A DNA stretch of 64,000 nucleotides, taken from assembly GCF_017301615.1 (NCBI RefSeq), contig NZ_CP059066.1:372001-436000 (forward strand), written 5' to 3'. The notes under the pieces were generated by a model. That model ran no database searches, was not told where the DNA came from, and saw only the letters and a list, made by a program, of their open reading frames with translations. Source of the DNA: Koleobacter methoxysyntrophicus (GTDB lineage: Bacteria; Bacillota; Thermosediminibacteria; Koleobacterales; Koleobacteraceae). Positions 1 through 64,000 of the stretch are shown here, in pieces (positions within the stretch are counted from its first letter, which is position 1; each line of letters opens with the position of its first letter). The position numbers were made by a program, and so were the translations under genes.

Positions 1-450
1 TTAAACCCTTCACTGCTCCCCGTAATAGTATTTACCGTCGGAGCCCTTATGTCCCTTGCTACGGGATCGTCATGGGGACCCTATGCCATACTTATGCCGA
101 TAGCTATTCCTATGTCTATTAATATGGGGGCACCACTATTCGTAACAGTTGCTTCGGTCATAAGCGGCGGTCTGTTCGGCGACCACTGCTCTCCCCTATC
201 TGACACGACCCTCCTGGCATCAATGGGAGCAGCATCTGACCATATAGACCATTTTAGAACCCAGTTTCCTTATGCAGTTACCGTAGCAGTTATTGCAGGG
301 ATACTTTTCGCAATAGCCGGTTTCTCGGAAAGCTTTATAATTATAATTCCGGGTGCGGCAGCTCTGGCAGCAGTAGTTTATTTCCTTCATAAACAGGCAA
401 TTAAGAATTATGAAAACGGGATTAATTCCAAAAAAATTACAGCATCTTAA
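1..450 (+). CDS. NhaC-family Na+/H+ antiporter, C-terminal part (5' end outside window)
   Basis: The frame is open from base 1 and ends at 450, giving 149 residues of the C-terminal part of an NhaC-type antiporter. The stretch GDHCSPLSDTTLLASM followed by a DHIDH motif is the conserved NhaC signature, and several hydrophobic membrane segments surround it. NhaC proteins exchange external protons for cytoplasmic Na+ at the cell membrane. The protein is related to the complete NhaC at 22094-23491 and to the NhaC tail fused to DapF at 15728, so the window holds three NhaC-derived sequences. A strong hairpin terminator follows the stop codon. The true start and operon partners lie upstream of the window. 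Confidence 0.9.
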   Translation, partial: LNPSLLPVIVFTVGALMSLATGSSWGPYAILMPIAIPMSINMGAPLFVTVASVISGGLFGDHCSPLSDTTLLASMGAASDHIDHFRTQFPYAVTVAVIAGILFAIAGFSESFIIIIPGAAALAAVVYFLHKQAIKNYENGINSKKITAS

Positions 451-484
451 AAAATGAAAAAACCAGACTGCATAATGAACAATG

Positions 485-535
485 AACGGGAAGACCTCCG
501 CTCTATGCGGAAGCCTTCCCGTTTTGTATTACTTT
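485..535 (+). terminator. Rho-independent terminator after nhaC fragment
   Basis: A perfect 9-bp stem (AACGGGAAG at 485-493 with CTTCCCGTT at 515-523) has a smaller inner stem, TCCGC/GCGGA. It is followed on the + strand by a T-rich run. It closes the NhaC transcript before the oppositely oriented nucleotidyltransferase gene. Confidence 0.85.
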
Positions 536-548
536 TTTCTTTATTGTT

Positions 549-962
549 TTACTCCCTTTCCAGTCTCTTTAATGCCTGTTCATGATACATATCATAGAAG
601 GGCTTCATATCAAAAAAAATCCTTCGGCTATTGACTTCAAATTTAACCCTTCTATGGACATTTTTATCTATTAAGAGCTTCTTGTTCAGCATAACCTGTC
701 GGACAAAATATATATCCGCTTCTTCAAGGTCAATTACATCAGCTTCTGTCCCCAGCATTTCTTCAAGTTCGCCGGCAATCTCTAATTTTCTCTCAAATCT
801 CTCCAATAACGGCATTCCTTCAGAAAATAGCACAGCAATATCAACATCGCTGCTTCTACGGTTTTTTCCTTTAGCTACTGAACCAAAGAGATATACTATT
901 TCAATGTCATCTTGATCAGAAAAATAGGCTGTTAATTTTTTAATTAGCAGGTCCTTATCCAT
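549..962 (-). CDS. MNT-domain nucleotidyltransferase (MntA-like), orphan
   Basis: This 137-residue protein belongs to the minimal nucleotidyltransferase family. Near residues 26-44 it carries the signature GSVAKGKNRRSSDVDIAVL, in which the GS pair and the DVD aspartates form the metal and nucleotide site. In HepT/MntA toxin-antitoxin systems the MNT protein AMPylates the HEPN ribonuclease toxin and silences it. No HEPN (DUF86) reading frame lies on either side, so it is either an orphan antitoxin or a stand-alone enzyme. The N-terminal half is typical. The C-terminal 40 residues are charged, with FDMKPFYDMYHEQAL typical of the MNT tail. The start ATG at 962 follows a GGGTGAG ribosome binding site. 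Confidence 0.8.
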   Translation of the reverse strand: MDKDLLIKKLTAYFSDQDDIEIVYLFGSVAKGKNRRSSDVDIAVLFSEGMPLLERFERKLEIAGELEEMLGTEADVIDLEEADIYFVRQVMLNKKLLIDKNVHRRVKFEVNSRRIFFDMKPFYDMYHEQALKRLERE

Positions 963-1031
963 AGTTTCTCACCCGTATTCTTAAATTACTTCCATAATAA
1001 TAGTTTATCTTTATTTGCAGTATATTTCAAC

Positions 1032-1409
1032 TCAATCTTCAAAATTTAGATCCTCTGAACAATCTACGGGATTATTCCTTTTATCGACAAAAACAACAAT
1101 AGGCTTGTGCCCCTTTGCCTCCGCGTTTTCCATAATGCAGTAGGAAATGATGATTACCTCATCTCCTTTTTGCACTAAGCGGGCTGCTGCACCGTTTAAA
1201 CATATAGTTCCGCTGCCTCTTTCCCCTGGTATCACATAGGTTTCAAACCTGGCACCGTTGTTATTGTTGACTACCTGCACCTTTTCATTCGGAAGGATAT
1301 CCGCCCTTTCCATGAGCGCTTCATCTATGGTTATGCTCCCCATATACTTCAGGTTGGCATCGGTGACAACGGCCCTATGGATTTTGGATTTCATCATTGT
1401 CCTCAACAC
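1032..1409 (-). CDS. panD: Aspartate 1-decarboxylase
   Basis: PanD makes beta-alanine from L-aspartate for pantothenate synthesis. The 125-residue proenzyme is of normal length. It carries the self-cleavage site Gly24-Ser25 in [11 protein letters not shown], where Ser25 becomes the pyruvoyl group, and the substrate-binding NGAAARL motif near residue 71. The GTG start at 1409 is preceded by GGGAGGG inside the last codons of panC and lies 3 nt after the panC stop, so the genes are translationally linked. PanC directly upstream condenses the product with pantoate. No panB or panE is visible in the window. Confidence 0.95.
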
Positions 1410-1412
1410 AGG

Positions 1413-2258
1413 TCAACCCTCCCACAGTATATTATCTATCAGCCTGGTTTTGCCTATAAAAGCAGCAACAGCTATCATTGCCCCTTTTTCAATGTTTATT
1501 ATCTCCTTCAGGGTCTCGGGATGGCAGATGTACACATACTGCAAACGGGCCAGCGGTTCTTTTTCAAATTCTTTTTCAATGCTCTCTATGACGGTTTTGG
1601 CAGACCTTACCCCGCCGTCCAAGAGATTCTCCCCTTTTTTCAAGGCTCTGTAAAGGACCAGAGCTGCCTCTCTTTCTTCGCTATTCAGGTATACGTTTCT
1701 TGAGCTCATAGCAAGGCCGTCCTCTTCCCTTACTACGGGCCCTACAATTATTTCCACAGGAAGATTCAGGTCCTTTACCATCTTCTTTATAACGGCTGCC
1801 TGCTGGGCATCTTTTTGCCCGAAAACGGCTATATCGGGCTGAACGATATTGAACAGTTTCATAACCACCGTGGCAACTCCGGTGAAATGCCCCGGCCTGT
1901 AAGCCCCACACATAACTTCGGTTAAACCCTTTACCTCTACTGTGGCGAGCTGCTCTTCAGGATACATCTCCTCCACATCCGGAGCAAAAACAAGGTCAAC
2001 CCCTTCCCGCTCAAGCAGCATTATATCCCTGTTCAGGTCTCGGGGATACTCCTTCAGGTCCTCTGAAGGGCCGAACTGAAGCGGGTTAACAAAAATACTT
2101 ACAACTACAAAATTCCCCCGCTCTCCGGCAATCCTTACTAGGGAAATATGCCCTTCGTGAAGGTACCCCATGGTAGGAACCAGAGCGATTGTCTTCCCTT
2201 CCTTTTTAGCACATTTAACCGCTTCCCTTACTTCCGGGATACTTTTTATCACTTTCAT
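1413..2258 (-). CDS. panC: Pantothenate synthetase (pantoate--beta-alanine ligase)
   Basis: The enzyme joins pantoate and beta-alanine with ATP through a pantoyl-adenylate, the last step to vitamin B5. At 281 residues it is full length. It shows the nucleotide-binding MGYLHEGHISLV motif near residue 30, the VFGQKDAQQ motif, and the KMSKS-like loop region around MSSRNVYL. It is the first gene of a panC-panD pair. The ATG at 2258 follows AGGGGGTAGG. The hairpin just upstream ends the tRNA-Arg transcript, so the pair must have its own weak promoter in the short gap or depend on readthrough. Confidence 0.96.
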   Translation of the reverse strand: MKVIKSIPEVREAVKCAKKEGKTIALVPTMGYLHEGHISLVRIAGERGNFVVVSIFVNPLQFGPSEDLKEYPRDLNRDIMLLEREGVDLVFAPDVEEMYPEEQLATVEVKGLTEVMCGAYRPGHFTGVATVVMKLFNIVQPDIAVFGQKDAQQAAVIKKMVKDLNLPVEIIVGPVVREEDGLAMSSRNVYLNSEEREAALVLYRALKKGENLLDGGVRSAKTVIESIEKEFEKEPLARLQYVYICHPETLKEIINIEKGAMIAVAAFIGKTRLIDNILWEG

Positions 2259-2290
2259 CCTATTAACCTACCCCCTAAACATGATTTTAA

Positions 2291-2329
2291 GATAAAATAA
2301 AGCCTTCCGGACGGTCGTCCAGAAGGCTT
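2291..2329 (-). terminator. Terminator downstream of tRNA-Arg
   Basis: An 8-bp stem (2300-2307 with 2322-2329) continues into an inner GGAC/GTCC stem. On the minus strand it is followed by TTTATTTTATC. It lies between the tRNA gene and panC and fits a Rho-independent terminator for the tRNA. Confidence 0.75.
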
Positions 2330-2492
2330 AAATCTAATGTTCCTTCTAAATGTTTAAAAGTAGTATAATATATGCCATCTTTTTATCCCGTCCCGGTCTT
2401 TCCCGATCCAGGCGGAGCCTGAAATGGCTGCCAGTTTATAACCAGTGCGGTTCCTTTAAGGATACCACCAGCCGGAAAATATAAAATTTTAA

Positions 2493-2570
2493 TGGTGCGC
2501 CTAGAGGGATTCGAACCCCCGCAAAACCCGGCTCCGGAGGCCGGTGCTCTGTCCCCTGAGCTATAGGCGC
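2493..2570 (-). tRNA. tRNA-Arg (anticodon CCG)
   Basis: The minus strand folds into a full cloverleaf. The acceptor stem is GCGCCTA/TAGGCGC, the D arm is GCTC/GAGC, the anticodon stem is CCGGC/GCCGG with loop CTCCGGA, and the T arm carries TTCGAAT. The anticodon CCG reads the codon CGG. The 3' CCA is encoded at 2493-2495. The body is 75 nt with a short variable loop. Confidence 0.95.
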
Positions 2571-2843
2571 CAGTCGATTTTATGATAACATCAATTCTAG
2601 AGAATGTCAATGCGATGATCTGATTTATTGATTTATTTATATATTTCCTGATTGATTTTTGTTAAAAAATAGTATAACATTAAAACCGGCTATATGCTAT
2701 GTGAAAAATCTTTAATTACCCGGGAAATTTTTAAATTCATGTCGGAACTTTTTTCCCTATCTTTAAGTCTAAATAATATAGAGTCGAATAAAAACTAAAT
2801 ACCACGGAGTCAAAATAATAGTAATGAAACAAAGGGGGTACGG

Positions 2844-3557
2844 TTGTTGTCGCTATTAAAATTAAGCAACATAAGGCATACATACAAAAACGGCAAAATC
2901 GAAGTTAACGTTTTAAAAGGTATAGACCTGAGCATTGAAGAAGGGGAATTTGTTTCTATTATGGGCCCATCCGGGTCCGGTAAATCTACCCTCCTTAATA
3001 TCATAGGCTGTCTTGATAAACCCACATCAGGCACATATGAGATTGCAGGCAAACGGGTAGAGAAACTCAGTGACGGACAGCTCGCAGACCTGCGGAATCA
3101 GTTCATCGGTTTTGTATTTCAGAGTTTCCATCTGCTTCATGATTTGGATGCCCTGGCCAATGTGGAGCTGCCGTTAATATACCGGGGCATAGGTGCCCGG
3201 GAACGTCACAGGCGGGCTGTAGCCGCCCTTGAATCGGTAGGCCTCGGCGAAAGGCTTCATCACAGGCCTTCGCAGCTTTCCGGAGGTGAACAGCAGCGGG
3301 TCGCCATAGCAAGGGCAATAGTAGGGGAACCCGCAGTTATCCTGGCGGATGAACCGACCGGTGCCCTTGATACAAATACCGGAAAGAACATAATGGCAAT
3401 ATTTCAGCGTTTAAACAAAGAACAGGGTATAACTATAGTCCAGGTAACCCATGAAGTAGATATTGCACATTACGGCCGCAGAATTTTTCACCTGAGAGAC
3501 GGTGAAATTGAACGACATGAAGTCTTGGACCATAAATCCCAGGAGGTGTATACATAA
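2844..3557 (+). CDS. MacB/LolD-type ABC transporter ATPase
   Basis: This 237-residue ATPase energises a three-gene MacAB-like exporter. It has a Walker A motif GPSGSGKST near residue 40, the LSGGEQQR signature near 146, a Walker B motif followed by ADEPTGALD, and a switch histidine in VTHEVD. The ADEPTGALD motif is characteristic of the MacB/LolD/SalX branch that moves lipids, peptides or drugs without a binding protein. The downstream gene starts in the TAATG overlap at its stop codon, showing coupling. The substrate cannot be read from the sequence. Confidence 0.93.
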
Positions 3558-5272
3558 TGCCACAGCGCTTTTTTATGATAATCCTAATCCTCTTAATAGT
3601 CTTCGGAGGCGGGTATTACGCATATCAGCAGTTGATACCGCCTGTGGAGCAGAATACCGGCGGGCCTATCTATTCAACCCAACCCGTGATAAGGGGAAAT
3701 ATATCGGTAGGCGTTGATGTGACCGGAACTCTGGATCCGTCGTCAGGAGGCGGAATCAGGATTCCCGGGTCCAGGGAATATTCCTCTTCGTCGGTAGAGT
3801 ATATAATAGATGAGTACCTGGTCGAAGAAGGAGATGAAGTTAAAAAGGGGCAGGTTGTAGCAAAGCTCAGGGCCCCGAATTTAAAGATACAGATCGAGAA
3901 TTTAGAAGAAAAGCTTCAGAAGGACAAGGAATTCCTGTCAGAATTAACGGATGTACCTGTAGACCAGGTGAACAAAATCAACCCCGCCCAGGGAATAACC
4001 CTCCGGGCACCTATTGACGGCAGGGTTGTAGGGCTGGATGTTTCCGAAGGGGGCGAGATGAAAAACGGCCAGATCGTAGCCCGTGTTGTTGACGATTCCC
4101 GTTTTAAAGTTACGGCAAAGCTCTTCCCGAATGAATTTAAATTGATTAAAGACAGGGAACAGAAAAAAATGCTGCTGGATTTCTCCCAGTTTGAAGGTTA
4201 TATTGAAGCCGAAATTGTGGATATTAACCCGAACCCCGTTCTGGATGTAAAACGGGATTCAGACGGTGAGATTAAAACAAGCTATGTATACTGGATAGAA
4301 CTCGAAGCTGAAAACCCCGGCCTTGCATATCCTGGGATGGCCCTGCGTGTCGGAATACCCGGTATAGAAGGCAATGAAAAGAACGTTCTGTGGTGCTGGA
4401 ATCAGACAACCGTGGATAGTTTTATAAAAGAGGAACGGATAATTAGCAAGGCAGACGGTCTTGCTACCCGGGTTTATGTCCACGAAATGGAACTGGTCAA
4501 AAAGGGAGATCCTATTGTTTCCCTATCCGGTTCGGATGTGCAGGAGTTGATCCAGGAAAAGCTCGACGAAATACAGGAGCAGGAAATGGAACTGCGCCAA
4601 CTCTATGCCAAATACGGTGAACTGGAAGTCCTTGCACCGATGGACGGTGTTGTTGCAGGGTTTCACAGACAGGTAGATGAAACGGTAAGGCCCGGTGACT
4701 GGATAGGCCATATATACAATACATCAAATATGGTTATGTGGGTTCAAGTCGATGACATAGATGTGCTGTATGTAAAACAGGATGCACCCGTTAGGGTAAC
4801 CGTCGATGCCGTACCCGGCGAAGTCTTTGAAGGCAAGGTAACAAGGGTTTCTACCATGGGTGAAGATGTAAACGGTATCCCCCGTTTTGGAGTAAACATA
4901 GAGGTGAAGGGAGGGCCCCAGCTAAGACCCGGTATGCAGGCCCAGGCATTTATAGATGCCGGAAGTGCTGAAAATGTGCTGCTCATACCTGTTGAAGCCA
5001 TATTTGAAGAGGATGGAAAACCTAAGGTTGAAGTCCTGAACCCGGACGGAACCTTAAAGGTAGTAACCGTTGAACTGGGTCTTATGAACGACCGCTTCGC
5101 TGAAGTAAAGAGCGGATTAAAAGAAGGAGAGCTCGTAGTTACCGGGAGCAGTGCTGATCTTCTTCCCAGCCAGCACATCAAATCCCAAGATACCCTCCTC
5201 CCCTCTAAACCCGGAGACGAAGACCAGAACGGTTCAGAACAGAACAGCAGAAATGAACCCGTTTCAAATTAG
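3557..5272 (+). CDS. Periplasmic-adaptor-like (HlyD/MacA family) protein with duplicated barrel-sandwich domain
   Basis: This 571-residue protein has one N-terminal membrane anchor (residues 5-22) and then a HlyD/MacA-like body outside the membrane. Two separate lipoyl/barrel-sandwich regions can be read: one around residues 85-185 (half motifs EEGDEVKKGQVV and APIDGRVVGLDVSEGGEM) and one around 285-395 (KKGDPIVSL and APMDGVVAGFHRQVDETV). A beta-barrel and a membrane-proximal domain follow. MacA proteins are usually about 370-400 residues with one such domain, so this is an enlarged, probably internally duplicated form. It lies between the ATPase and the permease and presumably couples them to a cell-envelope substrate. 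Confidence 0.85.
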   Translation: MPQRFFMIILILLIVFGGGYYAYQQLIPPVEQNTGGPIYSTQPVIRGNISVGVDVTGTLDPSSGGGIRIPGSREYSSSSVEYIIDEYLVEEGDEVKKGQVVAKLRAPNLKIQIENLEEKLQKDKEFLSELTDVPVDQVNKINPAQGITLRAPIDGRVVGLDVSEGGEMKNGQIVARVVDDSRFKVTAKLFPNEFKLIKDREQKKMLLDFSQFEGYIEAEIVDINPNPVLDVKRDSDGEIKTSYVYWIELEAENPGLAYPGMALRVGIPGIEGNEKNVLWCWNQTTVDSFIKEERIISKADGLATRVYVHEMELVKKGDPIVSLSGSDVQELIQEKLDEIQEQEMELRQLYAKYGELEVLAPMDGVVAGFHRQVDETVRPGDWIGHIYNTSNMVMWVQVDDIDVLYVKQDAPVRVTVDAVPGEVFEGKVTRVSTMGEDVNGIPRFGVNIEVKGGPQLRPGMQAQAFIDAGSAENVLLIPVEAIFEEDGKPKVEVLNPDGTLKVVTVELGLMNDRFAEVKSGLKEGELVVTGSSADLLPSQHIKSQDTLLPSKPGDEDQNGSEQNSRNEPVSN

Positions 5273-5283
5273 GGGGTAATTCT

Positions 5284-6612
5284 ATGATGAGACAAAAAAA
5301 TATCTTTTACTCCTTATGGATCAGATTTTGCTTCAGCGCACAGATGGCATGGCACGGGATACTGGCCAACCCCCTTCGATCGGGTCTTACGATACTCGGC
5401 GTCGCTATAGGTGTTGCTTCTGTCGTCAGCCTTATGGGTATCGGTGAAGGGGCCCGTCAGGCCGTTGTAGAACAGTTTAAGAGCCTGGGTTCGAACGTGA
5501 TCGTCATAAAGGCACACGACGCCTCGGTCGAATTCAAACCCGAAGACGCAGAAGAACTGGTAGAAAGGGTCCAGGGTTTAGATATGGCTACCCCAGTTAT
5601 CAATACTGAAGCCGTTATGAGGTGGCGGCGGTCGAGAGGGAATGTAAATATTCTGGGTGTAAATAACCAATATCCTGAAATCAGAGACCACCCCTTACTG
5701 GCTGGGCATTTTTTCACAAACTGGCATGTCCTGCAGCGTTCCCCTGTCGCCGTTCTGGGTTATAATATAGCTTCGGGTCTAATGGCAGGACGAAGCCCTG
5801 TGGGCCAGACCATTACCCTGAACGGCAGAACCTACAGGGTTATCGGTGTCCTGTCTGCCAAAGGCCGCGGAAATGCCGAGAATATCGATGACATGGTTGT
5901 TATTCCTTATACTTCGGCAATGCAGATAGCCGAGAAAAAAACCGTCGTGGAAATCTGGGGTAAAGCTCCATCACCTGATGAAGCTGACCTGGCTGTAGTA
6001 CAGCTGGGCCGAATATTTAAACGCAGGCTGGGACTGGACCAAAGTGCTCCAACTCCGGTCCCCGGCGGCGGTGAAGGCGGAAGCCCTGAATCAGGAGCAC
6101 CTTACAAACCAGTCGAACCCACCAAAGAAATGAAAAGCTCAAAACCTGCTATTCCCGGAAGCGGAAAAGACCTTATAACCATAACAAGCCTGAATCAACT
6201 GGTTGAAGAAGCGGATAAGGCAAACAGGGTAATGACCTTACTTCTAGGGGGTATAGCAGCCGTTTCCCTTCTGGTCGGAGGCCTGGGAATAATGAACATC
6301 ATGCTGGTGGCAGTAACGGAGCGGACTGAAGAAATAGGTATTAGGAGGGCTCTGGGTGCAAAACAGGGCGACCTGCTGACACAGTTCCTGCTGGAGGCCT
6401 TATACCTGAGCGCTATCGGTGCCATTGCCGGGACGGCAGGAGGCCTTTGGGGCCTGAACCTTTTCGGCCGCTACGGTTTCGAAACGGCTGTAAGCCTCCA
6501 GGCAATAAAGATTGCAACTATTGTTGCCCTTACCTCAGGGCTTTTGTTCGGAATATACCCGGCCATCTCGGCATCTTCAGTAATGCCCGTCAAGGCCCTC
6601 AGGCGCCAGTGA
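5284..6612 (+). CDS. MacB/FtsX-family ABC transporter permease
   Basis: The 442-residue permease has the MacB layout: one membrane helix near residues 35-60, an extracellular MacB core domain to about residue 310, then three C-terminal FtsX helices. The motif ERTEEIGIRRALGA before the third helix is a hallmark of the family. A Pro/Gly-rich linker near residues 257-300 is longer and less conserved than its surroundings. The ATG at 5284 follows AGGGGGTAATTCT, 11 nt after the adaptor stop. A terminator follows, so this is the last gene of the operon. Substrate unknown. Confidence 0.92.
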   Translation: MMRQKNIFYSLWIRFCFSAQMAWHGILANPLRSGLTILGVAIGVASVVSLMGIGEGARQAVVEQFKSLGSNVIVIKAHDASVEFKPEDAEELVERVQGLDMATPVINTEAVMRWRRSRGNVNILGVNNQYPEIRDHPLLAGHFFTNWHVLQRSPVAVLGYNIASGLMAGRSPVGQTITLNGRTYRVIGVLSAKGRGNAENIDDMVVIPYTSAMQIAEKKTVVEIWGKAPSPDEADLAVVQLGRIFKRRLGLDQSAPTPVPGGGEGGSPESGAPYKPVEPTKEMKSSKPAIPGSGKDLITITSLNQLVEEADKANRVMTLLLGGIAAVSLLVGGLGIMNIMLVAVTERTEEIGIRRALGAKQGDLLTQFLLEALYLSAIGAIAGTAGGLWGLNLFGRYGFETAVSLQAIKIATIVALTSGLLFGIYPAISASSVMPVKALRRQ

Positions 6613-6658
6613 AAAAAGCCGCCGAATATGGCGGGCTGCTGTATCCCGGATTAATCAG

Positions 6659-6691
6659 AGTGCCCGGAGAAACCCGGGCACTGTCTTTTTT
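6659..6691 (+). terminator. Terminator of the MacAB-like operon
   Basis: A perfect 9-bp stem, AGTGCCCGG (6659-6667) with CCGGGCACT (6674-6682), is followed by GTCTTTTTT on the + strand. Confidence 0.88.
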
Positions 6692-6749
6692 CGTCTTATA
6701 TTTCGTGCTTTAAATAGATATTTGGTTTTGTTGTTTAAGTTACACAGTA

Positions 6750-8159
6750 TTATTCAGCTAACTTGGATTCAATATAAGCCATAGCAGGCTCCAACCTTGC
6801 TATGTCAAGGTGATTATAGTCAAATGATTTAATATCTTTCAGTTTGGCTCCCCGTTTGGTTACCCCCGTTACATAAGTAGCACTTGCCACAAAGAGGAGG
6901 CCATCGCTGGCATCAGCTTTTTCACCTATGGGATAACCCCACCATGTATAATCCCAAACCTGATTTGTCCCATATAAAACATACAGATCCACGCCGGGGT
7001 CTAAGCCCTTTCCGTTCATTTTGGCTATGAAATTACTTGTTCCAGTATTTCCATTTGGATTCGCAATTACATTGTCTATACCTTCTGATGTAATGTAAAG
7101 GCTCTGGCCTCCGTAATAGAGTTTATACATAGTTTCATTCAAATCCCCTGCGGTCCAGCTTTCGGCATTGAAATCTATAGGGTGCTCCGGGTCTTCCACC
7201 CAGTTATGCAATAGTTGTGTTTGGCCCTGAAAGAAGTTATCTTTATACGTATGACTCATATCCCAGCGCTTGTAATACCGGTACGCATAATATATATAAG
7301 CTTCCCAGAAAGCAACAGGACTGTTCAAGTTATCCTCAATCACAGTCAGATTTGCCGTATAGTACCTGAACATGGTATCTATACCTTTGAAAGGCGACGC
7401 TACGGCTATATATTTCCTGACATCACCCCTGTAGTCAGTCATCCAGGTAGTATCGGTCCATTCCTGGTTCAGAGAACTCATATAGGAAATGGCTGCAAGA
7501 TTTCCTTTGCTGTGGGCTACAATATCTACCTTACTTGCCCCGGTCTTTGATTTAATAACTTCAATAGCGTCAGCCAGCAGCTGGGCTTGAATCAGGTTAT
7601 TCCCATGGGTGTGGGCAAAGGAAATGGCAAACACGGCATATCCCCGTTCGGATAAATACTGCATTAACCCCGGATTTTCTATAGTGGAAGGTGTTTGATG
7701 ATCCCACGGATGGGCCCACGCCCGGTTCATGTCGTCCCTTGCCCCGTGAACCAGCAATACAGGATAAGGTTTTGTAGCATTTTGCCATCCCGGTCCATAT
7801 CCCAGAAGAAAATACTTGTTGCTTGCTAGATGACCATAACTGCCAAAATTATAATCTTCATAGCTTGAACTCTGCCCATCTTCAACATATATATCCCCCG
7901 GGAACCAGTTTCTTACCTTGTTATTCCTGGGCAAGCTGAACTTTACGATAGGTTCTTGACCATTGATCATTTCGCTCTTGCTACTTGCCCAGAGTTCTAC
8001 TTTTTCCCACGGGAAAGGGTCGGTTGCCGTAGCAATAAGGGTCGGTGACCCAGATTCAGCTTTGGTTGAGTTCAACGGGATGAAAGGGTTCCCTGCCGTC
8101 ACTGCCAAGAGAGTAGCAGCTACCAAACTAATAAACCACCACTTCTTTACCCTTTTCAT
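6750..8159 (-). CDS. Secreted alpha/beta-hydrolase (lipase/esterase)
   Basis: This 469-residue protein starts with a typical signal peptide: basic residues, a hydrophobic core at 9-24, and a cleavage region before residue 40. It therefore acts outside the cell. The nucleophile elbow VDIVAHSKGN has Ala in place of the first Gly of GxSxG, as in Bacillus LipA-type lipases. The oxyanion-hole region VLLVHGARDD precedes it, and the late DYNHLDI segment offers the catalytic histidine. It lies 34 nt after the CoA-transferase gene and is probably the last gene of the sigma-54 operon starting at 12644. An extracellular esterase feeding short-chain acids to the co-encoded symporter and CoA-transferase is my inference. 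The exact substrate is unknown. Confidence 0.82.
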   Translation of the reverse strand: MKRVKKWWFISLVAATLLAVTAGNPFIPLNSTKAESGSPTLIATATDPFPWEKVELWASSKSEMINGQEPIVKFSLPRNNKVRNWFPGDIYVEDGQSSSYEDYNFGSYGHLASNKYFLLGYGPGWQNATKPYPVLLVHGARDDMNRAWAHPWDHQTPSTIENPGLMQYLSERGYAVFAISFAHTHGNNLIQAQLLADAIEVIKSKTGASKVDIVAHSKGNLAAISYMSSLNQEWTDTTWMTDYRGDVRKYIAVASPFKGIDTMFRYYTANLTVIEDNLNSPVAFWEAYIYYAYRYYKRWDMSHTYKDNFFQGQTQLLHNWVEDPEHPIDFNAESWTAGDLNETMYKLYYGGQSLYITSEGIDNVIANPNGNTGTSNFIAKMNGKGLDPGVDLYVLYGTNQVWDYTWWGYPIGEKADASDGLLFVASATYVTGVTKRGAKLKDIKSFDYNHLDIARLEPAMAYIESKLAE

Positions 8160-8193
8160 TTAATCACTTCCTTTAATAATATTGAAAAACCGA

Positions 8194-9516
8194 TTACCAG
8201 ATCATCAATTTCCTGGCTTCCCATTCTAGTTTTTCCCTAAATTCAGGATGAGCTATTTTAATAAGCCTTTTCACCCTTTCTCTGATAGGGGTCCCCTTGA
8301 GTTCCGCAACTCCGTACTCTGTAACCACATAATCTACATCGTTTCTTGACAGCGAGACAGCTGCACCGGGGGTAAGGGTAGTTACTATTTTAGATATGGT
8401 CTTTTTGCCGTTTCCATCTTCGCTCTTTACTTCTGCTGTTGAATAGAGGGCTATTATCGATTTTCCGCCTTCCGAGTACTGGGCTCCTTTGGCTGTATCC
8501 GCCTGGCCGCCCGTACCGCTGAATTGCCTGTGCCCTATAGATTCTGAACAGCATTGGCCCGTCAAATCCACTTCAAGGGTTGTGTTTATTGAAACCATTT
8601 TGTAATTCTTTCCTATTACATACGGGTTATTGGTCCAACTCCCCTTCATTAAGGCAACGGCAGGGTTATTATCGATAAAATCGTAGAGTTTTCGGCTTCC
8701 TAGAGCAAAAGTAGCCACCATTTTTCCGGGCATCAGCGTCTTCTTCCTCCCCGTAATAACTCCCGCATAAAAAAGGTCTACCATGCCGTCGGTGAGCATT
8801 TCAGTGTGAACCCCTAGATCCCTTTTATGCATGAGCTCTACGGTAACAGCATTGGGTATCCTTCCGATTCCCAGCTGAATGGTTGAACCATCGTCAATTA
8901 AATCTGTAATATGCTTCCCTATCTGTCTGTCTTTATCCGTCGGCTCCAGATAGGGGAGCTCTGGAACGGGATTACTGCTTTCGACTACATAATCAATATC
9001 CGTTATATGTACGATGGTATCGCCAAAGGTCCTGGGCATATTTTTATTCACTTCTATTATTGTAATTCCTGCATTATCTATCATTTCCCTTTCATAAGTA
9101 ACACTCAAAGATAATGAAAGGTAGCCGTTTCTGTCCATAGGTGCCGCCGTCCCTATGAAAACGTCCGGTTTTCTGTATGAAAGCCTTTTTGCTGCTGCCA
9201 AATGAAGATGGTTGGGTATATATGATATGTGGCCGTATTTGTGGACCTTTCTCATCCCTGTGCTGTAAAACCATCCTTCCATTTTGAAGTTTTCTTTATA
9301 AGCGGGATTTATAAAATATTCGTAGTCCCCCATAGGAAGGCATGTTACAACAGTAATATCCTTTACCCTTGGAGCAATAGTATGGAGTTTTTCCAGTATA
9401 GACGATGGCTCTGCACCGGCAAGGGCGGAAACTATTTCATCCCCTGAATTTATTTTGTTCAAAGCCTCTTCCACAGATATTAATTTATCCCCGTATATTT
9501 TTTCAAAATCCAACAT
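8194..9516 (-). CDS. Acetyl-CoA hydrolase/transferase family CoA-transferase (4-hydroxybutyrate CoA-transferase-like)
   Basis: At 440 residues this matches the Cat1/Cat2/AbfT group, which moves CoA between acetyl-CoA or succinyl-CoA and a carboxylic acid. The glycine-rich QLGIGRIPNAV motif near residue 220, the HTEMLTDG segment that holds the expected catalytic Glu, and the late GHRQFSGTGGQAD motif are all present. It acts in the cytoplasm. It lies 21 nt after the FabH-like gene and before the lipase. In this operon it most likely activates an acid imported by the Na+ symporter. Which acid (acetate, butyrate, hydroxybutyrate or another) cannot be told from sequence. Confidence 0.9.
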   Translation of the reverse strand: MLDFEKIYGDKLISVEEALNKINSGDEIVSALAGAEPSSILEKLHTIAPRVKDITVVTCLPMGDYEYFINPAYKENFKMEGWFYSTGMRKVHKYGHISYIPNHLHLAAAKRLSYRKPDVFIGTAAPMDRNGYLSLSLSVTYEREMIDNAGITIIEVNKNMPRTFGDTIVHITDIDYVVESSNPVPELPYLEPTDKDRQIGKHITDLIDDGSTIQLGIGRIPNAVTVELMHKRDLGVHTEMLTDGMVDLFYAGVITGRKKTLMPGKMVATFALGSRKLYDFIDNNPAVALMKGSWTNNPYVIGKNYKMVSINTTLEVDLTGQCCSESIGHRQFSGTGGQADTAKGAQYSEGGKSIIALYSTAEVKSEDGNGKKTISKIVTTLTPGAAVSLSRNDVDYVVTEYGVAELKGTPIRERVKRLIKIAHPEFREKLEWEARKLMIW

Positions 9517-9537
9517 GGACTCTCCCCCTTTTTTATC

Positions 9538-10569
9538 CTATTGTGCAGGACCCCATTTAATCACATTGGCAGCCCATGCGTACCCGATACCGGCTGCAAT
9601 CATGCTTATAACGGTTCCATCCTTAATTTTGCCCTGCTGTAGAGCCAGGTGCAGTGACAGTATCTGATCTATCTGCCCTATGTGACCGTAATCCCTCAGG
9701 TAAATGGTTTGTTCCTCGCTGAGGCCCAATTGTTCTAACATATACTTGTGCATAGAGTATTTAAAATGGAGAACTGCCAGATAACCCAGCTGTTTTTTAG
9801 GTATCCCTGATTTTTCAAAGGCTTTATCAATGCAGTAAAACCAGTTTTTCATAGAAACCTGGTTAAGCCTATCTTTCATATGTTTTTCATTAAAGATTTT
9901 AAGGGATTTATACGCATAGTCCACATTTTCCCTGGTTATCGGATTAACGGTTCCCCCATACAGTACTCCCGCATCCCTTGCCATGGACCCATCAGTTACA
10001 ATATGTGTTCCATACAAAAGGTTCCTTCCGTAATTCTTCTTCATAATCAATGCACCGCCACCGGCCCCTAGATTATACATCATAGACATCGATTTATCAG
10101 TATAATCAACAAAATCACCGTTCCTATATCCTCCTGCTATCAGCACTGTATTTATTTCCTCGTCGGCTATCATCATATCCTTGGCGATTTTCATTGCAGC
10201 AACACAGGTACAGCACCTCTGCTGGACATCGATAGCCCATGCATTGTAAGCTCCTATTTGTTCCTGGATATATATCCCCGATGTGGTTAAAGGATACTCC
10301 TTCCACTCCTCCCCTATACACAGCACTAAATCTATCTCCTCCGGCCTCACTCCAGTTCTTGTTAGACACTCCTTTGCAGCCTTAACACCCATTTCCTGGG
10401 TCCCGTCATCGGGACCCGGTATAGGTTTCTGGTCAAAACCCAGCTTCTCTTTAATGGCTTCTTCCGTCCAGAGGCCCTGTGTTGCTTCTGCAATTTCCTT
10501 TGCTGTCATTCTCTTCTCAGGTATATATATTCCGGTACCAACGATTCCCACATGCGCATCACCGGCCAA
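9538..10569 (-). CDS. FabH-like (ketoacyl synthase III family) condensing enzyme, divergent active site
   Basis: The 343-residue protein has the thiolase fold of the KAS III/HMG-CoA synthase group. The nucleophile region reads DVQQRCCTCVAAM and aligns with the active Cys of FabH. The catalytic His is in AVLHFKYS. The third position, Asn in FabH (YGNTSA), reads as His in DYGHIGQID. No fatty-acid genes are nearby. Instead it is flanked by an SSS symporter and a CoA-transferase under a sigma-54 promoter, so a catabolic or CoA-linked acyl condensation or cleavage is more likely than fatty acid initiation. The TTG start at 10569 follows GGAGGAG. Confidence 0.8.
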   Translation of the reverse strand: MAGDAHVGIVGTGIYIPEKRMTAKEIAEATQGLWTEEAIKEKLGFDQKPIPGPDDGTQEMGVKAAKECLTRTGVRPEEIDLVLCIGEEWKEYPLTTSGIYIQEQIGAYNAWAIDVQQRCCTCVAAMKIAKDMMIADEEINTVLIAGGYRNGDFVDYTDKSMSMMYNLGAGGGALIMKKNYGRNLLYGTHIVTDGSMARDAGVLYGGTVNPITRENVDYAYKSLKIFNEKHMKDRLNQVSMKNWFYCIDKAFEKSGIPKKQLGYLAVLHFKYSMHKYMLEQLGLSEEQTIYLRDYGHIGQIDQILSLHLALQQGKIKDGTVISMIAAGIGYAWAANVIKWGPAQ

Positions 10570-10621
10570 TTAAATCTCCTCCTCAAACTTTAATACATTC
10601 CCTCATATTTTTAATTTAAAT

Positions 10622-10695
10622 AATCCCGCTTCCAGCGGTCCAATGCTAATATCTTCGTTTAAATGAGCGCATAACAACCACATAGAAGCGGGATT
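10622..10695 (-). other. Intercistronic stem-loop between symporter and FabH-like genes
   Basis: An 11-bp perfect stem, AATCCCGCTTC (10622-10632) with GAAGCGGGATT (10685-10695), encloses a 52-nt loop. Both flanks are A/T-rich. It could be a partial terminator that lowers downstream expression, or a processing or stabilising element for the symporter message. Confidence 0.6.
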
Positions 10696-10722
10696 TTTTA
10701 TCTAAAAAAAGTACATAGTATA

Positions 10723-12210
10723 TTATGCGTTCATTATAGCTTCCATTTTTTCATTCAACTTGGGTGCACTTGTCGCATAGGAAATCAATATGAAAACTAT
10801 TATTGATACTACCAACGAAAATGTCCCGTTATAAATTCCATGGGGTAGTGTATAGATTTTAAGGGTCTTTAGGATTTCAAGGGCAACATTTAAACCTAAT
10901 CCTATGGCGATAGATGCCACCGCTCCTTCTTTTGTTGCCCTCTTCCAGTTCAAGCCAATACCTAATGCAGGAGCCAAAGCAGCTGCAAAGGTTCCCCAAC
11001 CGAAGGCCCCAAGAAGTGCAATCCCTTGTGCGCCCAACCCCAGTGCTGCTAACACGGTGAATATGGAGATTATCAAAACGGCAATCCGGCCGTAATACAG
11101 TTCCTGCTTATCGGAGAATTTCTTCCCGAATGCAAAAGGCAGATCCCTTACTGCAGCCGCAGCAGCGATATTTATAAATGAGTCACAGGTTGACATTACT
11201 GCCGATGTAATTCCTGCAAATACTATTCCAGCAATTACAGGATGGGTATAATTCAGCAAAAATATTGATATAGCATCATCTGGATTTGAAAGGGGCGGAA
11301 TTTCTCCTTTAAGGACCAGATACCTTATAACAAGGCCCACCCCCATAAATAGGAGCCCCGTTATCATTCCCGGTATTGCAGCCATAAGGGGGCCCCACTT
11401 CATTTTCCTCATATCCTTAATCATATAAAACTTAGTAACAATATGGGGCTGCCCAACAATGCCGATAGACAGGCAGAAAAACCAGCTCATACCTACCATG
11501 GCCGTTAAAATTCCCCACGGCCCTATAAACTGAGGGAGGGCAGCATCCTTACCTGTAAAAACGGTAGTAGCAATAGTACGGCTAATGTTGGTCATACCCC
11601 CTCCTACTACCAGGGACATGACAAATACAACTATTGATGCGACTGCCATTATTGTCCCCTGAAAGGCATCGGTATAAACCCCCGCCAGAATTCCACCGGC
11701 AATGGAATAAAACACAACTACACCCATTCCAATGATAACCCCTGCGGTAATGCTTATGTTGAAGATAAATGAGATAATTGTCCCTAAGGCCAGTACCTGG
11801 GTAGCCATGTATAAAACGATTCCTACTAATGTTGCAAGGCCGGCAAGACCGCTGGCAGCTTTGCTCTCATATCTGGCATAGATGGCATCTGCGACAGTCA
11901 TAGCACCTGCAGCATCTGCCAGAAGCCTCATACGTTTTCCAAGAATGTACCATGCCATGGCAAAGGAAATAGAAGTTGGAAAGGTAAACCATAAGGCTAC
12001 CATGCCTATGTTATATGCCAGTCCCGGTCCTCCTACAAATACCCAGCCGCTTATAGCAGCCGAGAAAGAGGCCATTGCCATCACAAAAAGCCCTAGCTTT
12101 TTGCCGGCAATAAAGAAGTCCGCCGAGGTCTTGGTATGCCTCATGGCCCAGACTCCAATTCCCAGAGTTATAACAAGGTATAATACTGATATAGCTACAA
12201 TAGTACTCAT
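10723..12210 (-). CDS. Sodium:solute symporter (SSS family)
   Basis: The 495-residue protein has about 13 hydrophobic segments and the SSS hallmarks. These are a GW.FVGGPGLAYNIG segment in the first helices, IAGGILAGVYTDAFQG near residue 180, and the ITSAVMSTCDSFINIAAAAAVRDL stretch (residues in two parts, ITSAVMSTCDS then FINIAAA) in helix 9. It imports an organic solute with Na+. It is preceded by a small membrane protein gene 17 nt upstream, a common arrangement for two-part symporters, and followed by CoA-linked enzymes, so a monocarboxylate is the likeliest substrate. The ATG at 12210 follows GGGAGGAAG. Confidence 0.9.
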   Translation of the reverse strand: MSTIVAISVLYLVITLGIGVWAMRHTKTSADFFIAGKKLGLFVMAMASFSAAISGWVFVGGPGLAYNIGMVALWFTFPTSISFAMAWYILGKRMRLLADAAGAMTVADAIYARYESKAASGLAGLATLVGIVLYMATQVLALGTIISFIFNISITAGVIIGMGVVVFYSIAGGILAGVYTDAFQGTIMAVASIVVFVMSLVVGGGMTNISRTIATTVFTGKDAALPQFIGPWGILTAMVGMSWFFCLSIGIVGQPHIVTKFYMIKDMRKMKWGPLMAAIPGMITGLLFMGVGLVIRYLVLKGEIPPLSNPDDAISIFLLNYTHPVIAGIVFAGITSAVMSTCDSFINIAAAAAVRDLPFAFGKKFSDKQELYYGRIAVLIISIFTVLAALGLGAQGIALLGAFGWGTFAAALAPALGIGLNWKRATKEGAVASIAIGLGLNVALEILKTLKIYTLPHGIYNGTFSLVVSIIVFILISYATSAPKLNEKMEAIMNA

Positions 12211-12227
12211 TTTTCACTTCCTCCCTT

Positions 12228-12644
12228 TTACAGGTTAATCTGCTTACCGAAAATTTCTTCTATTTTCGATAATTCAGTTTCATTTATGCAGTCACTGTCA
12301 AAATGATATCCGTATCGGAATGTACCGAAGATTAATGGCAAAAACCATACTATATAGACCATAATCGCTGTACCCGGTGGAAACCCTCCTGGATAACTGG
12401 CTGGAGCTGCATTGTGGTTCATTAGGTTCAAAGTTATAAAGCCGAACAACCATACTACAAGAACTGAAATAAGGGCACCCCTGTAACCCCTGCCAATGCT
12501 CCCATTTTTTAAAGAACCCAGATACATCCATGAAAACATTAATACCGGAAAGCTAATGGCAAAAAGCATATTCATATTGCCAAGCAGAGCTACGAGCATC
12601 AGTATCGCTGTAATAAGGATTAAATTCACCATCCTGTCGTTCAT
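12228..12644 (-). CDS. Small membrane protein, likely symporter accessory subunit
   Basis: This 138-residue protein has four predicted membrane segments (about residues 6-22, 26-42, 56-77 and 93-109) and a soluble acidic tail of about 27 residues. I do not recognise a named domain with certainty. It is the first gene of the sigma-54 operon and lies 17 nt before the SSS symporter. Small membrane partners are found beside several SSS transporters (for example YhdT beside PanF), so a subunit or stability role is inferred from position only. The ATG at 12644 follows TTAGGAGGTG. Confidence 0.7.
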   Translation of the reverse strand: MNDRMVNLILITAILMLVALLGNMNMLFAISFPVLMFSWMYLGSLKNGSIGRGYRGALISVLVVWLFGFITLNLMNHNAAPASYPGGFPPGTAIMVYIVWFLPLIFGTFRYGYHFDSDCINETELSKIEEIFGKQINL

Positions 12645-12762
12645 CTCTACACCTCCTAATTTTTAGTTAAGGTAATAATCTTTTTTTTTGATTTCTATCG
12701 TCTTTCTTTCCCCTCCTTTTGTTTTCTTTTAACCTCTAAATATTAAATTCTGCTATGCGTTA

Positions 12763-12779
12763 ATGCAAATAATATGCCA
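12763..12779 (-). promoter_or_regulatory. Sigma-54 promoter (-24/-12) of the symporter-lipase operon
   Basis: The minus strand reads TGGCATATTATTTGCAT, with GG and GC separated by exactly 10 nt as sigma-54 requires, close to consensus TGGCAC-N5-TTGC. It lies 119 nt upstream of the first gene at 12644. The activator gene for it is probably the adjacent one at 13175-14611. The rest of the 12645-13174 gap is A/T-rich and holds only this promoter and the activator's terminator. No clear palindromic enhancer site was found in it. Confidence 0.82.
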
Positions 12780-13025
12780 TTTCGGGTTAAAACTTCATAT
12801 AAATTCGATTAGCCTCCTAATGGCCGGTGAAATGCTCTATAGAAAATGAAAAGAGGTGATATTAAAAAAACGGGAATTATCTTTATTTTGTATTTATTTC
12901 GTACATTTTGTTAATTTTTATATCTCTTACCATTGTAAGGCCTTTAATATAGGGAAATGTCTTAATTATATACATTTGTACTAAATTTAAGCATTTATGA
13001 ATATTTGAGAAGGATTTTTAAAATG

Positions 13026-13058
13026 AAAAAAGGGCCCTGTGAATATTAGCCCTTTTTT
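13026..13058 (-). terminator. Terminator of the sigma-54 activator gene at 13175
   Basis: A stem AAAAAAGGGC (13026-13035) pairs with GCCCTTTTTT (13049-13058). On the minus strand it runs into a T-rich tract. It separates the activator gene from the promoter of its presumed target operon. Confidence 0.75.
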
Positions 13059-13174
13059 TAAAATATATTACCTCCAATTCAGTTAAAATAGCCTGACTGT
13101 GCCCGTTAGACCTGGTTTATTTTGCTGTTTTCCTCAGTACAGGCCAAGGCATTCCTCCTTTGACATACCAAGTT

Positions 13175-14611
13175 TTATGAAGGTGAAACTAGATGTTTTT
13201 GAATACTTATCCCGTACCTGTTCATTTTTTCATATAAACTGGATCTGCTTATTCCCAAAAGTTTTGAAGCTGTAAATTTATTTCCTTTTGTATATTCCAG
13301 GGCTTTTATTATTGCCTCTTTTTCCACCTCCTCTATTATATCCTTCATCGGTTTTATAGGGCCGTTATATGTCCTCTTATCCTTTAATTTTATATAATCG
13401 GGGAGGTCATCACAATCTATCATACAGCTGTTAGACAGAATTATGGCCCTTTCTAATACATTTTCCAGCTGTCTGACATTGCCGGGCCATTTGTAACTTT
13501 TAATAATATCTAGAGCATTTTTTGATATTTTAGTTACATATTTACCAACCCGTTCACTTATTTTCTTTATTAGAACTTCACACAGGTGATCTATATCTTC
13601 TGTCCTCTCCCTTAAAGGGGGTATTTTTATAGTTAAGACATTCAGTCTGTAATATAAATCTTCCCTGAACTGACCCTTTTCAACCAATTCCTCCAGGTTC
13701 TTATTAGTAGCTGTAATCAACCTTACATCTATATTTTTCGTCTCTGTTGAACCTACAGGTTCAATCTCTTTTTCCTGGAGTACTCTAAGGAGCTTAGCCT
13801 GCATTTTTTCAGGCATATCACCAATCTCATCAAGGAATATTGTTCCCTTATTGGCAAGCAGAAATTTGCCGGCCTTCCCCCCTTTTTTGGCTCCGGTAAA
13901 GGCACCTTCCTCATAACCGAATAGTTCTGATTCAAGAAGTTCGGAGGGTATGGCCGCACAGTTAACCTTAATGAAAGGGTAGAAACGCCTTCCTCCCGCA
14001 TTGTGTATAGCGTGGGCAAATAGTTCCTTTCCCGTCCCGCTTTCCCCCAGTAGAAGGACATTTGAATCGGTTGCCGCGGCTTTCTGGGCCAGTCCCTTCG
14101 CCTCTTTCATCTTTGTCGAGTTACCAATGATACAGTTAAAGGAATATTTGGCTCCCTTTATCCTCTGCAATTCCTTTCTATAATAGTCTAAAGTGGTTTC
14201 AAGGAGCCTGTTTTTTTCAACGATTTCTCTAAACTGCTCTACATCTTCGAATAAAACCATCCCGAAACCGTAAAGGATATCCCCGTGTTCGTCAAGGACT
14301 GGTATCCTGTGGACGATAGCCGTATGCCCGTTTTCAAAGGTATGCTTCCAGGCTATTTCTGCCTGTTTCTTCTGAAATACATAGGGCCATCTGCTGTTTT
14401 TATCTATGTCCAGGACCTTTTCACCTATTATCCGGTGCTTTGGAAAACCGAGATAATCAGCAAAGGCTTTGTTTATCATTTTAACCCTCGTATCTTTATC
14501 TACAACAATTATGCAGATGGGAATCGGATCAAAAATTCTTTCCATCATTGAAATAAAATAATTATTAAAGAGAAGGTTTTCACCCCGGTTATCCTCTAAT
14601 GCTTCCTGCAC
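13175..14611 (-). CDS. PAS-domain sigma-54-dependent transcriptional activator
   Basis: The 478-residue activator has a PAS domain at about residues 20-125, a sigma-54 AAA+ domain at about 160-395 and a Fis-type helix-turn-helix at about 435-470. Walker A reads GESGTGKE near 190, the sigma-54 contact loop GAFTGA is at about 236, and DEIGDMP follows. Such proteins hydrolyse ATP to open sigma-54 promoters after sensing a ligand through PAS. Its neighbour operon carries a clear -24/-12 element at 12763, so it most likely controls symporter and lipase expression. The start is GTG at 14611 after GGAGGGGG. Confidence 0.93.
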   Translation of the reverse strand: MQEALEDNRGENLLFNNYFISMMERIFDPIPICIIVVDKDTRVKMINKAFADYLGFPKHRIIGEKVLDIDKNSRWPYVFQKKQAEIAWKHTFENGHTAIVHRIPVLDEHGDILYGFGMVLFEDVEQFREIVEKNRLLETTLDYYRKELQRIKGAKYSFNCIIGNSTKMKEAKGLAQKAAATDSNVLLLGESGTGKELFAHAIHNAGGRRFYPFIKVNCAAIPSELLESELFGYEEGAFTGAKKGGKAGKFLLANKGTIFLDEIGDMPEKMQAKLLRVLQEKEIEPVGSTETKNIDVRLITATNKNLEELVEKGQFREDLYYRLNVLTIKIPPLRERTEDIDHLCEVLIKKISERVGKYVTKISKNALDIIKSYKWPGNVRQLENVLERAIILSNSCMIDCDDLPDYIKLKDKRTYNGPIKPMKDIIEEVEKEAIIKALEYTKGNKFTASKLLGISRSSLYEKMNRYGISIQKHLVSPS

Positions 14612-14719
14612 ATCAATCCCCCTCCAAGGTTTTCAATTTCCAGGATAAGCTTGTCGGAACTTATTAATATATTCTTTTAAAACGATGTAAATCCTTCAAT
14701 TTTATTACTTTTTTTAAAC

Positions 14720-15538
14720 CTACCTTATCCCGGATGTCAGCATAAGCATGACCCTGAAAACATTAAATGTCTCTAAATAATCTTTCCCTTTATAAATAAC
14801 CGTGCGGGGGTCTTTCTTGACGGCACCGGGAATAAGCAGGCACATATCGGCCATATTTGAAACGGTAAAGGAGATTTCCAGTTCTACAGGGTCCTTTTCT
14901 ATGGTAGGTTTGATAGTTTTTATGCTCTCCATAGCTTTAGACACACCGGCTGTTAAACGTTCTTTTACCATCTCAAATGGAAAAAGCTTTGCCGAAGTGC
15001 GGCCCACAGCTTCTTTAACTACTACGCCAACGGGGTTTTCCAGTTCACTGTAAGCACATGAAACGGCATTCTGATCTCCCGATATAAAAACCACGGGAAC
15101 CCCGAAATATCCTGCCAGCCTGCCGTTGATACCGGCTTCACCCACAGATTTACCGTTGATTTTTACATCGAGGACCCGTAATGTGTATGTATGGTCTATA
15201 ACAGCCTCCGAAAAACCCGCCCTGGCATGATACCCGACAAAAAATACTGCATCGAAGCTGCTGTCAATCCCCTGCATCATGCTCAGTGGTTTCGGGTTTC
15301 CGCTTATAAGCACAGCCCGCCGGTCTAAATCTTCCCTAAGAATATTGTCCATGCCGCCGTGAGAATCATTAACAACGATCTCATCTGCCCCAAACCTGAA
15401 TGCGGCTTCTATTACGCTATTAATCTCTTCTGTCATAAGCTTTCTTGCCCTTTCATATTCCCGTTCATGCGGGTCCGTTTGAGCCATGGAAAAAATCCCT
15501 GAAATTCCTTCCATATCGGCTGAAATAAATATTTTCAA
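14720..15538 (-). CDS. dppA: D-aminopeptidase DppA (M55 family)
   Basis: DppA is a zinc peptidase that releases N-terminal D-amino acids such as D-Ala from peptides. I place the start at the TTG at 15538, preceded by GGAGG, and not at an upstream ATG. With this start the metal ligands fall at Asp8, Glu10, His60 and His104, which matches the numbering known for the Bacillus enzyme; EAG supplies the next Glu. The length becomes 272 residues, normal for the family. It is downstream of ddh and the dapF::nhaC chimera and probably shares their sigma-54 promoter. D-Ala peptides and diaminopimelate both occur in peptidoglycan, so cell-wall peptide use is a reasonable inference. Confidence 0.92.
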   Translation of the reverse strand: MKIFISADMEGISGIFSMAQTDPHEREYERARKLMTEEINSVIEAAFRFGADEIVVNDSHGGMDNILREDLDRRAVLISGNPKPLSMMQGIDSSFDAVFFVGYHARAGFSEAVIDHTYTLRVLDVKINGKSVGEAGINGRLAGYFGVPVVFISGDQNAVSCAYSELENPVGVVVKEAVGRTSAKLFPFEMVKERLTAGVSKAMESIKTIKPTIEKDPVELEISFTVSNMADMCLLIPGAVKKDPRTVIYKGKDYLETFNVFRVMLMLTSGIR

Positions 15539-15727
15539 TTCTAAAGCACCTCCAGTATGAGATTTTATTTTCAAAAGGTTTAGGGCTCCCTCGTATTTAC
15601 CTGAGAGCCCTATGATTCATCTTGATTCATATAATATATATATATAAGATTTTTACATATTATAAATAGTTCTTCTTTATTTATTTAGATTAACTCCAGC
15701 AATTTGTATACTTACATCATAATACCA

Positions 15728-16660
15728 TTAAGCTTTTACATCGCCTTTTGCCGAATAATCCGAAGCTCCCGGTTCTAAGATGGGTTTAGACAGTATCCTG
15801 AATAATCCAAGGGAAATTACTGCAGCGATTATCAGGTTAATTATAATCGGCAGTCCTAAAGCCACACCTAAATACCCTACTAGTGCCCCAACCGCAGCTA
15901 AAATAGCATACGGAATCTGGGTATTCACGTGGTCAATATGGTCAGCACCGCTGAACATAGATGACATGATAGTGGTATCGGATATGGGGCTGCAGTGGTC
16001 ACCAAATACTGCACCGGCAAACACTGCCCCGATAGTTGCAAACATGTAGACCATCGGGTCAAGCCCTGCAGAGGTTGAGGTGCTGTAAAGCAGGGGAACA
16101 ACATTGGTTCCTTCAGGGAACTCCTCTTTATTAAACCTGATTTCTTTCCCTAAGCCCCTCAATTCATCATCTGTAATCCCATCTAAGTCTTTTATAAATA
16201 TCACACAATGCGGAACTCCTGCTATTATATAGTTGCATATCAATTCGCCTTTACATGTGTTTACTTTCCTATCTTCGTTAAATCCGTTTATTTTAATATC
16301 TCCCATTTTAATTTTAACAAGCACTTCCCCGACTTCTGCGTATATGTTCCCGGCCAGGGTTTCAAACACCATTTTACGGGGTGCTATATTTTCGACAAAT
16401 GCATATCTGGCGATACACCTGGCGCCGTTACCGCACATTTCCCCCTCCGAGCCGTCTCTGTTAAAAAGTCTCATTTTAAAATCAGCGTGCAGGGAATTTT
16501 CGAGCACTAAAACCCCATCGGCTCCCATGGATACCCTTCTTTTGCAAACCCTTCGGGAAAAAATCGGCAGTATATCTTCTTCCAGGTTTCCCAAACGATT
16601 ATCTATTATTATAAAGTCATTACCGCAGCCGGACATTTTAGTAAAAGCCGTTTTATCCAT
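15728..16660 (-). CDS. Chimera: DapF N-terminal domain fused in frame to NhaC C-terminal membrane region
   Basis: Residues 1-187 are diaminopimelate epimerase. They include the KMSGCGNDF start, the first catalytic Cys76 in EMCGNGARC, and the FPEGTNV motif. Directly after FPEGTNV the protein changes to NhaC sequence: VPLLYSTSTSAGLDPM, then GDHCSPISDTTIMSSM, then DHIDHVNTQIPYA. The junction is near base 16099. The second DapF half, with its catalytic Cys in ACGTG, is missing, as is the NhaC N-terminal two thirds. The frame is open throughout, so either a deletion removed the 3' half of dapF and the 5' part of nhaC, or the assembly is misjoined. DapF activity should be lost. I start at ATG 16660 after GGGGTGAAA. 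Confidence 0.88.
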   Translation of the reverse strand: MDKTAFTKMSGCGNDFIIIDNRLGNLEEDILPIFSRRVCKRRVSMGADGVLVLENSLHADFKMRLFNRDGSEGEMCGNGARCIARYAFVENIAPRKMVFETLAGNIYAEVGEVLVKIKMGDIKINGFNEDRKVNTCKGELICNYIIAGVPHCVIFIKDLDGITDDELRGLGKEIRFNKEEFPEGTNVVPLLYSTSTSAGLDPMVYMFATIGAVFAGAVFGDHCSPISDTTIMSSMFSGADHIDHVNTQIPYAILAAVGALVGYLGVALGLPIIINLIIAAVISLGLFRILSKPILEPGASDYSAKGDVKA

Positions 16661-16676
16661 ATGTTTCACCCCGGAG

Positions 16677-17582
16677 TTATACAAGTCTGTTTATGATTTC
16701 CCACCTGTCACCTGGGAGATAGTCAATTAATGGGATTTCCAGCGGGACATAACTTCCGGGCTTCTGTTTCATGGCTGCCCTTGCGGCACACACCATCACC
16801 TGAGCAGTTACTGCAGGGTTCGTTATCTTAAGCCTGTATTCCATTTGCTGGTTGTGTGTTTTCCCTGCTACCCCTTTTCGTTCCATTAAAACCCCGTGGC
16901 CGTTGTCCATGAGCCGGTCTACATCCTCGACAGGTATTACATGGGTTTCATCCTTTTTGAAATAGGGATTTTCCTTAATTGCCTTTTCAACAGCGTCAAA
17001 TCGGGCATCCCCCGCCAGTTCTACATAAACAAGCCTTTTGTGAAACCCGAGCCCCTTTGGAACCGTAAGGGACAGAGCCTTCTTAACACCCGGGGTTTTC
17101 TTGGCCTCCACCGTATGGCCCATGCTCATCCCCGGGCCGAAATTCGTATATGTGATCCCCTTAGGAGCCATTATTTCAAATATGGCTCTTACCATGGAAT
17201 CTGTCCCCGGGTCCCAGCCGGCTCCTGAAATTGATACAGAACCCTTTTCCTTTGCTATACTATCCAATCTCTTTACCATATTTACCAGATTTTCGCCGTG
17301 AATATCGTAGCTGTCAACGGTATTTATGCCCTTTTGAAGTATCTTAGCTGCCTCTTCCGGGACAAGGACCGAGGGTATACATAACAGTGCTACATCTACT
17401 TTCGAGAGTTTGTCGATGGAATCCACAACGGGATAATCGGGCAATTCCCTCTGCAATTTGTCGAGGTATTTTGGTTTAACGACTATTCCGGCAACCTCCA
17501 TGTCTCCTGATTCCTTTAACGCATCAAAGGCACAGACCCCGATATTGCCATAACCTATAACTGCTGCCTTTATCCTGTCCAT
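16677..17582 (-). CDS. ddh: meso-Diaminopimelate dehydrogenase
   Basis: This NADP-dependent enzyme interconverts meso-diaminopimelate and tetrahydrodipicolinate plus ammonia. Visible features are the Rossmann motif VIGYGNIG at residues 8-15, DSYDIHGEN, SGAGWDPGTDSM and FGPGMSMGH, all matching known Ddh. The 301-residue length is also close to the family. The ATG at 17582 follows GGAGG. A longer frame exists upstream but would run into the sigma-54 promoter at 17628, so I reject it. It is first in the operon with the DapF chimera and DppA. A sigma-54 promoter is unusual for a biosynthetic ddh and points to catabolic use. Confidence 0.9.
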   Translation of the reverse strand: MDRIKAAVIGYGNIGVCAFDALKESGDMEVAGIVVKPKYLDKLQRELPDYPVVDSIDKLSKVDVALLCIPSVLVPEEAAKILQKGINTVDSYDIHGENLVNMVKRLDSIAKEKGSVSISGAGWDPGTDSMVRAIFEIMAPKGITYTNFGPGMSMGHTVEAKKTPGVKKALSLTVPKGLGFHKRLVYVELAGDARFDAVEKAIKENPYFKKDETHVIPVEDVDRLMDNGHGVLMERKGVAGKTHNQQMEYRLKITNPAVTAQVMVCAARAAMKQKPGSYVPLEIPLIDYLPGDRWEIINRLV

Positions 17583-17627
17583 TACAACAACCTCCATTAT
17601 CTCTAATATTTCTTCTGGCAGTTCATC

Positions 17628-17644
17628 TTGCAATATTCATGCCG
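17628..17644 (-). promoter_or_regulatory. Sigma-54 promoter (-24/-12) of the ddh operon
   Basis: The minus strand reads CGGCATGAATATTGCAA, with GG-N10-GC spacing. It is 46 nt upstream of the ddh start codon, leaving a leader of about 30 nt. The activator gene at 17905-19782 is directly upstream. Confidence 0.8.
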
Positions 17645-17730
17645 TACCTTTTTAAGCCTCCGTTGAATACGGGTTTAATCGGCAGTTTAAGGGATTTGAT
17701 TTTTCAATGACAATAATTGGCACAGACCGC

Positions 17731-17836
17731 AAGTTCGCTCATGCGAACTTCCGTGTTTCGGCTGCTGCATTTTTTTGAATTTACAGCATTTTTTTCTGAG
17801 ATTCGCTGAGGTTCGCTTTTTTGAACTCTTAGTTCA
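17731..17836. promoter_or_regulatory. Two dyad sites upstream of ddh, candidate activator-binding sites
   Basis: AAGTTCGC-TCAT-GCGAACTT (17731-17750) is a perfect 8-bp dyad. TGAACT-CTT-AGTTCA (17822-17836) is a perfect 6-bp dyad that shares the core GAAC/GTTC. More GAACT and GTTCGC half sites lie between and beside them. The dyads are about 90 and 180 bp upstream of the -24 element, the normal range for enhancer sites of sigma-54 activators. Confidence 0.55.
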
Positions 17837-17904
17837 TTTTTCTGAACTCTCAACCTGTAATCATTTCCGGTTATATTTCCCGAATTGAAACATTTCGTTC
17901 TCTT

Positions 17905-19782
17905 TTATTCTATATTATGTTCCTTCATTTTTTTGTAGAAGCTTGTTTTCCCCATTCCCAATAGATTCATCGCCTTTTTTCGGCTCCCTCCTGCGATATC
18001 AAGGGCTTTCTTGATTGCCTTTTTTTCTGTTTGTTTTAATATTTCATCAATGGGAGCAAACCCCTTTAATTCTACCAATTCTTCGGTACTCCCTTCAGAG
18101 GCATGCCCATGATATAGGTATTCCGGGAGATGGACAGAAAGAATGGTATCACCGGCAGCAACATTTACCGCCCTCTCCAGGACATTTTCCAGTTCCCTTA
18201 CATTTCCTTTCCATCGGTGGTCAAGCAATATCTTCATGGCCTGGTCGGAAATCCGTTTTGCCTTTTTCCCCGCTCTCTCGCATATCCTCGGGATAAAATA
18301 TTCTACTAAGGGGAAAATATCCTCAGGCCTTTCTCTTAAGGGAGGTATCAGGATAGAAATTACATTGAGCCTGTAATACAGGTCTTCGCGGAATTTGCCT
18401 TCCAAAACCGCTTTTTCTAGATTCTTATTGGTTGCCGCGATAATCCTAACATCCACATTTATCGGGTCAAGCCCTCCAACCCTTGTAAATGATTTTCTCT
18501 GGATAACATGCAGGAGCTTAGCCTGGAGGGTGATGGAAAGTTCCCCTATTTCATCAAGAAATATGGTCCCGCCGTCCGCAAGTTCAAATTTCCCCTTTTT
18601 ACCTGTCGCCAGAGCCCCGGTAAACGCCCCTTTTTCATAACCGAAGAGCTCACTCTCTAAGAGGTTTTCTGGAATAGATGCACAATTTATATAGATGAAG
18701 GGGCCTTCCTTTCTTGGACTTGCCTTATGAATAGCCTCAGCAAAAACCCCTTTTCCGGTCCCGCTTTCACCTAAAAGCAGTACAGTTGAATTAGATTCGG
18801 CCGCCCTCTTTGCCAGATGTATAACACCCCTTATCTTTTCACTGCAGCCTATAATATCCATGAAAGCCTTTTCCTGAACTTCCGTTTGTTTCAACTGTTT
18901 TTCGAGGCTTTCCAGCCTTTTTATGGTCAAATCCCTTTCTTCCAGAATCACCTTCAACTCGCTTACATCCCGGACTTTTAGAACGGCTCCTGTCCGCCTC
19001 CCTTTTGTTTCAATAGGCTGTACCGAACACCTGACCGGAATGCCGTTAATCTTCCCTTCCATATCTAATAACCCTGCTGTCTTGCCTTCAGCTGTATCGA
19101 CCAGTGCCTTTATCATAGGTGATTCAGGGTGTATCTCATTTATATGCCTCCCTATTATAAGGGGTGGGGCTGCATAAGGTCCTTTTCCCGTATATTCCGA
19201 CCCCATTAAAATCTTTTTGGCATCTTCCCTGCGTGCCGTATAACCCAGCGCCTGGTAAAACTTGATTTCATGAGTTACCGGATCTAATAATAACAAGTGA
19301 CCTGCGGAGTGGTGGTAAACAAAATCGAATTTTTCCTCTCCGACTTTTAACCTCAAGCGCCTAATTAACGGGTCAGCCTCAGCTGTTAGCTTCAGGCCTG
19401 CCATTGTCGTCGAAACCTGCAGGGGCCTAACAGCCTTGCCCGCAGCCTCTTTTTTAAATATGGCAGTTCCCGGCTGTGCTCCTTTTATTCCAATCGCTAC
19501 AACCATATCCCCTGTCTTTATGTCTTCGGGCTCTATTCCTATTACTTTCAAATCCTCTGGGGTCAAACCTCCGTCATCACTGCCCAGGGAATTATCGGCG
19601 AAAAGTACAATATCTCCTAATACCGCCTTCCCTTTTTTATGGCCGGGGCCCGATGCGGGCATTATCCCGAATATATCCATAGCCCTTTTATTGTATACCC
19701 TGATTGATCCCATGCTGTCGATAGCTATAATCCCGTCATCGACCATATCAATAACGGCTTTAAAGAAACTTCCGCTATTCAT
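17905..19782 (-). CDS. Sigma-54-dependent activator with N-terminal PAS and extra sensory region
   Basis: This 625-residue protein starts with a PAS domain (residues about 5-45, then [17 protein letters not shown]). A region of about 110 residues that I do not recognise comes next, followed by a second PAS-like region at about 150-275. The AAA+ domain has Walker A GESGTGKG near 339 and GAFTGA near 385. The Fis-type helix-turn-helix is at the end ([18 protein letters not shown]). It is adjacent to the ddh operon, which has a sigma-54 promoter and upstream dyads, so that operon is its probable target. The ligand is unknown; diaminopimelate or a D-amino acid peptide would fit. Confidence 0.92.
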
Positions 19783-19951
19783 TAAAATGCCTCCCTATAA
19801 AAGAAGCTGTAACTTGCATACATTATTAATTTTCTATTTAACCCCCTTTATGTCCTGCTGATTTTTGAAATATAAACCTGGTATATTATCCAATCACATG
19901 CAAATACTAAAGTAAAATAATACCCTTTAGTCAAAATCGGAGGTGAATCAG

Positions 19952-20191
19952 GTGATTTCCTGCGAAGTATCGCTGTATCCCATGGACACCCAGGATTCGG
20001 ACAGAATAATAAACTCCTCTATAGAATCCCTGAAAGGTCAGGGAATAGCATGTGACATCGGATCAATAAGCACCTATTTTTCCGGAGACCCGGATAAAGT
20101 ATGGCATGGATTGAGAACCCTTTATGAATCGGCTCAAAAGGAAGGGAAGGAAGTAGCGATGGTAGTTACTATTGCCAACAGCAGGAAGTAA
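19952..20191 (+). CDS. YkoF/MTH1187-like thiamine-binding-fold protein
   Basis: This 79-residue protein resembles the small YKOF-like or MTH1187-like domain that binds thiamine or related ligands as an oligomer. It has the alternating pattern ISCEVSLYPMDTQDSDRIINS, split here as ISCEVSLYPMD and SDRIINS, and a later GSISTYFSGD segment. A GTG at 19943 overlaps the GGAGG at 19939-19943, so the next GTG at 19952, 8 nt downstream, is the better start. It stands alone between a divergent activator gene and a convergent EamA gene. Its role is unknown. Confidence 0.75.
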   Translation: MISCEVSLYPMDTQDSDRIINSSIESLKGQGIACDIGSISTYFSGDPDKVWHGLRTLYESAQKEGKEVAMVVTIANSRK

Positions 20192-20210
20192 GCAAAATCG
20201 TAATAAAAAT

Positions 20211-20236
20211 AAGTGGAGAATCGGAATTCTCCACTT
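20211..20236. terminator. Bidirectional terminator between the YkoF-like gene and the EamA gene
   Basis: A perfect 11-bp stem, AAGTGGAGAAT (20211-20221) with ATTCTCCACTT (20226-20236), has a T run on both sides. It overlaps the stop codon of the convergent EamA gene. Confidence 0.85.
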
Positions 20237-20657
20237 ATCGTTTTATAAGGGCGATACCTATTACAACCAGAACCGCACCGAGGAGTTTGTGCCATGAAAA
20301 CCGCTCTCCAAGCAGTATAACAGCCAGAAGCACAGTTACCATCGGGGCTGCCGAAGTTATGGGGGTAATGGTGGATGCAGTCCCCAATTTTAAGGCGTAG
20401 AAATATGCTAGGTGCCCTAACAGGGAAGCAAATATCCCCTCGGCGGCAATAAGCCCCCATGTCTTCGGCTCAACGGTTAGAAGGTTAGGGGTATTTCCGC
20501 TGAATAAAAGCCATGCTAACAAAATCACCGTGATTATTATGCTCCTGATAACCATAGCGATAGCAGGGTCAGCATTTGTGAGGCCGGCCTTACCAAATAA
20601 CGGGGCAATTCCCCAGCATAACATGGTAATAACGGCAAAGATAAAAGGATTCACCAC
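20235..20657 (-). CDS. EamA-domain (DMT superfamily) transporter, single-domain form
   Basis: The 140-residue protein is a single EamA domain with four to five membrane helices. It has FAVITMLCWGIAPLFGKAGL at the start, ASLLGHLAYFYALKLG in the middle, and a final helix. Most DMT exporters have two such domains, so this one probably works as a dimer. The start is GTG at 20657 after GGAGGGC. It is 81 nt downstream of iadA and may share that operon, suggesting export or import of an amino acid or metabolite. Substrate unknown. Confidence 0.85.
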   Translation of the reverse strand: MVNPFIFAVITMLCWGIAPLFGKAGLTNADPAIAMVIRSIIITVILLAWLLFSGNTPNLLTVEPKTWGLIAAEGIFASLLGHLAYFYALKLGTASTITPITSAAPMVTVLLAVILLGERFSWHKLLGAVLVVIGIALIKR

Positions 20658-20737
20658 ATCGCCCTCCCGCTTCTTTAAAATCCCTCTTTAATTATTTTAT
20701 AATAGTTCACACTGATTTTCATCCCATGTTTACATGT

Positions 20738-21922
20738 TTATATAATATTGTTTTCAAAAGTGCCTTTTACAATGGCTTTGCCGTCTTTTACCATGCACTT
20801 CCCTTTTGCAAAAACGTATTTAATTTCCAGATCCCCATCCATTACTACTATGTCTGCATCACTTCCCCTTCGAAGGGTACCTTTTTGGGGATATAGTTTT
20901 AGTGACCTTGCAGGATTTACAGTAATTACCTTTAAAGCATCGGCAAGGTTTATACCTTCTTCCCTGACCATGTCTTTAAATTCTTTATACAATGAATCTA
21001 GTTTAGCTACCATAAGGCCCTGAATTTCACCTTTTTCATCGAAAATAGGCATGCTGCCGTTTCCATCAGAGCTCATTGTAATATTGTCTATCGGTACACC
21101 CTGTTCAAGGCAGTATTTTATTGCCTTTGACGGCTTTACCGATTTTCTAGCCCCTGAATCAGGGCTAACACCTGACGTTATATCGATAATACCCCCTATT
21201 TTTGCAAACTTTATACCGTCTTCTAAAAGTTCAGGATTGCGGTTTATATGGGTGGGTGTAAACTGGGTTACGGGTATTTCCGTCTCTTCCAGAATCTCAA
21301 ACAGCATCCCTAATTTCCTGTGGCCGTCCCCTACATGCAGATGCAAAACTCCTGCCTTCCCGCTCAGTATCCCTCCAACCCTTGCCTCGGCAGCGAGCTT
21401 CTTTATGTCTCCTTTATCGGGCTGGGCTGAACGGTGATCGGATATGGCAATCTCCCCACAGCCAAGCACCTTATCTATAACTATTATATCATTCCTGATA
21501 TTTTCGGTAATCGTACGGGTGGGAACCTGATATGACCCGGAATATATATAAGCAGTAATGCCTTCTGCCTCCAACCCCCGGGCTTTTGCAAGGAGGGACG
21601 TCATGTGGCGGGTAGTGCCGTCAGTTCCCAGGCACCCAACCACCGTCGTTATGCCGGCTCTTATAACCTGACTCAACATAACTTCCGGTGTCCGGGAAGC
21701 AAAACCGGCCTCCCCTCCACCTCCTATTATGTGAACATGCTGGTCTATAAATCCGGGAACCAGGTACATATCCGTTACATCTATAACCTCCACTTCCCCG
21801 TATTCAGGCACGGGAGGGATATCATCACCGATATTTGCAATAAAGTTTCCGGCTATTAAGACGTCCTTTTTCCCCACTTCTTCAGGTCCGAAAATTCTGC
21901 CGCCTTTTAAGATTTTAAACAA
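20738..21922 (-). CDS. iadA: Isoaspartyl dipeptidase, M38 amidohydrolase
   Basis: IadA cleaves beta-aspartyl dipeptides left from damaged protein. In the 394-residue form starting at TTG 21922 (GGAGG 8 nt upstream), His62 and His64 in FIDQHVH, Glu71, Tyr131, the SDHRSAQP segment, the HLHVGDG histidine and the SSDGNGS aspartate match the known metal and substrate residues. The position that is carboxylated Lys in the E. coli enzyme reads as Glu157 (GCGEIAISDH). It lies downstream of nhaC, both under the sigma-54 promoter at 23533, which supports an inducible peptide-scavenging role. Confidence 0.92.
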   Translation of the reverse strand: MFKILKGGRIFGPEEVGKKDVLIAGNFIANIGDDIPPVPEYGEVEVIDVTDMYLVPGFIDQHVHIIGGGGEAGFASRTPEVMLSQVIRAGITTVVGCLGTDGTTRHMTSLLAKARGLEAEGITAYIYSGSYQVPTRTITENIRNDIIVIDKVLGCGEIAISDHRSAQPDKGDIKKLAAEARVGGILSGKAGVLHLHVGDGHRKLGMLFEILEETEIPVTQFTPTHINRNPELLEDGIKFAKIGGIIDITSGVSPDSGARKSVKPSKAIKYCLEQGVPIDNITMSSDGNGSMPIFDEKGEIQGLMVAKLDSLYKEFKDMVREEGINLADALKVITVNPARSLKLYPQKGTLRRGSDADIVVMDGDLEIKYVFAKGKCMVKDGKAIVKGTFENNII

Positions 21923-21969
21923 AAACCACACCTCCAGAAACTATAGCATAATATGCTGATTTTTATTTT

Positions 21970-21999
21970 ATTTAAGATTACCTGATTTAAGATTACCTG
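21970..21999. repeat. Tandem 15-nt repeat in the nhaC-iadA gap
   Basis: ATTTAAGATTACCTG occurs twice head to tail (21970-21984 and 21985-21999). A related ATTTAAGATTGCCTG/ATTTAAGGTTGCCCG pair occurs at 29907-30000. Function unknown; it could be a small mRNA or protein binding repeat. Confidence 0.6.
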
Positions 22000-22028
22000 A
22001 ACACCTATTGTTATCCGCTAAAACACAG

Positions 22029-22071
22029 GTGGTACTCACCCTATCCCCAATAAGGACAGAATGAATACCAC
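22029..22071 (-). other. Long stem-loop downstream of nhaC
   Basis: On the minus strand an 18-bp stem (GTGGTATTCATTCTGTCC with GGATAGGGTGAGTACCAC) forms if G-U pairs are allowed, around a 7-nt loop. The G-U pairs favour minus-strand RNA. It is followed by GTTTTAG, so it may be a partial terminator between nhaC and iadA. Confidence 0.6.
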
Positions 22072-22093
22072 TTGACGCTAAAAATTCAAAGAG

Positions 22094-23491
22094 CTAATTT
22101 CCCTTTTCCTTCCAGATTGCTTTCCCTGTATATCCGTATATCCACGCAAAAACAAATCCAAGATAACACATAACGGCCCATGGGGCATATGATTGTGTCG
22201 GCACCCCTAATGTTGTTGCCATATATACCCCTGCAGCACTCCACGGCACAAGAGGAACGACCACGGTCCCCGAATCCTCCGTAGTCCTCGACAGCACGCT
22301 GCGCTTTATTCCGAATTCCTTAAACATAGGCTGATATATCCTCCCCGGCACTATAATGCTCAGATAGGAGTTGCTCGTAACGATACCTGTTAAAATCCCC
22401 GTCAATGATGTTGATAAAATAAGATTGCCGACTTTCCCTTTAATAAATGTTTCTTTAATGCTGTTAAGGATTTTATTCAGCATACCGGTATACTCCATCT
22501 GACCGGCAAAGATATATGCCATAAATACCGTAGCAATTGAAGAAACCATACTAGTAATACCGCCCCGGTTCAACAGTTTGTCAAGTTCAGGAATAGGGGT
22601 TTTAAAATTCCCTCCGCTGTACATAGCGGTAATGACATCTTTAAAACCGGCGCCCTGTAATGTTAATGCCAGCACCATAGCTATTACCGTTCCGATCCAG
22701 AGGGCCGGTATGCTGGGAACCTTTTTATACGAGAGGAAAAATACCGCAATAGGAGGCAGTAAAAGCAGGGGGCTTAACCTGAAGGTTTCAGCGATACCGT
22801 TAATCAGCTGATTTATTCTGGTATAGTCGATGCTCCCTGCAATCCTGAAACTGACTAATTGATAAACAATCAATGAAATTATAAATGCCGGTAGCGTAGT
22901 CCATAACATTGACCTTATATGTTCGAAGATATCCACTTCTGCAGTAGCGGCAGCCAAAACAGTAGTATCGGAAATGGGGCTGATTTTATCGCCTAAATAT
23001 GCACCTACAACAATTGCCCCCGCAGCGATTGAGAGTGGAACCCCTAATCCGTAAGCAACACCCATCAATGCAACACCCAGTGTAGCAGCAGTCCCCCAGG
23101 ATGTACCCGTCATTACCGATGATATAGCGCAGAGAACAGCCGCCGAAACGAGGAAGGTTTTCGGGCTCAGTATTTGTAGACCCAAATAAATGAAATACGG
23201 TATGGTCCCTGAAATAAGCCATGCTCCTACTAAGGGGCCAACCATCATAAGGATTAGTATCGCACCCATGGCCCTATCGATGGTAGGCCTAATCCCTTTT
23301 TCTAAAAGCTCATTCCATGTGTAACCTAAAATGAAGATGCTCACAAAGGTTACAAACATGGAAATTAAAAGAAGCATAATCGCCGCATTAGCCCTAAGAA
23401 TACCTACGCCATAAACCAGTAAAATTATAGCGAAAATGATCGGCAGCAGCGAAATTCCTAAGGTAGGTTCCTTCTTAATTCTCTGTCCCAT
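22094..23491 (-). CDS. nhaC: Na+/H+ antiporter NhaC
   Basis: The 465-residue protein is a complete NhaC-family antiporter with about 11-12 membrane segments. It has the GTSWGTAATLGVALMGVA and GDKISPISDTTVLAA motifs that match the two NhaC fragments elsewhere in the window. It would expel Na+ in exchange for H+, or in this family exchange organic acids such as malate and lactate. It is the first gene after the sigma-54 promoter at 23533 and is followed by iadA. The start is ATG 23491 after GGAGGGATG. Antiporters paired with peptidases under sigma-54 suggest that NhaC-type carriers serve nutrient or Na+ balance linked to uptake. Confidence 0.93.
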   Translation of the reverse strand: MGQRIKKEPTLGISLLPIIFAIILLVYGVGILRANAAIMLLLISMFVTFVSIFILGYTWNELLEKGIRPTIDRAMGAILILMMVGPLVGAWLISGTIPYFIYLGLQILSPKTFLVSAAVLCAISSVMTGTSWGTAATLGVALMGVAYGLGVPLSIAAGAIVVGAYLGDKISPISDTTVLAAATAEVDIFEHIRSMLWTTLPAFIISLIVYQLVSFRIAGSIDYTRINQLINGIAETFRLSPLLLLPPIAVFFLSYKKVPSIPALWIGTVIAMVLALTLQGAGFKDVITAMYSGGNFKTPIPELDKLLNRGGITSMVSSIATVFMAYIFAGQMEYTGMLNKILNSIKETFIKGKVGNLILSTSLTGILTGIVTSNSYLSIIVPGRIYQPMFKEFGIKRSVLSRTTEDSGTVVVPLVPWSAAGVYMATTLGVPTQSYAPWAVMCYLGFVFAWIYGYTGKAIWKEKGN

Positions 23492-23532
23492 TTTTCATCC
23501 CTCCATTTAAATTTTATTTTATGTTTAAAGTC

Positions 23533-23549
23533 ACGCAATAATCATGCCA
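23533..23549 (-). promoter_or_regulatory. Sigma-54 promoter (-24/-12) of nhaC-iadA
   Basis: The minus strand reads TGGCATGATTATTGCGT with GG-N10-GC spacing. It lies 42 nt upstream of the nhaC start. The activator gene upstream (23779-25806) is the probable partner. Confidence 0.82.
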
Positions 23550-23615
23550 GACTGTTTTGATGTATAACTAAGATGTCATAAGGATCTTAGGGAGTTTCTC
23601 GTTATTAATAATTTA

Positions 23616-23642
23616 AAACGGGAAAGATAATTTTTCCCGTTT
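23616..23642 (-). terminator. Terminator of the activator gene at 23779
   Basis: A perfect 10-bp stem, AAACGGGAAA (23616-23625) with TTTCCCGTTT (23633-23642), has a T-rich flank on the minus strand. It isolates the activator gene from the nhaC promoter. Confidence 0.8.
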
Positions 23643-23778
23643 ATCCCAAATAGCAGTTTATTCAGCTATATGTTTTAGCTTTACTAACCCATTTGATTTC
23701 CCATTTTGTCCCCTTTGCGTTTGCCTTATAAATAGTCATACCTATTTCAACAAAAAAGACTCCTTAGCTGTTGACCTG

Positions 23779-25806
23779 TTATTTCGGTAAATAATAATTT
23801 ATCATGCCGTACCCCTTCTCGGTTATTTCTATCCCCCTTTTGCCCCTATTAACCTTTATATATCCCTTTGTCCTCATATCCTCGATTATTCCGCGGACCT
23901 TGCCTTCAGGCAATCCTAATTCAGATGAAATGGAACGGCGTCCTATAGGTTTACCCTTTTTGTTAGATTCAAAAATTTTAATAAGTATGTTCTTTTCTAA
24001 CTTATACCTATTTAAATCTGCATAAACGGCCTTACCGTTTTTTAAAATTCCGGGAAACTCTCCAGGTAGAAGCTCAGGAGTGGGAATCTTATCAGGGCAA
24101 ACATTGCAAAGATATTCTACTATATTGTGCAGTTCCCTTATATTACCCGGCCAGTCATATATTAACAAATGGTCACTTATAGCACCGAAAAAAACTGAGG
24201 CCTTCATAGGAGGTTTCCTCTTAAAGTGATCATTGTAAAAGGCATATGCCAGATCTAATATATCACCCCTTCTTTCCCTCAGGGGAGGTATCCTGAGAGG
24301 AAGGACATTTAGTCGATAGTAAAGATCCTCTCTAAATTCTCCCCCTTTCATTAGGGATTTTAAATCTTTATTAGTAGCGGCAATTACTCTAACATCTATT
24401 GGAATTACCTTTGAACCCCCGATACGGCGTATCTGCTTTTCTTGGAGTACCCGCAATAGTCTTACCTGAAATAATTGGGGTGCATCTCCTATCTCGTCCA
24501 GAAAAATGGTCCCTCCATGAGCCTGTTCGAAAAGACCGGGCATACCTCCTTTTTTAGCCCCCGTAAATGCTCCCTCGTCATATCCGAAAAGTTCACTTTC
24601 AAGCAAGCTTTCAGGTAGTGCAGCAAAATTCACCGCAACAAAAGGCCCCCTCTGCCTTAACGAATTATTATGAATGGCCTGAGCAAAAAGCTCCTTTCCG
24701 GTACCGCTTTCTCCCTGGATCAAAATCGGTGATTGGGATTTTGAAATCTTTTTTGCCAGTTCTTTGGTATTTTTTATTAAATCACTCGTGCCTAAAATAT
24801 CGTCAAAAGTATATCTGGCGTACGTTTCCTGCTTCCGCAGCTTTCTCCTCAATTCTTCTTCCAGCCTTTGAATCTCCGTCACATCTTTTAAGGTGCATAC
24901 CTTCCCTACAACAGAATTATTTTCTTTAATCGGCGAGATATTTATAACAACCTGTCTGTTGTTTACCTTTATAAACCTTTCTTTTTCTATATTTTCATTT
25001 TCAAGTACGGAAATAACCTCTTTAGGCACCATCACATTGTTAAGCTTTTTACCTATCAGTTCTTTTCGCGATACTCCGAAAATCCCTTCAGCTATAGGAT
25101 TAAATGCTGATATTTCCTTTCGTTCATCCAGTGCTATTATTCCGTCATGAACCGTATTGATTATTGTCTGAAGCTGGTTATTCATACGGCTATTAACGTC
25201 TGCCATTTTTTTGGTTTCTTTGATTAATTCTATAATATCCTTTAGGTATCGGGCAGAAAGGTAATTGGCCTTTTTATCGGCAAGATCAAGTTCCTGTAAG
25301 ATTTCAACTAGGGTGGTAAAATCTATATTCCTGGTCTTAATATCAATAACATTTTCTACGCAATCAGGTACCAGTTCTAGTTCCCCAGGGGTTACAGCCA
25401 ATTTTAGCTTAGGGTAGTCTTTTATTTCAGGGGAATACGGGAAAAAATTAATGTGGTCAATTCCCAAAATTTCCAATAAAGATATGGTTTCTAATGCAGT
25501 AGAAGTAAGGTCATTCACTAACAAAGCATCGGTACCGGGAGGAATGTCCAATAATTTACCGATTTTGTGATAATTTATAGAACGGCGGGCTATAATTACC
25601 CGGCAATTGTGTGCCAAATATTGTTTGGCATGTTCATAGATTATATTGCTTGAAATTACTACCAAGTCATTAAATATGCCTTCTTTTATATTACCATCTA
25701 TATAGAAGCCTTCTATTTTTACTCGATCGCCCAATAAATCATTCAATTGTTTTTTTAGGGCTTCACAGGTATTTTTGCCTTTTGTAATAAGGGTAATGCC
25801 CTTCAT
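23779..25806 (-). CDS. Sigma-54-dependent activator with PrpR-like N-terminus and C-terminal winged helix
   Basis: The 675-residue protein has an N-terminal ligand domain of about 190 residues resembling the PrpR_N type. It continues with a short coiled linker, a PAS domain at about 210-320 and an AAA+ domain with GESGTGKE near 363 and GAFTGA near 410. The last 70 residues do not form the usual Fis helix-turn-helix. They read as a winged helix (SISSELGLPEGKVRGIIED, then GYIKVNRGKRGIEITEKG). DNA recognition therefore differs from the neighbours. It is adjacent to nhaC-iadA and their -24/-12 element, which is its likely target. Confidence 0.9.
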   Translation of the reverse strand: MKGITLITKGKNTCEALKKQLNDLLGDRVKIEGFYIDGNIKEGIFNDLVVISSNIIYEHAKQYLAHNCRVIIARRSINYHKIGKLLDIPPGTDALLVNDLTSTALETISLLEILGIDHINFFPYSPEIKDYPKLKLAVTPGELELVPDCVENVIDIKTRNIDFTTLVEILQELDLADKKANYLSARYLKDIIELIKETKKMADVNSRMNNQLQTIINTVHDGIIALDERKEISAFNPIAEGIFGVSRKELIGKKLNNVMVPKEVISVLENENIEKERFIKVNNRQVVINISPIKENNSVVGKVCTLKDVTEIQRLEEELRRKLRKQETYARYTFDDILGTSDLIKNTKELAKKISKSQSPILIQGESGTGKELFAQAIHNNSLRQRGPFVAVNFAALPESLLESELFGYDEGAFTGAKKGGMPGLFEQAHGGTIFLDEIGDAPQLFQVRLLRVLQEKQIRRIGGSKVIPIDVRVIAATNKDLKSLMKGGEFREDLYYRLNVLPLRIPPLRERRGDILDLAYAFYNDHFKRKPPMKASVFFGAISDHLLIYDWPGNIRELHNIVEYLCNVCPDKIPTPELLPGEFPGILKNGKAVYADLNRYKLEKNILIKIFESNKKGKPIGRRSISSELGLPEGKVRGIIEDMRTKGYIKVNRGKRGIEITEKGYGMINYYLPK

Positions 25807-25874
25807 GCAGGATCCTCCATGTTATTTTTTATAAAATTTACCTATAGCTGTTAGAGAATTGAATGTTATGCATT

Positions 25875-26048
25875 TTATGGTTCTAAGATAAACCCTTCCA
25901 AAAGAAAATGGGAATCAAAACCAAATACCCGGCTTATCTTCAATTCCCTCATGATTGCAAAACTTACGGCATCAACCAAAGATAAGTCCTGATCGCTGTA
26001 TTTTCGTAAAATTTCACCTGCAACCCGATAAGAGACCTCATACAGCAT
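25875..26048 (-). pseudogene. C-terminal remnant of a PIN-domain (VapC-like) protein
   Basis: A 57-codon open frame reads EILRKYSDQDLSLVDAVSFA, then IMRELKISRVFGFDSHFL and a final EGF. This matches the last third of PIN ribonucleases, including the third acidic site (SLVDAVSFA) and the FDSHF motif. The N-terminal half with the first catalytic Asp and Glu is absent, and no ribosome binding site precedes the first ATG, which lies in the loop of a hairpin. It is best seen as a decayed toxin gene left after a deletion. Confidence 0.75.
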
Positions 26049-26073
26049 AGGAAGTTAATCTGATGAGGTCTCT
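26031..26073. other. Stem-loop downstream of the ABC importer operon
   Basis: A perfect 11-bp stem, AGAGACCTCAT (26031-26041) with ATGAGGTCTCT (26063-26073), has a 21-nt loop. A short T run follows on the + strand only, so as a terminator for the minus-strand operon it is weak. It may instead be a 3' stabiliser. Confidence 0.55.
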
Positions 26074-26112
26074 TTTCTATGTTCAGGGTTAAATTTTTCC
26101 TGAAAAAATCCG

Positions 26113-27234
26113 TTACTGCTCTGCCTTCAGCCTCTCCATCGCCTGTTTCTGCTTCTGCCATGCATGAAGTCCCAGGGAAACTCCTATAACTCCATATGCT
26201 ACAAACACCCTGAAATATTCCCCTACCTGAGGGCTCCCCAAAAGATTCTGGCCGGCCATAGGCGATATGATAAACAGTGTATGGAAGAGAAAAGTCCCCA
26301 GAAGGGTCTGGCCTATGGTAGCCTTCGTTACAGATGCCCCGCCGATCAGGATAGAAGCTACAGCGAACAGACCTACCTGTTCATGGCTCCCGTAAGTATT
26401 GAGGGTGCCTATATCCTGGAGGAATATAAGCTGTCCCCAGGCAGCCAGAACCGTGGAAATGATTATAGCTATTATTCTTGTCCTGTCAACATTTATCCCC
26501 GATATCTCGGCTATATGCATATTCTGACCGACACTTCTGAAGTCCTGTCCAAGCTTGGTTTTTGTTAAAAACCAAAGCATTATACACAACAGGGCTATTA
26601 TGAAAAATGTAAAAAGTGGTATTACAAGACCGCCGAGTTTAAGCTTTATTATATCGTTAAGCGCATATTTTACGGCTTTCAGGTCAACGGTATTCCTTAT
26701 ACCTATCCCCGATGAAAGCATAAGCCTTTCGTTCTTCATAGGGATTATCCCGCCTAAAACGAACAGGAAGAAGAGCTGGTAAAGCCCATTTGCAAAAAAA
26801 CCCAATATCATACCTGTAATCATTTCATTCCCTTTTGCCTTGTTCAGCACAAGGCCTGCCAACCAGCCGAATAATACTGCAAAGGGGGTAGAAAGCAGTA
26901 CAGCAATAACAAAGCCTCCTAAACCTTCAATCTGCCAATGGGTAATAGCAATTAGGGCCATCTGCCCTGCCATTGCCCCCAAAACAATGCCGAAATTCAA
27001 ACCCATTCCTGCCATAACAGGGATTATCAGCGATAGTACAAGAAAAGAATTCCTCGCCATCCTTGTGATTACCGAGTTTATTAGAAACAGCGGGTGAACC
27101 TGAGCATAATACACCCCGAGCAAACAAAATATTGCGAAAATTATAGGAACTGTGTTATTGGCCAGCCTTCGTTTTATATTTCTCAATCCGTAGGCCGGTT
27201 CTCCCGTAACCGCTTTTACATTTGCACCCCTCAT
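26113..27234 (-). CDS. ABC importer permease (RbsC/YufQ type), second subunit
   Basis: This 373-residue membrane protein belongs to the branched-chain/ribose-type permease family used by nucleoside and sugar importers. It has about 9-10 hydrophobic segments. The coupling region EISGINVDRTRIIA and the later LIGGASVTKATIGQ are shared almost word for word with the adjacent permease, so the two form a heterodimer. I choose ATG 27234 (8 nt after GGAGG) over the upstream GTG at 27243. It is the last gene of a four-gene importer operon. Confidence 0.9.
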   Translation of the reverse strand: MRGANVKAVTGEPAYGLRNIKRRLANNTVPIIFAIFCLLGVYYAQVHPLFLINSVITRMARNSFLVLSLIIPVMAGMGLNFGIVLGAMAGQMALIAITHWQIEGLGGFVIAVLLSTPFAVLFGWLAGLVLNKAKGNEMITGMILGFFANGLYQLFFLFVLGGIIPMKNERLMLSSGIGIRNTVDLKAVKYALNDIIKLKLGGLVIPLFTFFIIALLCIMLWFLTKTKLGQDFRSVGQNMHIAEISGINVDRTRIIAIIISTVLAAWGQLIFLQDIGTLNTYGSHEQVGLFAVASILIGGASVTKATIGQTLLGTFLFHTLFIISPMAGQNLLGSPQVGEYFRVFVAYGVIGVSLGLHAWQKQKQAMERLKAEQ

Positions 27235-27235
27235 A

Positions 27236-28279
27236 TTATTCACCTCCTCTGATTCTCGTCAGGGCATACAGGATTATTCCATTGCTTATGATGATCCTTA
27301 CAACTTCAGATAGATTGCCCTCAGGCAATACCGCATTTGTGACAGGCAGTGCTACAACCAGTAATGCCTGAAACAAAAATGTCCCTAAAATTACATTGAA
27401 AATTGTAGCTCTTCTCACAGATGCCCCTCCGATCAGGATGGCAGCTACTGCCGGAAACGCCATAAACAGGGGTGCTGTATAAAGCTGTAAAAACCCGTAA
27501 CTCTGGGCATACACGACTATGCCCACTGCCCCGAGGACCGTTGATATGGTTGTACCTATTATTCGGGCTTTATCTACATCAATGCCCGATGATTCGGCAA
27601 ATTTAGGGTTGCTCCCTGCTGCCTGCATAGTAATGCCCGTTTTGCTCCTGGAAAAGAGCCAGATTATAAAACAAAACAGGGCCATAAACAGCAGTAAACC
27701 TGTAGGCACGGTAACCCCCATAAGGTCAAAAGCCTTCCAGTTATTTAAGACCTTATCAAAGGTATTTTCCAGGGAAATAGTCACCCTAAGCCCTTTTCCA
27801 CCGTAAGGCCAGATCATTTTTGGGCTGTATAGTGGTGCAAGGAGCCAGAACATACACATCCCGGAAGCTATCGAGAATCCCGCATATGTTCCCACCAGCA
27901 TCTCCTGGCCCTTCACTCTGTTCAGCATATGCCCGTATATATAACCTGAAATCACGGCCAGAATTACACCGATAATAATGGCTGCTGTAAATCCGGCAAA
28001 CCCCGAAAGGTTCATTTCTATGCTCACTACAGCCCCTACAAGGCCGCACACTATCCCCACAGGCAGACCGAAATTTAACCCTGTACCCGACTGTATGGAA
28101 GGCACCATTGCCAGAACCAGAATACCGTTCATCCCCGTCCTGACCAATATGCCGGTAATTAGACTCCTCATCTGAAGCTTCAGCATAACGGCAGAAATCA
28201 ACAGGAAGAGAAGGAAAAGGCCGATTATGATTCGCGGATACCCAACATTATCAACAAACTCTTTTAATCTGTCTTTCAT
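27236..28279 (-). CDS. ABC importer permease (RbsC/YufP type), first subunit
   Basis: The 347-residue permease pairs with the downstream one. Shared motifs are SGTGLNFGLPVGIV, SGIDVDKARIIG and LIGGASVRRATIFN. About 9 membrane helices are visible. The ATG overlaps the stop codon of the ATPase gene (TGATG), so translation is coupled. The pair resembles permeases of BMP-type nucleoside importers, but the binding protein here is DUF3798, so the substrate may differ. Confidence 0.9.
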   Translation of the reverse strand: MKDRLKEFVDNVGYPRIIIGLFLLFLLISAVMLKLQMRSLITGILVRTGMNGILVLAMVPSIQSGTGLNFGLPVGIVCGLVGAVVSIEMNLSGFAGFTAAIIIGVILAVISGYIYGHMLNRVKGQEMLVGTYAGFSIASGMCMFWLLAPLYSPKMIWPYGGKGLRVTISLENTFDKVLNNWKAFDLMGVTVPTGLLLFMALFCFIIWLFSRSKTGITMQAAGSNPKFAESSGIDVDKARIIGTTISTVLGAVGIVVYAQSYGFLQLYTAPLFMAFPAVAAILIGGASVRRATIFNVILGTFLFQALLVVALPVTNAVLPEGNLSEVVRIIISNGIILYALTRIRGGE

Positions 28280-29892
28280 CAGGAAACCTCCTTCCCCTTG
28301 CCGGCATATTCCCCTGCCATCATCAAACCGAATTCGGTATCATCTGCATCAGGCGGCAGGATACCCTCAAGCTTGCCTTTATAGATTATGGCGATCCTGT
28401 CACATATAGACCTCAATTCTGCCAGTTCGCTGGATGTCATAATTATGGTCATCCCGAGTTCACGGTTGAGTTTAAGCAGGAGGTCAAGGACGATCTTTTT
28501 GGCACCTACATCGATCCCCCTGGTAGGTTCGGAGACGAAGAGGAGTTCAGGTTCAAGGGTAAGAGCCCGTGCAATGCATACCTTTTGCTGGTTTCCGCCG
28601 CTTAATCTCCTGGTTAACTGCTCCGGGCCCGTGCACCTGATATCCAGTTCCTTTATCATCTTTTGCGCATGTTCCCTGACTCCTTTTATATTAACCAGGT
28701 TTATAAACCTCATACCAGGCAGTTTAATCAAAAATTTCTCCTGCACCTGTATTGCCGTTATAGCAATATTGGTTTCAATAGGGTCATCCAGAAGAAGGCC
28801 CACACCCCGGCGGTCTTCGGATACAAAGGCTATTCTTTTGCAAAGGACCTGTTTTGGGTTGTTTGGGGGGATTCTCTCCCCTTTAAAAATAACCTCACCC
28901 CGGGCTCTATAAAGGCCCATTATTCCGTTTGCAATACCTATTTTCCCGTGGCCTGCAAGACCTCCGATGCCCAGGATTTCACCTTCCATAACATCCAGGG
29001 AAAGGCCCCTAACCTGTTCTCCCGGCATGTCTACCGCGAGGTTTTTGATTTTTAAAATTACGTTATCCCTGCTCTTTTTCGACGTCTGGTCGCCCTTGTG
29101 CACCTTCTCAATCTTTCTTCCAACCATAAGCTGTGCCATTTTCTCAATAGTCGCTTCACCTCTAGATAATCTCCCTACTACCTCACCATCCCTCAGTACC
29201 GTTATACTGTCCGCTACTTTCATTACTTCATCCAGCCGGTGTGAAATGAAAAGGATTGCTATTCCCGATTCTGCCAGGTTCTTAATGGCCTTCAAAAAGA
29301 GTTCGGCTTCAGTCTCTGTCAGAACAGCGGTAGGTTCATCAAAAACCAGAAGTTTCAAATTTGTTTTATCGATTTCCCTGGCTATTTCAACAAACTGCAT
29401 GTATCCTACCGGCAGCCCTGCAACGGGGAGCATTTCATCTATGGTCATTCCCAACCTGTCAAAGGCTTTTCGGGAATCCCTTTTCATAGCTTCCATATCA
29501 AGGCTTTTCATTTTTTCTCCCAAAAACCCGCTGATCAGGTTGTGCTTCGTTATCTCCCTGTTGAGCTTGATATTCTCCGTTATCGTGAATCCGGGAAGCA
29601 GCATGAATTCCTGATGAACCATCCCTATGCCTTTTTCCATGGCATCTTTCGGTGATTTTATATCTACCCGTTCACCTTCAAAGATAATTTCCCCTGTAAA
29701 ACCGCCCGTATTGTGAATAACCGGCATCCCAAAGAGTATATTCATAAGGGTAGACTTGCCTGCACCGTTTTCTCCCACAAGGGCATGTATTTCACCTTCA
29801 TTTACTGCCAGGCTGACTTCTTTTAATACCCTGTTCCCTGAATACTCTTTAGTTATACCCTTCATATGCAGTATCTGTTTTACCGCCAACAT
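28279..29892 (-). CDS. Double-domain ABC importer ATPase (RbsA/YufO type)
   Basis: The 537-residue protein has two ABC domains. The first has Walker A GENGAGKST near residue 40 and the VFDEPTAVLT Walker B region. The second is degenerate in Walker A (GGLAGHGKIGI near 313) but keeps LSGGNQQK and SEPTRGIDVG. This is the usual asymmetry of sugar/nucleoside importer ATPases such as RbsA. It starts at ATG 29892 after GGGGGGAAAG and runs into both permease genes. Confidence 0.94.
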   Translation of the reverse strand: MLAVKQILHMKGITKEYSGNRVLKEVSLAVNEGEIHALVGENGAGKSTLMNILFGMPVIHNTGGFTGEIIFEGERVDIKSPKDAMEKGIGMVHQEFMLLPGFTITENIKLNREITKHNLISGFLGEKMKSLDMEAMKRDSRKAFDRLGMTIDEMLPVAGLPVGYMQFVEIAREIDKTNLKLLVFDEPTAVLTETEAELFLKAIKNLAESGIAILFISHRLDEVMKVADSITVLRDGEVVGRLSRGEATIEKMAQLMVGRKIEKVHKGDQTSKKSRDNVILKIKNLAVDMPGEQVRGLSLDVMEGEILGIGGLAGHGKIGIANGIMGLYRARGEVIFKGERIPPNNPKQVLCKRIAFVSEDRRGVGLLLDDPIETNIAITAIQVQEKFLIKLPGMRFINLVNIKGVREHAQKMIKELDIRCTGPEQLTRRLSGGNQQKVCIARALTLEPELLFVSEPTRGIDVGAKKIVLDLLLKLNRELGMTIIMTSSELAELRSICDRIAIIYKGKLEGILPPDADDTEFGLMMAGEYAGKGKEVS

Positions 29893-29906
29893 CTTTCCCC
29901 CCTTGA

Positions 29907-30014
29907 ATCACTCAATATTTAAGATTGCCTGCTAGCTCATCTCGAATTACATCGGCCGGATAAGTGGTCCCTTAGATCACTCAATATTTAAGGTTGCCCG
30001 GTAGGGCAACCTTA
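29907..30014 (-). repeat. 25-nt imperfect direct repeats and a hairpin after the lipoprotein gene
   Basis: Two copies of a 25-nt unit (29907-29931 and 29976-30000, two mismatches) flank a short spacer. The second overlaps a perfect 11-bp hairpin, TAAGGTTGCCC (29989-29999) with GGGCAACCTTA (30004-30014). There is no T run. A processing or stabilising role that raises the level of the binding-protein message over the ATPase message is plausible. Confidence 0.6.
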
Positions 30015-30043
30015 AACTCAATATATTTGAAATAGAGAACAAA

Positions 30044-31164
30044 TTAGAATATGATAGACTCCCCTACAAACATCAGGAAGTTGTCAGTTCCTTCATAAAA
30101 GCTAACCTGAACTTCACCTGCTTCATTTTTAAGCACTTCTATCACCTTGTCAATATCCACACCTTCTACTTCTCCTTTAGCATACAATATGGCATATTCT
30201 GCTCCGGCTCTAACCATTGCCATATTCGCAGGGGCTTTCCAGGTTGCCATTCTGCCCGAATTCCCTTTTTCTTCAACTTTCTTCTTTATCTCCTCCAGAA
30301 TGAAGCTGACATCTCCCGCTTTATCAGGCGGAATCTCAATTCCCAATGCCCCCGGATAAGCGTGATATGGGCTGGGGCAGCACTGTTCAGGGTATATCGC
30401 ACCTTCATCAAGAGCCTTTCTTATAAGCGGTTCCTGCATTGCACAGTTTGTGCTGAATAGAGCGATGTCCTTGCCGTGTTGAGCCACCTGTCTTGGTACA
30501 TCTTCCAGTATAAACTGCTGTGCCCCGGGGATTCCTGCATCACCCATGGGATCTGGTGCAGTAACATCTATAAACTCAATCCCTAACTTTTCACATGTAG
30601 CCCTGAATATGTCCCTTCTCTTTGAAAGGAGCTCATAAGACATATGTCTGGGGAATGAATAGTGAAGGAACTTTTTGGCTCCCATTCTGTGAGCAAGCTC
30701 TATAATGGTTTCTCCCCGCTTCAGGTTGTCGGTTTCCAGACACAGGTCTGCCTTTTCGGCGATCATCAGCGGGTCTTCATGTGGAACACCGGCTATAAAC
30801 AGTATATCGTCCCTAGTTTCCCTGACCTTCTCAATAGCAGCGGCGGTTCCGGGCACTGCCTGACATACAACGATGGCCTTAACTTTGGGATCTGCTGCCA
30901 TGCTTACGATCTGGGTTATAGTTGTTTCCTGCTCCTTCATGAAGTTGTCAGGATATGTTTTATGGATTACCCTCTCCTCACCGTATTTCTTTACTATTTC
31001 CTGGGCTGCCACGTATTCTTCTTCGCCCTGGGACACGGTCCCTGTCATGATGCCTATCTTCCAGTCATCCTCAGCTCCCGTATCCTGACCTCCCTGCTGA
31101 GTACATGCGGCAAGACCCGCAGTCAGCAGTAATACCATCACTAAGGCAAATGTTTTTTCAGCAT
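30044..31164 (-). CDS. DUF3798-family lipoprotein (solute-binding-like), start region frameshifted
   Basis: The mature part is a periplasmic-binding-like fold of the DUF3798 family and opens the importer operon. A lipobox, LLLTAGLAAC, ends the signal peptide. The open frame (30044-31141) can only start at a GTG within the signal peptide and lacks its basic N-terminus. Upstream, ATG 31164 begins M-L-K-K in another frame. Adding one A to the six-A run (31153-31158) would join the two into MLKKTFALVMVLLLTAG, a normal signal peptide. Either the sequence misses one base, or the cell uses slippage on the A run, or the gene is damaged. The substrate is unknown. Confidence 0.82.
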
Positions 31165-31478
31165 TATATTATATTCCCCCCTGATTTTTTATTTTAATGA
31201 CAAAAAGAAAACTTCTACCCTCCTTTCCTTTTTGAATTGCCTATTCGGTTTTATTATATTCTATTTCGGATAATAAAAATCCTTCTTTTTTTATTTATGT
31301 AAATTTATAAGTTTTTTTGTTTATATATTCATTTTAGCCATTTATAATAAATTGGATTCTTTCTACAAATCCTATCGAAATCGAGTTTTTTAAGGCGGCT
31401 GGCGCTGTTTTAAATCTGTTTATTAATATTTATACATTTTTTCGGCTAAAAACAAAATATGCAAAAAATAAAAACAGG
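31165..31478. other. A/T-rich gap upstream of the importer operon, no gene seen
   Basis: This stretch is very A/T-rich and has no coding frame I can support. It should hold the minus-strand promoter of the DUF3798 operon, but I could not fix one hexamer pair with confidence. Confidence 0.5.
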
Positions 31479-31508
31479 GTGAATAATATTCTTTTATCGG
31501 GTTATAAT
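31479..31508 (+). promoter_or_regulatory. Sigma-A-like promoter for the structured RNA
   Basis: A perfect TATAAT -10 (31503-31508) follows GTGAAT (31479-31484) with an 18-nt spacer. The expected start is near 31515, exactly where GC content rises. Confidence 0.65.
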
Positions 31509-31514
31509 AACTAT

Positions 31515-31975
31515 CGAAGGGTTCGTAATGGCCGAGCCAAGACTGCTGCAGGATCCTCTGTCGGGGTTCTGCAGCGGTCGGCCAAAGGTTGATGTCGGGT
31601 CGGTGAGGCTCGGCACCAGCCGGAGGGCAGATCCCTGTGGGTCAATTGCCCGGCTCCGGAGCAGTCCAACTACTGCTTCGGGGTCACAGGAGATTCACAG
31701 GGGTCGAGCTAAGACTATCACAGGTTCCGCAGGCTTCTCTTCAGTTTACTTAGTAACTGACGTTTAGCTGGAGGTCTGTGGTGGTCGAGAGATTGCCATA
31801 GGCTTCTCAGGTATCTGTGGTAGTCGAGCGAAGGGTTATCACGGGTTTTGTAACGGTCTGTTGCACCCGAAAGGTTGCAGCAGGCTGTACAGAGATTCGC
31901 GGTGGCCTGTGCGAAGGTCATTACGGGCTCTTAAGCTTTTAAAAAACCTCTATCCTGCGTTGAGATAGAGGTTTT
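31515..31975 (+). ncRNA. Candidate large structured non-coding RNA of unknown class
   Basis: About 430 nt of GC-rich DNA lie between very A/T-rich flanks, with a promoter in front and a 12-bp terminator behind. Several strong hairpins can be read. GGCCGA/TCGGCC (31530-31535, 31578-31583) encloses TGCTGCAG/CTGCAGCG (31544-31551, 31569-31576). A 12-bp hairpin joins 31654-31665 to 31672-31683. CTGTTGCA/TGCAGCAG (31858-31865, 31876-31883) carries a GAAA tetraloop. G-U pairs in these stems favour the + strand. The motif GTCGAG recurs at about 31705, 31784 and 31822 in similar hairpin contexts. No ribosome binding site precedes the only open frame. It is not RNase P, tmRNA or SRP RNA by motif. I cannot match it to OLE, GOLLD, ROOL or HEARO. 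Confidence 0.7.
31943..31975. terminator. Bidirectional terminator between the RNA gene and ald
   Basis: A perfect 12-bp stem, AAAACCTCTATC (31943-31954) with GATAGAGGTTTT (31964-31975), has T runs on both strands. It can end both the + strand RNA and the minus-strand ald message. Confidence 0.88.
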
Positions 31976-31992
31976 ATCGTTTAAATAAGTTC

Positions 31993-33111
31993 TTATTTCA
32001 GTGCCTCCTCTAATGGGGTATAGGGCAGATTCAGGGAATCTGCAACAGCTTTATAAGTCAGCTTCCCGTTTACAAGGTTTACGCCAAGGGCTATTGCCTG
32101 ATCCCTCTTTACAGCTTCTTTATATCCCATATTCGCAATCTTAATGCCGTAAGGCACCGTGCAGTTGGTAAGGGCCAGTGTAGAAGTCCTGGCTACGGCC
32201 CCCGGCATATTTGCAACACTGTAATGGATTACACCGTGTTTTACATAGGTCGGTTCTGCATGGGTTGTAGGATGGTCACAGGTTTCAATGCACCCGCCCT
32301 GGTCGATAGCCACATCCACCACTACAGAACCGGGCTGCATTTCCCTGATCATATCTTCTGTTACCAGTTGTGGTGCCTTCGCTCCGGGGATTAATACCGC
32401 CCCGATGACAAGGTCAGATTCTGTGACAGCCTTTTTAATGTTAAAACTGTTAGACATAAGGGTTTTGACCTTCCCACCAAATATATCATCAAGTTCTCTT
32501 AGTCTGACGGGATTGATATCAATTATAGTAACATCCGCGCCCATCCCAACGGCGATTTTTGCGGCATTTGTGCCTACAGTGCCCCCACCGATAATCGTAA
32601 CCTTTGCCGGAAGTACACCCGGAACACCGCTTAAGAGGACGCCTTTGCCGCCGTTAGGCTTTTCCAGGAAATGGGCGCCAACCTGCACCGACATCCTGCC
32701 TGCAACCTCGCTCATTGGGGTTAATAACGGCAGAGACCTGTCAGCAAGCTGTACCGTTTCATAAGCTATCCCCACAATTCCCCTCTCCAGAAGGGCCTCG
32801 GTCATTTTCTTATCTGCTGCTAGATGGAGATAGGTAAAAAGAACTTGACCGGGCTTAAAAAGGTCGTACTCAGGGGGCAGCGGTTCTTTGACCTTCATTA
32901 TCATATCTGCTATTTCAAAGACCTCTTTTGGGGTATCAAGGATCTTTGCACCGGCAGCGGTGTACTCTTCATCACTAAACCCGCTGCCTACACCTGCATT
33001 TTTCTCGATATATACTTCATGACCGTTTTTAATAAAGTTCTCTACCCCTGCCGGAGTAATGGCAACCCTGTTTTCATTGCTTTTTATCTCTTTTGGGACA
33101 CCGATAATCAC
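31993..33111 (-). CDS. ald: Alanine dehydrogenase
   Basis: Ald oxidatively deaminates L-alanine to pyruvate with NAD+, a usual step in amino acid fermentation. At 372 residues it is full length. It starts with [20 protein letters not shown], has the active-site [12 protein letters not shown] and YLHLAAD segments, and a Rossmann motif [13 protein letters not shown] near residue 174. The GTG start at 33111 follows AAAGGAGACGG. It stands alone between the structured RNA and the divergent two-component system. Confidence 0.97.
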
Positions 33112-33405
33112 TTAAACCGTCTCCTTTCAATAATTCAGTTTTTTAAAAGGTTTTAATTAAATTAATACTGGTTTATTACTATTTCTATTTTAAAGCATAT
33201 AATCTTGCTCAAATAATTTACTTCTTGATATTAACTATTTTACAAATTAAATTTTTATTTTTTTCGACTGCTTATCCCCTTTTTATTTTTTAAATTTATT
33301 TACTCATTATTTTAGAATTTTTTGTAGAAATACTTAAAAATATAAAGTATAATGAAATTAGAGTTAGGTAATTTCAGATAATGAAAAGTAAAAAGGGGGC
33401 TGACT
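33112..33405. promoter_or_regulatory. Divergent promoter region of ald and the PocR-kinase
   Basis: The 294-nt gap is A/T-rich. On the + strand TATAAT at 33348-33353 is a good -10 for the kinase operon, with a poor -35. A ribosome binding site, AAAGGGGGC, lies just before the ATG at 33406. No other feature is seen. Confidence 0.5.
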
Positions 33406-34644
33406 ATGCTGCAGCACAGCCTGCTTCGCCTTATTGAACAGGACAGGCTCAGGAAGTTGATTGAAAGTTTTACCAGAGCAACCGACATAACTATAGATAT
33501 TAATGACTGTCTGGGGTACCCGGTCGTTTACCATGAATGCTTTTACGGTTTCTGCAAAAAGGTCAGGAGCACCAAAAAAGGGCTTAAGAAATGCATAGAA
33601 TCCAATGCCGACATCGGTTTTAAGACAAAGGAAAGAAGAAAAGCCTTCATCGGGCCGTGTTTTGCCGGTATTGCACTTATGGGGGTTCCGATAGTTGTCG
33701 ATAAAGCGTTCCACGGCTCAATAGTATGCGGCCAGTTTCATTTAAAACCACCTACTGAAAAGATGATAAGCAAGATGCTGTCGGCCATGGATGAAATCGG
33801 TCTTAACGGACATGAAATGATAGAGGATTTTAAAAACATAAAGGTGATACCTAAAGAAAAGTGCAAAGCAGTTTCCGAGCTCATCGAATTCATTGCAAAT
33901 TATATAGCCGAAATAATCTACAAAAACAAAATAGAAAATGAACTAATCAGGCAAAAGCTAAGGGTAATGGAGACAAACCAGACCAGAGTCGAACTGGAAA
34001 AGGCCCTGTGGATATCCGAATTGAAAAAACTTCAGTCGCAGATAAAACCCCATTTCCTGTTTAATACCCTGAACATCATCTCCCGCCTTATAATTATGAA
34101 CGAGAATCATAAGGCCCTCGACACCGTATATGCCCTTTCAAATATTATGAGGTCTAGTTTTGAGGAATCCGACGAATTAATCAGCCTGGAGAAGGAAATG
34201 GATTATGTAAAAAATTACCTTTCCATTCAGAAGATGCGGTTCGGAGAGCGGTTAAGATTCAAAATTGAAATCGATGACAGATTAAGGGGTATCAGCATAC
34301 CGGCCCTAACCATTCAGCCCCTTGTGGAAAATGCCTGCACCCACGGTATCGAACCTAAAGAAGATTTGGGCGAGATAATTATTCAGAGCCAGCTTGCCGG
34401 AAATGATGTTATTATAAAAATAATAGATAACGGTATTGGAATTCCGGAAGAAAAATTAAAGGAAATTCATATGTATTTAACCAATGATAAGGATTTTTAT
34501 GTTGCATCCGAACTAGATGGGTCCCTCGGTCTTAAAAACGTTCATAGAAGGCTCCAGCTGTATTTCGGAAGCGAATACGGGCTTTCAATCACCAGTCGAA
34601 CCGGATGTACCCAGGTCTCGGTTAAGCTGCCATATAATTCTTAA
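33406..34644 (+). CDS. PocR-domain sensor histidine kinase (LytS/YesM class)
   Basis: The 412-residue kinase has an N-terminal PocR ligand-binding domain (residues about 8-165, with Cys residues in GFCKKVRSTKKGLKKC and GPCFAG). A coiled segment comes next, followed by a His_kinase domain with the H-box IKPHFLFNTLN (His about 216) and a C-terminal HATPase with the DNGIGIP N-box. There are no membrane helices, so it senses a cytoplasmic ligand. PocR domains often respond to small organic compounds such as propanediol. It forms a two-component pair with the AraC-type regulator 115 nt downstream. Confidence 0.92.
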   Translation: MLQHSLLRLIEQDRLRKLIESFTRATDITIDINDCLGYPVVYHECFYGFCKKVRSTKKGLKKCIESNADIGFKTKERRKAFIGPCFAGIALMGVPIVVDKAFHGSIVCGQFHLKPPTEKMISKMLSAMDEIGLNGHEMIEDFKNIKVIPKEKCKAVSELIEFIANYIAEIIYKNKIENELIRQKLRVMETNQTRVELEKALWISELKKLQSQIKPHFLFNTLNIISRLIIMNENHKALDTVYALSNIMRSSFEESDELISLEKEMDYVKNYLSIQKMRFGERLRFKIEIDDRLRGISIPALTIQPLVENACTHGIEPKEDLGEIIIQSQLAGNDVIIKIIDNGIGIPEEKLKEIHMYLTNDKDFYVASELDGSLGLKNVHRRLQLYFGSEYGLSITSRTGCTQVSVKLPYNS

Positions 34645-34759
34645 TGATTATATACTTCATTCAGGAGACAGAAAGCTTTGTATTGAGTTAATGGCAATTC
34701 CCGGAGCGACTGTTAGGCTTGAAGCCTCATGCAATTCTTTTTAAGGGGGAATACGTTTA

Positions 34760-35836
34760 ATGTACAGTATATTAATTGCTGAGGATGAGGAACTCGAAAG
34801 GAAAGGCCTTCGCTTTACACTTGAACAGGACCGGAGATTTAACATCATCGGTGAAGCAGCCACAGGCAGGGAAGCTGTCGAAATGGCAGAAAAATATAAA
34901 CCTGACATAATCCTCCTGGATATAAAGATGCCCGGTATAGACGGCCTGCAGGCAGGGAAAATAATAAGGGAGAAACTTCCAGAAGCTGAATTAATAATAC
35001 TTACAGCCTACGGGAAATTCTCTTATTCCCGCCAGGCAATAAGGATCAGGGCGGCCGATTATCTTCTAAAACCCGTCCGTCCCCAGGAACTGCTGGATTC
35101 CCTGGAAAAAATAATTAACAGATTAAAGAATAAAAAAGAAGCAGAAGAAACTCTGGTGCCCCCTTCCTTTATCCCGTATAAGGAAGAAGAAGAATTAATA
35201 GAAGAAATCAAACTGGCAAATCTAAATAATATTAAACCGGTTATAGAAAAGATCTCTAAAGTAATTAATACCAGGATAAATAGACCGACCGAAGAAATTT
35301 TAAAATCCCTCGCCTATGAGCTGATTATACTGACCTCCAGGGCGGCTATATCCGGCGGGGCCGATCCTGAACAGGTCGCAGAACTCAAGAAAAAAACAGT
35401 ATTGAACTTGAAAAACAGCAAAATATCGGGGCGGTTTTTGGAATGGGTTGAAGATATGATCAGGGGTTTCGTAACCTTGATCACGGAAAACTGGGGCAGT
35501 GGCAGTAATTCCTTGATAGATATGGCAAAAAACTATATCAACCAGAATTATCAAAAATCTTTAACCTTAGATCAGGTAGCATCCTTTACTCACTTAAACC
35601 CTTCCTATTTCAGCCGTTATTTCAAGGAAAAAACAAATATGAATTTCGTAGAATACCTGACCAGGTTAAGGCTGGAAAAATCGAAGGAACTCCTCCTGTC
35701 AAGCAAGCTGACCGTAGATAAAATCGCATTAAAAACGGGATTCAGGTCAAACAGCTATTTCACTTCGGTTTTTAAAAAATATGAAGGCATAACCCCTACC
35801 GAATTCAGAACAACATACGGCCAAAAAAACCTTTAA
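34760..35836 (+). CDS. YesN-type response regulator with AraC DNA-binding domain
   Basis: The 358-residue protein has a receiver domain at residues 1-120 with acidic Asp8-Glu9 region and phospho-acceptor Asp54 (ILLDIKMPG). It also has an unclassified middle region and two AraC helix-turn-helices at about 250-355 (LDQVASFTHLNPSYFSRYFK and VDKIALKTGFRSNSYFTSVF). It is the partner of the PocR kinase. No transporter or enzyme gene is directly linked, so the target must be found by motif search elsewhere. The ATG at 34760 follows AAGGGGG. Confidence 0.94.
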   Translation: MYSILIAEDEELERKGLRFTLEQDRRFNIIGEAATGREAVEMAEKYKPDIILLDIKMPGIDGLQAGKIIREKLPEAELIILTAYGKFSYSRQAIRIRAADYLLKPVRPQELLDSLEKIINRLKNKKEAEETLVPPSFIPYKEEEELIEEIKLANLNNIKPVIEKISKVINTRINRPTEEILKSLAYELIILTSRAAISGGADPEQVAELKKKTVLNLKNSKISGRFLEWVEDMIRGFVTLITENWGSGSNSLIDMAKNYINQNYQKSLTLDQVASFTHLNPSYFSRYFKEKTNMNFVEYLTRLRLEKSKELLLSSKLTVDKIALKTGFRSNSYFTSVFKKYEGITPTEFRTTYGQKNL

Positions 35837-36036
35837 TCCTCAAAAAGGTCTTCCATAAGGCCTTCTGTTTTTTTCTTCATTTCCAGTGAGGTATTCGTAT
35901 CCAATTCTATTGTGATATTTACCACATCGCCCTCACCGGCTTTCGGGGGAAGCAGGAATCTGGGCACATTAAAGGATTTGCCCTTTTCGTATTCGATCAC
36001 TGCCATATCCCCTTCGAACCTATCGATTATAAACAT
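35833..36036 (-). CDS. DUF3006 small protein
   Basis: This 67-residue protein has the FIIDRFEGDMAVIEYEKG and FLLPPKAGEGDVV motifs of DUF3006. It is often encoded beside ComEC-like metallo-beta-lactamase proteins, as here, where it follows such a gene by 30 nt. The ATG at 36036 lies 8 nt after GAGGGG, so it is preferred over the upstream ATG and GTG. Its stop overlaps the convergent response-regulator stop by 4 nt. Function unknown. Confidence 0.82.
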   Translation of the reverse strand: MFIIDRFEGDMAVIEYEKGKSFNVPRFLLPPKAGEGDVVNITIELDTNTSLEMKKKTEGLMEDLFED

Positions 36037-36066
36037 ACCCATCACCCCTCACTCTGCTGGTTTTTT

Positions 36067-37116
36067 TTATTTTAATTCAACCGGTTCTTTGTTAAATCTT
36101 ACCTTGCTTTCAGAGACTTCTAAAATTATTGTCCCCTGAAGGTCGGTGCGAAATACCTTTATCCCCCTTCTATTGAGCTTATCCAGTGTTTCCCTGTGGG
36201 GGTGCCCGTAATCATTGTTTTTCCCTGCCGAAATAACCCCATATTCGGGGGCTACGGCATCCAAAAACTCTTCACATGTAGATGTGCTGGAACCGTGATG
36301 CCCTAACTTTAAAACCTCAGCCTTCAAATCGTAACCCGCCTCAAGCATTTCCCTTTCTGATATCTCTTCCGCATCCCCGGTAAATAACACAGAAACACCT
36401 TTGTAGGTCAGTTTCAATACCGCACTGTAATCATTAAGGTATTTATATTCCATTTTGTTGGGTGCAAGGAATATACCCTGCACCTCACCGCCTAAATCAG
36501 GCTTTACTCCGGCCTTTGCCTCCTTTATTTTTAGCCCTTTTTGTTTGATGGCTCTCATAAGGTCTTCAAAGGTCTTTGTAGAATGGCTTACCCTGGGCAT
36601 GTATATGTTGTCTATGGGAAGGGATTTAACAACCTCTTCTAATCCCCCTATATGGTCAAGATGAGGATGGGTAATAACCAGGTGTTCGATCCGTTTGGCT
36701 CCCTGTTTTTTTAGATATTTCACCAAAAAAGGACCGGCCTCCTTCCCTCCTCCGTCAATAAGCAGATTTTCACCTCCGGGAAGCTGCACGAAGATAGCAT
36801 CTCCCTGTCCTACATCCAGATAATGGACTTTTAAAATACCCTTTGAAGCTTCTTCAAGGTCAAGGGCATCACTGTCCTCAGCCAGATTCCCTTTTATTAT
36901 AATGTCCTTTACAAAAACAAGTTTTTCATTTATTACTGAAGATAATTCAAACGGTGCTGCAGATAAATATGAAGCGAGAACAAGTACAAAAAAGGCAACA
37001 GCCGCCCTTACGGCCCATGTTTTTGTTGCTTTTTTGTTTCTGCCGGCATTGTATACTGAAGCTAATATAGAAAAGATTAATGTTATGAAGGCTATTATGC
37101 CTATTGCATCGATCAC
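36067..37116 (-). CDS. ComEC/Rec2-related metallo-beta-lactamase-fold hydrolase
   Basis: The 349-residue protein has two N-terminal hydrophobic segments (about residues 5-20 and 35-52), then a metallo-beta-lactamase domain with ITHPHLDHIGG as the zinc motif, a later FTGDAE and LGHHGSSTST. This matches the hydrolase domain of the ComEC DNA-uptake channel without the channel part. Such stand-alone proteins may be membrane-tethered nucleases or phosphodiesterases. The GTG start at 37116 follows AGGAGG. Confidence 0.88.
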   Translation of the reverse strand: MIDAIGIIAFITLIFSILASVYNAGRNKKATKTWAVRAAVAFFVLVLASYLSAAPFELSSVINEKLVFVKDIIIKGNLAEDSDALDLEEASKGILKVHYLDVGQGDAIFVQLPGGENLLIDGGGKEAGPFLVKYLKKQGAKRIEHLVITHPHLDHIGGLEEVVKSLPIDNIYMPRVSHSTKTFEDLMRAIKQKGLKIKEAKAGVKPDLGGEVQGIFLAPNKMEYKYLNDYSAVLKLTYKGVSVLFTGDAEEISEREMLEAGYDLKAEVLKLGHHGSSTSTCEEFLDAVAPEYGVISAGKNNDYGHPHRETLDKLNRRGIKVFRTDLQGTIILEVSESKVRFNKEPVELK

Positions 37117-37506
37117 TGTAATACCTCCTTGATTCCTACAGCCGGTAAGGGTGTGATAATTACAAGCCTAAAAAAAAGCGTTTCCAACAAACACCTATTT
37201 TAATTATATGTTACTATAATGGGCGGTTAATCTCAAGAAATTGTTCCCGGTTTGTCCGTATCAAGATTTTGTAGGTAAATTTTAAAAGAATTTTTCCTCA
37301 TCAAAGACCTCCCCATTTTGGATAAACCTTATTTGTTAATGATAAAAATATTCCTTTATATGTTAATTTATTACTCCCGGACAGCTCATCCCATATTTTG
37401 CTCCGCGAACAAAGCAGTATTAGTTATTTAAATGTATAATAAGTATAGCAAATTTAAAATATATTTTATAAATTTAAGCATATATTAATCATGAAATTCA
37501 ATTTTG
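37117..37506. other. A/T-rich gap upstream of gap, no gene seen
   Basis: This 390-nt stretch holds scattered A/T-rich sequence and no coding frame I can support. The control region for gap lies at its right end. Confidence 0.5.
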
Positions 37507-37535
37507 TATAGCACATTTTATAATATTGTGCTATA
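37507..37535. promoter_or_regulatory. Palindromic operator over the gap promoter
   Basis: A perfect 9-bp dyad, TATAGCACA (37507-37515) and TGTGCTATA (37527-37535), has an 11-bp spacer. It covers a TATAAT at 37519-37524 and touches another at 37532-37537. This is the arrangement of a repressor site on the gap promoter. A CggR-like or redox repressor is possible. Confidence 0.7.
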
Positions 37536-37587
37536 ATATATATTGTTAAAAGTATAATGTATACAATATGAGGAGGGGAATTTTAGA

Positions 37588-38625
37588 ATGGCCGTCAGAG
37601 CAGCAATAAACGGATTCGGTAGAATAGGAAAAAACCTTTTGAGAATCTGTATGGAGGGGAGAAGGGATATAGAAATTGCAGCTATCAACAGCACCAGCGG
37701 TCCGGAAGCCCATGCCCATCTGTTTAAGTATGATTCCATTTACGGTACTTTTCCGGGAGATATCAGGGTAACACAAAACTCAATAACCATATATGAAAAG
37801 GAAATCCTTTTTACAGCGGAAAGGGACCCTGAAAAACTGCCGTGGAAAGAGCTGGATATAGATGTGGTTCTGGAATCAACGGGGAAAATCAAAAAAAGAA
37901 AAGATGCCTTTAAGCATATAGAAGCCGGGGCCAAGAAAGTAATAATTACCGCTCCAGCCGATGAAGCTGACATAACAATTGTGATGGGTGTCAACCATAA
38001 CTTATATGACCCGTCAAAACATGAAATTATATCGGCAGCTTCGTGTACTACCAACTGCCTTGCACCGGTTGTTAAGGTTATCCACGATGAATTCGGGATT
38101 ATTAACGGTTCCCTCACTACTGTGCACTCATATACTGCCGACCAGATGCTAGTAGATAAACCCCATAAGGACCTGAGAAGGGCAAGAGGAGCAGCCCTAT
38201 CAATAATTCCGACAACAACGGGGGCAGCAAAGGCAATCGGCCTTATAATCCCCGAACTAAAGGGTAAATTGAACGGGATCGCTTTTCGGGTGCCCACCCC
38301 GGCAGTTTCAATAGTTGACTTTGTTGCTGCCGTTAAGAGAGAGGTAACCGTAAATGAAGTTAATAATGCCTTGAAAAGTGCTGCTTCCGGCGAATTGAAC
38401 GGAATCCTGGGCTTTACCACCGAACCCCTTGTTTCCTCTGATTTTATCAAAAACCCTCTTTCTTCAATAGTTGATGGTCTTTCAACTATGGTTATTGACG
38501 GCAGCACGGTTAAGATATTATCGTGGTATGATAATGAATACGGTTATGCTAATAGAGTCCTCGATCTGGCCAGTTTTTGTTTTGCCGATGATATAAATAA
38601 AATCAACTGCAGTGTTACAGCTTGA
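37588..38625 (+). CDS. gap: Glyceraldehyde-3-phosphate dehydrogenase, type I
   Basis: The enzyme oxidises glyceraldehyde 3-phosphate to 1,3-bisphosphoglycerate with NAD+ in glycolysis. The 345 residues include the NGFGRIGKNLLR Rossmann motif at 7-18, the catalytic Cys near 152 in ASCTTNCLAP, and WYDNEYGYANRV near the end. It is a single gene with no pgk next to it, unlike the usual glycolytic operon. The ATG at 37588 follows GAGGAGGGG. A palindrome over the promoter suggests repression. Confidence 0.97.
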   Translation: MAVRAAINGFGRIGKNLLRICMEGRRDIEIAAINSTSGPEAHAHLFKYDSIYGTFPGDIRVTQNSITIYEKEILFTAERDPEKLPWKELDIDVVLESTGKIKKRKDAFKHIEAGAKKVIITAPADEADITIVMGVNHNLYDPSKHEIISAASCTTNCLAPVVKVIHDEFGIINGSLTTVHSYTADQMLVDKPHKDLRRARGAALSIIPTTTGAAKAIGLIIPELKGKLNGIAFRVPTPAVSIVDFVAAVKREVTVNEVNNALKSAASGELNGILGFTTEPLVSSDFIKNPLSSIVDGLSTMVIDGSTVKILSWYDNEYGYANRVLDLASFCFADDINKINCSVTA

Positions 38626-38740
38626 AGAAACCTTTATTCGTGAATCTAAGGCAAAAGCGGAGCTCTTTTTTTTCAAAGGTCATTTTATTTCATTACAGGA
38701 ATGCTCCTTCATTGAATATGAAACTCGCTGAAACGAAAAA

Positions 38741-38756
38741 AGTGATAATGATCACA
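38741..38756. promoter_or_regulatory. Crp/Fnr-type operator upstream of the cupin-NapH operon
   Basis: AGTGATAATGATCACA reads as GTGA-N6-TCAC, the core of the Crp consensus, and as GTGAT-N4-ATCAC, close to the Fnr half-site TTGAT. It is 65 nt upstream of the cupin start codon. Confidence 0.5.
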
Positions 38757-38820
38757 TAAAAAAATACAATAATAACTTACAATGTAAATAACAGCAGACC
38801 AAAGGAGGAGATGGATTTCT

Positions 38821-39141
38821 ATGGCAAATATTAAGGTATTCGAGTTTGATCGAACACTGCCTAAATTTCAAAACATTATCAATGACGAAAATACCATGAT
38901 CAACATCATTACTTTAAAGAAAGGTGAAGAGCTTCCCAAACATAATACAAATTCCAATGTGTATTTAACTGTTTTGAAAGGCAGCGGGAAACTTGATTCT
39001 GGAGGGAATATTTTTGATTTAAGGGAAAATATGCTGTTGAACATAGAAAAAGGGACGGAAATGTATATTTACAACGAAAACAGCGATATCCTTTCCTTCT
39101 GTGTTACCAAAATCCCAAATCCAAATAATTTGAAAGGGTGA
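38821..39141 (+). CDS. Small cupin-domain protein
   Basis: This 106-residue protein folds as one cupin barrel. The pattern IITLKKGEELPKHN, TVLKGSGKL and NMLLNIEKGTEMYIYNEN follows the cupin motifs, although only one His is kept in the first metal motif. It may be a regulatory or metal-poor cupin. It is translationally coupled to the downstream NapH-like gene by a 4-nt overlap, so the two likely act in one redox process. Confidence 0.82.
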   Translation: MANIKVFEFDRTLPKFQNIINDENTMINIITLKKGEELPKHNTNSNVYLTVLKGSGKLDSGGNIFDLRENMLLNIEKGTEMYIYNENSDILSFCVTKIPNPNNLKG

Positions 39142-39725
39142 AAACATTGTTCAACAGATGGGTTTTTCGAATTATTGCATTAGTAATATTGGCCTTTGCA
39201 GTTATTACCAAAAGGATACAGTTATGGTTATTTATAACTCTATTCTCAATACTTTTATCTTTCTATTTTGGAAGGTTTTTTTGCGGTTACCTCTGCCCAA
39301 CGAATACTTTTTTGCGGATTTTAAACTTTCGCAAGAAACACCCTGTAACCCTGGGGTCTGAAAAGATTCGTTTCATTGTACTATTCATCTTTTTAGTTTT
39401 AATGTTTATAAACATGAAATTAGGAGCGAAGTTCCCTTTTATCATCATATTGACAGCAATAGGAATTCTTTTCAGCCTGCTTATATCAGAAAGGGCCTGG
39501 CATAGGTACTTCTGCCCTTACGGAACCCTAATGAGTATTGTTTCAAGGAAATACAGTAAAGGTATAAAAATTGATCCCGATAAATGCACATCATGTGGAT
39601 TATGCCAGAGGGTCTGCCCTACTGAAGGAATAGACAAGTCGGAGAATGGTTTTAAAATAATAAAAAACGAATGCCTTGACTGCAGCCTTTGTAAAACAAA
39701 TTGCCCAGTTAATGCAATAAATTGA
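39138..39725 (+). CDS. NapH-like membrane ferredoxin
   Basis: The 195-residue protein has about four membrane helices in the first 130 residues with two short cysteine motifs (FFCGYLCP and YFCPYGT). Two [4Fe-4S] clusters follow in the C-terminal domain (CTSCGLCQRVCP and CLDCSLCKTNCP). This is the NapH/CcoG/YccM layout used to pass electrons across or into the membrane. The GTG start overlaps the cupin stop (GTGA). The electron partner is unknown. A Crp/Fnr-like site in front of the operon would fit redox control. Confidence 0.9.
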   Translation: MKTLFNRWVFRIIALVILAFAVITKRIQLWLFITLFSILLSFYFGRFFCGYLCPTNTFLRILNFRKKHPVTLGSEKIRFIVLFIFLVLMFINMKLGAKFPFIIILTAIGILFSLLISERAWHRYFCPYGTLMSIVSRKYSKGIKIDPDKCTSCGLCQRVCPTEGIDKSENGFKIIKNECLDCSLCKTNCPVNAIN

Positions 39726-39743
39726 TAGAACTATAAAACATAG

Positions 39744-39786
39744 AAAGATTCTGCTTTCAAATGATAAGAAAGCAGAATCTTTTTTA
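39744..39786. terminator. Terminator between the NapH-like gene and the alcohol dehydrogenase gene
   Basis: A perfect 15-bp stem, AAAGATTCTGCTTTC (39744-39758) with GAAAGCAGAATCTTT (39768-39782), is followed by TTTTT on the + strand. It serves both convergent genes. Confidence 0.9.
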
Positions 39787-39793
39787 ATGTTTT

Positions 39794-40846
39794 TTATTGG
39801 TTTGTGACAATAATTCTGAAGGTATCGGGTTTGACTGCCTGCTGAAAGGCTTTTTCTATCTCCGTTAAAGGATATTCCTCTGATACTAAAGCTGCAGGGT
39901 TAACCGTCTTATGGCTAAGCAGTCTTACTGATTTCTGGAAATTTTCTATTGAAGGGCTGACAGCCCCTTTTATCTCCACCTCGCTGTTGTGTATCCAGTT
40001 CGGGCTTAGTGAAATTGGGGCGTCGGGATGAAAAGACCCGTACATAATTACCCTTCCCAACTTCCCTGCCATTTGGACGGCCTGCTGGGCTACCTCCGGA
40101 ATCGCAGTTGTATGGAAGACTACATCGGCCCCTCTACCTTCGGTTAAATCCTTCACCTTCTCTATAGGATTTACTTCTAAAGGATTAAAGGTTATGTCTG
40201 CTCCCAATTCTTCCGCTACTCTCCTTCTGTGGGCATCAACTTCACTGACTATAACCCGGGCACCCTGCTTTTTGCTCAATATTGTATGGAGAAGCCCCAT
40301 TATCCCTGCTCCTACTACTACGACGTCATTACCCAGTTCAATTCGTGCTTTTTCTATGCTGTTTACCACACAGGCGAGGGGTTCAGCAAAAGCCCCGTGG
40401 CTGTAAGGTATATCTTCAGGCAGCTTAAATACCTGCTTTTCGGAAACAACAAGGTATTCGCCAAACCCTCCCGGGCCCGGTACAGCCTTTTTTTCAAACC
40501 TGTTCGGCTTGCCAATCTCTACACACAGGTTTTCCCTCCCCTGTCTGCAGTAATAGCATTTACCGCACGTATCCAATAACCTGAGGGCAACCTTCTGGCC
40601 TACCTGATATTCTGTGTCATCTACCCCTTCACCCAGTGCTTCAATTACCCCTGAGGCTTCATGACCTCCCACAAAGGGTAGGGGTATTTTTGAAACGCCC
40701 AAATAGAGCCTTTGTTCCCACGTGCAGATTGCACATGCTTTAACCTTTACCAGAACTTCTCCTCTCTTAGGAATCGGTTTTTCTACTTCCCTTATCTCTA
40801 TCTGTTTTACCCCAATTATAGGGGCAATTTTCATCATATCTGTCAT
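39794..40846 (-). CDS. Zinc-dependent medium-chain alcohol/polyol dehydrogenase
   Basis: The 350-residue enzyme has the GHEASGVIEALGEGV zinc motif and the structural zinc cysteines CGKCYYCRQGRENLC near residues 95-109. It also has a Rossmann motif VVGAGIMGLLHT near 178, with Glu/Asp after it (SEVDAHRRR) for NAD. It resembles sorbitol or polyol-phosphate dehydrogenases. It is the last gene after the PTS cluster, so it probably oxidises a sugar phosphate made by that PTS. The substrate is not readable. ATG 40846 follows GGGGGAAATTC. Confidence 0.9.
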   Translation of the reverse strand: MTDMMKIAPIIGVKQIEIREVEKPIPKRGEVLVKVKACAICTWEQRLYLGVSKIPLPFVGGHEASGVIEALGEGVDDTEYQVGQKVALRLLDTCGKCYYCRQGRENLCVEIGKPNRFEKKAVPGPGGFGEYLVVSEKQVFKLPEDIPYSHGAFAEPLACVVNSIEKARIELGNDVVVVGAGIMGLLHTILSKKQGARVIVSEVDAHRRRVAEELGADITFNPLEVNPIEKVKDLTEGRGADVVFHTTAIPEVAQQAVQMAGKLGRVIMYGSFHPDAPISLSPNWIHNSEVEIKGAVSPSIENFQKSVRLLSHKTVNPAALVSEEYPLTEIEKAFQQAVKPDTFRIIVTNQ

Positions 40847-40895
40847 ATGAATTTCCCCCTTACTTCACAAATCTGCCTCATTTATCTATAATATT

Positions 40896-41450
40896 TTAAT
40901 CTATCAGATTGCACAGTATAGCGCTTATACACGCAAAGGTACTTTCTATATGGGTTGGCTGGCTGCTGGGTACCTTTATTATAAAATCAGCTTCATCCTT
41001 AAGTCTTCCACCTGATTCGCCGGTCAGTGCAACAGTAAAAGCCCCTTTTTTTCTAGCATATTTTAATCCCTCAATAACGTTTTTAGAGTTCCCGCTTGTG
41101 CTGAATCCTATCACTACATCTCCCTCTTGCATTAACCCTTCTAGCTGTCGTTTGAACACTTGGTCAAAACCGTAATCATTTACAATGGTTGTTATCATCG
41201 GAGCTTGCGAACTAAGACACAAAACCGGTTTAGGTTTTTTGCCGGATTTAAATCTCCCAATAAAAGCTGCAGCCATCTGCTGTGCTATTCCTGCACAACC
41301 GCCGTTTCCAAACGCGAAGACTCTATTACCTCTTTGGAACGATTTATCCAGGATATCAGCTAGTTCAATGATTTTATCTGCTAGCAGTTCCCTGCTTTTT
41401 TCTTTAACTTCAATATCTTCCTGAAAGAATCGATAAATAAACATCTTCAT
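40896..41450 (-). CDS. SIS-domain sugar phosphate isomerase (GmhA-like)
   Basis: The 184-residue protein is a single SIS domain with FGNGGCAGIAQQMAAAF (phosphate loop) near residue 47 and GFSTSGNSKNVIEGL near 110. GmhA-like enzymes isomerise phospho-ketoses and phospho-aldoses. It lies in the PTS cluster, 46 nt downstream of the dehydrogenase start region and after the short AOR remnant. It starts with ATG 41450 after AAGGGGG. Confidence 0.87.
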   Translation of the reverse strand: MKMFIYRFFQEDIEVKEKSRELLADKIIELADILDKSFQRGNRVFAFGNGGCAGIAQQMAAAFIGRFKSGKKPKPVLCLSSQAPMITTIVNDYGFDQVFKRQLEGLMQEGDVVIGFSTSGNSKNVIEGLKYARKKGAFTVALTGESGGRLKDEADFIIKVPSSQPTHIESTFACISAILCNLID

Positions 41451-41470
41451 TATTATACTTCAACCCCCTT

Positions 41471-41548
41471 TTACAGGGAAGGGTGTATATTCTCTGCTGT
41501 GCCTTTTGTCAGATCGACCTTCAGTATCTTCCCTATATATCCGTACAT
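41471..41548 (-). pseudogene. Truncated N-terminus of an aldehyde ferredoxin oxidoreductase (25 codons)
   Basis: A 25-codon frame with a strong GGGGGAG ribosome binding site starts MYGYIGKILKVDLTKGTAEN, which matches the N-terminus of tungsten/molybdenum aldehyde oxidoreductases (MYG-x-GKIL-x-V-L). It stops at once after HPSL. The rest of the roughly 600-residue gene is gone and the frame ends next to the ribosome binding site of the SIS gene. It is probably the result of a deletion inside the PTS cluster; a translated leader peptide is the alternative. Confidence 0.72.
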
Positions 41549-41560
41549 TTTAACTCCCCC

Positions 41561-42343
41561 TTAAAGCTGCTTAAGGGCTTCTTTTATATCGGCATCTTCG
41601 TGAATGATTTTGGCTATTGCTCTGCACAATTTGTCGGGCTTAGGGTGCTTCCATATATTTCTTCCCATTACCACTCCTCTTCCTCCTGCTTCAATAGAAT
41701 CTTTTACGGTTTTGAGCAGGTCCTCCTCTGTTTTGACTCTGCCGCCGCCCAGAATTAAGATAGGCTTGTAACATCCATCAACCACTTTTTTAAAGCTTTC
41801 CTTATCCCCGGTATATTCAGTTTTAATAAAATCAGCCCCAAGCTCTGCCCCTATCCTGCAGGCAAGGGCAATGTTGGCCGGGTCCCTGGAATCTTCGACA
41901 GGTTCAAAACCCCTGGGCAGCATTTCAGCGCCCAGCACAAGACCCCATTCCCTGCATCTTGCCGCATTATAAGCCAGGTCCTTTAGAGTTATGTCTTCGT
42001 TCTGTGCCCCCGGAAAACCCATGCATAGGACGCCGTCGGCCCCAAGCCTGATTGCATCTTCTATCTCATAAATATTGCTCATACTTGCATTTTTATTTGC
42101 GCTGATCTGGGACGTTCCCCCATCTATCCTTAGGATTAAACCGATATTACCTATCTCCTTTTGAAATGTAGAGGCAATCCCGAAGGTAGTTAAAAGGGCA
42201 TCAATCCCACCGGCCACAGCCTTTTCTATTATGCTGCCCGTATTATTGAGCTCGGGTAGGACATTTAAGCCGTTCCCGTGGTCCATTGCCAGAATAAAGG
42301 CTCTTCCGTCTTTTTTAAAGATATTGTTAATCCGTCTTTTCAT
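41561..42343 (-). CDS. Class I aldolase of the FbaB/LacD/LsrF type
   Basis: The 260-residue protein starts AFILAMDHGNGLN, a motif of class I aldolases with a DhnA fold. Key residues include the EMLPRG motif, the Schiff-base lysine in FIKTEYTGD and the LGGGRVKTEED motif. It cleaves or forms C-C bonds in sugar phosphates. Between the PTS genes and SIS/ADH genes it probably splits the phosphorylated sugar into triose units. ATG 42343 follows GAGGAG. Confidence 0.88.
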   Translation of the reverse strand: MKRRINNIFKKDGRAFILAMDHGNGLNVLPELNNTGSIIEKAVAGGIDALLTTFGIASTFQKEIGNIGLILRIDGGTSQISANKNASMSNIYEIEDAIRLGADGVLCMGFPGAQNEDITLKDLAYNAARCREWGLVLGAEMLPRGFEPVEDSRDPANIALACRIGAELGADFIKTEYTGDKESFKKVVDGCYKPILILGGGRVKTEEDLLKTVKDSIEAGGRGVVMGRNIWKHPKPDKLCRAIAKIIHEDADIKEALKQL

Positions 42344-42395
42344 TTCTCAATCTCCTCCATATCTTGTTCGACTTTTTTTATAATTTCTGTTTTTG

Positions 42396-42430
42396 CTTAT
42401 TGAGGCAAGGCACAGCCTTGCCTCAATAAG
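42396..42430 (-). other. Perfect 16-bp stem-loop between PTS and aldolase genes
   Basis: CTTATTGAGGCAAGGC (42396-42411) pairs fully with GCCTTGCCTCAATAAG (42415-42430) around ACA. No T run follows on either strand, so it is more likely a stabiliser or processing site than a terminator. Confidence 0.8.
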
Positions 42431-42433
42431 GAA

Positions 42434-43252
42434 TTAAAACACGCCTATTACACTCCCTATAACCCCAAAGGCTACGATGTAAAGCATAATGGTTATGGGA
42501 TTCTTGCCTTTTTTAACAAGCCAGAATACTCCGAGTGTCAGCAGCAGAGGTAAAAGCTTAGGCATTATCTTATCGAAAATATCAGCCTGGACATTTATCT
42601 GGGCTTCTCCAACAGACAGGGTCAATTTGGTGCTGAGGTTAACGAATTTCCCTGTTAATGCTCCGATCACAGTACATCCCAGGACCCCTGCCGCTGTAAT
42701 GATATTATTAAACATATTGCTTTCCAGCAGCTGTTCTACGGCTTTACGGCCCAACCTGTATCCCTGCATCCACATAAAGTAAGCAATGCCGATAATTGCG
42801 GCAGCAATCAGAATCACGTATAAAATGGGGCCTATAAGGTTTCCTTCCACTGCCAGCCCTATACCGAAAGCCAGCAGGATAGGCGTTATTGTGCCCTGAG
42901 TAATGGTATCGCCGATGCCGGCCATAGGCCCCATCAGACCCGTTTTAACGGAGTTAATAGCTTCATCGGTAATAGGTGCACCATTTGCCCTTTCCTCTTC
43001 CATTGCTATTACTATCCCGTGGATTATAGCTCCCACATTAGGTTCCGTATTGAAGAACACCAGGTGCCTTTTCAAACCCTGGGCTATTTCTTCTTTTGTG
43101 TCATATAATTTCTTAATTATCGGTGCCATAGCATGGGCAAAGGCGCTAGCCTGTAATCTTTCATAGTTGTAGCAGGCATGGGAAAAGGTCAACCACAGGA
43201 AAAAGGATTTTATTATATCCCATTTCCTCAGTTTCTTATGCCGTTTTTCCAT
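42434..43252 (-). CDS. PTS mannose/fructose/sorbose-family EIID component
   Basis: This 272-residue EIID starts with a soluble helical part (SHACYNYERLQASAFAHAM) and a membrane region with GPMAGIGDTITQG. It forms the membrane channel with EIIC. It overlaps the end of the EIIC gene by 17 nt. Confidence 0.95.
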   Translation of the reverse strand: MEKRHKKLRKWDIIKSFFLWLTFSHACYNYERLQASAFAHAMAPIIKKLYDTKEEIAQGLKRHLVFFNTEPNVGAIIHGIVIAMEEERANGAPITDEAINSVKTGLMGPMAGIGDTITQGTITPILLAFGIGLAVEGNLIGPILYVILIAAAIIGIAYFMWMQGYRLGRKAVEQLLESNMFNNIITAAGVLGCTVIGALTGKFVNLSTKLTLSVGEAQINVQADIFDKIMPKLLPLLLTLGVFWLVKKGKNPITIMLYIVAFGVIGSVIGVF

Positions 43253-44000
43253 CTGCTATCCCTCCTTTTGCAAACTGCATGTGAAGATAGGCTGCAATTG
43301 CTGCAAAAGCACCTACTGCTACAATATCAAGTTTCAGATATACGCTGAGGAAAAAACCTAAGAAGTAGTATGCAATTGTATTACCTTTAAGTATAGCCCT
43401 CATGTTAAGTGCAATACCTAAGGCAGGCATCATCCCGCCTATGACTATCAGGGTATGAAGTACCTTTTGCCCTAGAAAACTTATTGCCGCTTCCACAGCA
43501 GAAGGGCCGTACAGAGCTGCCAGAAATACCGGTATAAAACTTATCGTAAAAAGGAATGCTTGAGATGGTATGACATTCATAAGCATGACCCCCCGGGTAT
43601 CACCCTTTTCCGCATAAGCATCCGCCCAATGGACAAATATGGCACAAACCGTCATCCTGCCGAACCATATAAGGGTGCCCAGAAGCCCTATGGGTACTGC
43701 CAAGGCTAAAGCTGCTTCTGGCTCCAATCCGGAAGCTATGGCCAGAGCGGTGCCCAAGGTCCCGGCAAGACACGGGTCACCCGGTATAGCGCCTCCGGCA
43801 GAAATAAATCCAAGGTATATTAGATTAATTGTCGCCCCTACAATAGCCCCCTGAACCGGGTCTCCGAGGACTAAGCCAACCAGTGTCCCCGCTACCAGAG
43901 GCCTGTATACAGTATAGAATCCAACACCAACCAGCCATGTGCTGTTTCCCAGGTAATATATAAGCCCGATCATAAAAGCCTGCATTAAGCTGATCTTCAC
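43236..44000 (-). CDS. PTS mannose-family EIIC component
   Basis: The 254-residue EIIC has about seven membrane helices. Typical family motifs include GLVLGDPVQGAIVGATINL and ISAGGAIPGDPCLAGTLGTA. It binds and carries the sugar during phosphorylation. The GTG start at 44000 follows GGAGGCG. It is coupled to EIID. Confidence 0.95.
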   Translation of the reverse strand: MKISLMQAFMIGLIYYLGNSTWLVGVGFYTVYRPLVAGTLVGLVLGDPVQGAIVGATINLIYLGFISAGGAIPGDPCLAGTLGTALAIASGLEPEAALALAVPIGLLGTLIWFGRMTVCAIFVHWADAYAEKGDTRGVMLMNVIPSQAFLFTISFIPVFLAALYGPSAVEAAISFLGQKVLHTLIVIGGMMPALGIALNMRAILKGNTIAYYFLGFFLSVYLKLDIVAVGAFAAIAAYLHMQFAKGGIADGKTA

Positions 44001-44070
44001 CAGGAAATCGCCTCCTTTACAGCCTGTGTGCTTATTGACTAACCAACACTTTTTTGCTAGACTTAATTAC

Positions 44071-44125
44071 ATAGGCTTAAGCCTATCAACACTACAGCAC
44101 AGGCAGTTAAACTCGTCTGTGCTGT
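44071..44125 (-). other. Two hairpins between EIIB and EIIC genes
   Basis: ATAGGCTTAAGCCTAT (44071-44086) is a perfect palindrome. ACAGCACAG (44094-44102) pairs with CTGTGCTGT (44117-44125). Without T runs they are more likely intercistronic stabilisers. Confidence 0.5.
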
Positions 44126-44127
44126 CC

Positions 44128-44604
44128 CTATAACAGCTTCTTTACAGATATGGGTCTGTCATCTGGAACAATTTGAATGTTAATTTCCACCCCCTTTTCA
44201 GATAAGTCTTTAAATATTTCCTTTTCTTCCGGGGAGGCCGAAATATTTTTGTAGAATTTCTTCCTTCCCGGACCTGCTGCCATCCCCCCCACATTAATTT
44301 CTTGGAAGGATACACCCTTTTCAAATAAGAATTTTATCGTCTTAGGGTATTTTACAAGGACAATTACCCTCTCTTTCGGGTTTGCTTCCTGTTTCAGGGC
44401 TTCAGCCCCTTCATCCGTATTATAAACATCAACCGATATTCCTTTAGGTGCTGCCATTTTCAACACTTTTTCCATAAAAGGGTCTCCTGCAACCGCATCA
44501 TCAACGATTATTATCCGGTTGCCGGATGTATATTTTACCCATGCTGTCATCACCTGACCGTGAATCAAGCGGTCATCGATACGGGTCAATACTATATTCA
44601 GCAT
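44128..44604 (-). CDS. PTS mannose-family EIIB component
   Basis: The 158-residue EIIB carries the phosphorylatable His15 in DDRLIHGQVMTAW and passes the phosphate to the sugar. It lies 11 nt after EIIA. Confidence 0.95.
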   Translation of the reverse strand: MLNIVLTRIDDRLIHGQVMTAWVKYTSGNRIIIVDDAVAGDPFMEKVLKMAAPKGISVDVYNTDEGAEALKQEANPKERVIVLVKYPKTIKFLFEKGVSFQEINVGGMAAGPGRKKFYKNISASPEEKEIFKDLSEKGVEINIQIVPDDRPISVKKLL

Positions 44605-44615
44605 ATCCGCACCCC

Positions 44616-45023
44616 CTATATAACATCTAAATCAAGTATTTTTTTAATGTTCCTAATACCTTCAATTCCCGCATGATAGCATCTGTCTGCCAGTGTATCC
44701 AGATCAGCGTATTCCCTTGATGAAAAGGCTTCTAACAGCATTGGCAGGTTTACACCCGTTAGACACTGAAATTTCATTTCTTTCATATTTGCTGTAGAAA
44801 CATTAGAAGGGCTGCCCCCAAACAAATCGGTTAAAACCAGGACTCCATGCCCCTGTTCCAAGTCCTTAATAGCTTCTTTTACTTTCCTCCTTAATTCTTC
44901 GACATCGTCGCCGTGTTCGAGACCTAATGCAAGGGTATTTTTCTGTCTGCCTACAATAAGCTCAGCACTTTTTATTAGCTCATTTCCAAATTTGCCGTGT
45001 GTAACCAATAAAATCCCGATCAT
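44616..45023 (-). CDS. PTS mannose-family EIIA component
   Basis: The 135-residue EIIA has the VTHGKFG phospho-histidine site (His9) and the LTDLFGGSPSNVS motif. It is the first gene of the PTS operon, 70 nt after a consensus sigma-54 promoter. Confidence 0.95.
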   Translation of the reverse strand: MIGILLVTHGKFGNELIKSAELIVGRQKNTLALGLEHGDDVEELRRKVKEAIKDLEQGHGVLVLTDLFGGSPSNVSTANMKEMKFQCLTGVNLPMLLEAFSSREYADLDTLADRCYHAGIEGIRNIKKILDLDVI

Positions 45024-45092
45024 TATGACCTTCCTTTCTTTGCATATATCCTGTTTTCTTTCTCTTTATTGTTTTTTCATTAAATTGATTTC

Positions 45093-45108
45093 TGCAATTA
45101 CCGTGCCA
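45093..45108 (-). promoter_or_regulatory. Sigma-54 promoter (-24/-12) of the PTS operon
   Basis: The minus strand reads TGGCACGGTAATTGCA, an exact match to TGGCAC-N5-TTGCA. LevR-type regulators activate such promoters, and the LevR gene is directly upstream. The gap also has two CTGCAG sites and AATTTAG repeats that could bind LevR. Confidence 0.92.
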
Positions 45109-45170
45109 ATTTAGTGCTTCAATTTAGCTTGATTTCTGCAGATAGCATAACTGCAGTATTTTTCAAAAAA

Positions 45171-45199
45171 AATACCTTTTCTAATCAAGAAAAGGTATT
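45171..45199 (-). terminator. Terminator of levR
   Basis: A perfect 12-bp stem, AATACCTTTTCT (45171-45182) with AGAAAAGGTATT (45188-45199), is followed on the minus strand by TTTTTTTTG. Confidence 0.9.
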
Positions 45200-45205
45200 A
45201 GTGTA

Positions 45206-48034
45206 TTAATGTGTATCAACCAAATCCATTATGTATCCGATTTCTGTATCAGGTATTTCAACTCCAAAGTTCTCTTCCAGGACAGTCATAGCCTTTTTTA
45301 TGATTGAATATAATTCTCGCTTGGTGTTTTTAAGACTATCAATATTTTTATAGGGTAGCTTTTCTCCCTTTATTACCCTTTCCAGCATACAGCTGTTGTG
45401 AAATATGTACTTGATTTTAAGTTCTCTACATTCCTTTACTTTCAGTGATTCTATTAAATATTGAAAGGATTGATCAACTAGTTCATATGCCTTATTCGGA
45501 TTCAAAAATACAAGTGTATCGCTAAGTATTTTTGTTATAACATTAAATTCAGAGGGTTGATAGTTCTTAAACGAAACCGTCATACCGCTGATTATCTTTT
45601 CCAGCCTTTTAAAGCCGTCTCCAATTATTATTTCGTCAACAGGGATAAAAGGCACACCGGGGATATCTAGATTTATGGTCCCTATAACAGCTAATATATC
45701 CTCTTTCTTGATTTTTAAATCTTTCTTCTTCTCTGCATTCAGATGTCTGATCTGTATATTATATTCATTGATAAGAGGCAGGGATTTCCTTAATAATTCA
45801 GCTAATTTCACCGCCGTTCCCTCTCCTGTAAGACAGGTTGTGATTATTGTCCTGGGTTCAACTATAGATGCTTTATTCTTAACGTTTTCTGTCACAAGCC
45901 TGCCGATGTAAGGGCTTATCTGCTGTATATCTTCAACCAGCTGCTCCAGGGTCATCTCCGGTAACAGGGATTTCCGAACTGCTTCAATCACCATAGGGGT
46001 GCTTACCATTTCTACAGCAAAGGTTTTAATACCCGTCTTTTTGGTTATAATCTCCGCAAAGGCTACCAGAGAACCCATATCGACTAACAGGAGGACTCCT
46101 TTCCCGTTGTTTATTTGTTTTACAAGTTCTATCGTCGTCTTAAGGACATCTTCTACCCTCTCATCAAGAGGCATATCTATAGCCTTTGCGTGTTGGGTTC
46201 CTAAAAGGCTGTTGGCTACTTCGGCCATGCTCGATGCTGTATTTTTCCCGTGGGCAAGCACTATCACGCCTATGTTCTTGTTTTTATGGTGATCTTTTGA
46301 GGATGCTGCATACAAAAACATCGAAATAAAACCTATCTCTTCTTTGGGTATTTCTATTTCCAATTCCTCTTCAAGCACCTTCCTGACCAATCTTGCAGCA
46401 TGGAATTCCCTCGGGTTATTTAGTGCAATTTGATTGATCTGGGTATTGTAACAAACCCTCCCCTCCCGAAGCCTCTCTAAAAGGGTGCCTATATGCATAG
46501 AAAGGCCGAAAATTACCTGTCTGCCGAATTCCCTTTTGAGTTTCTGTTCTGCCACTTTTAATGCGACTTCAACGGCATTAACGACCCTCGGGCTGACAAC
46601 TTTAAACAATTCTTCATATCCCGGGGTTTCGGCTTGAGAAACACCCCTGTTAAGGAGTTTTTTAAAATAACCTTCTATTTGGCTGTTAATAATCTCCCTG
46701 ATCTGTTTTTGAGAATACCCTTTCTGGGTATAAATGTTCCATTTTTTTCCAATCTCTTTGTAAAGATCCTCTGATATGCTGTAATCATCTACTGTTGAAA
46801 AGTCTTCCCCTGCGAAATTTGAAAAGGTATAAAACTTCTTATTGTCTAACTGAAGTAGATTCACGATCTCATCCCTGTTCTCCTTGCTGTTTAAAAGCCC
46901 TTCATAAACGTAATCGGGGAGCAGTTTTACATCTACATCAATTGTTTTCCTGTTATATGTTTTATATTCTAAAAAGCCCCTGGCACATGTCAGCTGGATA
47001 TCGCCTCTTAATTGACCTATGTTCCCTTTGCACTCATAAAGGAGAAAGGCTTTTATCACGTCTTTAAATACCCTTATCGGCACCTGTACCCTTTTAACTT
47101 CGTCTTTAAAGAACTGCTTTATTAACCTAAGCCTTTCCGAAAGAGGCCTTTCAGATAGGGAGGGCAGTTTAATAACCATAGGGATACGCCTAAGAAATGT
47201 CCTCAATAAACTGGAATCTAAGTTTTCGGTAGTAGCTCCCACCAGGAGGATATTGGCCTTCCTTACATTCTCCGTTTCACCCAATCTCCTGTAAATTCCT
47301 CTATCAATCAATAAAAACAGCATTTCCTGGCCTTCCGGGGTTAACCGGTGGATTTCATCCAGCAGAAGCAGCCCCCCATCAGTCTTTTCGACTAAACCGG
47401 GTTTATCTTTATCCGCTCCGGTAAAAGCTCCCTTCACATAACCGAACAGCTGTGAGAGCAGAAGCTGAGGATTATCGGCGTATTCTGAGCAGTTAAATAT
47501 TGTAAAGGGGGCATTTTCCCTCAGGCGACCTGTTTCAACGGCATATTGATACATCATTTCCGCAAAGGTAGTCTTACCAACACCCGTAGGACCAATAAGC
47601 AGCGTATGCAGCCCCATAGGCGGATATAAGACCGCTGCCTTTGCCTGCTCTATTGGAATTTTTAGACTTCCATGGGCACCTATAATTTTGTCAAAGGCAT
47701 TTCTGCCGTCTGCAATCCCTTCAGCCCTTTCTGTTTCCCTTTTAAAGAGCTCTTTAATAGAATCGAGTCTAAGGTCCTCATCCTTTATTTTGCTTCCTAA
47801 AAGTTCCTCAATCTTGTTTCTATCAATGAAATATACAGGCCTGCCCGGGACCTTTATAACCCTACCTTCTGTAAATAAAATGTTCAGTTCTTTGCTCGTA
47901 TTATTCCTGTTTACTCCCGCTTTTGAACCTACCGTAGAGGCATCAAAACCTGGAAAACCTTCCTCAATATCCTGCAATGTAATATCTTTGCACAATTCTC
48001 TCAATGCAATATATACCTTTTGTTTCCTCAGCAT
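45206..48034 (-). CDS. levR: LevR-family sigma-54 activator with PRD and EIIA/EIIB-like domains
   Basis: The 942-residue regulator has an N-terminal DNA-binding helix-turn-helix (residues about 10-70) and a sigma-54 AAA+ domain with GPTGVGKT near 150 and GAFTGA near 206. A PRD domain, an EIIA-Man-like domain (VIVLAHGKNTASSM near 588), an EIIB-like region and a second PRD follow. PTS enzymes phosphorylate the PRDs to set activity according to sugar supply. It controls the adjacent mannose-family PTS operon through the promoter at 45093. Confidence 0.96.
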   Translation of the reverse strand: MLRKQKVYIALRELCKDITLQDIEEGFPGFDASTVGSKAGVNRNNTSKELNILFTEGRVIKVPGRPVYFIDRNKIEELLGSKIKDEDLRLDSIKELFKRETERAEGIADGRNAFDKIIGAHGSLKIPIEQAKAAVLYPPMGLHTLLIGPTGVGKTTFAEMMYQYAVETGRLRENAPFTIFNCSEYADNPQLLLSQLFGYVKGAFTGADKDKPGLVEKTDGGLLLLDEIHRLTPEGQEMLFLLIDRGIYRRLGETENVRKANILLVGATTENLDSSLLRTFLRRIPMVIKLPSLSERPLSERLRLIKQFFKDEVKRVQVPIRVFKDVIKAFLLYECKGNIGQLRGDIQLTCARGFLEYKTYNRKTIDVDVKLLPDYVYEGLLNSKENRDEIVNLLQLDNKKFYTFSNFAGEDFSTVDDYSISEDLYKEIGKKWNIYTQKGYSQKQIREIINSQIEGYFKKLLNRGVSQAETPGYEELFKVVSPRVVNAVEVALKVAEQKLKREFGRQVIFGLSMHIGTLLERLREGRVCYNTQINQIALNNPREFHAARLVRKVLEEELEIEIPKEEIGFISMFLYAASSKDHHKNKNIGVIVLAHGKNTASSMAEVANSLLGTQHAKAIDMPLDERVEDVLKTTIELVKQINNGKGVLLLVDMGSLVAFAEIITKKTGIKTFAVEMVSTPMVIEAVRKSLLPEMTLEQLVEDIQQISPYIGRLVTENVKNKASIVEPRTIITTCLTGEGTAVKLAELLRKSLPLINEYNIQIRHLNAEKKKDLKIKKEDILAVIGTINLDIPGVPFIPVDEIIIGDGFKRLEKIISGMTVSFKNYQPSEFNVITKILSDTLVFLNPNKAYELVDQSFQYLIESLKVKECRELKIKYIFHNSCMLERVIKGEKLPYKNIDSLKNTKRELYSIIKKAMTVLEENFGVEIPDTEIGYIMDLVDTH

Positions 48035-48155
48035 TTTTGTTCCAAATCTCCCTCCTGATCTTTCATTCTGTTAATAATTTTCTATAAATTCATTTCATAA
48101 TCCTCCTTGATTTTCACTTCTCTGTATTATTAAAATATTTTACCGAAACAACCAA

Positions 48156-48180
48156 AAAAGCTCCTATAAAAGGAGCTTTT
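48156..48180 (-). terminator. Terminator of the trp operon
   Basis: A 10-bp stem, AAAAGCTCCT (48156-48165) with AGGAGCTTTT (48171-48180), sits right after trpA and runs into T residues on the minus strand. Confidence 0.88.
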
Positions 48181-48183
48181 CCC

Positions 48184-48972
48184 CTAACAGCAGGCCTTTT
48201 TCAGTTCCCTCACGAAACTTCCTACATCCTTCAGCAGCTCTTCTCCCCTCTTTTCTCCTATCATTTTCACTATGGCGCTCCCTACAATTACGCCATCGGC
48301 CATCTCTGCCGCGCGCCTGGCCTGTTCAGGGTGCGATATTCCGAAGCCCAGAGCTACCGGTTTATCGGTACAGTCCTTTATCCGGGATATGAGTTCCCGA
48401 ACCCCCGTCTGGAGATCATCTCGAGGGCCGGTTACACCTGTAAGGGAAACACAGTAAATAAAACCGGTGCTCAGTTCTGCTGTCTTTTTTATCCTCTCGG
48501 TTGTACTGGTAGGTGCCACAAATAATATGGTCTCCAGGCCCTCGTCTTTGGCCAAGGCGTACAGCTCTTCGCCCTCTTCATAAGGCAGATCAGGCACTAT
48601 TAACCCATCTACCCCTGCTTCTTTTGCATGGACTGCAAATTCTTTAAGGCCGTATCTATGGATCGGGTTATAGTAGGTCATTACGGCAATTGGGATTTGG
48701 GTTTTTGCCCTGATGTTTTTGATGCAGTTCAGTATGCCGCTTACCGTTGTGCCCGAATTTAAGGCCCTCAGTGAGGCCTTCTGTATCACCGGGCCGTCTG
48801 CCAGAGGGTCTGAGAAGGGTATTCCCAGCTCGATTATATCTGCCCCATTTTCTTCCGCGGCCAGCACGAGATCTGCAGTCATTTCAAGGTCCGGATCGCC
48901 CGCAGTTAAGTAAGTTATAAGGGCCTTTTGGCCTTTTTGTTTGAGCTCTTTGAATTTACCGGTGATCCTCAT
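48184..48972 (-). CDS. trpA: Tryptophan synthase alpha subunit
   Basis: TrpA cleaves indole-3-glycerol phosphate to indole for TrpB. The 262 residues include the catalytic Glu in [16 protein letters not shown], Asp in [11 protein letters not shown], and GFGISHPEQ. The ATG overlaps the trpB stop by 4 nt. It is the last gene of the operon. Confidence 0.97.
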
Positions 48973-50168
48973 CCATCAAACCTCCCATTTAAATGCTTTG
49001 ATACGGTATAGACGTCCTTATCTCCCCTGCCCGACAGGCACAGGATGACCGTCTGTTCTTTGGTCGTTACCTTTGAAAGCCTCTCTAGGAAAGCAACCGC
49101 ATGGGCACTTTCAAGGGCCGGTATGATTCCTTCTGTTTTGGTCAGCAGCTTGAACCCTTCAACGGCTTCCTTATCGGTAACAGCTACATATGTCGCCCTC
49201 CCGGTTTCCTTCAAATACGCATGTTCCGGCCCTACTCCGGGGTAGTCAAGACCCGCTGAAATCGAGTGGGCAGGTATTATCTGGCCGTCTTCATCCTGCA
49301 GGATATAGCTTTTTGAACCGTGTAATACCCCTATGCTGCCTGCATTTATGGAAGCAGCGTGTTCTCCAGTCTCGATCCCCTTACCCGCTGCCTCAACACC
49401 TATAAGCCTGACCTTCTTATCGGGGATGAATTCATAGAAAATCCCCATGGCATTGCTCCCGCCGCCTACACAGGCAACCACATAATCGGGGAGCCGCCCT
49501 TCAATATCGAGGACCTGCCTCTTTGCTTCTCTCCCGATAACGGCCTGGAAATCCCTTACTATGGCGGGATAGGGATGGGGTCCCACCACAGAGCCTATAA
49601 TGTAATGGGTATCCTTCACATTGGTAACCCAGTCCCTTATAGCTTCATTGGTGGCATCTTTCAGGGTCCTGCTGCCGGTCTTAACGGGAGTAACTTTAGC
49701 CCCCAGCATCCTCATCCTGAATACATTGATCTCCTGCCGTTCCATATCCTTCTCACCCATATATATTTCGCACTCCAGCCCGAACATGGCAGCCACCGTT
49801 GCCGTTGCAACCCCGTGCTGCCCTGCCCCCGTTTCCGCTATCACCCTCTTTTTGCCCATCCGTTTTGCAAGGAGGGCCTGCCCCAGGGTATTGTTAATCT
49901 TGTGGGCCCCGGTATGGTTCAGGTCCTCCCTTTTCAGAAAAATCTTAGCCCCTCCGAGGGTTCTGGTCAGGTTTTCCGCATAATACAGGGGTGTTGGACG
50001 GCCCGAATAGTTTTTCAGGTAATATGAAAGGGCTATATTAAAATCCGGGCTTTTTACAGCCTCATTGTACGCCTTTTCAAGTTCATCAAGGGCCGGTATC
50101 AGGGTTTCAGGAACGTATCTGCCCCCGAATAAACCGAAATGCCCCTTCTTTTCACTCAATATTTTCAT
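48969..50168 (-). CDS. trpB: Tryptophan synthase beta subunit
   Basis: This PLP enzyme makes tryptophan from indole and serine. The 399-residue form starts at ATG 50168 ([12 protein letters not shown]), which follows GGAGGTGGGA. An upstream start would overlap trpF further. The PLP lysine is in [13 protein letters not shown], with GAGQHG and GGGSNAMG glycine loops. It overlaps trpF by 17 nt. Confidence 0.97.
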
Positions 50169-50775
50169 TTTCCCACCTCCGAACTTTCTCAATAAACTCT
50201 CTGATCTTCCCTATATCCTTCTTACCACCGGTCTCAACACCGCTTGCCACGTCCACGCCAAAGGGCCTAACCTCCGTAATGGCGTATACCACATTTTGGG
50301 GATTGAGCCCCCCTGCCAGGATCAGTTTTTTCCCTGCCGTAAAGCCGCAAAGCAGGGACCAATCGAAAGGGATGCCGCTCCCTCCAAAACTTCCCTTAAT
50401 ATGAGAATCTACCAGAACCATATCTACATCATAATCCTCAATCATTTCGAGGCTTGATCTGTCTTTTACTGGAAAGGCTTTAATGACCTTATAGGGGAGG
50501 CCTCTGCAGTATTCCGGGCCTTCCTTCCCGTGGAGCTGGACGGCATCTAGCCGGCAGTAACCGGCAACGGTCAGAACCTCTTCCCGCGGAGCGTCTGTAA
50601 AAACCCCTACCTTTTCGATTGTGCCGTCGAGATTGCCGATAATCTCCCGGGCTTTCTGGGGTGATATATACCTTCTGCTGTTTTTAACGAAATTGAAGCC
50701 CACAGCATCCCCACCCAGTTTCCTGACGGCAAGTGCAGCCTCAAGGGTTTTTATCCCGCATATCTTTATCCACAC
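50152..50775 (-). CDS. trpF: Phosphoribosylanthranilate isomerase
   Basis: The 207-residue TIM-barrel enzyme converts phosphoribosylanthranilate to CdRP. It has [11 protein letters not shown] at the start with catalytic Cys, then AVQLHGKEG and the Asp in [14 protein letters not shown] start at 50775 follows GGAGGGCGG, 20 nt after trpC. Confidence 0.96.
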
Positions 50776-50795
50776 AGTTGGCCGCCCTCCTTTTT

Positions 50796-51572
50796 TTAGG
50801 AATTAAGAAGGCTCCCTAGCTTCTTCCTGATGTCATCCGCCCTGACCAGGGCTTCGCCTATCAGAATACCCCTTACCCCCGCCCTCTTCAGGATTTCGAC
50901 ATCATCTCTTGTGCTTATCCCGCTTTCACTTATGAGGAATCTGTCAGGAGGCACCTTTCCTGCCAGCTCCAGAGTCGTCGATAGATCTGTTTTAAAGGTA
51001 TGGAGGTCCCTGTTGTTAATGCCGACTAATTCGGCACCTGTCTCAAGCACCCTGTATAATTCCCTTTCACTGTGGACTTCAACGAGGCAGTCCATCTCCA
51101 GCTCCCGGGCAGCTGCATAGAAGCCCTTTAACTGCTTATCATCCAAAACGGCTGCTATCAGCAGCACGGCATCGGCTCCCAGGTACCTGGATTCATAGAT
51201 CTGGTACTCATCTATTATAAAATCCTTTCTCAAAACGGGTAAATTTATAGTATTCTTTACAATCGATATATAGCCGGGTTCTCCCATAAAGAAACGGGAA
51301 TCGGTTATAACCGATACGGCATGGGCACCGGCCTGTTCATAGAGCACTGCCAGGCCCTGCGGATTAAAATTTTCTCTAAAAATCCCCTTAGAAGGGGAAG
51401 CTCTCTTTATTTCGGCGATAACGGCGATATCCCTTGCTGCCGAAAGGCTGTCGGCAAATTTCAGGGGAGGCGCTATTTTATCCAATTCTTTGATTAATTT
51501 CCGGGGAGGAAGGGAATCCTTTGCCCCTTGGACCTCAAACCTTTTGTGCTCACAGATTTCCTTCAGGAACAT
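50796..51572 (-). CDS. trpC: Indole-3-glycerol phosphate synthase
   Basis: TrpC closes CdRP to indole-glycerol phosphate. At 258 residues it is a single-domain form. Motifs are EIKRASPSKG (catalytic Lys), VLRKDFIIDEYQ, VGINNRDLHTF and SESGISTRDD. It overlaps the end of trpGD by 10 nt. Confidence 0.97.
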   Translation of the reverse strand: MFLKEICEHKRFEVQGAKDSLPPRKLIKELDKIAPPLKFADSLSAARDIAVIAEIKRASPSKGIFRENFNPQGLAVLYEQAGAHAVSVITDSRFFMGEPGYISIVKNTINLPVLRKDFIIDEYQIYESRYLGADAVLLIAAVLDDKQLKGFYAAARELEMDCLVEVHSERELYRVLETGAELVGINNRDLHTFKTDLSTTLELAGKVPPDRFLISESGISTRDDVEILKRAGVRGILIGEALVRADDIRKKLGSLLNS

Positions 51573-53161
51573 TTAGCAAACCTCCCGGAAAATTCCTGGA
51601 GTTGTTTCAGTTTATTCAGAGCCCTCCCGGAATCTATGGAATCTCGAGCTTTGCAGATTCCGTCCTTGAAGTTCTCTGCCGTCCCGCAGACAACCAGGGC
51701 CGCAGCAGCATTTATCAAAACCACATCCCTGTACGGGTTCTTTTGGCCTTCTAATATGCCCATCAGGATACGGCTGTTTTCTTTTGGGCCGTACCCCTGA
51801 ATCTCGCTCAAAGGCCTTTGCTCAATGCCGAAATCCTGGGGGCTGATATAATAGGTGGTTATTTCCCCGTCCCTTACCTCCGAAACCTTCGTAACCCCTG
51901 AAATACTTATTTCATCCAGGGAATCCATCCCGTGAACGACCATTGCCCTTACAACACCCATATTTTTAAGGACGTGTGCAACCGGCTCCGTAAGATCAGG
52001 GTGGTAAACCCCCAACAGCTGGTACTGTGGACCAGCAGGATTTGTAAGAGGCCCCAGTATGTTAAAAACCGTTCTGATTCCTACTTCACGCCTCGGACCT
52101 GCGGCAAATTTCATGGCACCGTGAAATACCGGGGCGAACATAAAGCCCAGCCCTATTTTATCTATACATTCCCCGACTTCTGCAGGTTTCATATTTATAT
52201 TTACCCCGAGGGCTTCCAGTACATCGGCACTCCCTGACCTGCTGGACACCGAACGGTTCCCGTGCTTTGCCACAGCCACCCCCGTTCCTGCTATCACAAA
52301 GGCGGCAGCTGTGGAAATATTGAAGGAATTAGACCTGTCTCCACCAGTTCCACAGGTATCCATGAGTATCCGGTGCCTGGTAACAATCTTTTCTGCTTTT
52401 TCCCTCATAACCCTGGCAAACCCGGTAATCTCCTCCACCTTTTCCCCTTTCATCCTGAGGGCTGTAATGAAGCTGCCTATCTGGGCAGGGGTTGCCTCCC
52501 CCTCCATGATCCTTTCCATTGCAAAACCCGCTTCCTCTTCTGTTAAATCCCTGCCTTCAACAACCTTCACGATCACATCTTTGAAATTCATTTTAAAATC
52601 CACCTCCAGCATATTTTTAATAATTTTCTTCCCCTCTGATGTCATGATAGATTCCGGGTGAAACTGAACACCCACTATGGGATAATCAACGTGTTTTACA
52701 CCCATTATGGTGCCGTCTTCGGCAGTGGCCGTTATCTTAAGGCATCGGGGGAGGGATTCCCGTTCGAGGGCTAAGGAATGGTAGCGGACGGCTGTCAGGG
52801 GGTTTTGAACTCCCTTAAATATCCCCGTCCCGTCGTGTTCAATAACAGAGGTCTTCCCGTGAACCAATCGCGAAGCCTTCACAACCCTCCCACCAAAGGC
52901 AGCCCCGATGGCCTGATGGCCGAGGCATACCCCAAAAATGGGGATTTTAGGGCCCAGCTCCCTGATAATATCAATGGATACCCCTGCTTCATAAGGGGTG
53001 CACGGCCCAGGAGAGATAATTATCCTTTCGGGAGCCATCTTCCGAACTTCCTCCACCGTGATTTCATCGTTTCGGTAAACCCTGATATCATTCCTGAATT
53101 CCCCGATATACTGAACTAGGTTATAGGTAAAGGAATCATAATTATCGATTACTAAAATCAC
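51563..53161 (-). CDS. trpGD: Fused anthranilate synthase glutaminase and anthranilate phosphoribosyltransferase
   Basis: This 532-residue protein carries two enzymes. Residues 1-190 are the TrpG glutamine amidotransferase with Cys in GVCLGHQAIG and His/Glu in FHPESIMT. Residues about 195-532 are TrpD with DTCGTGGD and AVAKHGNRSVSS. TrpG supplies ammonia to TrpE, and TrpD adds the phosphoribosyl group. The fusion occurs in enterobacteria and some Firmicutes. The ATG overlaps the trpE stop by 4 nt. Confidence 0.96.
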   Translation of the reverse strand: MILVIDNYDSFTYNLVQYIGEFRNDIRVYRNDEITVEEVRKMAPERIIISPGPCTPYEAGVSIDIIRELGPKIPIFGVCLGHQAIGAAFGGRVVKASRLVHGKTSVIEHDGTGIFKGVQNPLTAVRYHSLALERESLPRCLKITATAEDGTIMGVKHVDYPIVGVQFHPESIMTSEGKKIIKNMLEVDFKMNFKDVIVKVVEGRDLTEEEAGFAMERIMEGEATPAQIGSFITALRMKGEKVEEITGFARVMREKAEKIVTRHRILMDTCGTGGDRSNSFNISTAAAFVIAGTGVAVAKHGNRSVSSRSGSADVLEALGVNINMKPAEVGECIDKIGLGFMFAPVFHGAMKFAAGPRREVGIRTVFNILGPLTNPAGPQYQLLGVYHPDLTEPVAHVLKNMGVVRAMVVHGMDSLDEISISGVTKVSEVRDGEITTYYISPQDFGIEQRPLSEIQGYGPKENSRILMGILEGQKNPYRDVVLINAAAALVVCGTAENFKDGICKARDSIDSGRALNKLKQLQEFSGRFAKCS

Positions 53162-54633
53162 CCTTCTACCTCCTCTGCAAGTTTTACGGCCCTGATGAGG
53201 GCTTCGGCCTTTTTCTGAGTCTCTTCGTATTCCCTTTCGGGGATGGAATCCGCGACTATTCCCGCCCCTGCCTGAATATATGCTTTATTGCCCTTCATGA
53301 CTATGGTGCGTATGATTATGCAGGAATCCATCCCGCCCCTGAAATTAAGGTTTACCACAGCCCCTGCATAGGGGCCCCTTTTATTTGTCTCCAGCTCCTC
53401 AATGATTTCCATAGCCCTGATTTTAGGTGCTCCCGACACCGTTCCCGCCGGGAAACAGGCCTTTAATGCATCGAGACAGTTCAAATTCTCCAGCAGTTCA
53501 CCTTCGACTTCAGAAACCAGGTGTATCACATGGGAAAATCTCTCCACTTCCATAAACCTCTTTACATTTACGGAACCGAACTTCGATACCCTCCCCAGGT
53601 CATTCCTGCTCAAATCCACCAGCATCAGGTGCTCCGCCCGTTCCTTCTCATCTGCCAGCAGTTCCTTTTCCATTTCTCTATCCATACCGGGTTCATTGAA
53701 TCGGGGCCTTGTTCCGGCGATCGGGTTTGTTGTAACCCGGTTACCGTCTACCTTGACCAGCAGTTCCGGAGAGGACCCGATAAGCTTTACTTCCCCGAAA
53801 TCCATAAAAAACATATAAGGTGAGGGGTTAACCTCCTTTAGGGCTTTAAATATCCTTAAAGGGTCAATCCTTATTTCAGCTTCTAACCTCCTTGATATTA
53901 CAATCTGGATAGCATCCCCTGCTTCGATATATTCCTTTGCCCTGACGACGGCCTTTTCGAAATCTTCCCTGGCAATGTTTGTTTTGAACTGAATAGGCTG
54001 AAAGAATTTGCCTTTATCCTTTCTTTTATCCTGCAGTTTCCCATTCCCGGCCTCACTTTTAAGGGTGGTAATTATACCGTCTATGTTTCTAACAGCCTTT
54101 AAATATGCCTCTTTCATGTCATTGCTATCACTTATTCCATCAAGAAGGCAGTTTGATATTACCCTGATAGCCCTTAGGTGATTATCGAATACTATCACAT
54201 TTCCCGGGAAAATCATCACGGCATCGGGTATATTCAGGTCATCGTGGTTTAAATCAGGAAGCCTTTCTATATGTCTTACGGCATCATAACTGAAAAAACC
54301 TATAATCCCCGGGTAATCATCAGGGAGCTCGTTATAACCGACAGGTTTTAATCTTTCCGTTACATCTTTCAGGTCTTCAAAGGGGTCCGAGGTCCCGCCT
54401 TTTCCCGATTCACCCCTTATAAAAACTTTAACCGGGTTTATGCAGATGTAAGAAAACCTCCCATTTTTCTCCCCCCTTTCAACCTTTTCAAAGTAACATG
54501 AAAATCCAGTTCCCTTAAGCCTTTCATAAACATCCACAGGTGTTTGATAATCCCCGTCATAATCCCTGTATACGGGTATGAGGTTCCCCTGTTCAGCCAT
54601 TGATAAGAATTCCCGATATGTCGGTTTATGCAT
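53158..54633 (-). CDS. trpE: Anthranilate synthase component I
   Basis: TrpE uses chorismate and ammonia to make anthranilate. The 491 residues include the regulatory N-terminus (ending near 150) and the chorismate domain with PSPYMFFMDFG, GSSPELLVKV, PIAGTRPR, EHLMLVDLSRNDLGRV and AGTVSGAPKIRAME. It is the first gene of the operon, under T-box control. ATG 54633 follows GAGGAGGG. Confidence 0.97.
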   Translation of the reverse strand: MHKPTYREFLSMAEQGNLIPVYRDYDGDYQTPVDVYERLKGTGFSCYFEKVERGEKNGRFSYICINPVKVFIRGESGKGGTSDPFEDLKDVTERLKPVGYNELPDDYPGIIGFFSYDAVRHIERLPDLNHDDLNIPDAVMIFPGNVIVFDNHLRAIRVISNCLLDGISDSNDMKEAYLKAVRNIDGIITTLKSEAGNGKLQDKRKDKGKFFQPIQFKTNIAREDFEKAVVRAKEYIEAGDAIQIVISRRLEAEIRIDPLRIFKALKEVNPSPYMFFMDFGEVKLIGSSPELLVKVDGNRVTTNPIAGTRPRFNEPGMDREMEKELLADEKERAEHLMLVDLSRNDLGRVSKFGSVNVKRFMEVERFSHVIHLVSEVEGELLENLNCLDALKACFPAGTVSGAPKIRAMEIIEELETNKRGPYAGAVVNLNFRGGMDSCIIIRTIVMKGNKAYIQAGAGIVADSIPEREYEETQKKAEALIRAVKLAEEVEG

Positions 54634-54657
54634 GACAATCCCTCCTCTAAAACAAAA

Positions 54658-54775
54658 AACCTTTCATCCCTCTTAAGGACGAAAGGTTTACTTCCGCGGT
54701 GCCACCTATATTGGACTTCTATCTGAGGATAGAGCCCCCCTCTAAGGTACGGGCTGTTGAATCTCATCTAAAACA
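54658..54775 (-). promoter_or_regulatory. Second T-box antiterminator/terminator module (no stem I)
   Basis: A repeat of the 3' half of the upstream T-box. It has a stem III-like part (AGCCCGTACC), the T-box sequence GGTGGCACCGCGG at 54694-54706, and a terminator (54658-54687) with a following TTTTTTG. It lies directly before trpE. There is no room for a second stem I, so it must share the upstream one or sense tRNA only by its acceptor end. Confidence 0.85.
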
Positions 54776-55080
54776 AAAACCTTTCATCCCATGGGACGAA
54801 AGGTTTTTTCGCGGTGCCACCCAAGCTGAATTCCGTTTAATTCCGTTTATATCTAAAACAGAATCCCTCTTTAAAGGTACGGGCTAAGATTCACAACAGC
54901 CGATACCCCCTTCCTTTTTACGGTGGAAGTCTCCGGCCTCACCTACTCGGGTATGCCCTTTCGGCTGGCAGCTCCCGGGCCCATTCAGCTATGCCCGTAT
55001 ACACCGGTCTCCCACTGTCACCGGCTCGCTTGGTATCGGTCGGCATACCTACTCTTCCCGTTCAAAGCCTTTAAAACTTT
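54776..55080 (-). promoter_or_regulatory. Tryptophan T-box riboswitch, complete leader
   Basis: The minus-strand leader has a stem I starting AACGGGAAGAGTAGG with the AGTGGGAGACCGG distal loop. The specifier loop reads GAA-UGG-G, with the UGG (Trp) codon at 54981-54983 on the 3' side. Stem II sequences and a stem III follow, then the T-box GGGTGGCACCGCG (54810-54822), which pairs with the uncharged tRNA-Trp end. A terminator (54778-54805) closes it. Low Trp-tRNA charging favours antitermination and trp expression. Confidence 0.93.
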
Positions 55081-55341
55081 TTATGTTATTGATATAGATT
55101 TTAGCATTTTATTTTTGTGATGTCAATTGAAATTTTTGTACGGTATTTACCCATGTACTTGCATTCTATGCCATATTGTTTGGCAGGACAAAGCTTCTTT
55201 AATGTTCCATGTTTTTTCTCTTTTTTTCTGCGTTGTTAGTTATGTTTTTCGCGAAATGCTGCATTTATTATTGCAATTTAGTTTTTTTCTAATTTTTCTA
55301 ATATTATTAAAAAAGTAGATCATCTAAAGTAATTACTCTTA
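55081..55341. other. A/T-rich gap between trp leader and VapC gene
   Basis: No coding frame is supported. It probably contains the trp promoter near the leader start, but no hexamers are given with confidence. Confidence 0.5.
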
Positions 55342-55758
55342 TTATTTCTCTTTTACATTTTTAAGTTTCAAATCATTAGTTATAAAAAAATCTGCTTTTT
55401 CTACAATTCCCGTTGCTAAATATATTGCATCAGGTGTTTTTAATTTATAATTAGCCCGCAATTCCGCTGCTACTATTGAGACACTTTTATTAACATTTTT
55501 TATAGTCAAATTAGGAAATGTAGAAAGAAAAACTCTATACGTATCCACTAATACTTGATTTTTTTCTTGTATAGGCTTTGATAATATTTCTGTATATATT
55601 ATTGAGGAGGTCACTCCATATGCCTGACCTTTTTGAATCTTTTCAAAAATTGTTTTCGCAGGGGAAAGATATTTTTCATTCTTTTCCATTAAATAAATAA
55701 AAAGATTTGCATCCAAAGCAAGGTATTTATTGTTCAATTGTTCTATTATCTGTCCCAT
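55342..55758 (-). CDS. PIN-domain toxin (VapC-like)
   Basis: The 138-residue protein has the PIN catalytic acids Asp16 (LALDANLF), Glu57 (IIYTEIL), Asp110 (KTPDAIY) and Asp129 (FITNDLK), so it is an intact RNase toxin of the VapC type. It overlaps the antitoxin gene by 13 nt, as is usual for VapBC pairs. The pair stands near an IS and a methyltransferase in a variable zone. Confidence 0.88.
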   Translation of the reverse strand: MGQIIEQLNNKYLALDANLFIYLMEKNEKYLSPAKTIFEKIQKGQAYGVTSSIIYTEILSKPIQEKNQVLVDTYRVFLSTFPNLTIKNVNKSVSIVAAELRANYKLKTPDAIYLATGIVEKADFFITNDLKLKNVKEK

Positions 55759-55994
55759 TCGTCTCTCATTTCTTCAATATATTTTGTTCCCCCTGCTTCT
55801 TTCCACATTTCTTCTCCTAATCCCATTAAAGCCTCAACATAAGATTCGGGACGTTTCATAATTATCAATTCGCCTTTGATTTCATCATATTCCCAAATTA
55901 AATCATCACCTAATTTTTCTATTATCAACTTAATTGTATCAATTGGAATTATAATCCTATTAAGTTTTTGTATTTCTGAAATTGATTTAGCCAT
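55746..55994 (-). CDS. AbrB/MazE-like antitoxin (VapB-like)
   Basis: The 82-residue antitoxin has an AbrB-type N-terminus (LNRIIIPIDTIKLIIEKLG) and a C-terminal tail (EEMWKEAGGTKYIEEMRDEW) that binds the toxin. It binds the promoter and represses the pair. Its upstream promoter lies next to the left copy of the 138-bp repeat. Confidence 0.82.
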   Translation of the reverse strand: MAKSISEIQKLNRIIIPIDTIKLIIEKLGDDLIWEYDEIKGELIIMKRPESYVEALMGLGEEMWKEAGGTKYIEEMRDEWDR

Positions 55995-56028
55995 TTTTAC
56001 ACCACCACTTACGACTCTTTTTCTTATA

Positions 56029-56166
56029 TTTTATCATACTTTCTTTACTATTGAAACAAAAACAATTTTATTGCAGAGCTGAAGAGCGAAAATATTTTTT
56101 TAGGAATTTCACCCCATATAGTTTATTTTTTAGACTATGGAGGTAGAAATTCCAGCTTTAGTTCAC
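56029..56166. repeat. Left copy of 138-bp direct repeat flanking the IS
   Basis: Identical over 138 nt to 58126-58263. It directly abuts the IS left end. It is interpreted as a target site duplication. Confidence 0.93.
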
Positions 56167-56317
56167 CCTAGTTTTGCAGTAATTTAATAAACCCAATCCG
56201 AAATAAATCCTTGCAACCAGTAAAATTGCAGGGATTTATTTTGTCAAATTTTTAGATATATATAGTTGCCAATTGTTGATAATTATGGTATAATAACTAT
56301 AAAATGGAGGTGTTGCC

Positions 56318-58027
56318 ATGTATCTTCAAATAGGCACCAGCAACGGCCGTCGTTATCTGGCAATCGTTCAGGGCTATAGGGATCCTGTAACAAAAAAAGT
56401 TAGGCACAAAACGGTCAAATCTTTAGGATATCTTGATGAGCTTAAAAAGCAGTATCCCGATCCTATTGCCCATTTTAAGAGTGTTGCCGAGGAAATGAAC
56501 AAAAAAGCGGCTTTAGAAAAACAGCCCGTCACAATCAGCCTCGATCCGAAAGAAACTTTGAAAGAAAAACAGGTTAACCGCAAAAATATTGGCTACGCTG
56601 CTCTTAGTAAAATTTACCATGAACTTGGTCTTAATACTTTTTTTTATAACAAATCAAGGGCATTTAAATCTAAGTTCAACACAAACAATATTATGAAGCT
56701 CCTCATTTTCTCCCGCATCCTTGCTCCTGCCTCTAAGAAAAAAACCTATGAGGAGAAAGACCGCTATTTCGAGAATACCGATTTCTCATTAGATGATATT
56801 TATCGCTGTCTCTCGCAGGTTGTCACTTTTAAAGATGAACTGCAGTTACATCTGCACCGGCAGATGAAAAATAAGTTTGGCAGAAGCACCGAACTGGTCT
56901 ATTACGATGTTACAAATTACTACTTTGAGATCGACAGGCAGGACGAGATGAGAAAAAAGGGTGTTTCAAAAGAACATCGCCCGGATCCGATCATACAGAT
57001 GGGGCTGCTCATGGACACAAAGGGTATTCCTATTAAGTATGACCTTTTTCCGGGCAACACTAATGACTGCGAGACTCTAATGCCGGTTTTGGGCAGAGTG
57101 AAAAAAGATTATGAAGTGGGCCGCATTATTATTGTGGCGGACAAGGGGGTCAACACAGCAGATAATATCGCCTTCTGCCTTGCTAAGGGTGATGGGTATA
57201 TCTATTCGCAGACGGTGCGCGGTGGGAATAAGGAGCTAAAAGATTACGTCCTTAGCGAATCTGGATACCGCCAGATCGGAGACGGTTACAAGGTTAAGTC
57301 CAGGATTTATCCACGTGAAATTGCTGTCAGCAATTCAAAAGGAGGTAGAACCAAGGTCCGCATTGACGAAAAGCAGGTCGTGTTTTACAGCGCTGACTAT
57401 GACCGTAAAGCAAAGGCCGACCGTGAAGGTACCATTATGAAAGCCAGGGACCTGGTAAAAAACCCTTCAAAATACAACAAAGCTACCTCTTACGGAGCAG
57501 CTAAATATGTGAAAAACCTTGTTTTCGACCCGAAAACAGGTGAGATCCTGACAACAAAGCAAAGGCCCGTATTCGATGAGGAAAAATTGCGTGAGGAAGA
57601 GAAGTTCGACGGTTATTACGCTATCGTCACGAGCGAGTGGAAGATGAGCGATGAAGAGATTATCGAAATCTACCGCGGACTCTGGCGGATCGAAGAGGCG
57701 TTTAAAGTAACAAAAAGCGATCTTGAGGCCCGGCCTGTTTATCTTTCTCGCAATGACCACATACAGGCACATTTCCTTATCTGTTTCGTCGCTCTTGTTA
57801 TTGCCCGCCTGTTGGCGCTGCTCCTCGGAAACAAATACTCTATCACAAGGATTGTGGAAAGCCTGAATAAAGCATCAGGAAGCCGTCTTGAAGAAAACTG
57901 GTATGTCTTCGACTATGCCGATGAGATAACAAGTGCAATCACTGAAATACTGGGGGTGGATCTCAGCCGCAAATACCTTAGGTTGGGGGATATAAAAAAA
58001 ATTTTGGGAGCTACGAAAAAAACTTAA
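56318..58027 (+). CDS. IS1634-family DDE transposase
   Basis: The 569-residue transposase has the IS4-group DDE triad. The first Asp is in YYDVTNYYFE (about residue 196), the second in IIVADKGVNT (about 273), and Glu in YRGLWRIEEAF (about 458). It shows an N-terminal DUF-like region with TVKSLGYLDEL. The frame is full length with no breaks, so it is probably active. ATG 56318 follows AAATGGAGG, and a TATAAT lies near 56290. Confidence 0.94.
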   Translation: MYLQIGTSNGRRYLAIVQGYRDPVTKKVRHKTVKSLGYLDELKKQYPDPIAHFKSVAEEMNKKAALEKQPVTISLDPKETLKEKQVNRKNIGYAALSKIYHELGLNTFFYNKSRAFKSKFNTNNIMKLLIFSRILAPASKKKTYEEKDRYFENTDFSLDDIYRCLSQVVTFKDELQLHLHRQMKNKFGRSTELVYYDVTNYYFEIDRQDEMRKKGVSKEHRPDPIIQMGLLMDTKGIPIKYDLFPGNTNDCETLMPVLGRVKKDYEVGRIIIVADKGVNTADNIAFCLAKGDGYIYSQTVRGGNKELKDYVLSESGYRQIGDGYKVKSRIYPREIAVSNSKGGRTKVRIDEKQVVFYSADYDRKAKADREGTIMKARDLVKNPSKYNKATSYGAAKYVKNLVFDPKTGEILTTKQRPVFDEEKLREEEKFDGYYAIVTSEWKMSDEEIIEIYRGLWRIEEAFKVTKSDLEARPVYLSRNDHIQAHFLICFVALVIARLLALLLGNKYSITRIVESLNKASGSRLEENWYVFDYADEITSAITEILGVDLSRKYLRLGDIKKILGATKKT

Positions 58028-58056
58028 AATCTACAACATTTTTTTGTGTAATTAAT

Positions 58057-58097
58057 AAGCCGCTAAGACCTTAGATAATAAGGGCTTGGCGGCTTTT
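58057..58097 (+). terminator. Transposase terminator
   Basis: AAGCCGCTAAG (58057-58067) pairs with CTTGGCGGCTT (58085-58095), one G-U pair included, followed by TTTTGTT. It lies inside the IS right end. Confidence 0.8.
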
Positions 58098-58125
58098 GTT
58101 ACCAAACTTAACTGCAAAAGTTAGG

Positions 58126-58263
58126 TTTTATCATACTTTCTTTACTATTGAAACAAAAACAATTTTATTGCAGAGCTGAAGAGCGAAAATATTTTTTTAG
58201 GAATTTCACCCCATATAGTTTATTTTTTAGACTATGGAGGTAGAAATTCCAGCTTTAGTTCAC
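58126..58263. repeat. Right copy of 138-bp direct repeat flanking the IS
   Basis: Identical to 56029-56166. It begins right after the IS end and merges into non-repeated DNA at 58264. Confidence 0.93.
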
Positions 58264-58833
58264 ATTCATTATCAAATGAAGTATAAAATATCTCCTGAAT
58301 TCAGCAGCACAATATAAATACAGGCATGCCAAAAAAGCCGCGCTACCGACCTGGAAAGAACTTTTGTATTTTTTCAGCGATATTTTTTTATGCTACAAAC
58401 TCCAATTTCCACATAAATTTCTTTTCTCTCGCTTTTTTAATCCGATATCAGCTAATGTTGATACTTCAACCGCTATATTTACCAGGTTCCCCTCATTTAG
58501 TTTGATATATACCTTTTCCTCATCTTCCCTCATTTCGCGATGTTGTTTCATGTAAATCTACATAGAAATTTTAAAGATTTTCACTCAAAATGGCCGCTGT
58601 AAAACCGGAACGGGTTTTCTTTCACGCTGGATATGGATTACCTTAATCCCTTTGCATTTATTATATCACAATCGGTTTATTATTTTTTCTGTAGCAAGCA
58701 GGAATTTTTATAATATAAACTGAATTAGTTCCATACGGCTTTAACCTTCATATTTAACTTCATATTGAGTCTTTTAATTTATGGAAAAAGCAGAAGAATT
58801 CTTGAAATTAATAGGAGGTTTTAAATAGGTGCG
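58264..58833. other. Variable intergenic stretch between IS and methyltransferase
   Basis: This 570-nt stretch is A/T-rich. Apart from one weak minus-strand frame (58393-58551) no gene can be supported. A methyltransferase ribosome binding site, AGGAGG, lies near 58815. Confidence 0.5.
58393..58551 (-). CDS. Short hypothetical ORF or remnant (52 aa)
   Basis: The frame reads MREDEEKVYIKLNEG, then NLVNIAVEVSTLADIG and a basic end. Its amino acid mix looks coding, but there is no clear ribosome binding site and I do not recognise the family. It could be the end of an older gene disrupted by events in this zone. Confidence 0.3.
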   Translation of the reverse strand: MKQHREMREDEEKVYIKLNEGNLVNIAVEVSTLADIGLKKREKRNLCGNWSL

Positions 58834-59742
58834 ATGAACTATAAAAGAAATGGTACTAAAACGAGCTCTTTCGGTACACCGGGACGAATAAACCATGACT
58901 CCTCTAAATTTTATAATAGTAAGCTGTATCAAGGATTAAGAACTCCTAAGAAAAATGTAAAATGTATTGAAAATCAAATAGACCCTAAAAATTTGAATAA
59001 AATCTATTGCAAATCAAGTGAAGTTATGGATGAAATACCCGATTACAGCGTACATCTAATGGTTACTTCGCCCCCCTATAATGTAAAGAAAGAATATGAC
59101 GAAGATTTATCCCTAGAAGAGTACAGGTCATTACTCAGGAACGTCTTTAAAGAAACGTATAAAAAACTCGTTACCGGAGGAAGGGCATGTATCAATATAG
59201 CTAATCTGGGGAGAAAACCATACATACCTCTGCATTCATATATAATCGAAGATATGCTGGACATTGGATTTTTTATGAGAGGGGAAATTATCTGGAATAA
59301 GGCATCGAGTGCAAGCCCATCGACCGCGTGGGGGAGCTGGCTGTCAGCAGCTAATCCCGTACTGAGGGATATTCATGAATATATTTTGGTATTCTGCAAA
59401 GAGTCATTTTCCAGAAAACGGGGAACTAAGGAAAGTACAATTCAAAAGGAAGAATTCCTGGAATGGACTAAAAGTATTTGGACTTTCCCTGCCGTTTCTG
59501 CTAAGTCTGTCGGGCATCCAGCGCCATTCCCCGAAGAACTGCCCCACAGATTAATTCAACTCTATACTTTTAAAGGAGAAGTTGTTCTAGATCCATTTTG
59601 CGGCAGCGGAACAACATGCCTCGCAGCCCTTAAAGGTGGGAGGTATTATATCGGATATGATATAAACCCAGATTACGTTGAACTAGCCAATAACCGCATC
59701 AATAATTCCTTAAAGCAGTTAAGCCTATTTGATGAAAATTAA
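58834..59742 (+). CDS. Orphan N4/N6 DNA methyltransferase (probably m4C)
   Basis: The 302-residue enzyme has the catalytic motif TSPPYNV near residue 76 and, later, the AdoMet motif DPFCGSGTTCLAALKGG near 252, so it is a beta-class (motif IV before motif I) methyltransferase. The SPPY form is typical for N4-cytosine, whereas m6A enzymes usually have DPPY. No restriction enzyme gene is in the window. It is therefore orphan, or the partner was lost. ATG 58834 is preceded by GGAGG about 14 nt upstream, which is a long spacing. Confidence 0.9.
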   Translation: MNYKRNGTKTSSFGTPGRINHDSSKFYNSKLYQGLRTPKKNVKCIENQIDPKNLNKIYCKSSEVMDEIPDYSVHLMVTSPPYNVKKEYDEDLSLEEYRSLLRNVFKETYKKLVTGGRACINIANLGRKPYIPLHSYIIEDMLDIGFFMRGEIIWNKASSASPSTAWGSWLSAANPVLRDIHEYILVFCKESFSRKRGTKESTIQKEEFLEWTKSIWTFPAVSAKSVGHPAPFPEELPHRLIQLYTFKGEVVLDPFCGSGTTCLAALKGGRYYIGYDINPDYVELANNRINNSLKQLSLFDEN

Positions 59743-59829
59743 GAGGCCCGTCTTTAATTGGATAGAGCGGCAGATTAAAAGGGCAGCTGTTGTTCACATC
59801 TTAAAATCATGCTTTTCTCTGCTATTTAG

Positions 59830-59869
59830 CTGTAAGAATGAGCAGTTTAATAACTGCTCATTCTTACAG
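59830..59869. terminator. Bidirectional 18-bp perfect terminator hairpin
   Basis: CTGTAAGAATGAGCAGTT (59830-59847) pairs fully with AACTGCTCATTCTTACAG (59852-59869) around a TAAT loop. A T-rich tract follows on the + strand. It separates the convergent methyltransferase and aminotransferase genes. Confidence 0.88.
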
Positions 59870-59910
59870 TCTATTTTTCTGTCAAAATTTAAGAGATCCA
59901 AGCCTACCTT

Positions 59911-61095
59911 TTAGAGGTCTTTGGAAAACACCTCATTGGCAGCTGCAACCCCTGCACCGGGCCGGATTGAAAAGCCCTGGGCTCTTAAAGCCGACTCAAG
60001 GGCAGAAAGCACAAGGAATACGTTATTTTTCGTTGAGGAATGGCCCATCAGGCCAATTCTCCATATCTTGCCTTTAAGGTCTCCCAGGCCGCCTCCTATC
60101 TCTATATTAAATCTTTCAAGGAGGTATTTCCTGACCTTTACATCATCCACACCTTCAGGGACCTTCACTGCATTCAGGCTGGGCAGACGGTGCCCCTCCT
60201 GGGCAAACATCTCGAGACCCATAGCTTCTATACCCGCTACCAGGGCATTGGAGTTGGTTATGTGCCTTTTGAACCTGTTCTTTAGACCCTCTTCATGGAT
60301 TATCCTCAGAGACTCTCTCAAGGCATAGATCATGCTGATGGGAGCGGTATGGTGATAGAATCGTTCCTTGCCCCAGTAATTCTGGATCATCGTGAGGTCA
60401 AGATACCAGCTCTGCACCTTTGTTTTTCTTGTTCTCAGCACCTCCATAACCCTGTCGCTGAAAGTAACGGGAGAAAGCCCAGGAGGGCAGCTTAAACATT
60501 TCTGGGTTCCGCTGTAACATGCATCTATACCCCACTCATCAACCTTAACTTCCACACCTCCCAGGGAGGTTACGGCATCTACCAGGAGCAGGGCATCGTA
60601 ATTTTTCACTATCCGGGATATTTCCTCTATGGGCTGTTTTACGCCTGTGGAGGTTTCGGCATGGACTATGGCAACCAGCTTGGCTCCTGACCCTTTTAAG
60701 GCATCTTCCACACTCTCCGGTTCGATTATTCTGCCCCATTCACCTTCAACGGTTATAACCTGGGCCCCACAGCGTTCTGCAATGTCAGCCATGCGCTGTC
60801 CGAAGAGTCCATTTATGCACACAACTGCCTTATCGCCGGGTTCAAGGAGATTTACCAGGGCAGTTTCCATACCTGCACTCCCTGTTCCCGACATGGGGAT
60901 TGTAAGGGTATTTTTTGTCTGGAATACTTCCCGTAAAAGCTCCATAGTATCGTTCATTATCTCCAGAAAATCGGGGTCCAGGTGGCCCACAAGAGGCGTG
61001 GCCATGGCTTTCAATACACGCGGATGGACATTGCTGGGCCCCGGCCCCAACAGCACCCTTTCTCCGGGGTTAAGCTCCCCATAAGTTTTTGTCAT
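59911..61095 (-). CDS. Class V aminotransferase (alanine-glyoxylate/serine-pyruvate type)
   Basis: The 394-residue PLP enzyme has GPGPSNVHPRVLKAM at the start, the PLP lysine at 199 in SGTQKCLSCPPG, and the Asp in LLLVDAVTSLGG. This is the AGXT-like subgroup that transfers amino groups from alanine or serine to glyoxylate. The start ATG 61095 is 6 nt after GGAGGG. Next to a HOGA-like aldolase, which releases glyoxylate, it could make glycine from glyoxylate. A phosphonate or cysteine-related role is less likely. Confidence 0.87.
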   Translation of the reverse strand: MTKTYGELNPGERVLLGPGPSNVHPRVLKAMATPLVGHLDPDFLEIMNDTMELLREVFQTKNTLTIPMSGTGSAGMETALVNLLEPGDKAVVCINGLFGQRMADIAERCGAQVITVEGEWGRIIEPESVEDALKGSGAKLVAIVHAETSTGVKQPIEEISRIVKNYDALLLVDAVTSLGGVEVKVDEWGIDACYSGTQKCLSCPPGLSPVTFSDRVMEVLRTRKTKVQSWYLDLTMIQNYWGKERFYHHTAPISMIYALRESLRIIHEEGLKNRFKRHITNSNALVAGIEAMGLEMFAQEGHRLPSLNAVKVPEGVDDVKVRKYLLERFNIEIGGGLGDLKGKIWRIGLMGHSSTKNNVFLVLSALESALRAQGFSIRPGAGVAAANEVFSKDL

Positions 61096-61183
61096 TTTCA
61101 TCCCTCCATTTCCGTAAAAATATCCTATAAAACTCAATGAAACTGCCGGCTGCAGTCTTCATACCTTAATACTGCCGCCAAAC

Positions 61184-62068
61184 TTATATAAGGCCCGCAG
61201 TTTCCAAAATCCTTCTTACAGCAGCCTTCCCTTCGTCATCCAGCGGTAATAAGGGGCTTCTGGGAGGCCCGCCGTAATATCCAAGCATATCCATGGCTGC
61301 CTTCAACCCTGCGATTCCGTAGGTAGCCGTCACTGCCGTGTTTACAGGAAGCATCCTCCTGTAAATATCCCTGGCTTCAGTATGTCTTCCCGCTTTGAAG
61401 AGATTGTATACATCCACACATTCAGCAGGGGCTATATTAGCAAGGGCAAGAACCCCGCCGGCGGCCCCTATGGCCAGCGCAGGGTAAAGGGCTCCTGCTG
61501 TTCCCACCAGGACGTTGAACCCTTCTTCGACCCTATTGAGAATCTCCCCTATCTGGGCTACATTTCCGGTGCTGTCTTTTATGCCAACTATGTTCGGGTG
61601 TTTGGACAGCTCGGCTACCAGGTCAGGTGCCATATTTACACCGGTATATTTCGGCACATTATAAAGTAAAACAGGTATCTTTGAATTATCGGCAATCATA
61701 GAGTAATGATTGAAGAGCACCTTTTTATTCATCTTATCTGAGTAATAGCAGGGGGTAACAACAAGGGCAGCTGCTGCCCCGGCATCGGCAGCGGCATTCG
61801 TAAGGGCAATTGTTTCCCTAGTGGATTCACAACCTGTTCCGGCTATTATCTTTTTCCCGCCGGGAACAGTTTTGGCTGCCCTTTCTATAAGCTTCAGCTT
61901 TTCTTCTGCCGTCAAAAACACATACTCCCCATTAGAACCGAAGATTACGAAGCCGGCCAGGCCCGTCCTGCTCCACTTTTCTAAGTTCTCCTCGAATCTG
62001 TCATAGCTCACCTCCCCCCTCTCATCAAACGGGGTAACCACAGGGGGATATATGCCTGAAAAATCCAT
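61184..62068 (-). CDS. DapA-family aldolase, close to 4-hydroxy-2-oxoglutarate aldolase
   Basis: The 294-residue TIM-barrel aldolase has the Schiff-base lysine at 164 in GIKDSTGN, Tyr136 in VLLYNVP, and the GSNGEYVFLT loop. The start SGIYPPVVTPF, the TGCESTRETI, VTPCYY and GYYGGPPRSPL motifs resemble mammalian HOGA1 more than dapA. HOGA splits 4-hydroxy-2-oxoglutarate into pyruvate and glyoxylate in hydroxyproline breakdown. The neighbour is a glyoxylate-type aminotransferase. A DapA or sialic-acid lyase role is the main alternative. ATG 62068 follows AAAGGAGG. Confidence 0.8.
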   Translation of the reverse strand: MDFSGIYPPVVTPFDERGEVSYDRFEENLEKWSRTGLAGFVIFGSNGEYVFLTAEEKLKLIERAAKTVPGGKKIIAGTGCESTRETIALTNAAADAGAAAALVVTPCYYSDKMNKKVLFNHYSMIADNSKIPVLLYNVPKYTGVNMAPDLVAELSKHPNIVGIKDSTGNVAQIGEILNRVEEGFNVLVGTAGALYPALAIGAAGGVLALANIAPAECVDVYNLFKAGRHTEARDIYRRMLPVNTAVTATYGIAGLKAAMDMLGYYGGPPRSPLLPLDDEGKAAVRRILETAGLI

Positions 62069-62127
62069 CTTATTCCTCCTTTCACAACGCCCATTTGGTT
62101 AGGCTTTACACTATGCTTTTTCACATA

Positions 62128-63537
62128 TTATATGTTACATGCCAGCTCATAAAGTGCTTTAGCATAAATCTTAGCATTCAATATCAGGTCATCGATCTCG
62201 ATATTTTCGTCCTTTTCATGGGCAAGTTCAGGTTTCCCGGGGAATAACGGCCCGAAGGCTACAGCATTTTTAATAGCCCTGGCATAAGTCCCTCCACCGA
62301 TGGATATAAGTTCAGCCTTCCGGCCAGTAACCTCTTCATAGACCTTTTTAAGCTTTTGGACAAGGAAATTATCTTCCGAAACATAAAGGGGCGGATTGTC
62401 AGAAATATCGATGACCTCTATTCCCGCTTCAGAAGTGCGTTCCCTGATTCTGTTCATCACATCATCACAGGTATATTTAATCGGATACCTGATATTTATC
62501 TCAACCGTTCCCTGTTTTTTATCAAAATCTATTACACCTACATTCAATATCAACTTGCCGGAGATTTCATCACGAAGCCCTACCCCTAAAGACTGACCGT
62601 AGAACTCCATTCCTATATTTTCTGCAAGGAAAGAAATAAAGTCTGACGCATCTCCCTTTATTGTATTCAGGGTATTCAGGAACATGATAAGCTGGCAGAT
62701 GGCATTCTTGCCCTTTTCAGGCAGGCTTCCATGGGCTGAGATGCCGTAAGATTTTATAATAAACCCGTTTTGCCCTTCGGGCATCAATTCCATCTTGTAG
62801 CCCGTTTTCTCAACGAATGCTCTGAATCCCGTTTCAATCCCGTCTCTGGAACTATCGTCAGCAATCAATCCGGCCTCACAGTAGTCAGGGACCACATTGG
62901 CCCTGGTGCCTCCCTTTATGTAATCTATCGTAATGCCCTTTTCACTCTCTGCATTAAATTCTTTTCTCATTTTGAATATAATTATTCCCTTTTCGCTGTT
63001 AATTATCGGGTATTCCGCATCGGGAGAAAATCCGCATAAAGGGGTCTCTTCTTTTTTAAAGTAATATTTAATTCCCTCCCATCCGCTTTCTTCATCGGTG
63101 CCGAAGATGATCCTGATTCTCCTCTTTGTCTCAATCCCGGCTTCCTTCAGCGCCTTTAAGGCATACAGGGCAGCAATGGCCGGCCCTTTGTTGTCAATGG
63201 CTCCTCTGCCGTATATCCTGCCGTCATGGATTTCTCCGCCATAAGGGGGATAGGTCCAGCCCTTACCTTCAGGCACTACATCCAGGTGCACCAAAACACC
63301 TACGATTTCGTTCCCTTCCCCGTACTGGGCATGGCCCGCGTAACCATCTACATTTTTGGTTTCAAAGCCCAATTTCCCGGAAAGCTCCAGCACATACTCC
63401 AGGGCCTTATTTACTCCTTCCCCAAAGGGCATACCGGGCTTTGCCTCTTCTTCTACGCTCTTGATTCGTATTAATTCCTGTGTGGATTTAATTATATCGT
63501 CTTTCATTTCATCGATTTTTGTTTCAATTAACTCCAT
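62128..63537 (-). CDS. pepV: M20 family dipeptidase PepV-like
   Basis: The 469-residue zinc dipeptidase has VLVHLDVVPEG (His/Asp), GRGAIDNKGP (bridging Asp), GTDEESGW (Glu) and FSPDAEYP, and a lid domain at about 190-380. PepV-type enzymes cleave unbranched dipeptides in the cytoplasm. It lies 59 nt upstream of the aldolase start, so it heads a possible peptidase-aldolase-aminotransferase unit. ATG 63537 follows GGAGG. Confidence 0.93.
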   Translation of the reverse strand: MELIETKIDEMKDDIIKSTQELIRIKSVEEEAKPGMPFGEGVNKALEYVLELSGKLGFETKNVDGYAGHAQYGEGNEIVGVLVHLDVVPEGKGWTYPPYGGEIHDGRIYGRGAIDNKGPAIAALYALKALKEAGIETKRRIRIIFGTDEESGWEGIKYYFKKEETPLCGFSPDAEYPIINSEKGIIIFKMRKEFNAESEKGITIDYIKGGTRANVVPDYCEAGLIADDSSRDGIETGFRAFVEKTGYKMELMPEGQNGFIIKSYGISAHGSLPEKGKNAICQLIMFLNTLNTIKGDASDFISFLAENIGMEFYGQSLGVGLRDEISGKLILNVGVIDFDKKQGTVEINIRYPIKYTCDDVMNRIRERTSEAGIEVIDISDNPPLYVSEDNFLVQKLKKVYEEVTGRKAELISIGGGTYARAIKNAVAFGPLFPGKPELAHEKDENIEIDDLILNAKIYAKALYELACNI

Positions 63538-63874
63538 AGAAAAAACCTCCTCATTTCCATAATTTTTTATTTACTTACACCCTTAATTCCCCTAACCTGT
63601 GTTAAGCCTTTCTTCTATTTATTTCTTATCAAGATTATTTCTATAATATCCCTTGAAATTCCTCTCAAAAAACAAAAAAATTACAGTTTTGAAGTTCCTT
63701 ATTCCATGCTCAGATTGCATTACCGGAAGCCGCCCACCGGCGAAACTCTGACAGGAAAAAATAGGAACTACAAAATAGTTCCTATTCCGTGAACTGCAAT
63801 TCTAACCTTTTAATCCACAATAAAGATGGCGGTTCAGGACACGTCCGACTCGATGAGCAGCAGCCTTAAACCTT
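63538..63874. other. Gap upstream of pepV with one terminator
   Basis: The region is A/T-rich in its pepV-proximal part and GC-richer near 63725-63750 and 63830-63870. Apart from the hairpin at 63760 no feature is supported. A promoter for pepV is expected near 63600-63660 but not fixed. Confidence 0.5.
63760..63786 (-). terminator. Terminator downstream of the right-edge gene
   Basis: A perfect 11-bp stem, AATAGGAACTA (63760-63770) with TAGTTCCTATT (63776-63786), is followed on the minus strand by TTTTTTCC. It ends transcription of the gene that enters from the right edge. Confidence 0.85.
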
Positions 63875-64000
63875 TCATTTTCCGATATAATCCCTTAAAA
63901 TTAGCCGTGCCCTTTCGTTATCTTCAGGGGCAGTTAGTATAACGGGGCCGGCACAGCCCATTCCCGTTTCAGCGTATATGCCTTCCTTCCATAACAGCCT
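63875..64000 (-). CDS. C-terminal 41 codons of an unidentified protein (5' end outside window)
   Basis: The frame is open from the right edge and ends with TGA at 63875-63877. It reads EGIYAETGMGCAGPVILTAP followed by EDNERARLILRDYIGK. I recognise it only weakly: the MGC-GPV-APED pattern recalls small GrdX-type proteins of glycine reductase clusters. That would suit the glycine-forming genes beside it, but this is a guess. A downstream terminator supports a real gene end. Confidence 0.6.
   Translation of the reverse strand, partial: RLLWKEGIYAETGMGCAGPVILTAPEDNERARLILRDYIGK

What the first reader, a model, noticed from the sequence alone, without database searches (positions are those of the whole stretch)
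15728..16660. In-frame dapF::nhaC chimera
The first 187 residues are DapF with one catalytic Cys. Right after FPEGTNV the sequence becomes the last third of an NhaC antiporter. Both halves are well conserved, the frame is open, and the second DapF catalytic Cys is missing. The simplest history is a deletion joining dapF to a downstream nhaC inside the ddh-dapF-nhaC-dppA operon. The cell may rely on Ddh for meso-DAP, which would make DapF dispensable.
Basis: partly seen in the sequence, partly recalled or inferred. Interest (0 to 1): 0.7.

Follow-up and report, generated by a model that had tools for sequence, protein, structure and literature searches.

The report
Deletion fused two broken genes
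A recent deletion of about 1.7 kb joined the front of one metabolic gene to the end of a neighbouring transporter gene, which very probably wrecked both; it is ordinary gene loss, though it hits an amino-acid gene cluster that relatives are also losing piece by piece.

Summary
In detail: on the minus strand, 16660-15728 is one open frame of 310 codons whose residues 1-187 are DapF and 188-310 the last fifth of an NhaC antiporter. The deletion reading is strongly supported. In two genomes of the same order, and one further genome of the phylum, dapF and nhaC are separate, intact, adjacent genes in this order; about 1.67 kb is missing here, nothing like the missing nhaC part lies elsewhere in the single-contig genome, and the fusion was found in no other genome searched. 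The cut falls inside the second DapF domain and removes its catalytic Cys; NhaC keeps 122 of about 562 residues. Neither half shows decay, so the event is probably young. The broken copy was the paralogue in a sigma54-regulated ddh-dapF-transporter module. Relatives lose parts of the same module: G012 lost nearly all of this dapF, G024 has an internally deleted dapF, G003 a truncated ddh and a broken regulator. Most likely a non-functional by-product of gene loss; read-level proof was not available.

The parts
15728..16660 (-). dapF::nhaC chimeric ORF, 310 aa
16100..16660 (-). DapF part, residues 1-187 (domain 1 without its last strand, first half of domain 2)
15728..16099 (-). NhaC part, residues 188-310, matching residues 441-562 of the G002 NhaC
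16094..16106 (-). deletion junction; at most about 2-4 nt shared by the two parents (TGT/TGTT), parental sequences of this lineage unknown
16677..17582 (-). ddh, diaminopimelate dehydrogenase, 301 aa, full length (ATG at 17582; the longest ORF starts at 17633)
   Evidence: TIGR01921 283 bits, cut-off 180.6; best PDB match 3wb9
17629..17644 (-). sigma54-type promoter candidate, 11 of 12 consensus positions, upstream of ddh
17905..19782 (-). sigma54-dependent regulator (nearest model PrdR, below its cut-off)
14720..15574 (-). dppA-like D-aminopeptidase (M55); membership of the same transcript not shown

Best explanation
A deletion of about 1.67 kb removed the last third of dapF, the short gap and the first four fifths of nhaC, and happened to leave the frame open. 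Shown: the chimera, the separate parental genes in relatives, absence of the missing nhaC part elsewhere in the genome, an intact second dapF. Inferred: the product has neither epimerase nor antiporter activity, because one of two catalytic Cys and half of domain 2 are gone and only the tail of NhaC remains. The event is probably recent, since neither half has decayed. It could be tolerated because this dapF was the paralogue in a sigma54-controlled ddh-dapF-transporter module (proposed role: taking up and interconverting or deaminating DAP or a similar D-amino acid), while DAP for the cell wall comes from the dapL-dapF pair elsewhere.
For: Separate adjacent genes: G002 (L117) dapF 6017-6841 and nhaC 6920-8608 behind ddh and a sigma54 regulator; G003 (L118); G103 (L148). 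Lost stretch 1671 nt against G002, 1670 against G003 (my arithmetic). Own genome: the G002 NhaC finds its residues 441-559 here at 72%; the other strong matches are full-length paralogues at 36-42%. Second DapF over the cut-off at 333 bits, next to DapL, inside a 15-row clade of DapFs (support 100/99) from which the chimera is excluded. Only G000 spans the junction in 61 relatives and in 398 phylum genomes at E<=1e-28 (the two sets overlap). No decay: 28 of 28 positions conserved in at least 95% of 116 DapF sequences are kept; relative-rate tests give p 0.08-1.00 for DapF (10 tests) and 0.79-1.00 for NhaC (4 tests). AlphaFold2: intact G002 DapF mean pLDDT 89, its domain 2 blocks at 82-96; chimera 64.6 with residues 141-187 at 56-67 and 191-252 mostly under 50. 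Same module eroded elsewhere.
Against: No reads were available. In 7 of the 10 DapF rate tests the chimera had more unique changes than the reference, though none was significant. Absence of decay is also what a retained function would give. The frame stayed open, which happens by luck in one of three deletions. The Pfam and NCBIfam DapF scores still pass the cut-offs.
Confidence: 0.85

Rival explanations
1. Assembly artefact: the organism has separate dapF and nhaC, and 1.67 kb was lost in assembly or in a minority of the culture.
For: No read data; relatives have separate genes.
Against: The genome is one contig, 100% complete by the tool's estimate. The 401 bp across the junction are unique apart from a 76% match of about 105 bp to another nhaC. 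No long direct repeat spans the junction, only 2-4 nt shared with the inferred parents, so a repeat collapse is hard to see.
Confidence: 0.08
2. Selected fusion protein: a membrane-anchored DapF domain 1 that binds a ligand or a partner.
For: Open frame, 28 of 28 conserved DapF positions kept, no significant acceleration.
Against: Found in no other genome searched. The cut is in the middle of domain 2 (about residue 198 of the 285-residue chain 9mro, domain 2 being 124-268) and also removes the last strand of domain 1; the model is poor around and after the junction.
Confidence: 0.05
3. Ddh has taken over meso-DAP synthesis, which freed DapF.
For: A full-length Ddh lies directly upstream.
Against: A second intact DapF beside DapL is present. 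The Ddh of the window departs at 21 of 132 positions that are invariant in 8 relatives, against 0-9 for each of the others in the same leave-one-out count.
Confidence: 0.04

Closest known systems
Diaminopimelate epimerase DapF (TIGR00652, PF01678)
   Same: Residues 1-187 align over the first 188 profile positions; first catalytic Cys and 28 of 28 highly conserved positions kept
   Different: Second half of domain 2, the second catalytic Cys and the last strand of domain 1 are gone
NhaC-type antiporter family (PF03553)
   Same: Last 122 residues, 71% identical to the tail of the G002 NhaC
   Different: First 440 residues missing; equivalog TIGR00931 far below cut-off (32.6 of 370 bits), and the intact relatives did not match it at E<=1e-20 either
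Ordinary bacterial deletion chimeras (pseudogenes by deletion; recalled category)
   Same: Neighbouring genes joined, 2-4 nt of shared sequence at the join, related function present elsewhere
   Different: Frame happens to be open across the junction

Membership tests
DapF (functional epimerase) | Both catalytic Cys, one in each pseudosymmetric domain | tested here: not met
   Cys 76 present, CGTGS motif of relatives absent; two-Cys, two-domain description seen in passages of PMC12039745
DapF (functional epimerase) | Complete two-domain fold | tested here: not met
   Profile match ends at 188 of 270; model confidence falls in the cut domain compared with the intact relative (shallow alignments of 12 and 9 rows)
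DapF (sequence relationship) | Score over the curated cut-off | tested here: met
   TIGR00652 150.3 bits, cut-off 114.65
NhaC antiporter | Full-length membrane domain | tested here: not met
   PF03553 matched only at 241-299 of 303; 122 of 562 residues present
Deletion chimera | Both parents adjacent, same strand and same order in relatives, missing nhaC part absent from the genome | tested here: met
Deletion chimera | Junction present in reads and culture | not testable with these tools
   no reads held
Diaminopimelate dehydrogenase (neighbour) | TIGR01921 over cut-off; nearest solved structure a DAP dehydrogenase | tested here: met
   283.3 bits, cut-off 180.6; 3wb9, E 5e-109. Enzyme activity not tested

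The most novel reading that the evidence does not exclude
The module that is being lost is an undescribed sigma54-controlled system in which a second DapF, a Ddh and a transporter (NhaC type in some genomes, dicarboxylate/amino-acid symporter type in others) take up DAP or a similar diamino acid, epimerise it and deaminate it for nitrogen or carbon; it comes and goes quickly in this class, and the chimera is a snapshot of one loss.
Probability: 0.35. Interest if true: 0.5.

Novelty: new member of a known kind. Interest (0 to 1): 0.25.

Why it matters
As a protein it matters little: it warns that annotation by the N-terminal half would call this ORF a diaminopimelate epimerase (it passes the NCBIfam DapF cut-off). 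The surroundings matter more: a second dapF that travels with ddh, a transporter and a sigma54 regulator suggests a DAP or D-amino-acid utilisation module, and its repeated erosion by internal deletions in one class gives a natural set of knock-outs with which to test its role.

Tried and rejected
Rfam on window 14500-20700 gave nothing at E<=0.1. A sigma54 pattern over the whole window at up to 2 mismatches was no commoner than chance (54 found, 54.4 expected); only its position upstream of ddh or dapF in several genomes speaks for it: 11 or 12 of 12 in 5 of 8 upstream stretches tested, none at that level in G009, in G003 or before the window's dppA. Literature: 7 searches listed no paper on this module or on a dapF-nhaC fusion by title and abstract start; the library is open-access only.

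My scripts asked whether one ORF matched both halves and found none, but their filter excluded any single match that spans the junction, so I do not use that result; absence of other fusions rests (80 loci kept of 523 confirmed; matched residues end at 234 at most).

The rate test for Ddh suggests faster change or a different ancestry of the window's Ddh; I could not separate these. Using G103 as outgroup in the DapF test is doubtful, as it groups with G002/G003 in the tree.

Full report
What is there. The finding's coordinates hold one minus-strand ORF, ATG 16660 to stop 15728, 310 aa. Residues 1-187 are DapF and 188-310 are the end of an NhaC-family protein. Upstream on the same strand lie ddh (16677-17582) and a sigma54-dependent regulator (17905-19782); downstream, about 150 nt away, a DppA-like D-aminopeptidase. 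The window is 372001-436000 of a 3,102,782-bp single-contig genome.

History. In G002, of the same order, the cluster reads regulator - ddh - dapF (274 aa) - nhaC (562 aa); in G003, also same order, dapF - nhaC; in G103, same phylum, dapF - nhaC - regulator, with dppA on the other strand beside it. Against G002 the chimera leaves DapF after its residue 184 and enters NhaC at its residue 441, so 1671 nt are missing; against G003 it is 1670 nt (my arithmetic). The DNA at the join reads dapF-like up to ACCAATGT and nhaC-like from (T)GTTGTTCCCCTG; the overlap is 2-4 nt, and the exact parents in this lineage are unknown. The missing NhaC part is nowhere in the genome at comparable identity, and the missing DapF part is matched only by the other, 43% identical DapF. 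Acetomicrobium (L009) also has an nhaC (73% to the tail) and such a dapF near each other, in a different arrangement.

Is it unique? In 61 genomes of nearest kin, 55 had some match, and only the own genome spanned the junction. In 398 genomes of the phylum at E<=1e-28, 33 had a match, and again only the own genome spanned it. The two sets overlap. Only one genome of the genus is held, so the age within the species cannot be read off directly.

Function. The cut is inside DapF's second domain. The chimera aligns to residues 4-198 of the 285-residue chain 9mro; passages of PMC12039745 give, for Anabaena DapF, domain 1 as residues 1-123 plus 269-280, domain 2 as 124-268, and Cys75 and Cys224 as the residues bound by inhibitors (I saw passages, not the whole text; that 9mro belongs to the same protein follows from the entries 9mrp listed with it and cited there). 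So domain 2 is halved, one catalytic Cys is lost, and domain 1 loses its last strand. With shallow alignments the intact G002 DapF is modelled at mean pLDDT 89 (9 rows) and the chimera at 64.6 (12 rows), the fall beginning in domain 2. I take epimerase and antiporter activity to be lost (inference).

Age. All 28 DapF positions conserved in at least 95% of 116 sequences (some are copies of one gene in two loci) are kept. Ten relative-rate tests on the DapF part gave p 0.08-1.00, the chimera having more unique changes in 7, fewer in 2 and equal in 1; four on the NhaC part gave p 0.79-1.00. There are no stops or frameshifts. This fits a young deletion, or a retained function, which I think much less likely.

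Why it could be lost. The genome has a full-length DapF (281 aa, TIGR00652 333 bits) at about 2255.9 kb, directly followed by an LL-DAP aminotransferase that passes its equivalog cut-off. In a tree of 41 DapF N-terminal parts that copy sits in a clade of 15 rows with support 100/99, while the chimera lies outside it; the chimera's own exact place is unresolved.

The module elsewhere. Of 26 genomes of the class, by my reading of the scores 7 have a full-length module-type dapF (G002, G003, G009, G015, G016, G019, G023), and 2 a truncated one (G000, G024). In G016 and G019 the transporter between ddh and dapF is of the dicarboxylate/amino-acid symporter kind instead of NhaC (the G016 protein was matched to such models, below their cut-offs; the G019 one is 79% identical to it). 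Erosion is repeated: G012, about 96-98% identical to G009 across the locus, lacks nearly all of the dapF that G009 has there; the G024 dapF is an 81-aa ORF made of about the first 74 and last 7 residues, and its ddh keeps residues 1-34 and 209-287 in different frames; G003 keeps only residues 207-302 of ddh and four fragments of the regulator, upstream of intact dapF and nhaC; G013 has, besides a full-length ddh in the region shown, a second one reduced to residues 169-301. Some of these are fragmented draft assemblies, so single cases may be assembly faults; G012 and G013 are single-contig genomes.

Regulation. A site matching 11 of 12 positions of the sigma54 consensus (recalled consensus) lies 47-62 nt before the ddh ATG; sites of 11-12 of 12 occur before ddh in G002, G016 and G019 and before dapF in G103, not in G009 or G003 nor before the window's dppA. 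Window-wide such matches are at chance level.

Verdict. A real, ordinary deletion chimera, most likely a dead by-product of gene loss, in a module whose own role is unproved and more interesting than the fusion.

Noticed in passing
L118 4910-6010 (G003): The sigma54 regulator survives in four fragments and ddh only as residues 207-302, upstream of intact dapF and nhaC.
   Followed up: partly
L154 4704-5340 (G024): dapF with an internal in-frame deletion (about first 74 plus last 7 residues) next to a ddh with an internal deletion and frame change.
   Followed up: partly
L119 5413-6736 against L158 5742-6251: Two genomes of one genus (G009, G012), about 96-98% identical here, differ by loss of nearly the whole dapF between a MatE-like gene and gcvT.
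   Followed up: partly
window 16677-17582 (-): This Ddh departs at 21 of 132 positions invariant in 8 relatives, the others at 0-9; faster change or different ancestry.
   Followed up: partly
G001 (same family): Has a Ddh over the cut-off but no DapF match at E<=0.001, in a 94% complete assembly.
   Followed up: no
window 15583-15612: GC-rich hairpin between the chimera and dppA, without a clear U tract; no Rfam family.
   Followed up: no
window 11215, 12764, 17629, 22656, 23534, 45093: The six best sigma54-type matches (0-1 mismatch) of the window all lie on the minus strand.
   Followed up: no

Follow-up and report, generated by a model that had tools for sequence, protein, structure and literature searches.

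A widespread, multi-armed noncoding RNA of spore-forming anaerobes with a forespore-type promoter consensus

Between a DUF3798 gene and an alanine dehydrogenase gene of Koleobacter methoxysyntrophicus lies the gene of a large, structured RNA, flanked by a dedicated promoter and terminator; the RNA almost certainly represents a real class. The RNA, of ~420 nt, is widespread in spore-forming anaerobes (more than 100 genera in a sample of 398 genomes), is absent from Rfam and is also new to the literature searched, in which no published description was found (subscription journals and preprints were thinly covered). Little is known of RNA in the spore, for which this molecule offers a concrete subject open to experiment, and it raises the question of whether dormant spores contain a dedicated ribonucleoprotein. 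Positions given below refer to the window, the whole 64,000-nt stretch of DNA that was analysed, unless a contig or locus is named.

Fold, strand and coding potential

The first-pass annotation of this DNA had described a GC-rich, structured block between genes and had placed the transcript on the + strand, and both calls were borne out. Over 31515–31975 the + strand has a minimum free energy of −252 kcal/mol versus −164 ± 6 in dinucleotide shuffles (z −14.2; 0/100 as low), whereas the − strand of the same interval reaches a folding z of just −3.9. The + strand is also indicated because approximately 22 conserved G.U pairs would become A/C mismatches on the other. A protein-coding gene is ruled out, as there is neither a conserved open frame nor codon-phase bias: two overlapping ORFs stay open in just 2/81 and 12/81 homologues, and variation over the three phases is 0.95, 0.96 and 0.99 bits. 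The earlier reading that the interval holds no supported gene stands, no conserved protein frame with codon bias having appeared among the 81 homologues.

The consensus over 81 non-redundant homologues comprises 151 conserved pairs in six main arms arranged round a central junction (Table 1). At least four strong hairpins had been proposed; strong hairpins are present, but the count is six main arms, made up of five hairpin arms and the closing stem P1. The recurring GTCGAG sequences pointed out in the same annotation are located at helix junctions, and its perfect 12-bp terminator lies beyond the closing stem, where it is probably common to the RNA and the convergent alanine dehydrogenase gene. 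Similar linkers, of the GAGCNAA type, separate the arms (GAGCCAA, CGGCCAAA, GGCGGGCA, GAGCTAA, GAGCAAA and GTAGCGTA). At H6 the 3′ segment is 107 nt long in nearly every homologue, and GNRA loops are conserved at H5 and H6, while the remaining hairpin tips are variable. Shortened RNAs of 319–377 nt, mostly with H6 cut down, were observed in Thermoanaerobacter/Caldanaerobacter-type and other lineages (L035, L041, L047, L062 and L135).

Table 1 Features of the RNA gene and its surroundings in the window.
Feature	Position	Strand	Remarks
Window	G000:C1:372001-436000		genome of 3.10 Mb, single contig
DUF3798 gene	30044-31141	-	flank, one side
-35 element TGAATA	31480-31485	+	forespore type GNATA; fixed distance in 81 homologues
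-10 element TATAATA	31503-31509	+	17-nt spacer; CATAATA/CATACTA in most homologues
Expected transcript of RNA gene	about 31515-31978	+	
RNA core	31517-31933	+	~416 nt; nhmmer matches in homologues span the whole element
P1 closing stem	31517-31533 paired with 31916-31932	+	wobbles at 31520, 31522, 31531
Arm H1	31541-31579 (31541-31555/31565-31579)	+	motif G.U/N-N/U.G at 31552-31554
Arm H2	31582-31626 (31587-31601/31607-31621 plus 2-bp base)	+	motif at 31598-31600
Arm H3	31630-31705	+	long, with internal loops; motif at 31653-31655
Arm H4	31708-31829 (31708-31728/31810-31829)	+	splits into H5 and, at about 31730-31770, a variable hairpin
Hairpin H5	31771-31806	+	16 bp; GNRA loop GAGA at 31787-31790; motif at 31773-31775
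Arm H6	31834-31907 (31834-31868/31873-31907)	+	GNRA loop GAAA at 31869-31872
Three H6 motifs	31834-31836, 31845-31847, 31855-31857	+	
Intrinsic terminator hairpin	31943-31975 (stem 31943-31954/31964-31975)	+	perfect 12 bp
Alanine dehydrogenase gene	31993-33111	-	flank, other side

Covariation in the stems, which the first-pass annotation had named as a check, is overwhelming, and the stems are conserved in relatives. RNAalifold applied to 20 sequences returned 149 pairs, 76 of which have changed on both sides. Against a tree-based null, in which the substitutions of each column were replayed on the tree, 65/151 pairs were significant (81 sequences), and in an all-pairs test the eight column pairs that survived correction over every column pair all fell inside the structure (8/8). 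Within the 3′ arm, compensatory changes occurred in 24/30 pairs; sliding the partners by 1–3 columns reduced paired cells from 97% to 36–44% and covariation from 0.61 to 0.09–0.15. A covariance model built on one arm also scores at further arms within the molecule, which is therefore modular, and we infer that it grew by internal duplication.

Distribution, copy number and neighbourhood

The RNA was found by DNA search in 24/41 relatives, and scanning about 85,000 species genomes with a degenerate pattern yielded 117 stretches, 115 of them containing the RNA by nhmmer; one match, L099 from a Hyphomicrobiaceae MAG, was rejected as a chance match to the pattern. Carriers include Moorella thermoacetica, Thermoanaerobacter wiegelii, Caldanaerobacter subterraneus, Thermosediminibacter, Carboxydocella, Acetivibrio, Pelotomaculum, Desulfofundulus and Propionispora. 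R1, a covariance model built on the 3′ arm (H6), identified the RNA in 172/398 sampled Bacillota genomes (120/267 genera), mostly from anaerobic Clostridia-type lineages and the Negativicutes; conservation reaches across orders. In the probable Bacilli tested, whose status was assigned partly via RF00516, R1 gave no match even at E = 1. Copies in MAGs labelled Deltaproteobacteria, Armatimonadetes and Aneurinibacillus (L078, L124 and L131) probably come from mislabelled or contaminated bins.

Genomes carry from one to at least seven copies, some of them in tandem. For example, the JAOAEJ (SKW257) MAG holds up to seven RNA loci (L024, L065, L086, L091, L103, L117 and L125), and several strongly diverged copies per genome, with a GC content of just 0.32–0.39, occur in Clostridium carboxidivorans, C. 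muellerianum and C. drakei (L031, L070, L097, L052, L084, L116 and L130). The loci of C. carboxidivorans and C. drakei are probably diverged members because, although weak (25–51 bits), they match at two or three arms per locus.

Neighbouring genes are ordinary chromosomal ones, syntenic within families and different between lineages, and no constant partner gene, large or small, was found beside the RNA. By sequence reading the commonest neighbours are ABC ATPases, a PEP/pyruvate-binding protein and a copper-amine-oxidase-like SLH protein, and these merely track lineage. As its flanks are ordinary and vary with lineage, the RNA is taken to be a stand-alone gene. The multiple and tandem copies of some genomes would also suit a mobile or phage element, or the whole pattern might be an artefact of palindromic DNA, but either origin is extremely improbable: there were 0 matches in 50,697 phage records, 72,556 plasmid records and 2.9 million viral contigs (the last by exact-pattern scan), which, together with the syntenic chromosomal neighbours and strand-specific covariation, largely refutes them. 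In the window, a histidine kinase gene with a PocR sensory domain (33406–34644, + strand) adjoins the alanine dehydrogenase gene.

Promoter, sporulation and known RNA classes

Upstream of nearly all homologues lies a GNATA element, a spacer of 17 nt and a CATAATA-like element, ending 8–9 nt before a conserved 5′ GGGTTCG. This arrangement is the consensus of the forespore factors sigma-G and sigma-F and, assigned on that consensus, the promoter very probably directs synthesis of the RNA in the forespore by sigma-G and/or sigma-F polymerase. Overlap between the two factors has been reported in a Clostridium relative (PMC7438776). The −35 positions are retained (G in 66/81, A in 76/81, T in 79/81 and A in 59/81 homologues), and a paired −35/−10 model for sigma-G/F scored a mean of 8.54/10 versus 6.92 in shuffles (z 22). 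Rival models gave z values of 2.5 for sigma-A and 4.0 for sigma-E, and those for sigma-K, -H and -D detected no signal upstream of the homologues. When a forespore promoter was defined as −35 GNATA, 16–19 nt and −10 CATANTA with at least 9/10 positions matching, it was present in 46/81 homologues versus 7/313 upstream windows of other genes at the same loci. The TATAAT promoter of the first-pass annotation is therefore correct as to sequence (31503–31508) but not as to type, the hexamer serving with GAATA (31481–31485) as the −10 element in a promoter of forespore type and not in a sigma-A promoter. Vegetative transcription is nevertheless possible, because the −10 in the window also reads as a perfect TATAAT. 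The genome's only strong SASP gene has a near-identical promoter (GTATA...GGTTATATTATAACTA versus GAATA...GGTTATAATAACTA for the RNA gene), and in tandem arrays (L059:673-1581 and L048:206-2607) each RNA copy has its own forespore promoter.

Occurrence of the RNA is also associated with sporulation. SpoIVA is encoded in 167/172 carriers, and the RNA is present in 167/336 SpoIVA+ genomes (50%) versus 5/62 genomes without SpoIVA (8%; Fisher P 6e-11, kinship ignored). Three of the five carriers lacking SpoIVA are <85% complete. One family has the RNA gene immediately downstream of spoIVA, the two being convergent (G068:C6, G315:C1 and G376:C27). The RNA is not required for sporulation in general, since half of the SpoIVA+ genomes, including all probable Bacilli tested, are without it. 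RNAs in spores are believed to be a source of nucleotides for germination (PMC7649253), and the present RNA could by the same token be a stored ribonucleotide reserve with no specific function; this is very unlikely, as such a reserve would have no need for strict wobbles, an arm of fixed length, GNRA loops or conservation across orders.

The earlier suggestion that the RNA falls outside known classes was upheld by a search of all 4227 families of Rfam 15, in which the interval matched no family, whether gathering thresholds or E = 10 were applied; the best score at E ≤ 10 was 19.8 bits versus a threshold of 80. Nothing in Rfam matched at the RNA in 16 homologous loci either. Among described RNAs, endospore formers have CsfG, a noncoding RNA with a gene to itself that sigma-F/sigma-G control (PMC9147052, PMC3574147), to which the present RNA would be similar in its stand-alone gene and, judged by consensus, its forespore promoter. 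CsfG (RF00516, 'ylbH') differs, however, in being represented by a 122-nt model with CU-rich loops, and identity is ruled out by the lack of any RF00516 match at the RNA locus. The two are also distinct in distribution, as RF00516 matches above cut-off occur in 11 probable Bacilli without the present RNA, and the only match in the K. methoxysyntrophicus genome is weak (35 bits, below cut-off) and 1.9 Mb away (G000:C1:2276656-2276739; L168:1767-1850). That match sits on the downstream side of the genome's only strong SASP gene, about 90 bp from the gene's matched part, and similar weak matches in several Clostridia-type genomes suggest that CsfG may extend, in diverged form, beyond the Bacilli. 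Bvs196 (S357) of Bacillus is a forespore RNA transcribed by sigma-F and mainly sigma-G with a stable, conserved fold (PMC9147052). It shares promoter type and fold stability with the present RNA, but is described as 294 nt long, with a fold of −82 kcal/mol and a place between hinT and ecsA in Bacillus, and R1 had no match in the probable Bacilli.

These two RNAs provide the precedent for reading the present one as a base-pairing forespore sRNA that regulates mRNAs. The shared compartment and promoter type (PMC9147052) and the several copies per genome in some species would fit such a role, yet we regard it as decidedly unlikely because little of the conserved sequence is unpaired: ~70% of residues take part in base pairs, the majority of tips vary, the conserved unpaired linkers are just ~7 nt, and conservation sits in wobbles within helices and not in exposed seeds.

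A ribozyme, or an RNA that regulates RNA polymerase or the ribosome in a 6S-like manner during spore dormancy, is another reading that we consider highly improbable. The large conserved fold with its junction and the dormancy-related timing of the promoter are compatible with it, and 6S RNA is also a stable noncoding RNA with long helices. However, the present RNA is ~420 nt and multi-armed, has no RF00013 match and displays no evident bulge resembling an open promoter; a role as a 6S substitute was rejected, the genome encoding a standard 6S RNA at another locus (G000:C1:2446595-2446777, 99 bits). The raiA-motif RNA (ModT), a conserved structured RNA of the Bacillota, affects sporulation in C. 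difficile (PMC11706538). It resembles the present RNA in being conserved and structured, in host phylum and in a link to sporulation, but acts in the vegetative or transition phase through c-di-GMP, and neither the raiA nor the HEARO covariance model matched the present RNA.

Wobble-pair motifs and proposed role

About 22 helix positions hold G.U or U.G in roughly 73–96% of sequences, while the pairs adjacent to them covary freely. One H6 pair, read as G-C in 39 sequences and as C-G in 37, is flanked by a pair that is 93% G.U and another that is 93% U.G. The resulting symmetric unit, G.U/N-N/U.G (5′-GNU-3′ paired with 5′-GNU-3′), recurs within arms at exactly 11 bp. Wobbles are separated only by lags of 2, 9, 11 and 13 bp, and same-orientation pairs at lag 11 number seven versus 0.29 expected (0/20,000 shuffles). 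This test was devised once the pattern had been noticed, with positions and consensus structure drawn from the same alignment, but the effect at lag 11 is far beyond what a post hoc design can account for. In A-form RNA 11 bp corresponds to one turn, so the motifs recur on one face of the helix. The strict 11-bp wobble grammar is a clear instance of a structural code within RNA helices, and one accessible to experiment.

On the strength of this periodic motif, we give roughly even odds to the RNA being a protein scaffold in the forespore or spore core. Very probably transcribed by sigma-G and/or sigma-F polymerase, this large stand-alone noncoding RNA folds into six main arms round a junction with similar linkers, the A-form arms presenting the two-fold-symmetric wobble motif at an 11-bp step on the same face. 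A forespore or spore-core protein might then read the motif in the A-form minor groove, which is wide and in which the guanine amino group of a G.U pair is exposed, and the RNA, as a multivalent scaffold or sponge, would be packaged into the spore. A stronger version, in which the RNA is a star with one protein site per A-form turn that nucleates or titrates an array of spore protein and so organises the spore core, is unlikely. The α/β-type SASPs are one candidate partner in this version, the promoter type being common to the RNA and the SASP gene, and these proteins drive DNA toward an A-like form; they are reported not to bind RNA. We know of no earlier architectural RNA in bacterial spores, so this one, if the version is true, would be the first.

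The main rival to a protein scaffold is packing between RNAs, in which the arms would associate with each other or with other copies through the G.U motifs and GNRA loops to form an RNA-only or RNA-dominated particle. Cryo-EM has revealed that OLE, ROOL and GOLLD RNAs assemble into homo-oligomers (PMC12286853). Similar to these large, ornate and conserved bacterial RNAs, whose mechanisms are partly or wholly unknown, the present RNA is large and multi-armed; its two conserved GNRA loops and rigid 107-nt arm would suit such a particle, and its symmetric motifs could mediate helix packing. Against this, it has no Rfam match to OLE, ROOL or GOLLD and differs from them in promoter logic and in its 11-bp wobble grammar, and its hairpin tips vary except at H5 and H6; a particle of this kind seems rather unlikely. 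A phage context has often been reported for ROOL and GOLLD, in contrast to the present RNA, which has none. The wobbles could also serve nuclease avoidance or RNA–RNA packing and not protein binding.

Elsewhere in the window, a T-box leader (RF00230, 98 bits) was identified at 54789–55074 on the − strand, and a pan motif (RF01749) lies beside a tRNA-Arg (CCG) gene (2384–2471 and 2493–2570, − strand).
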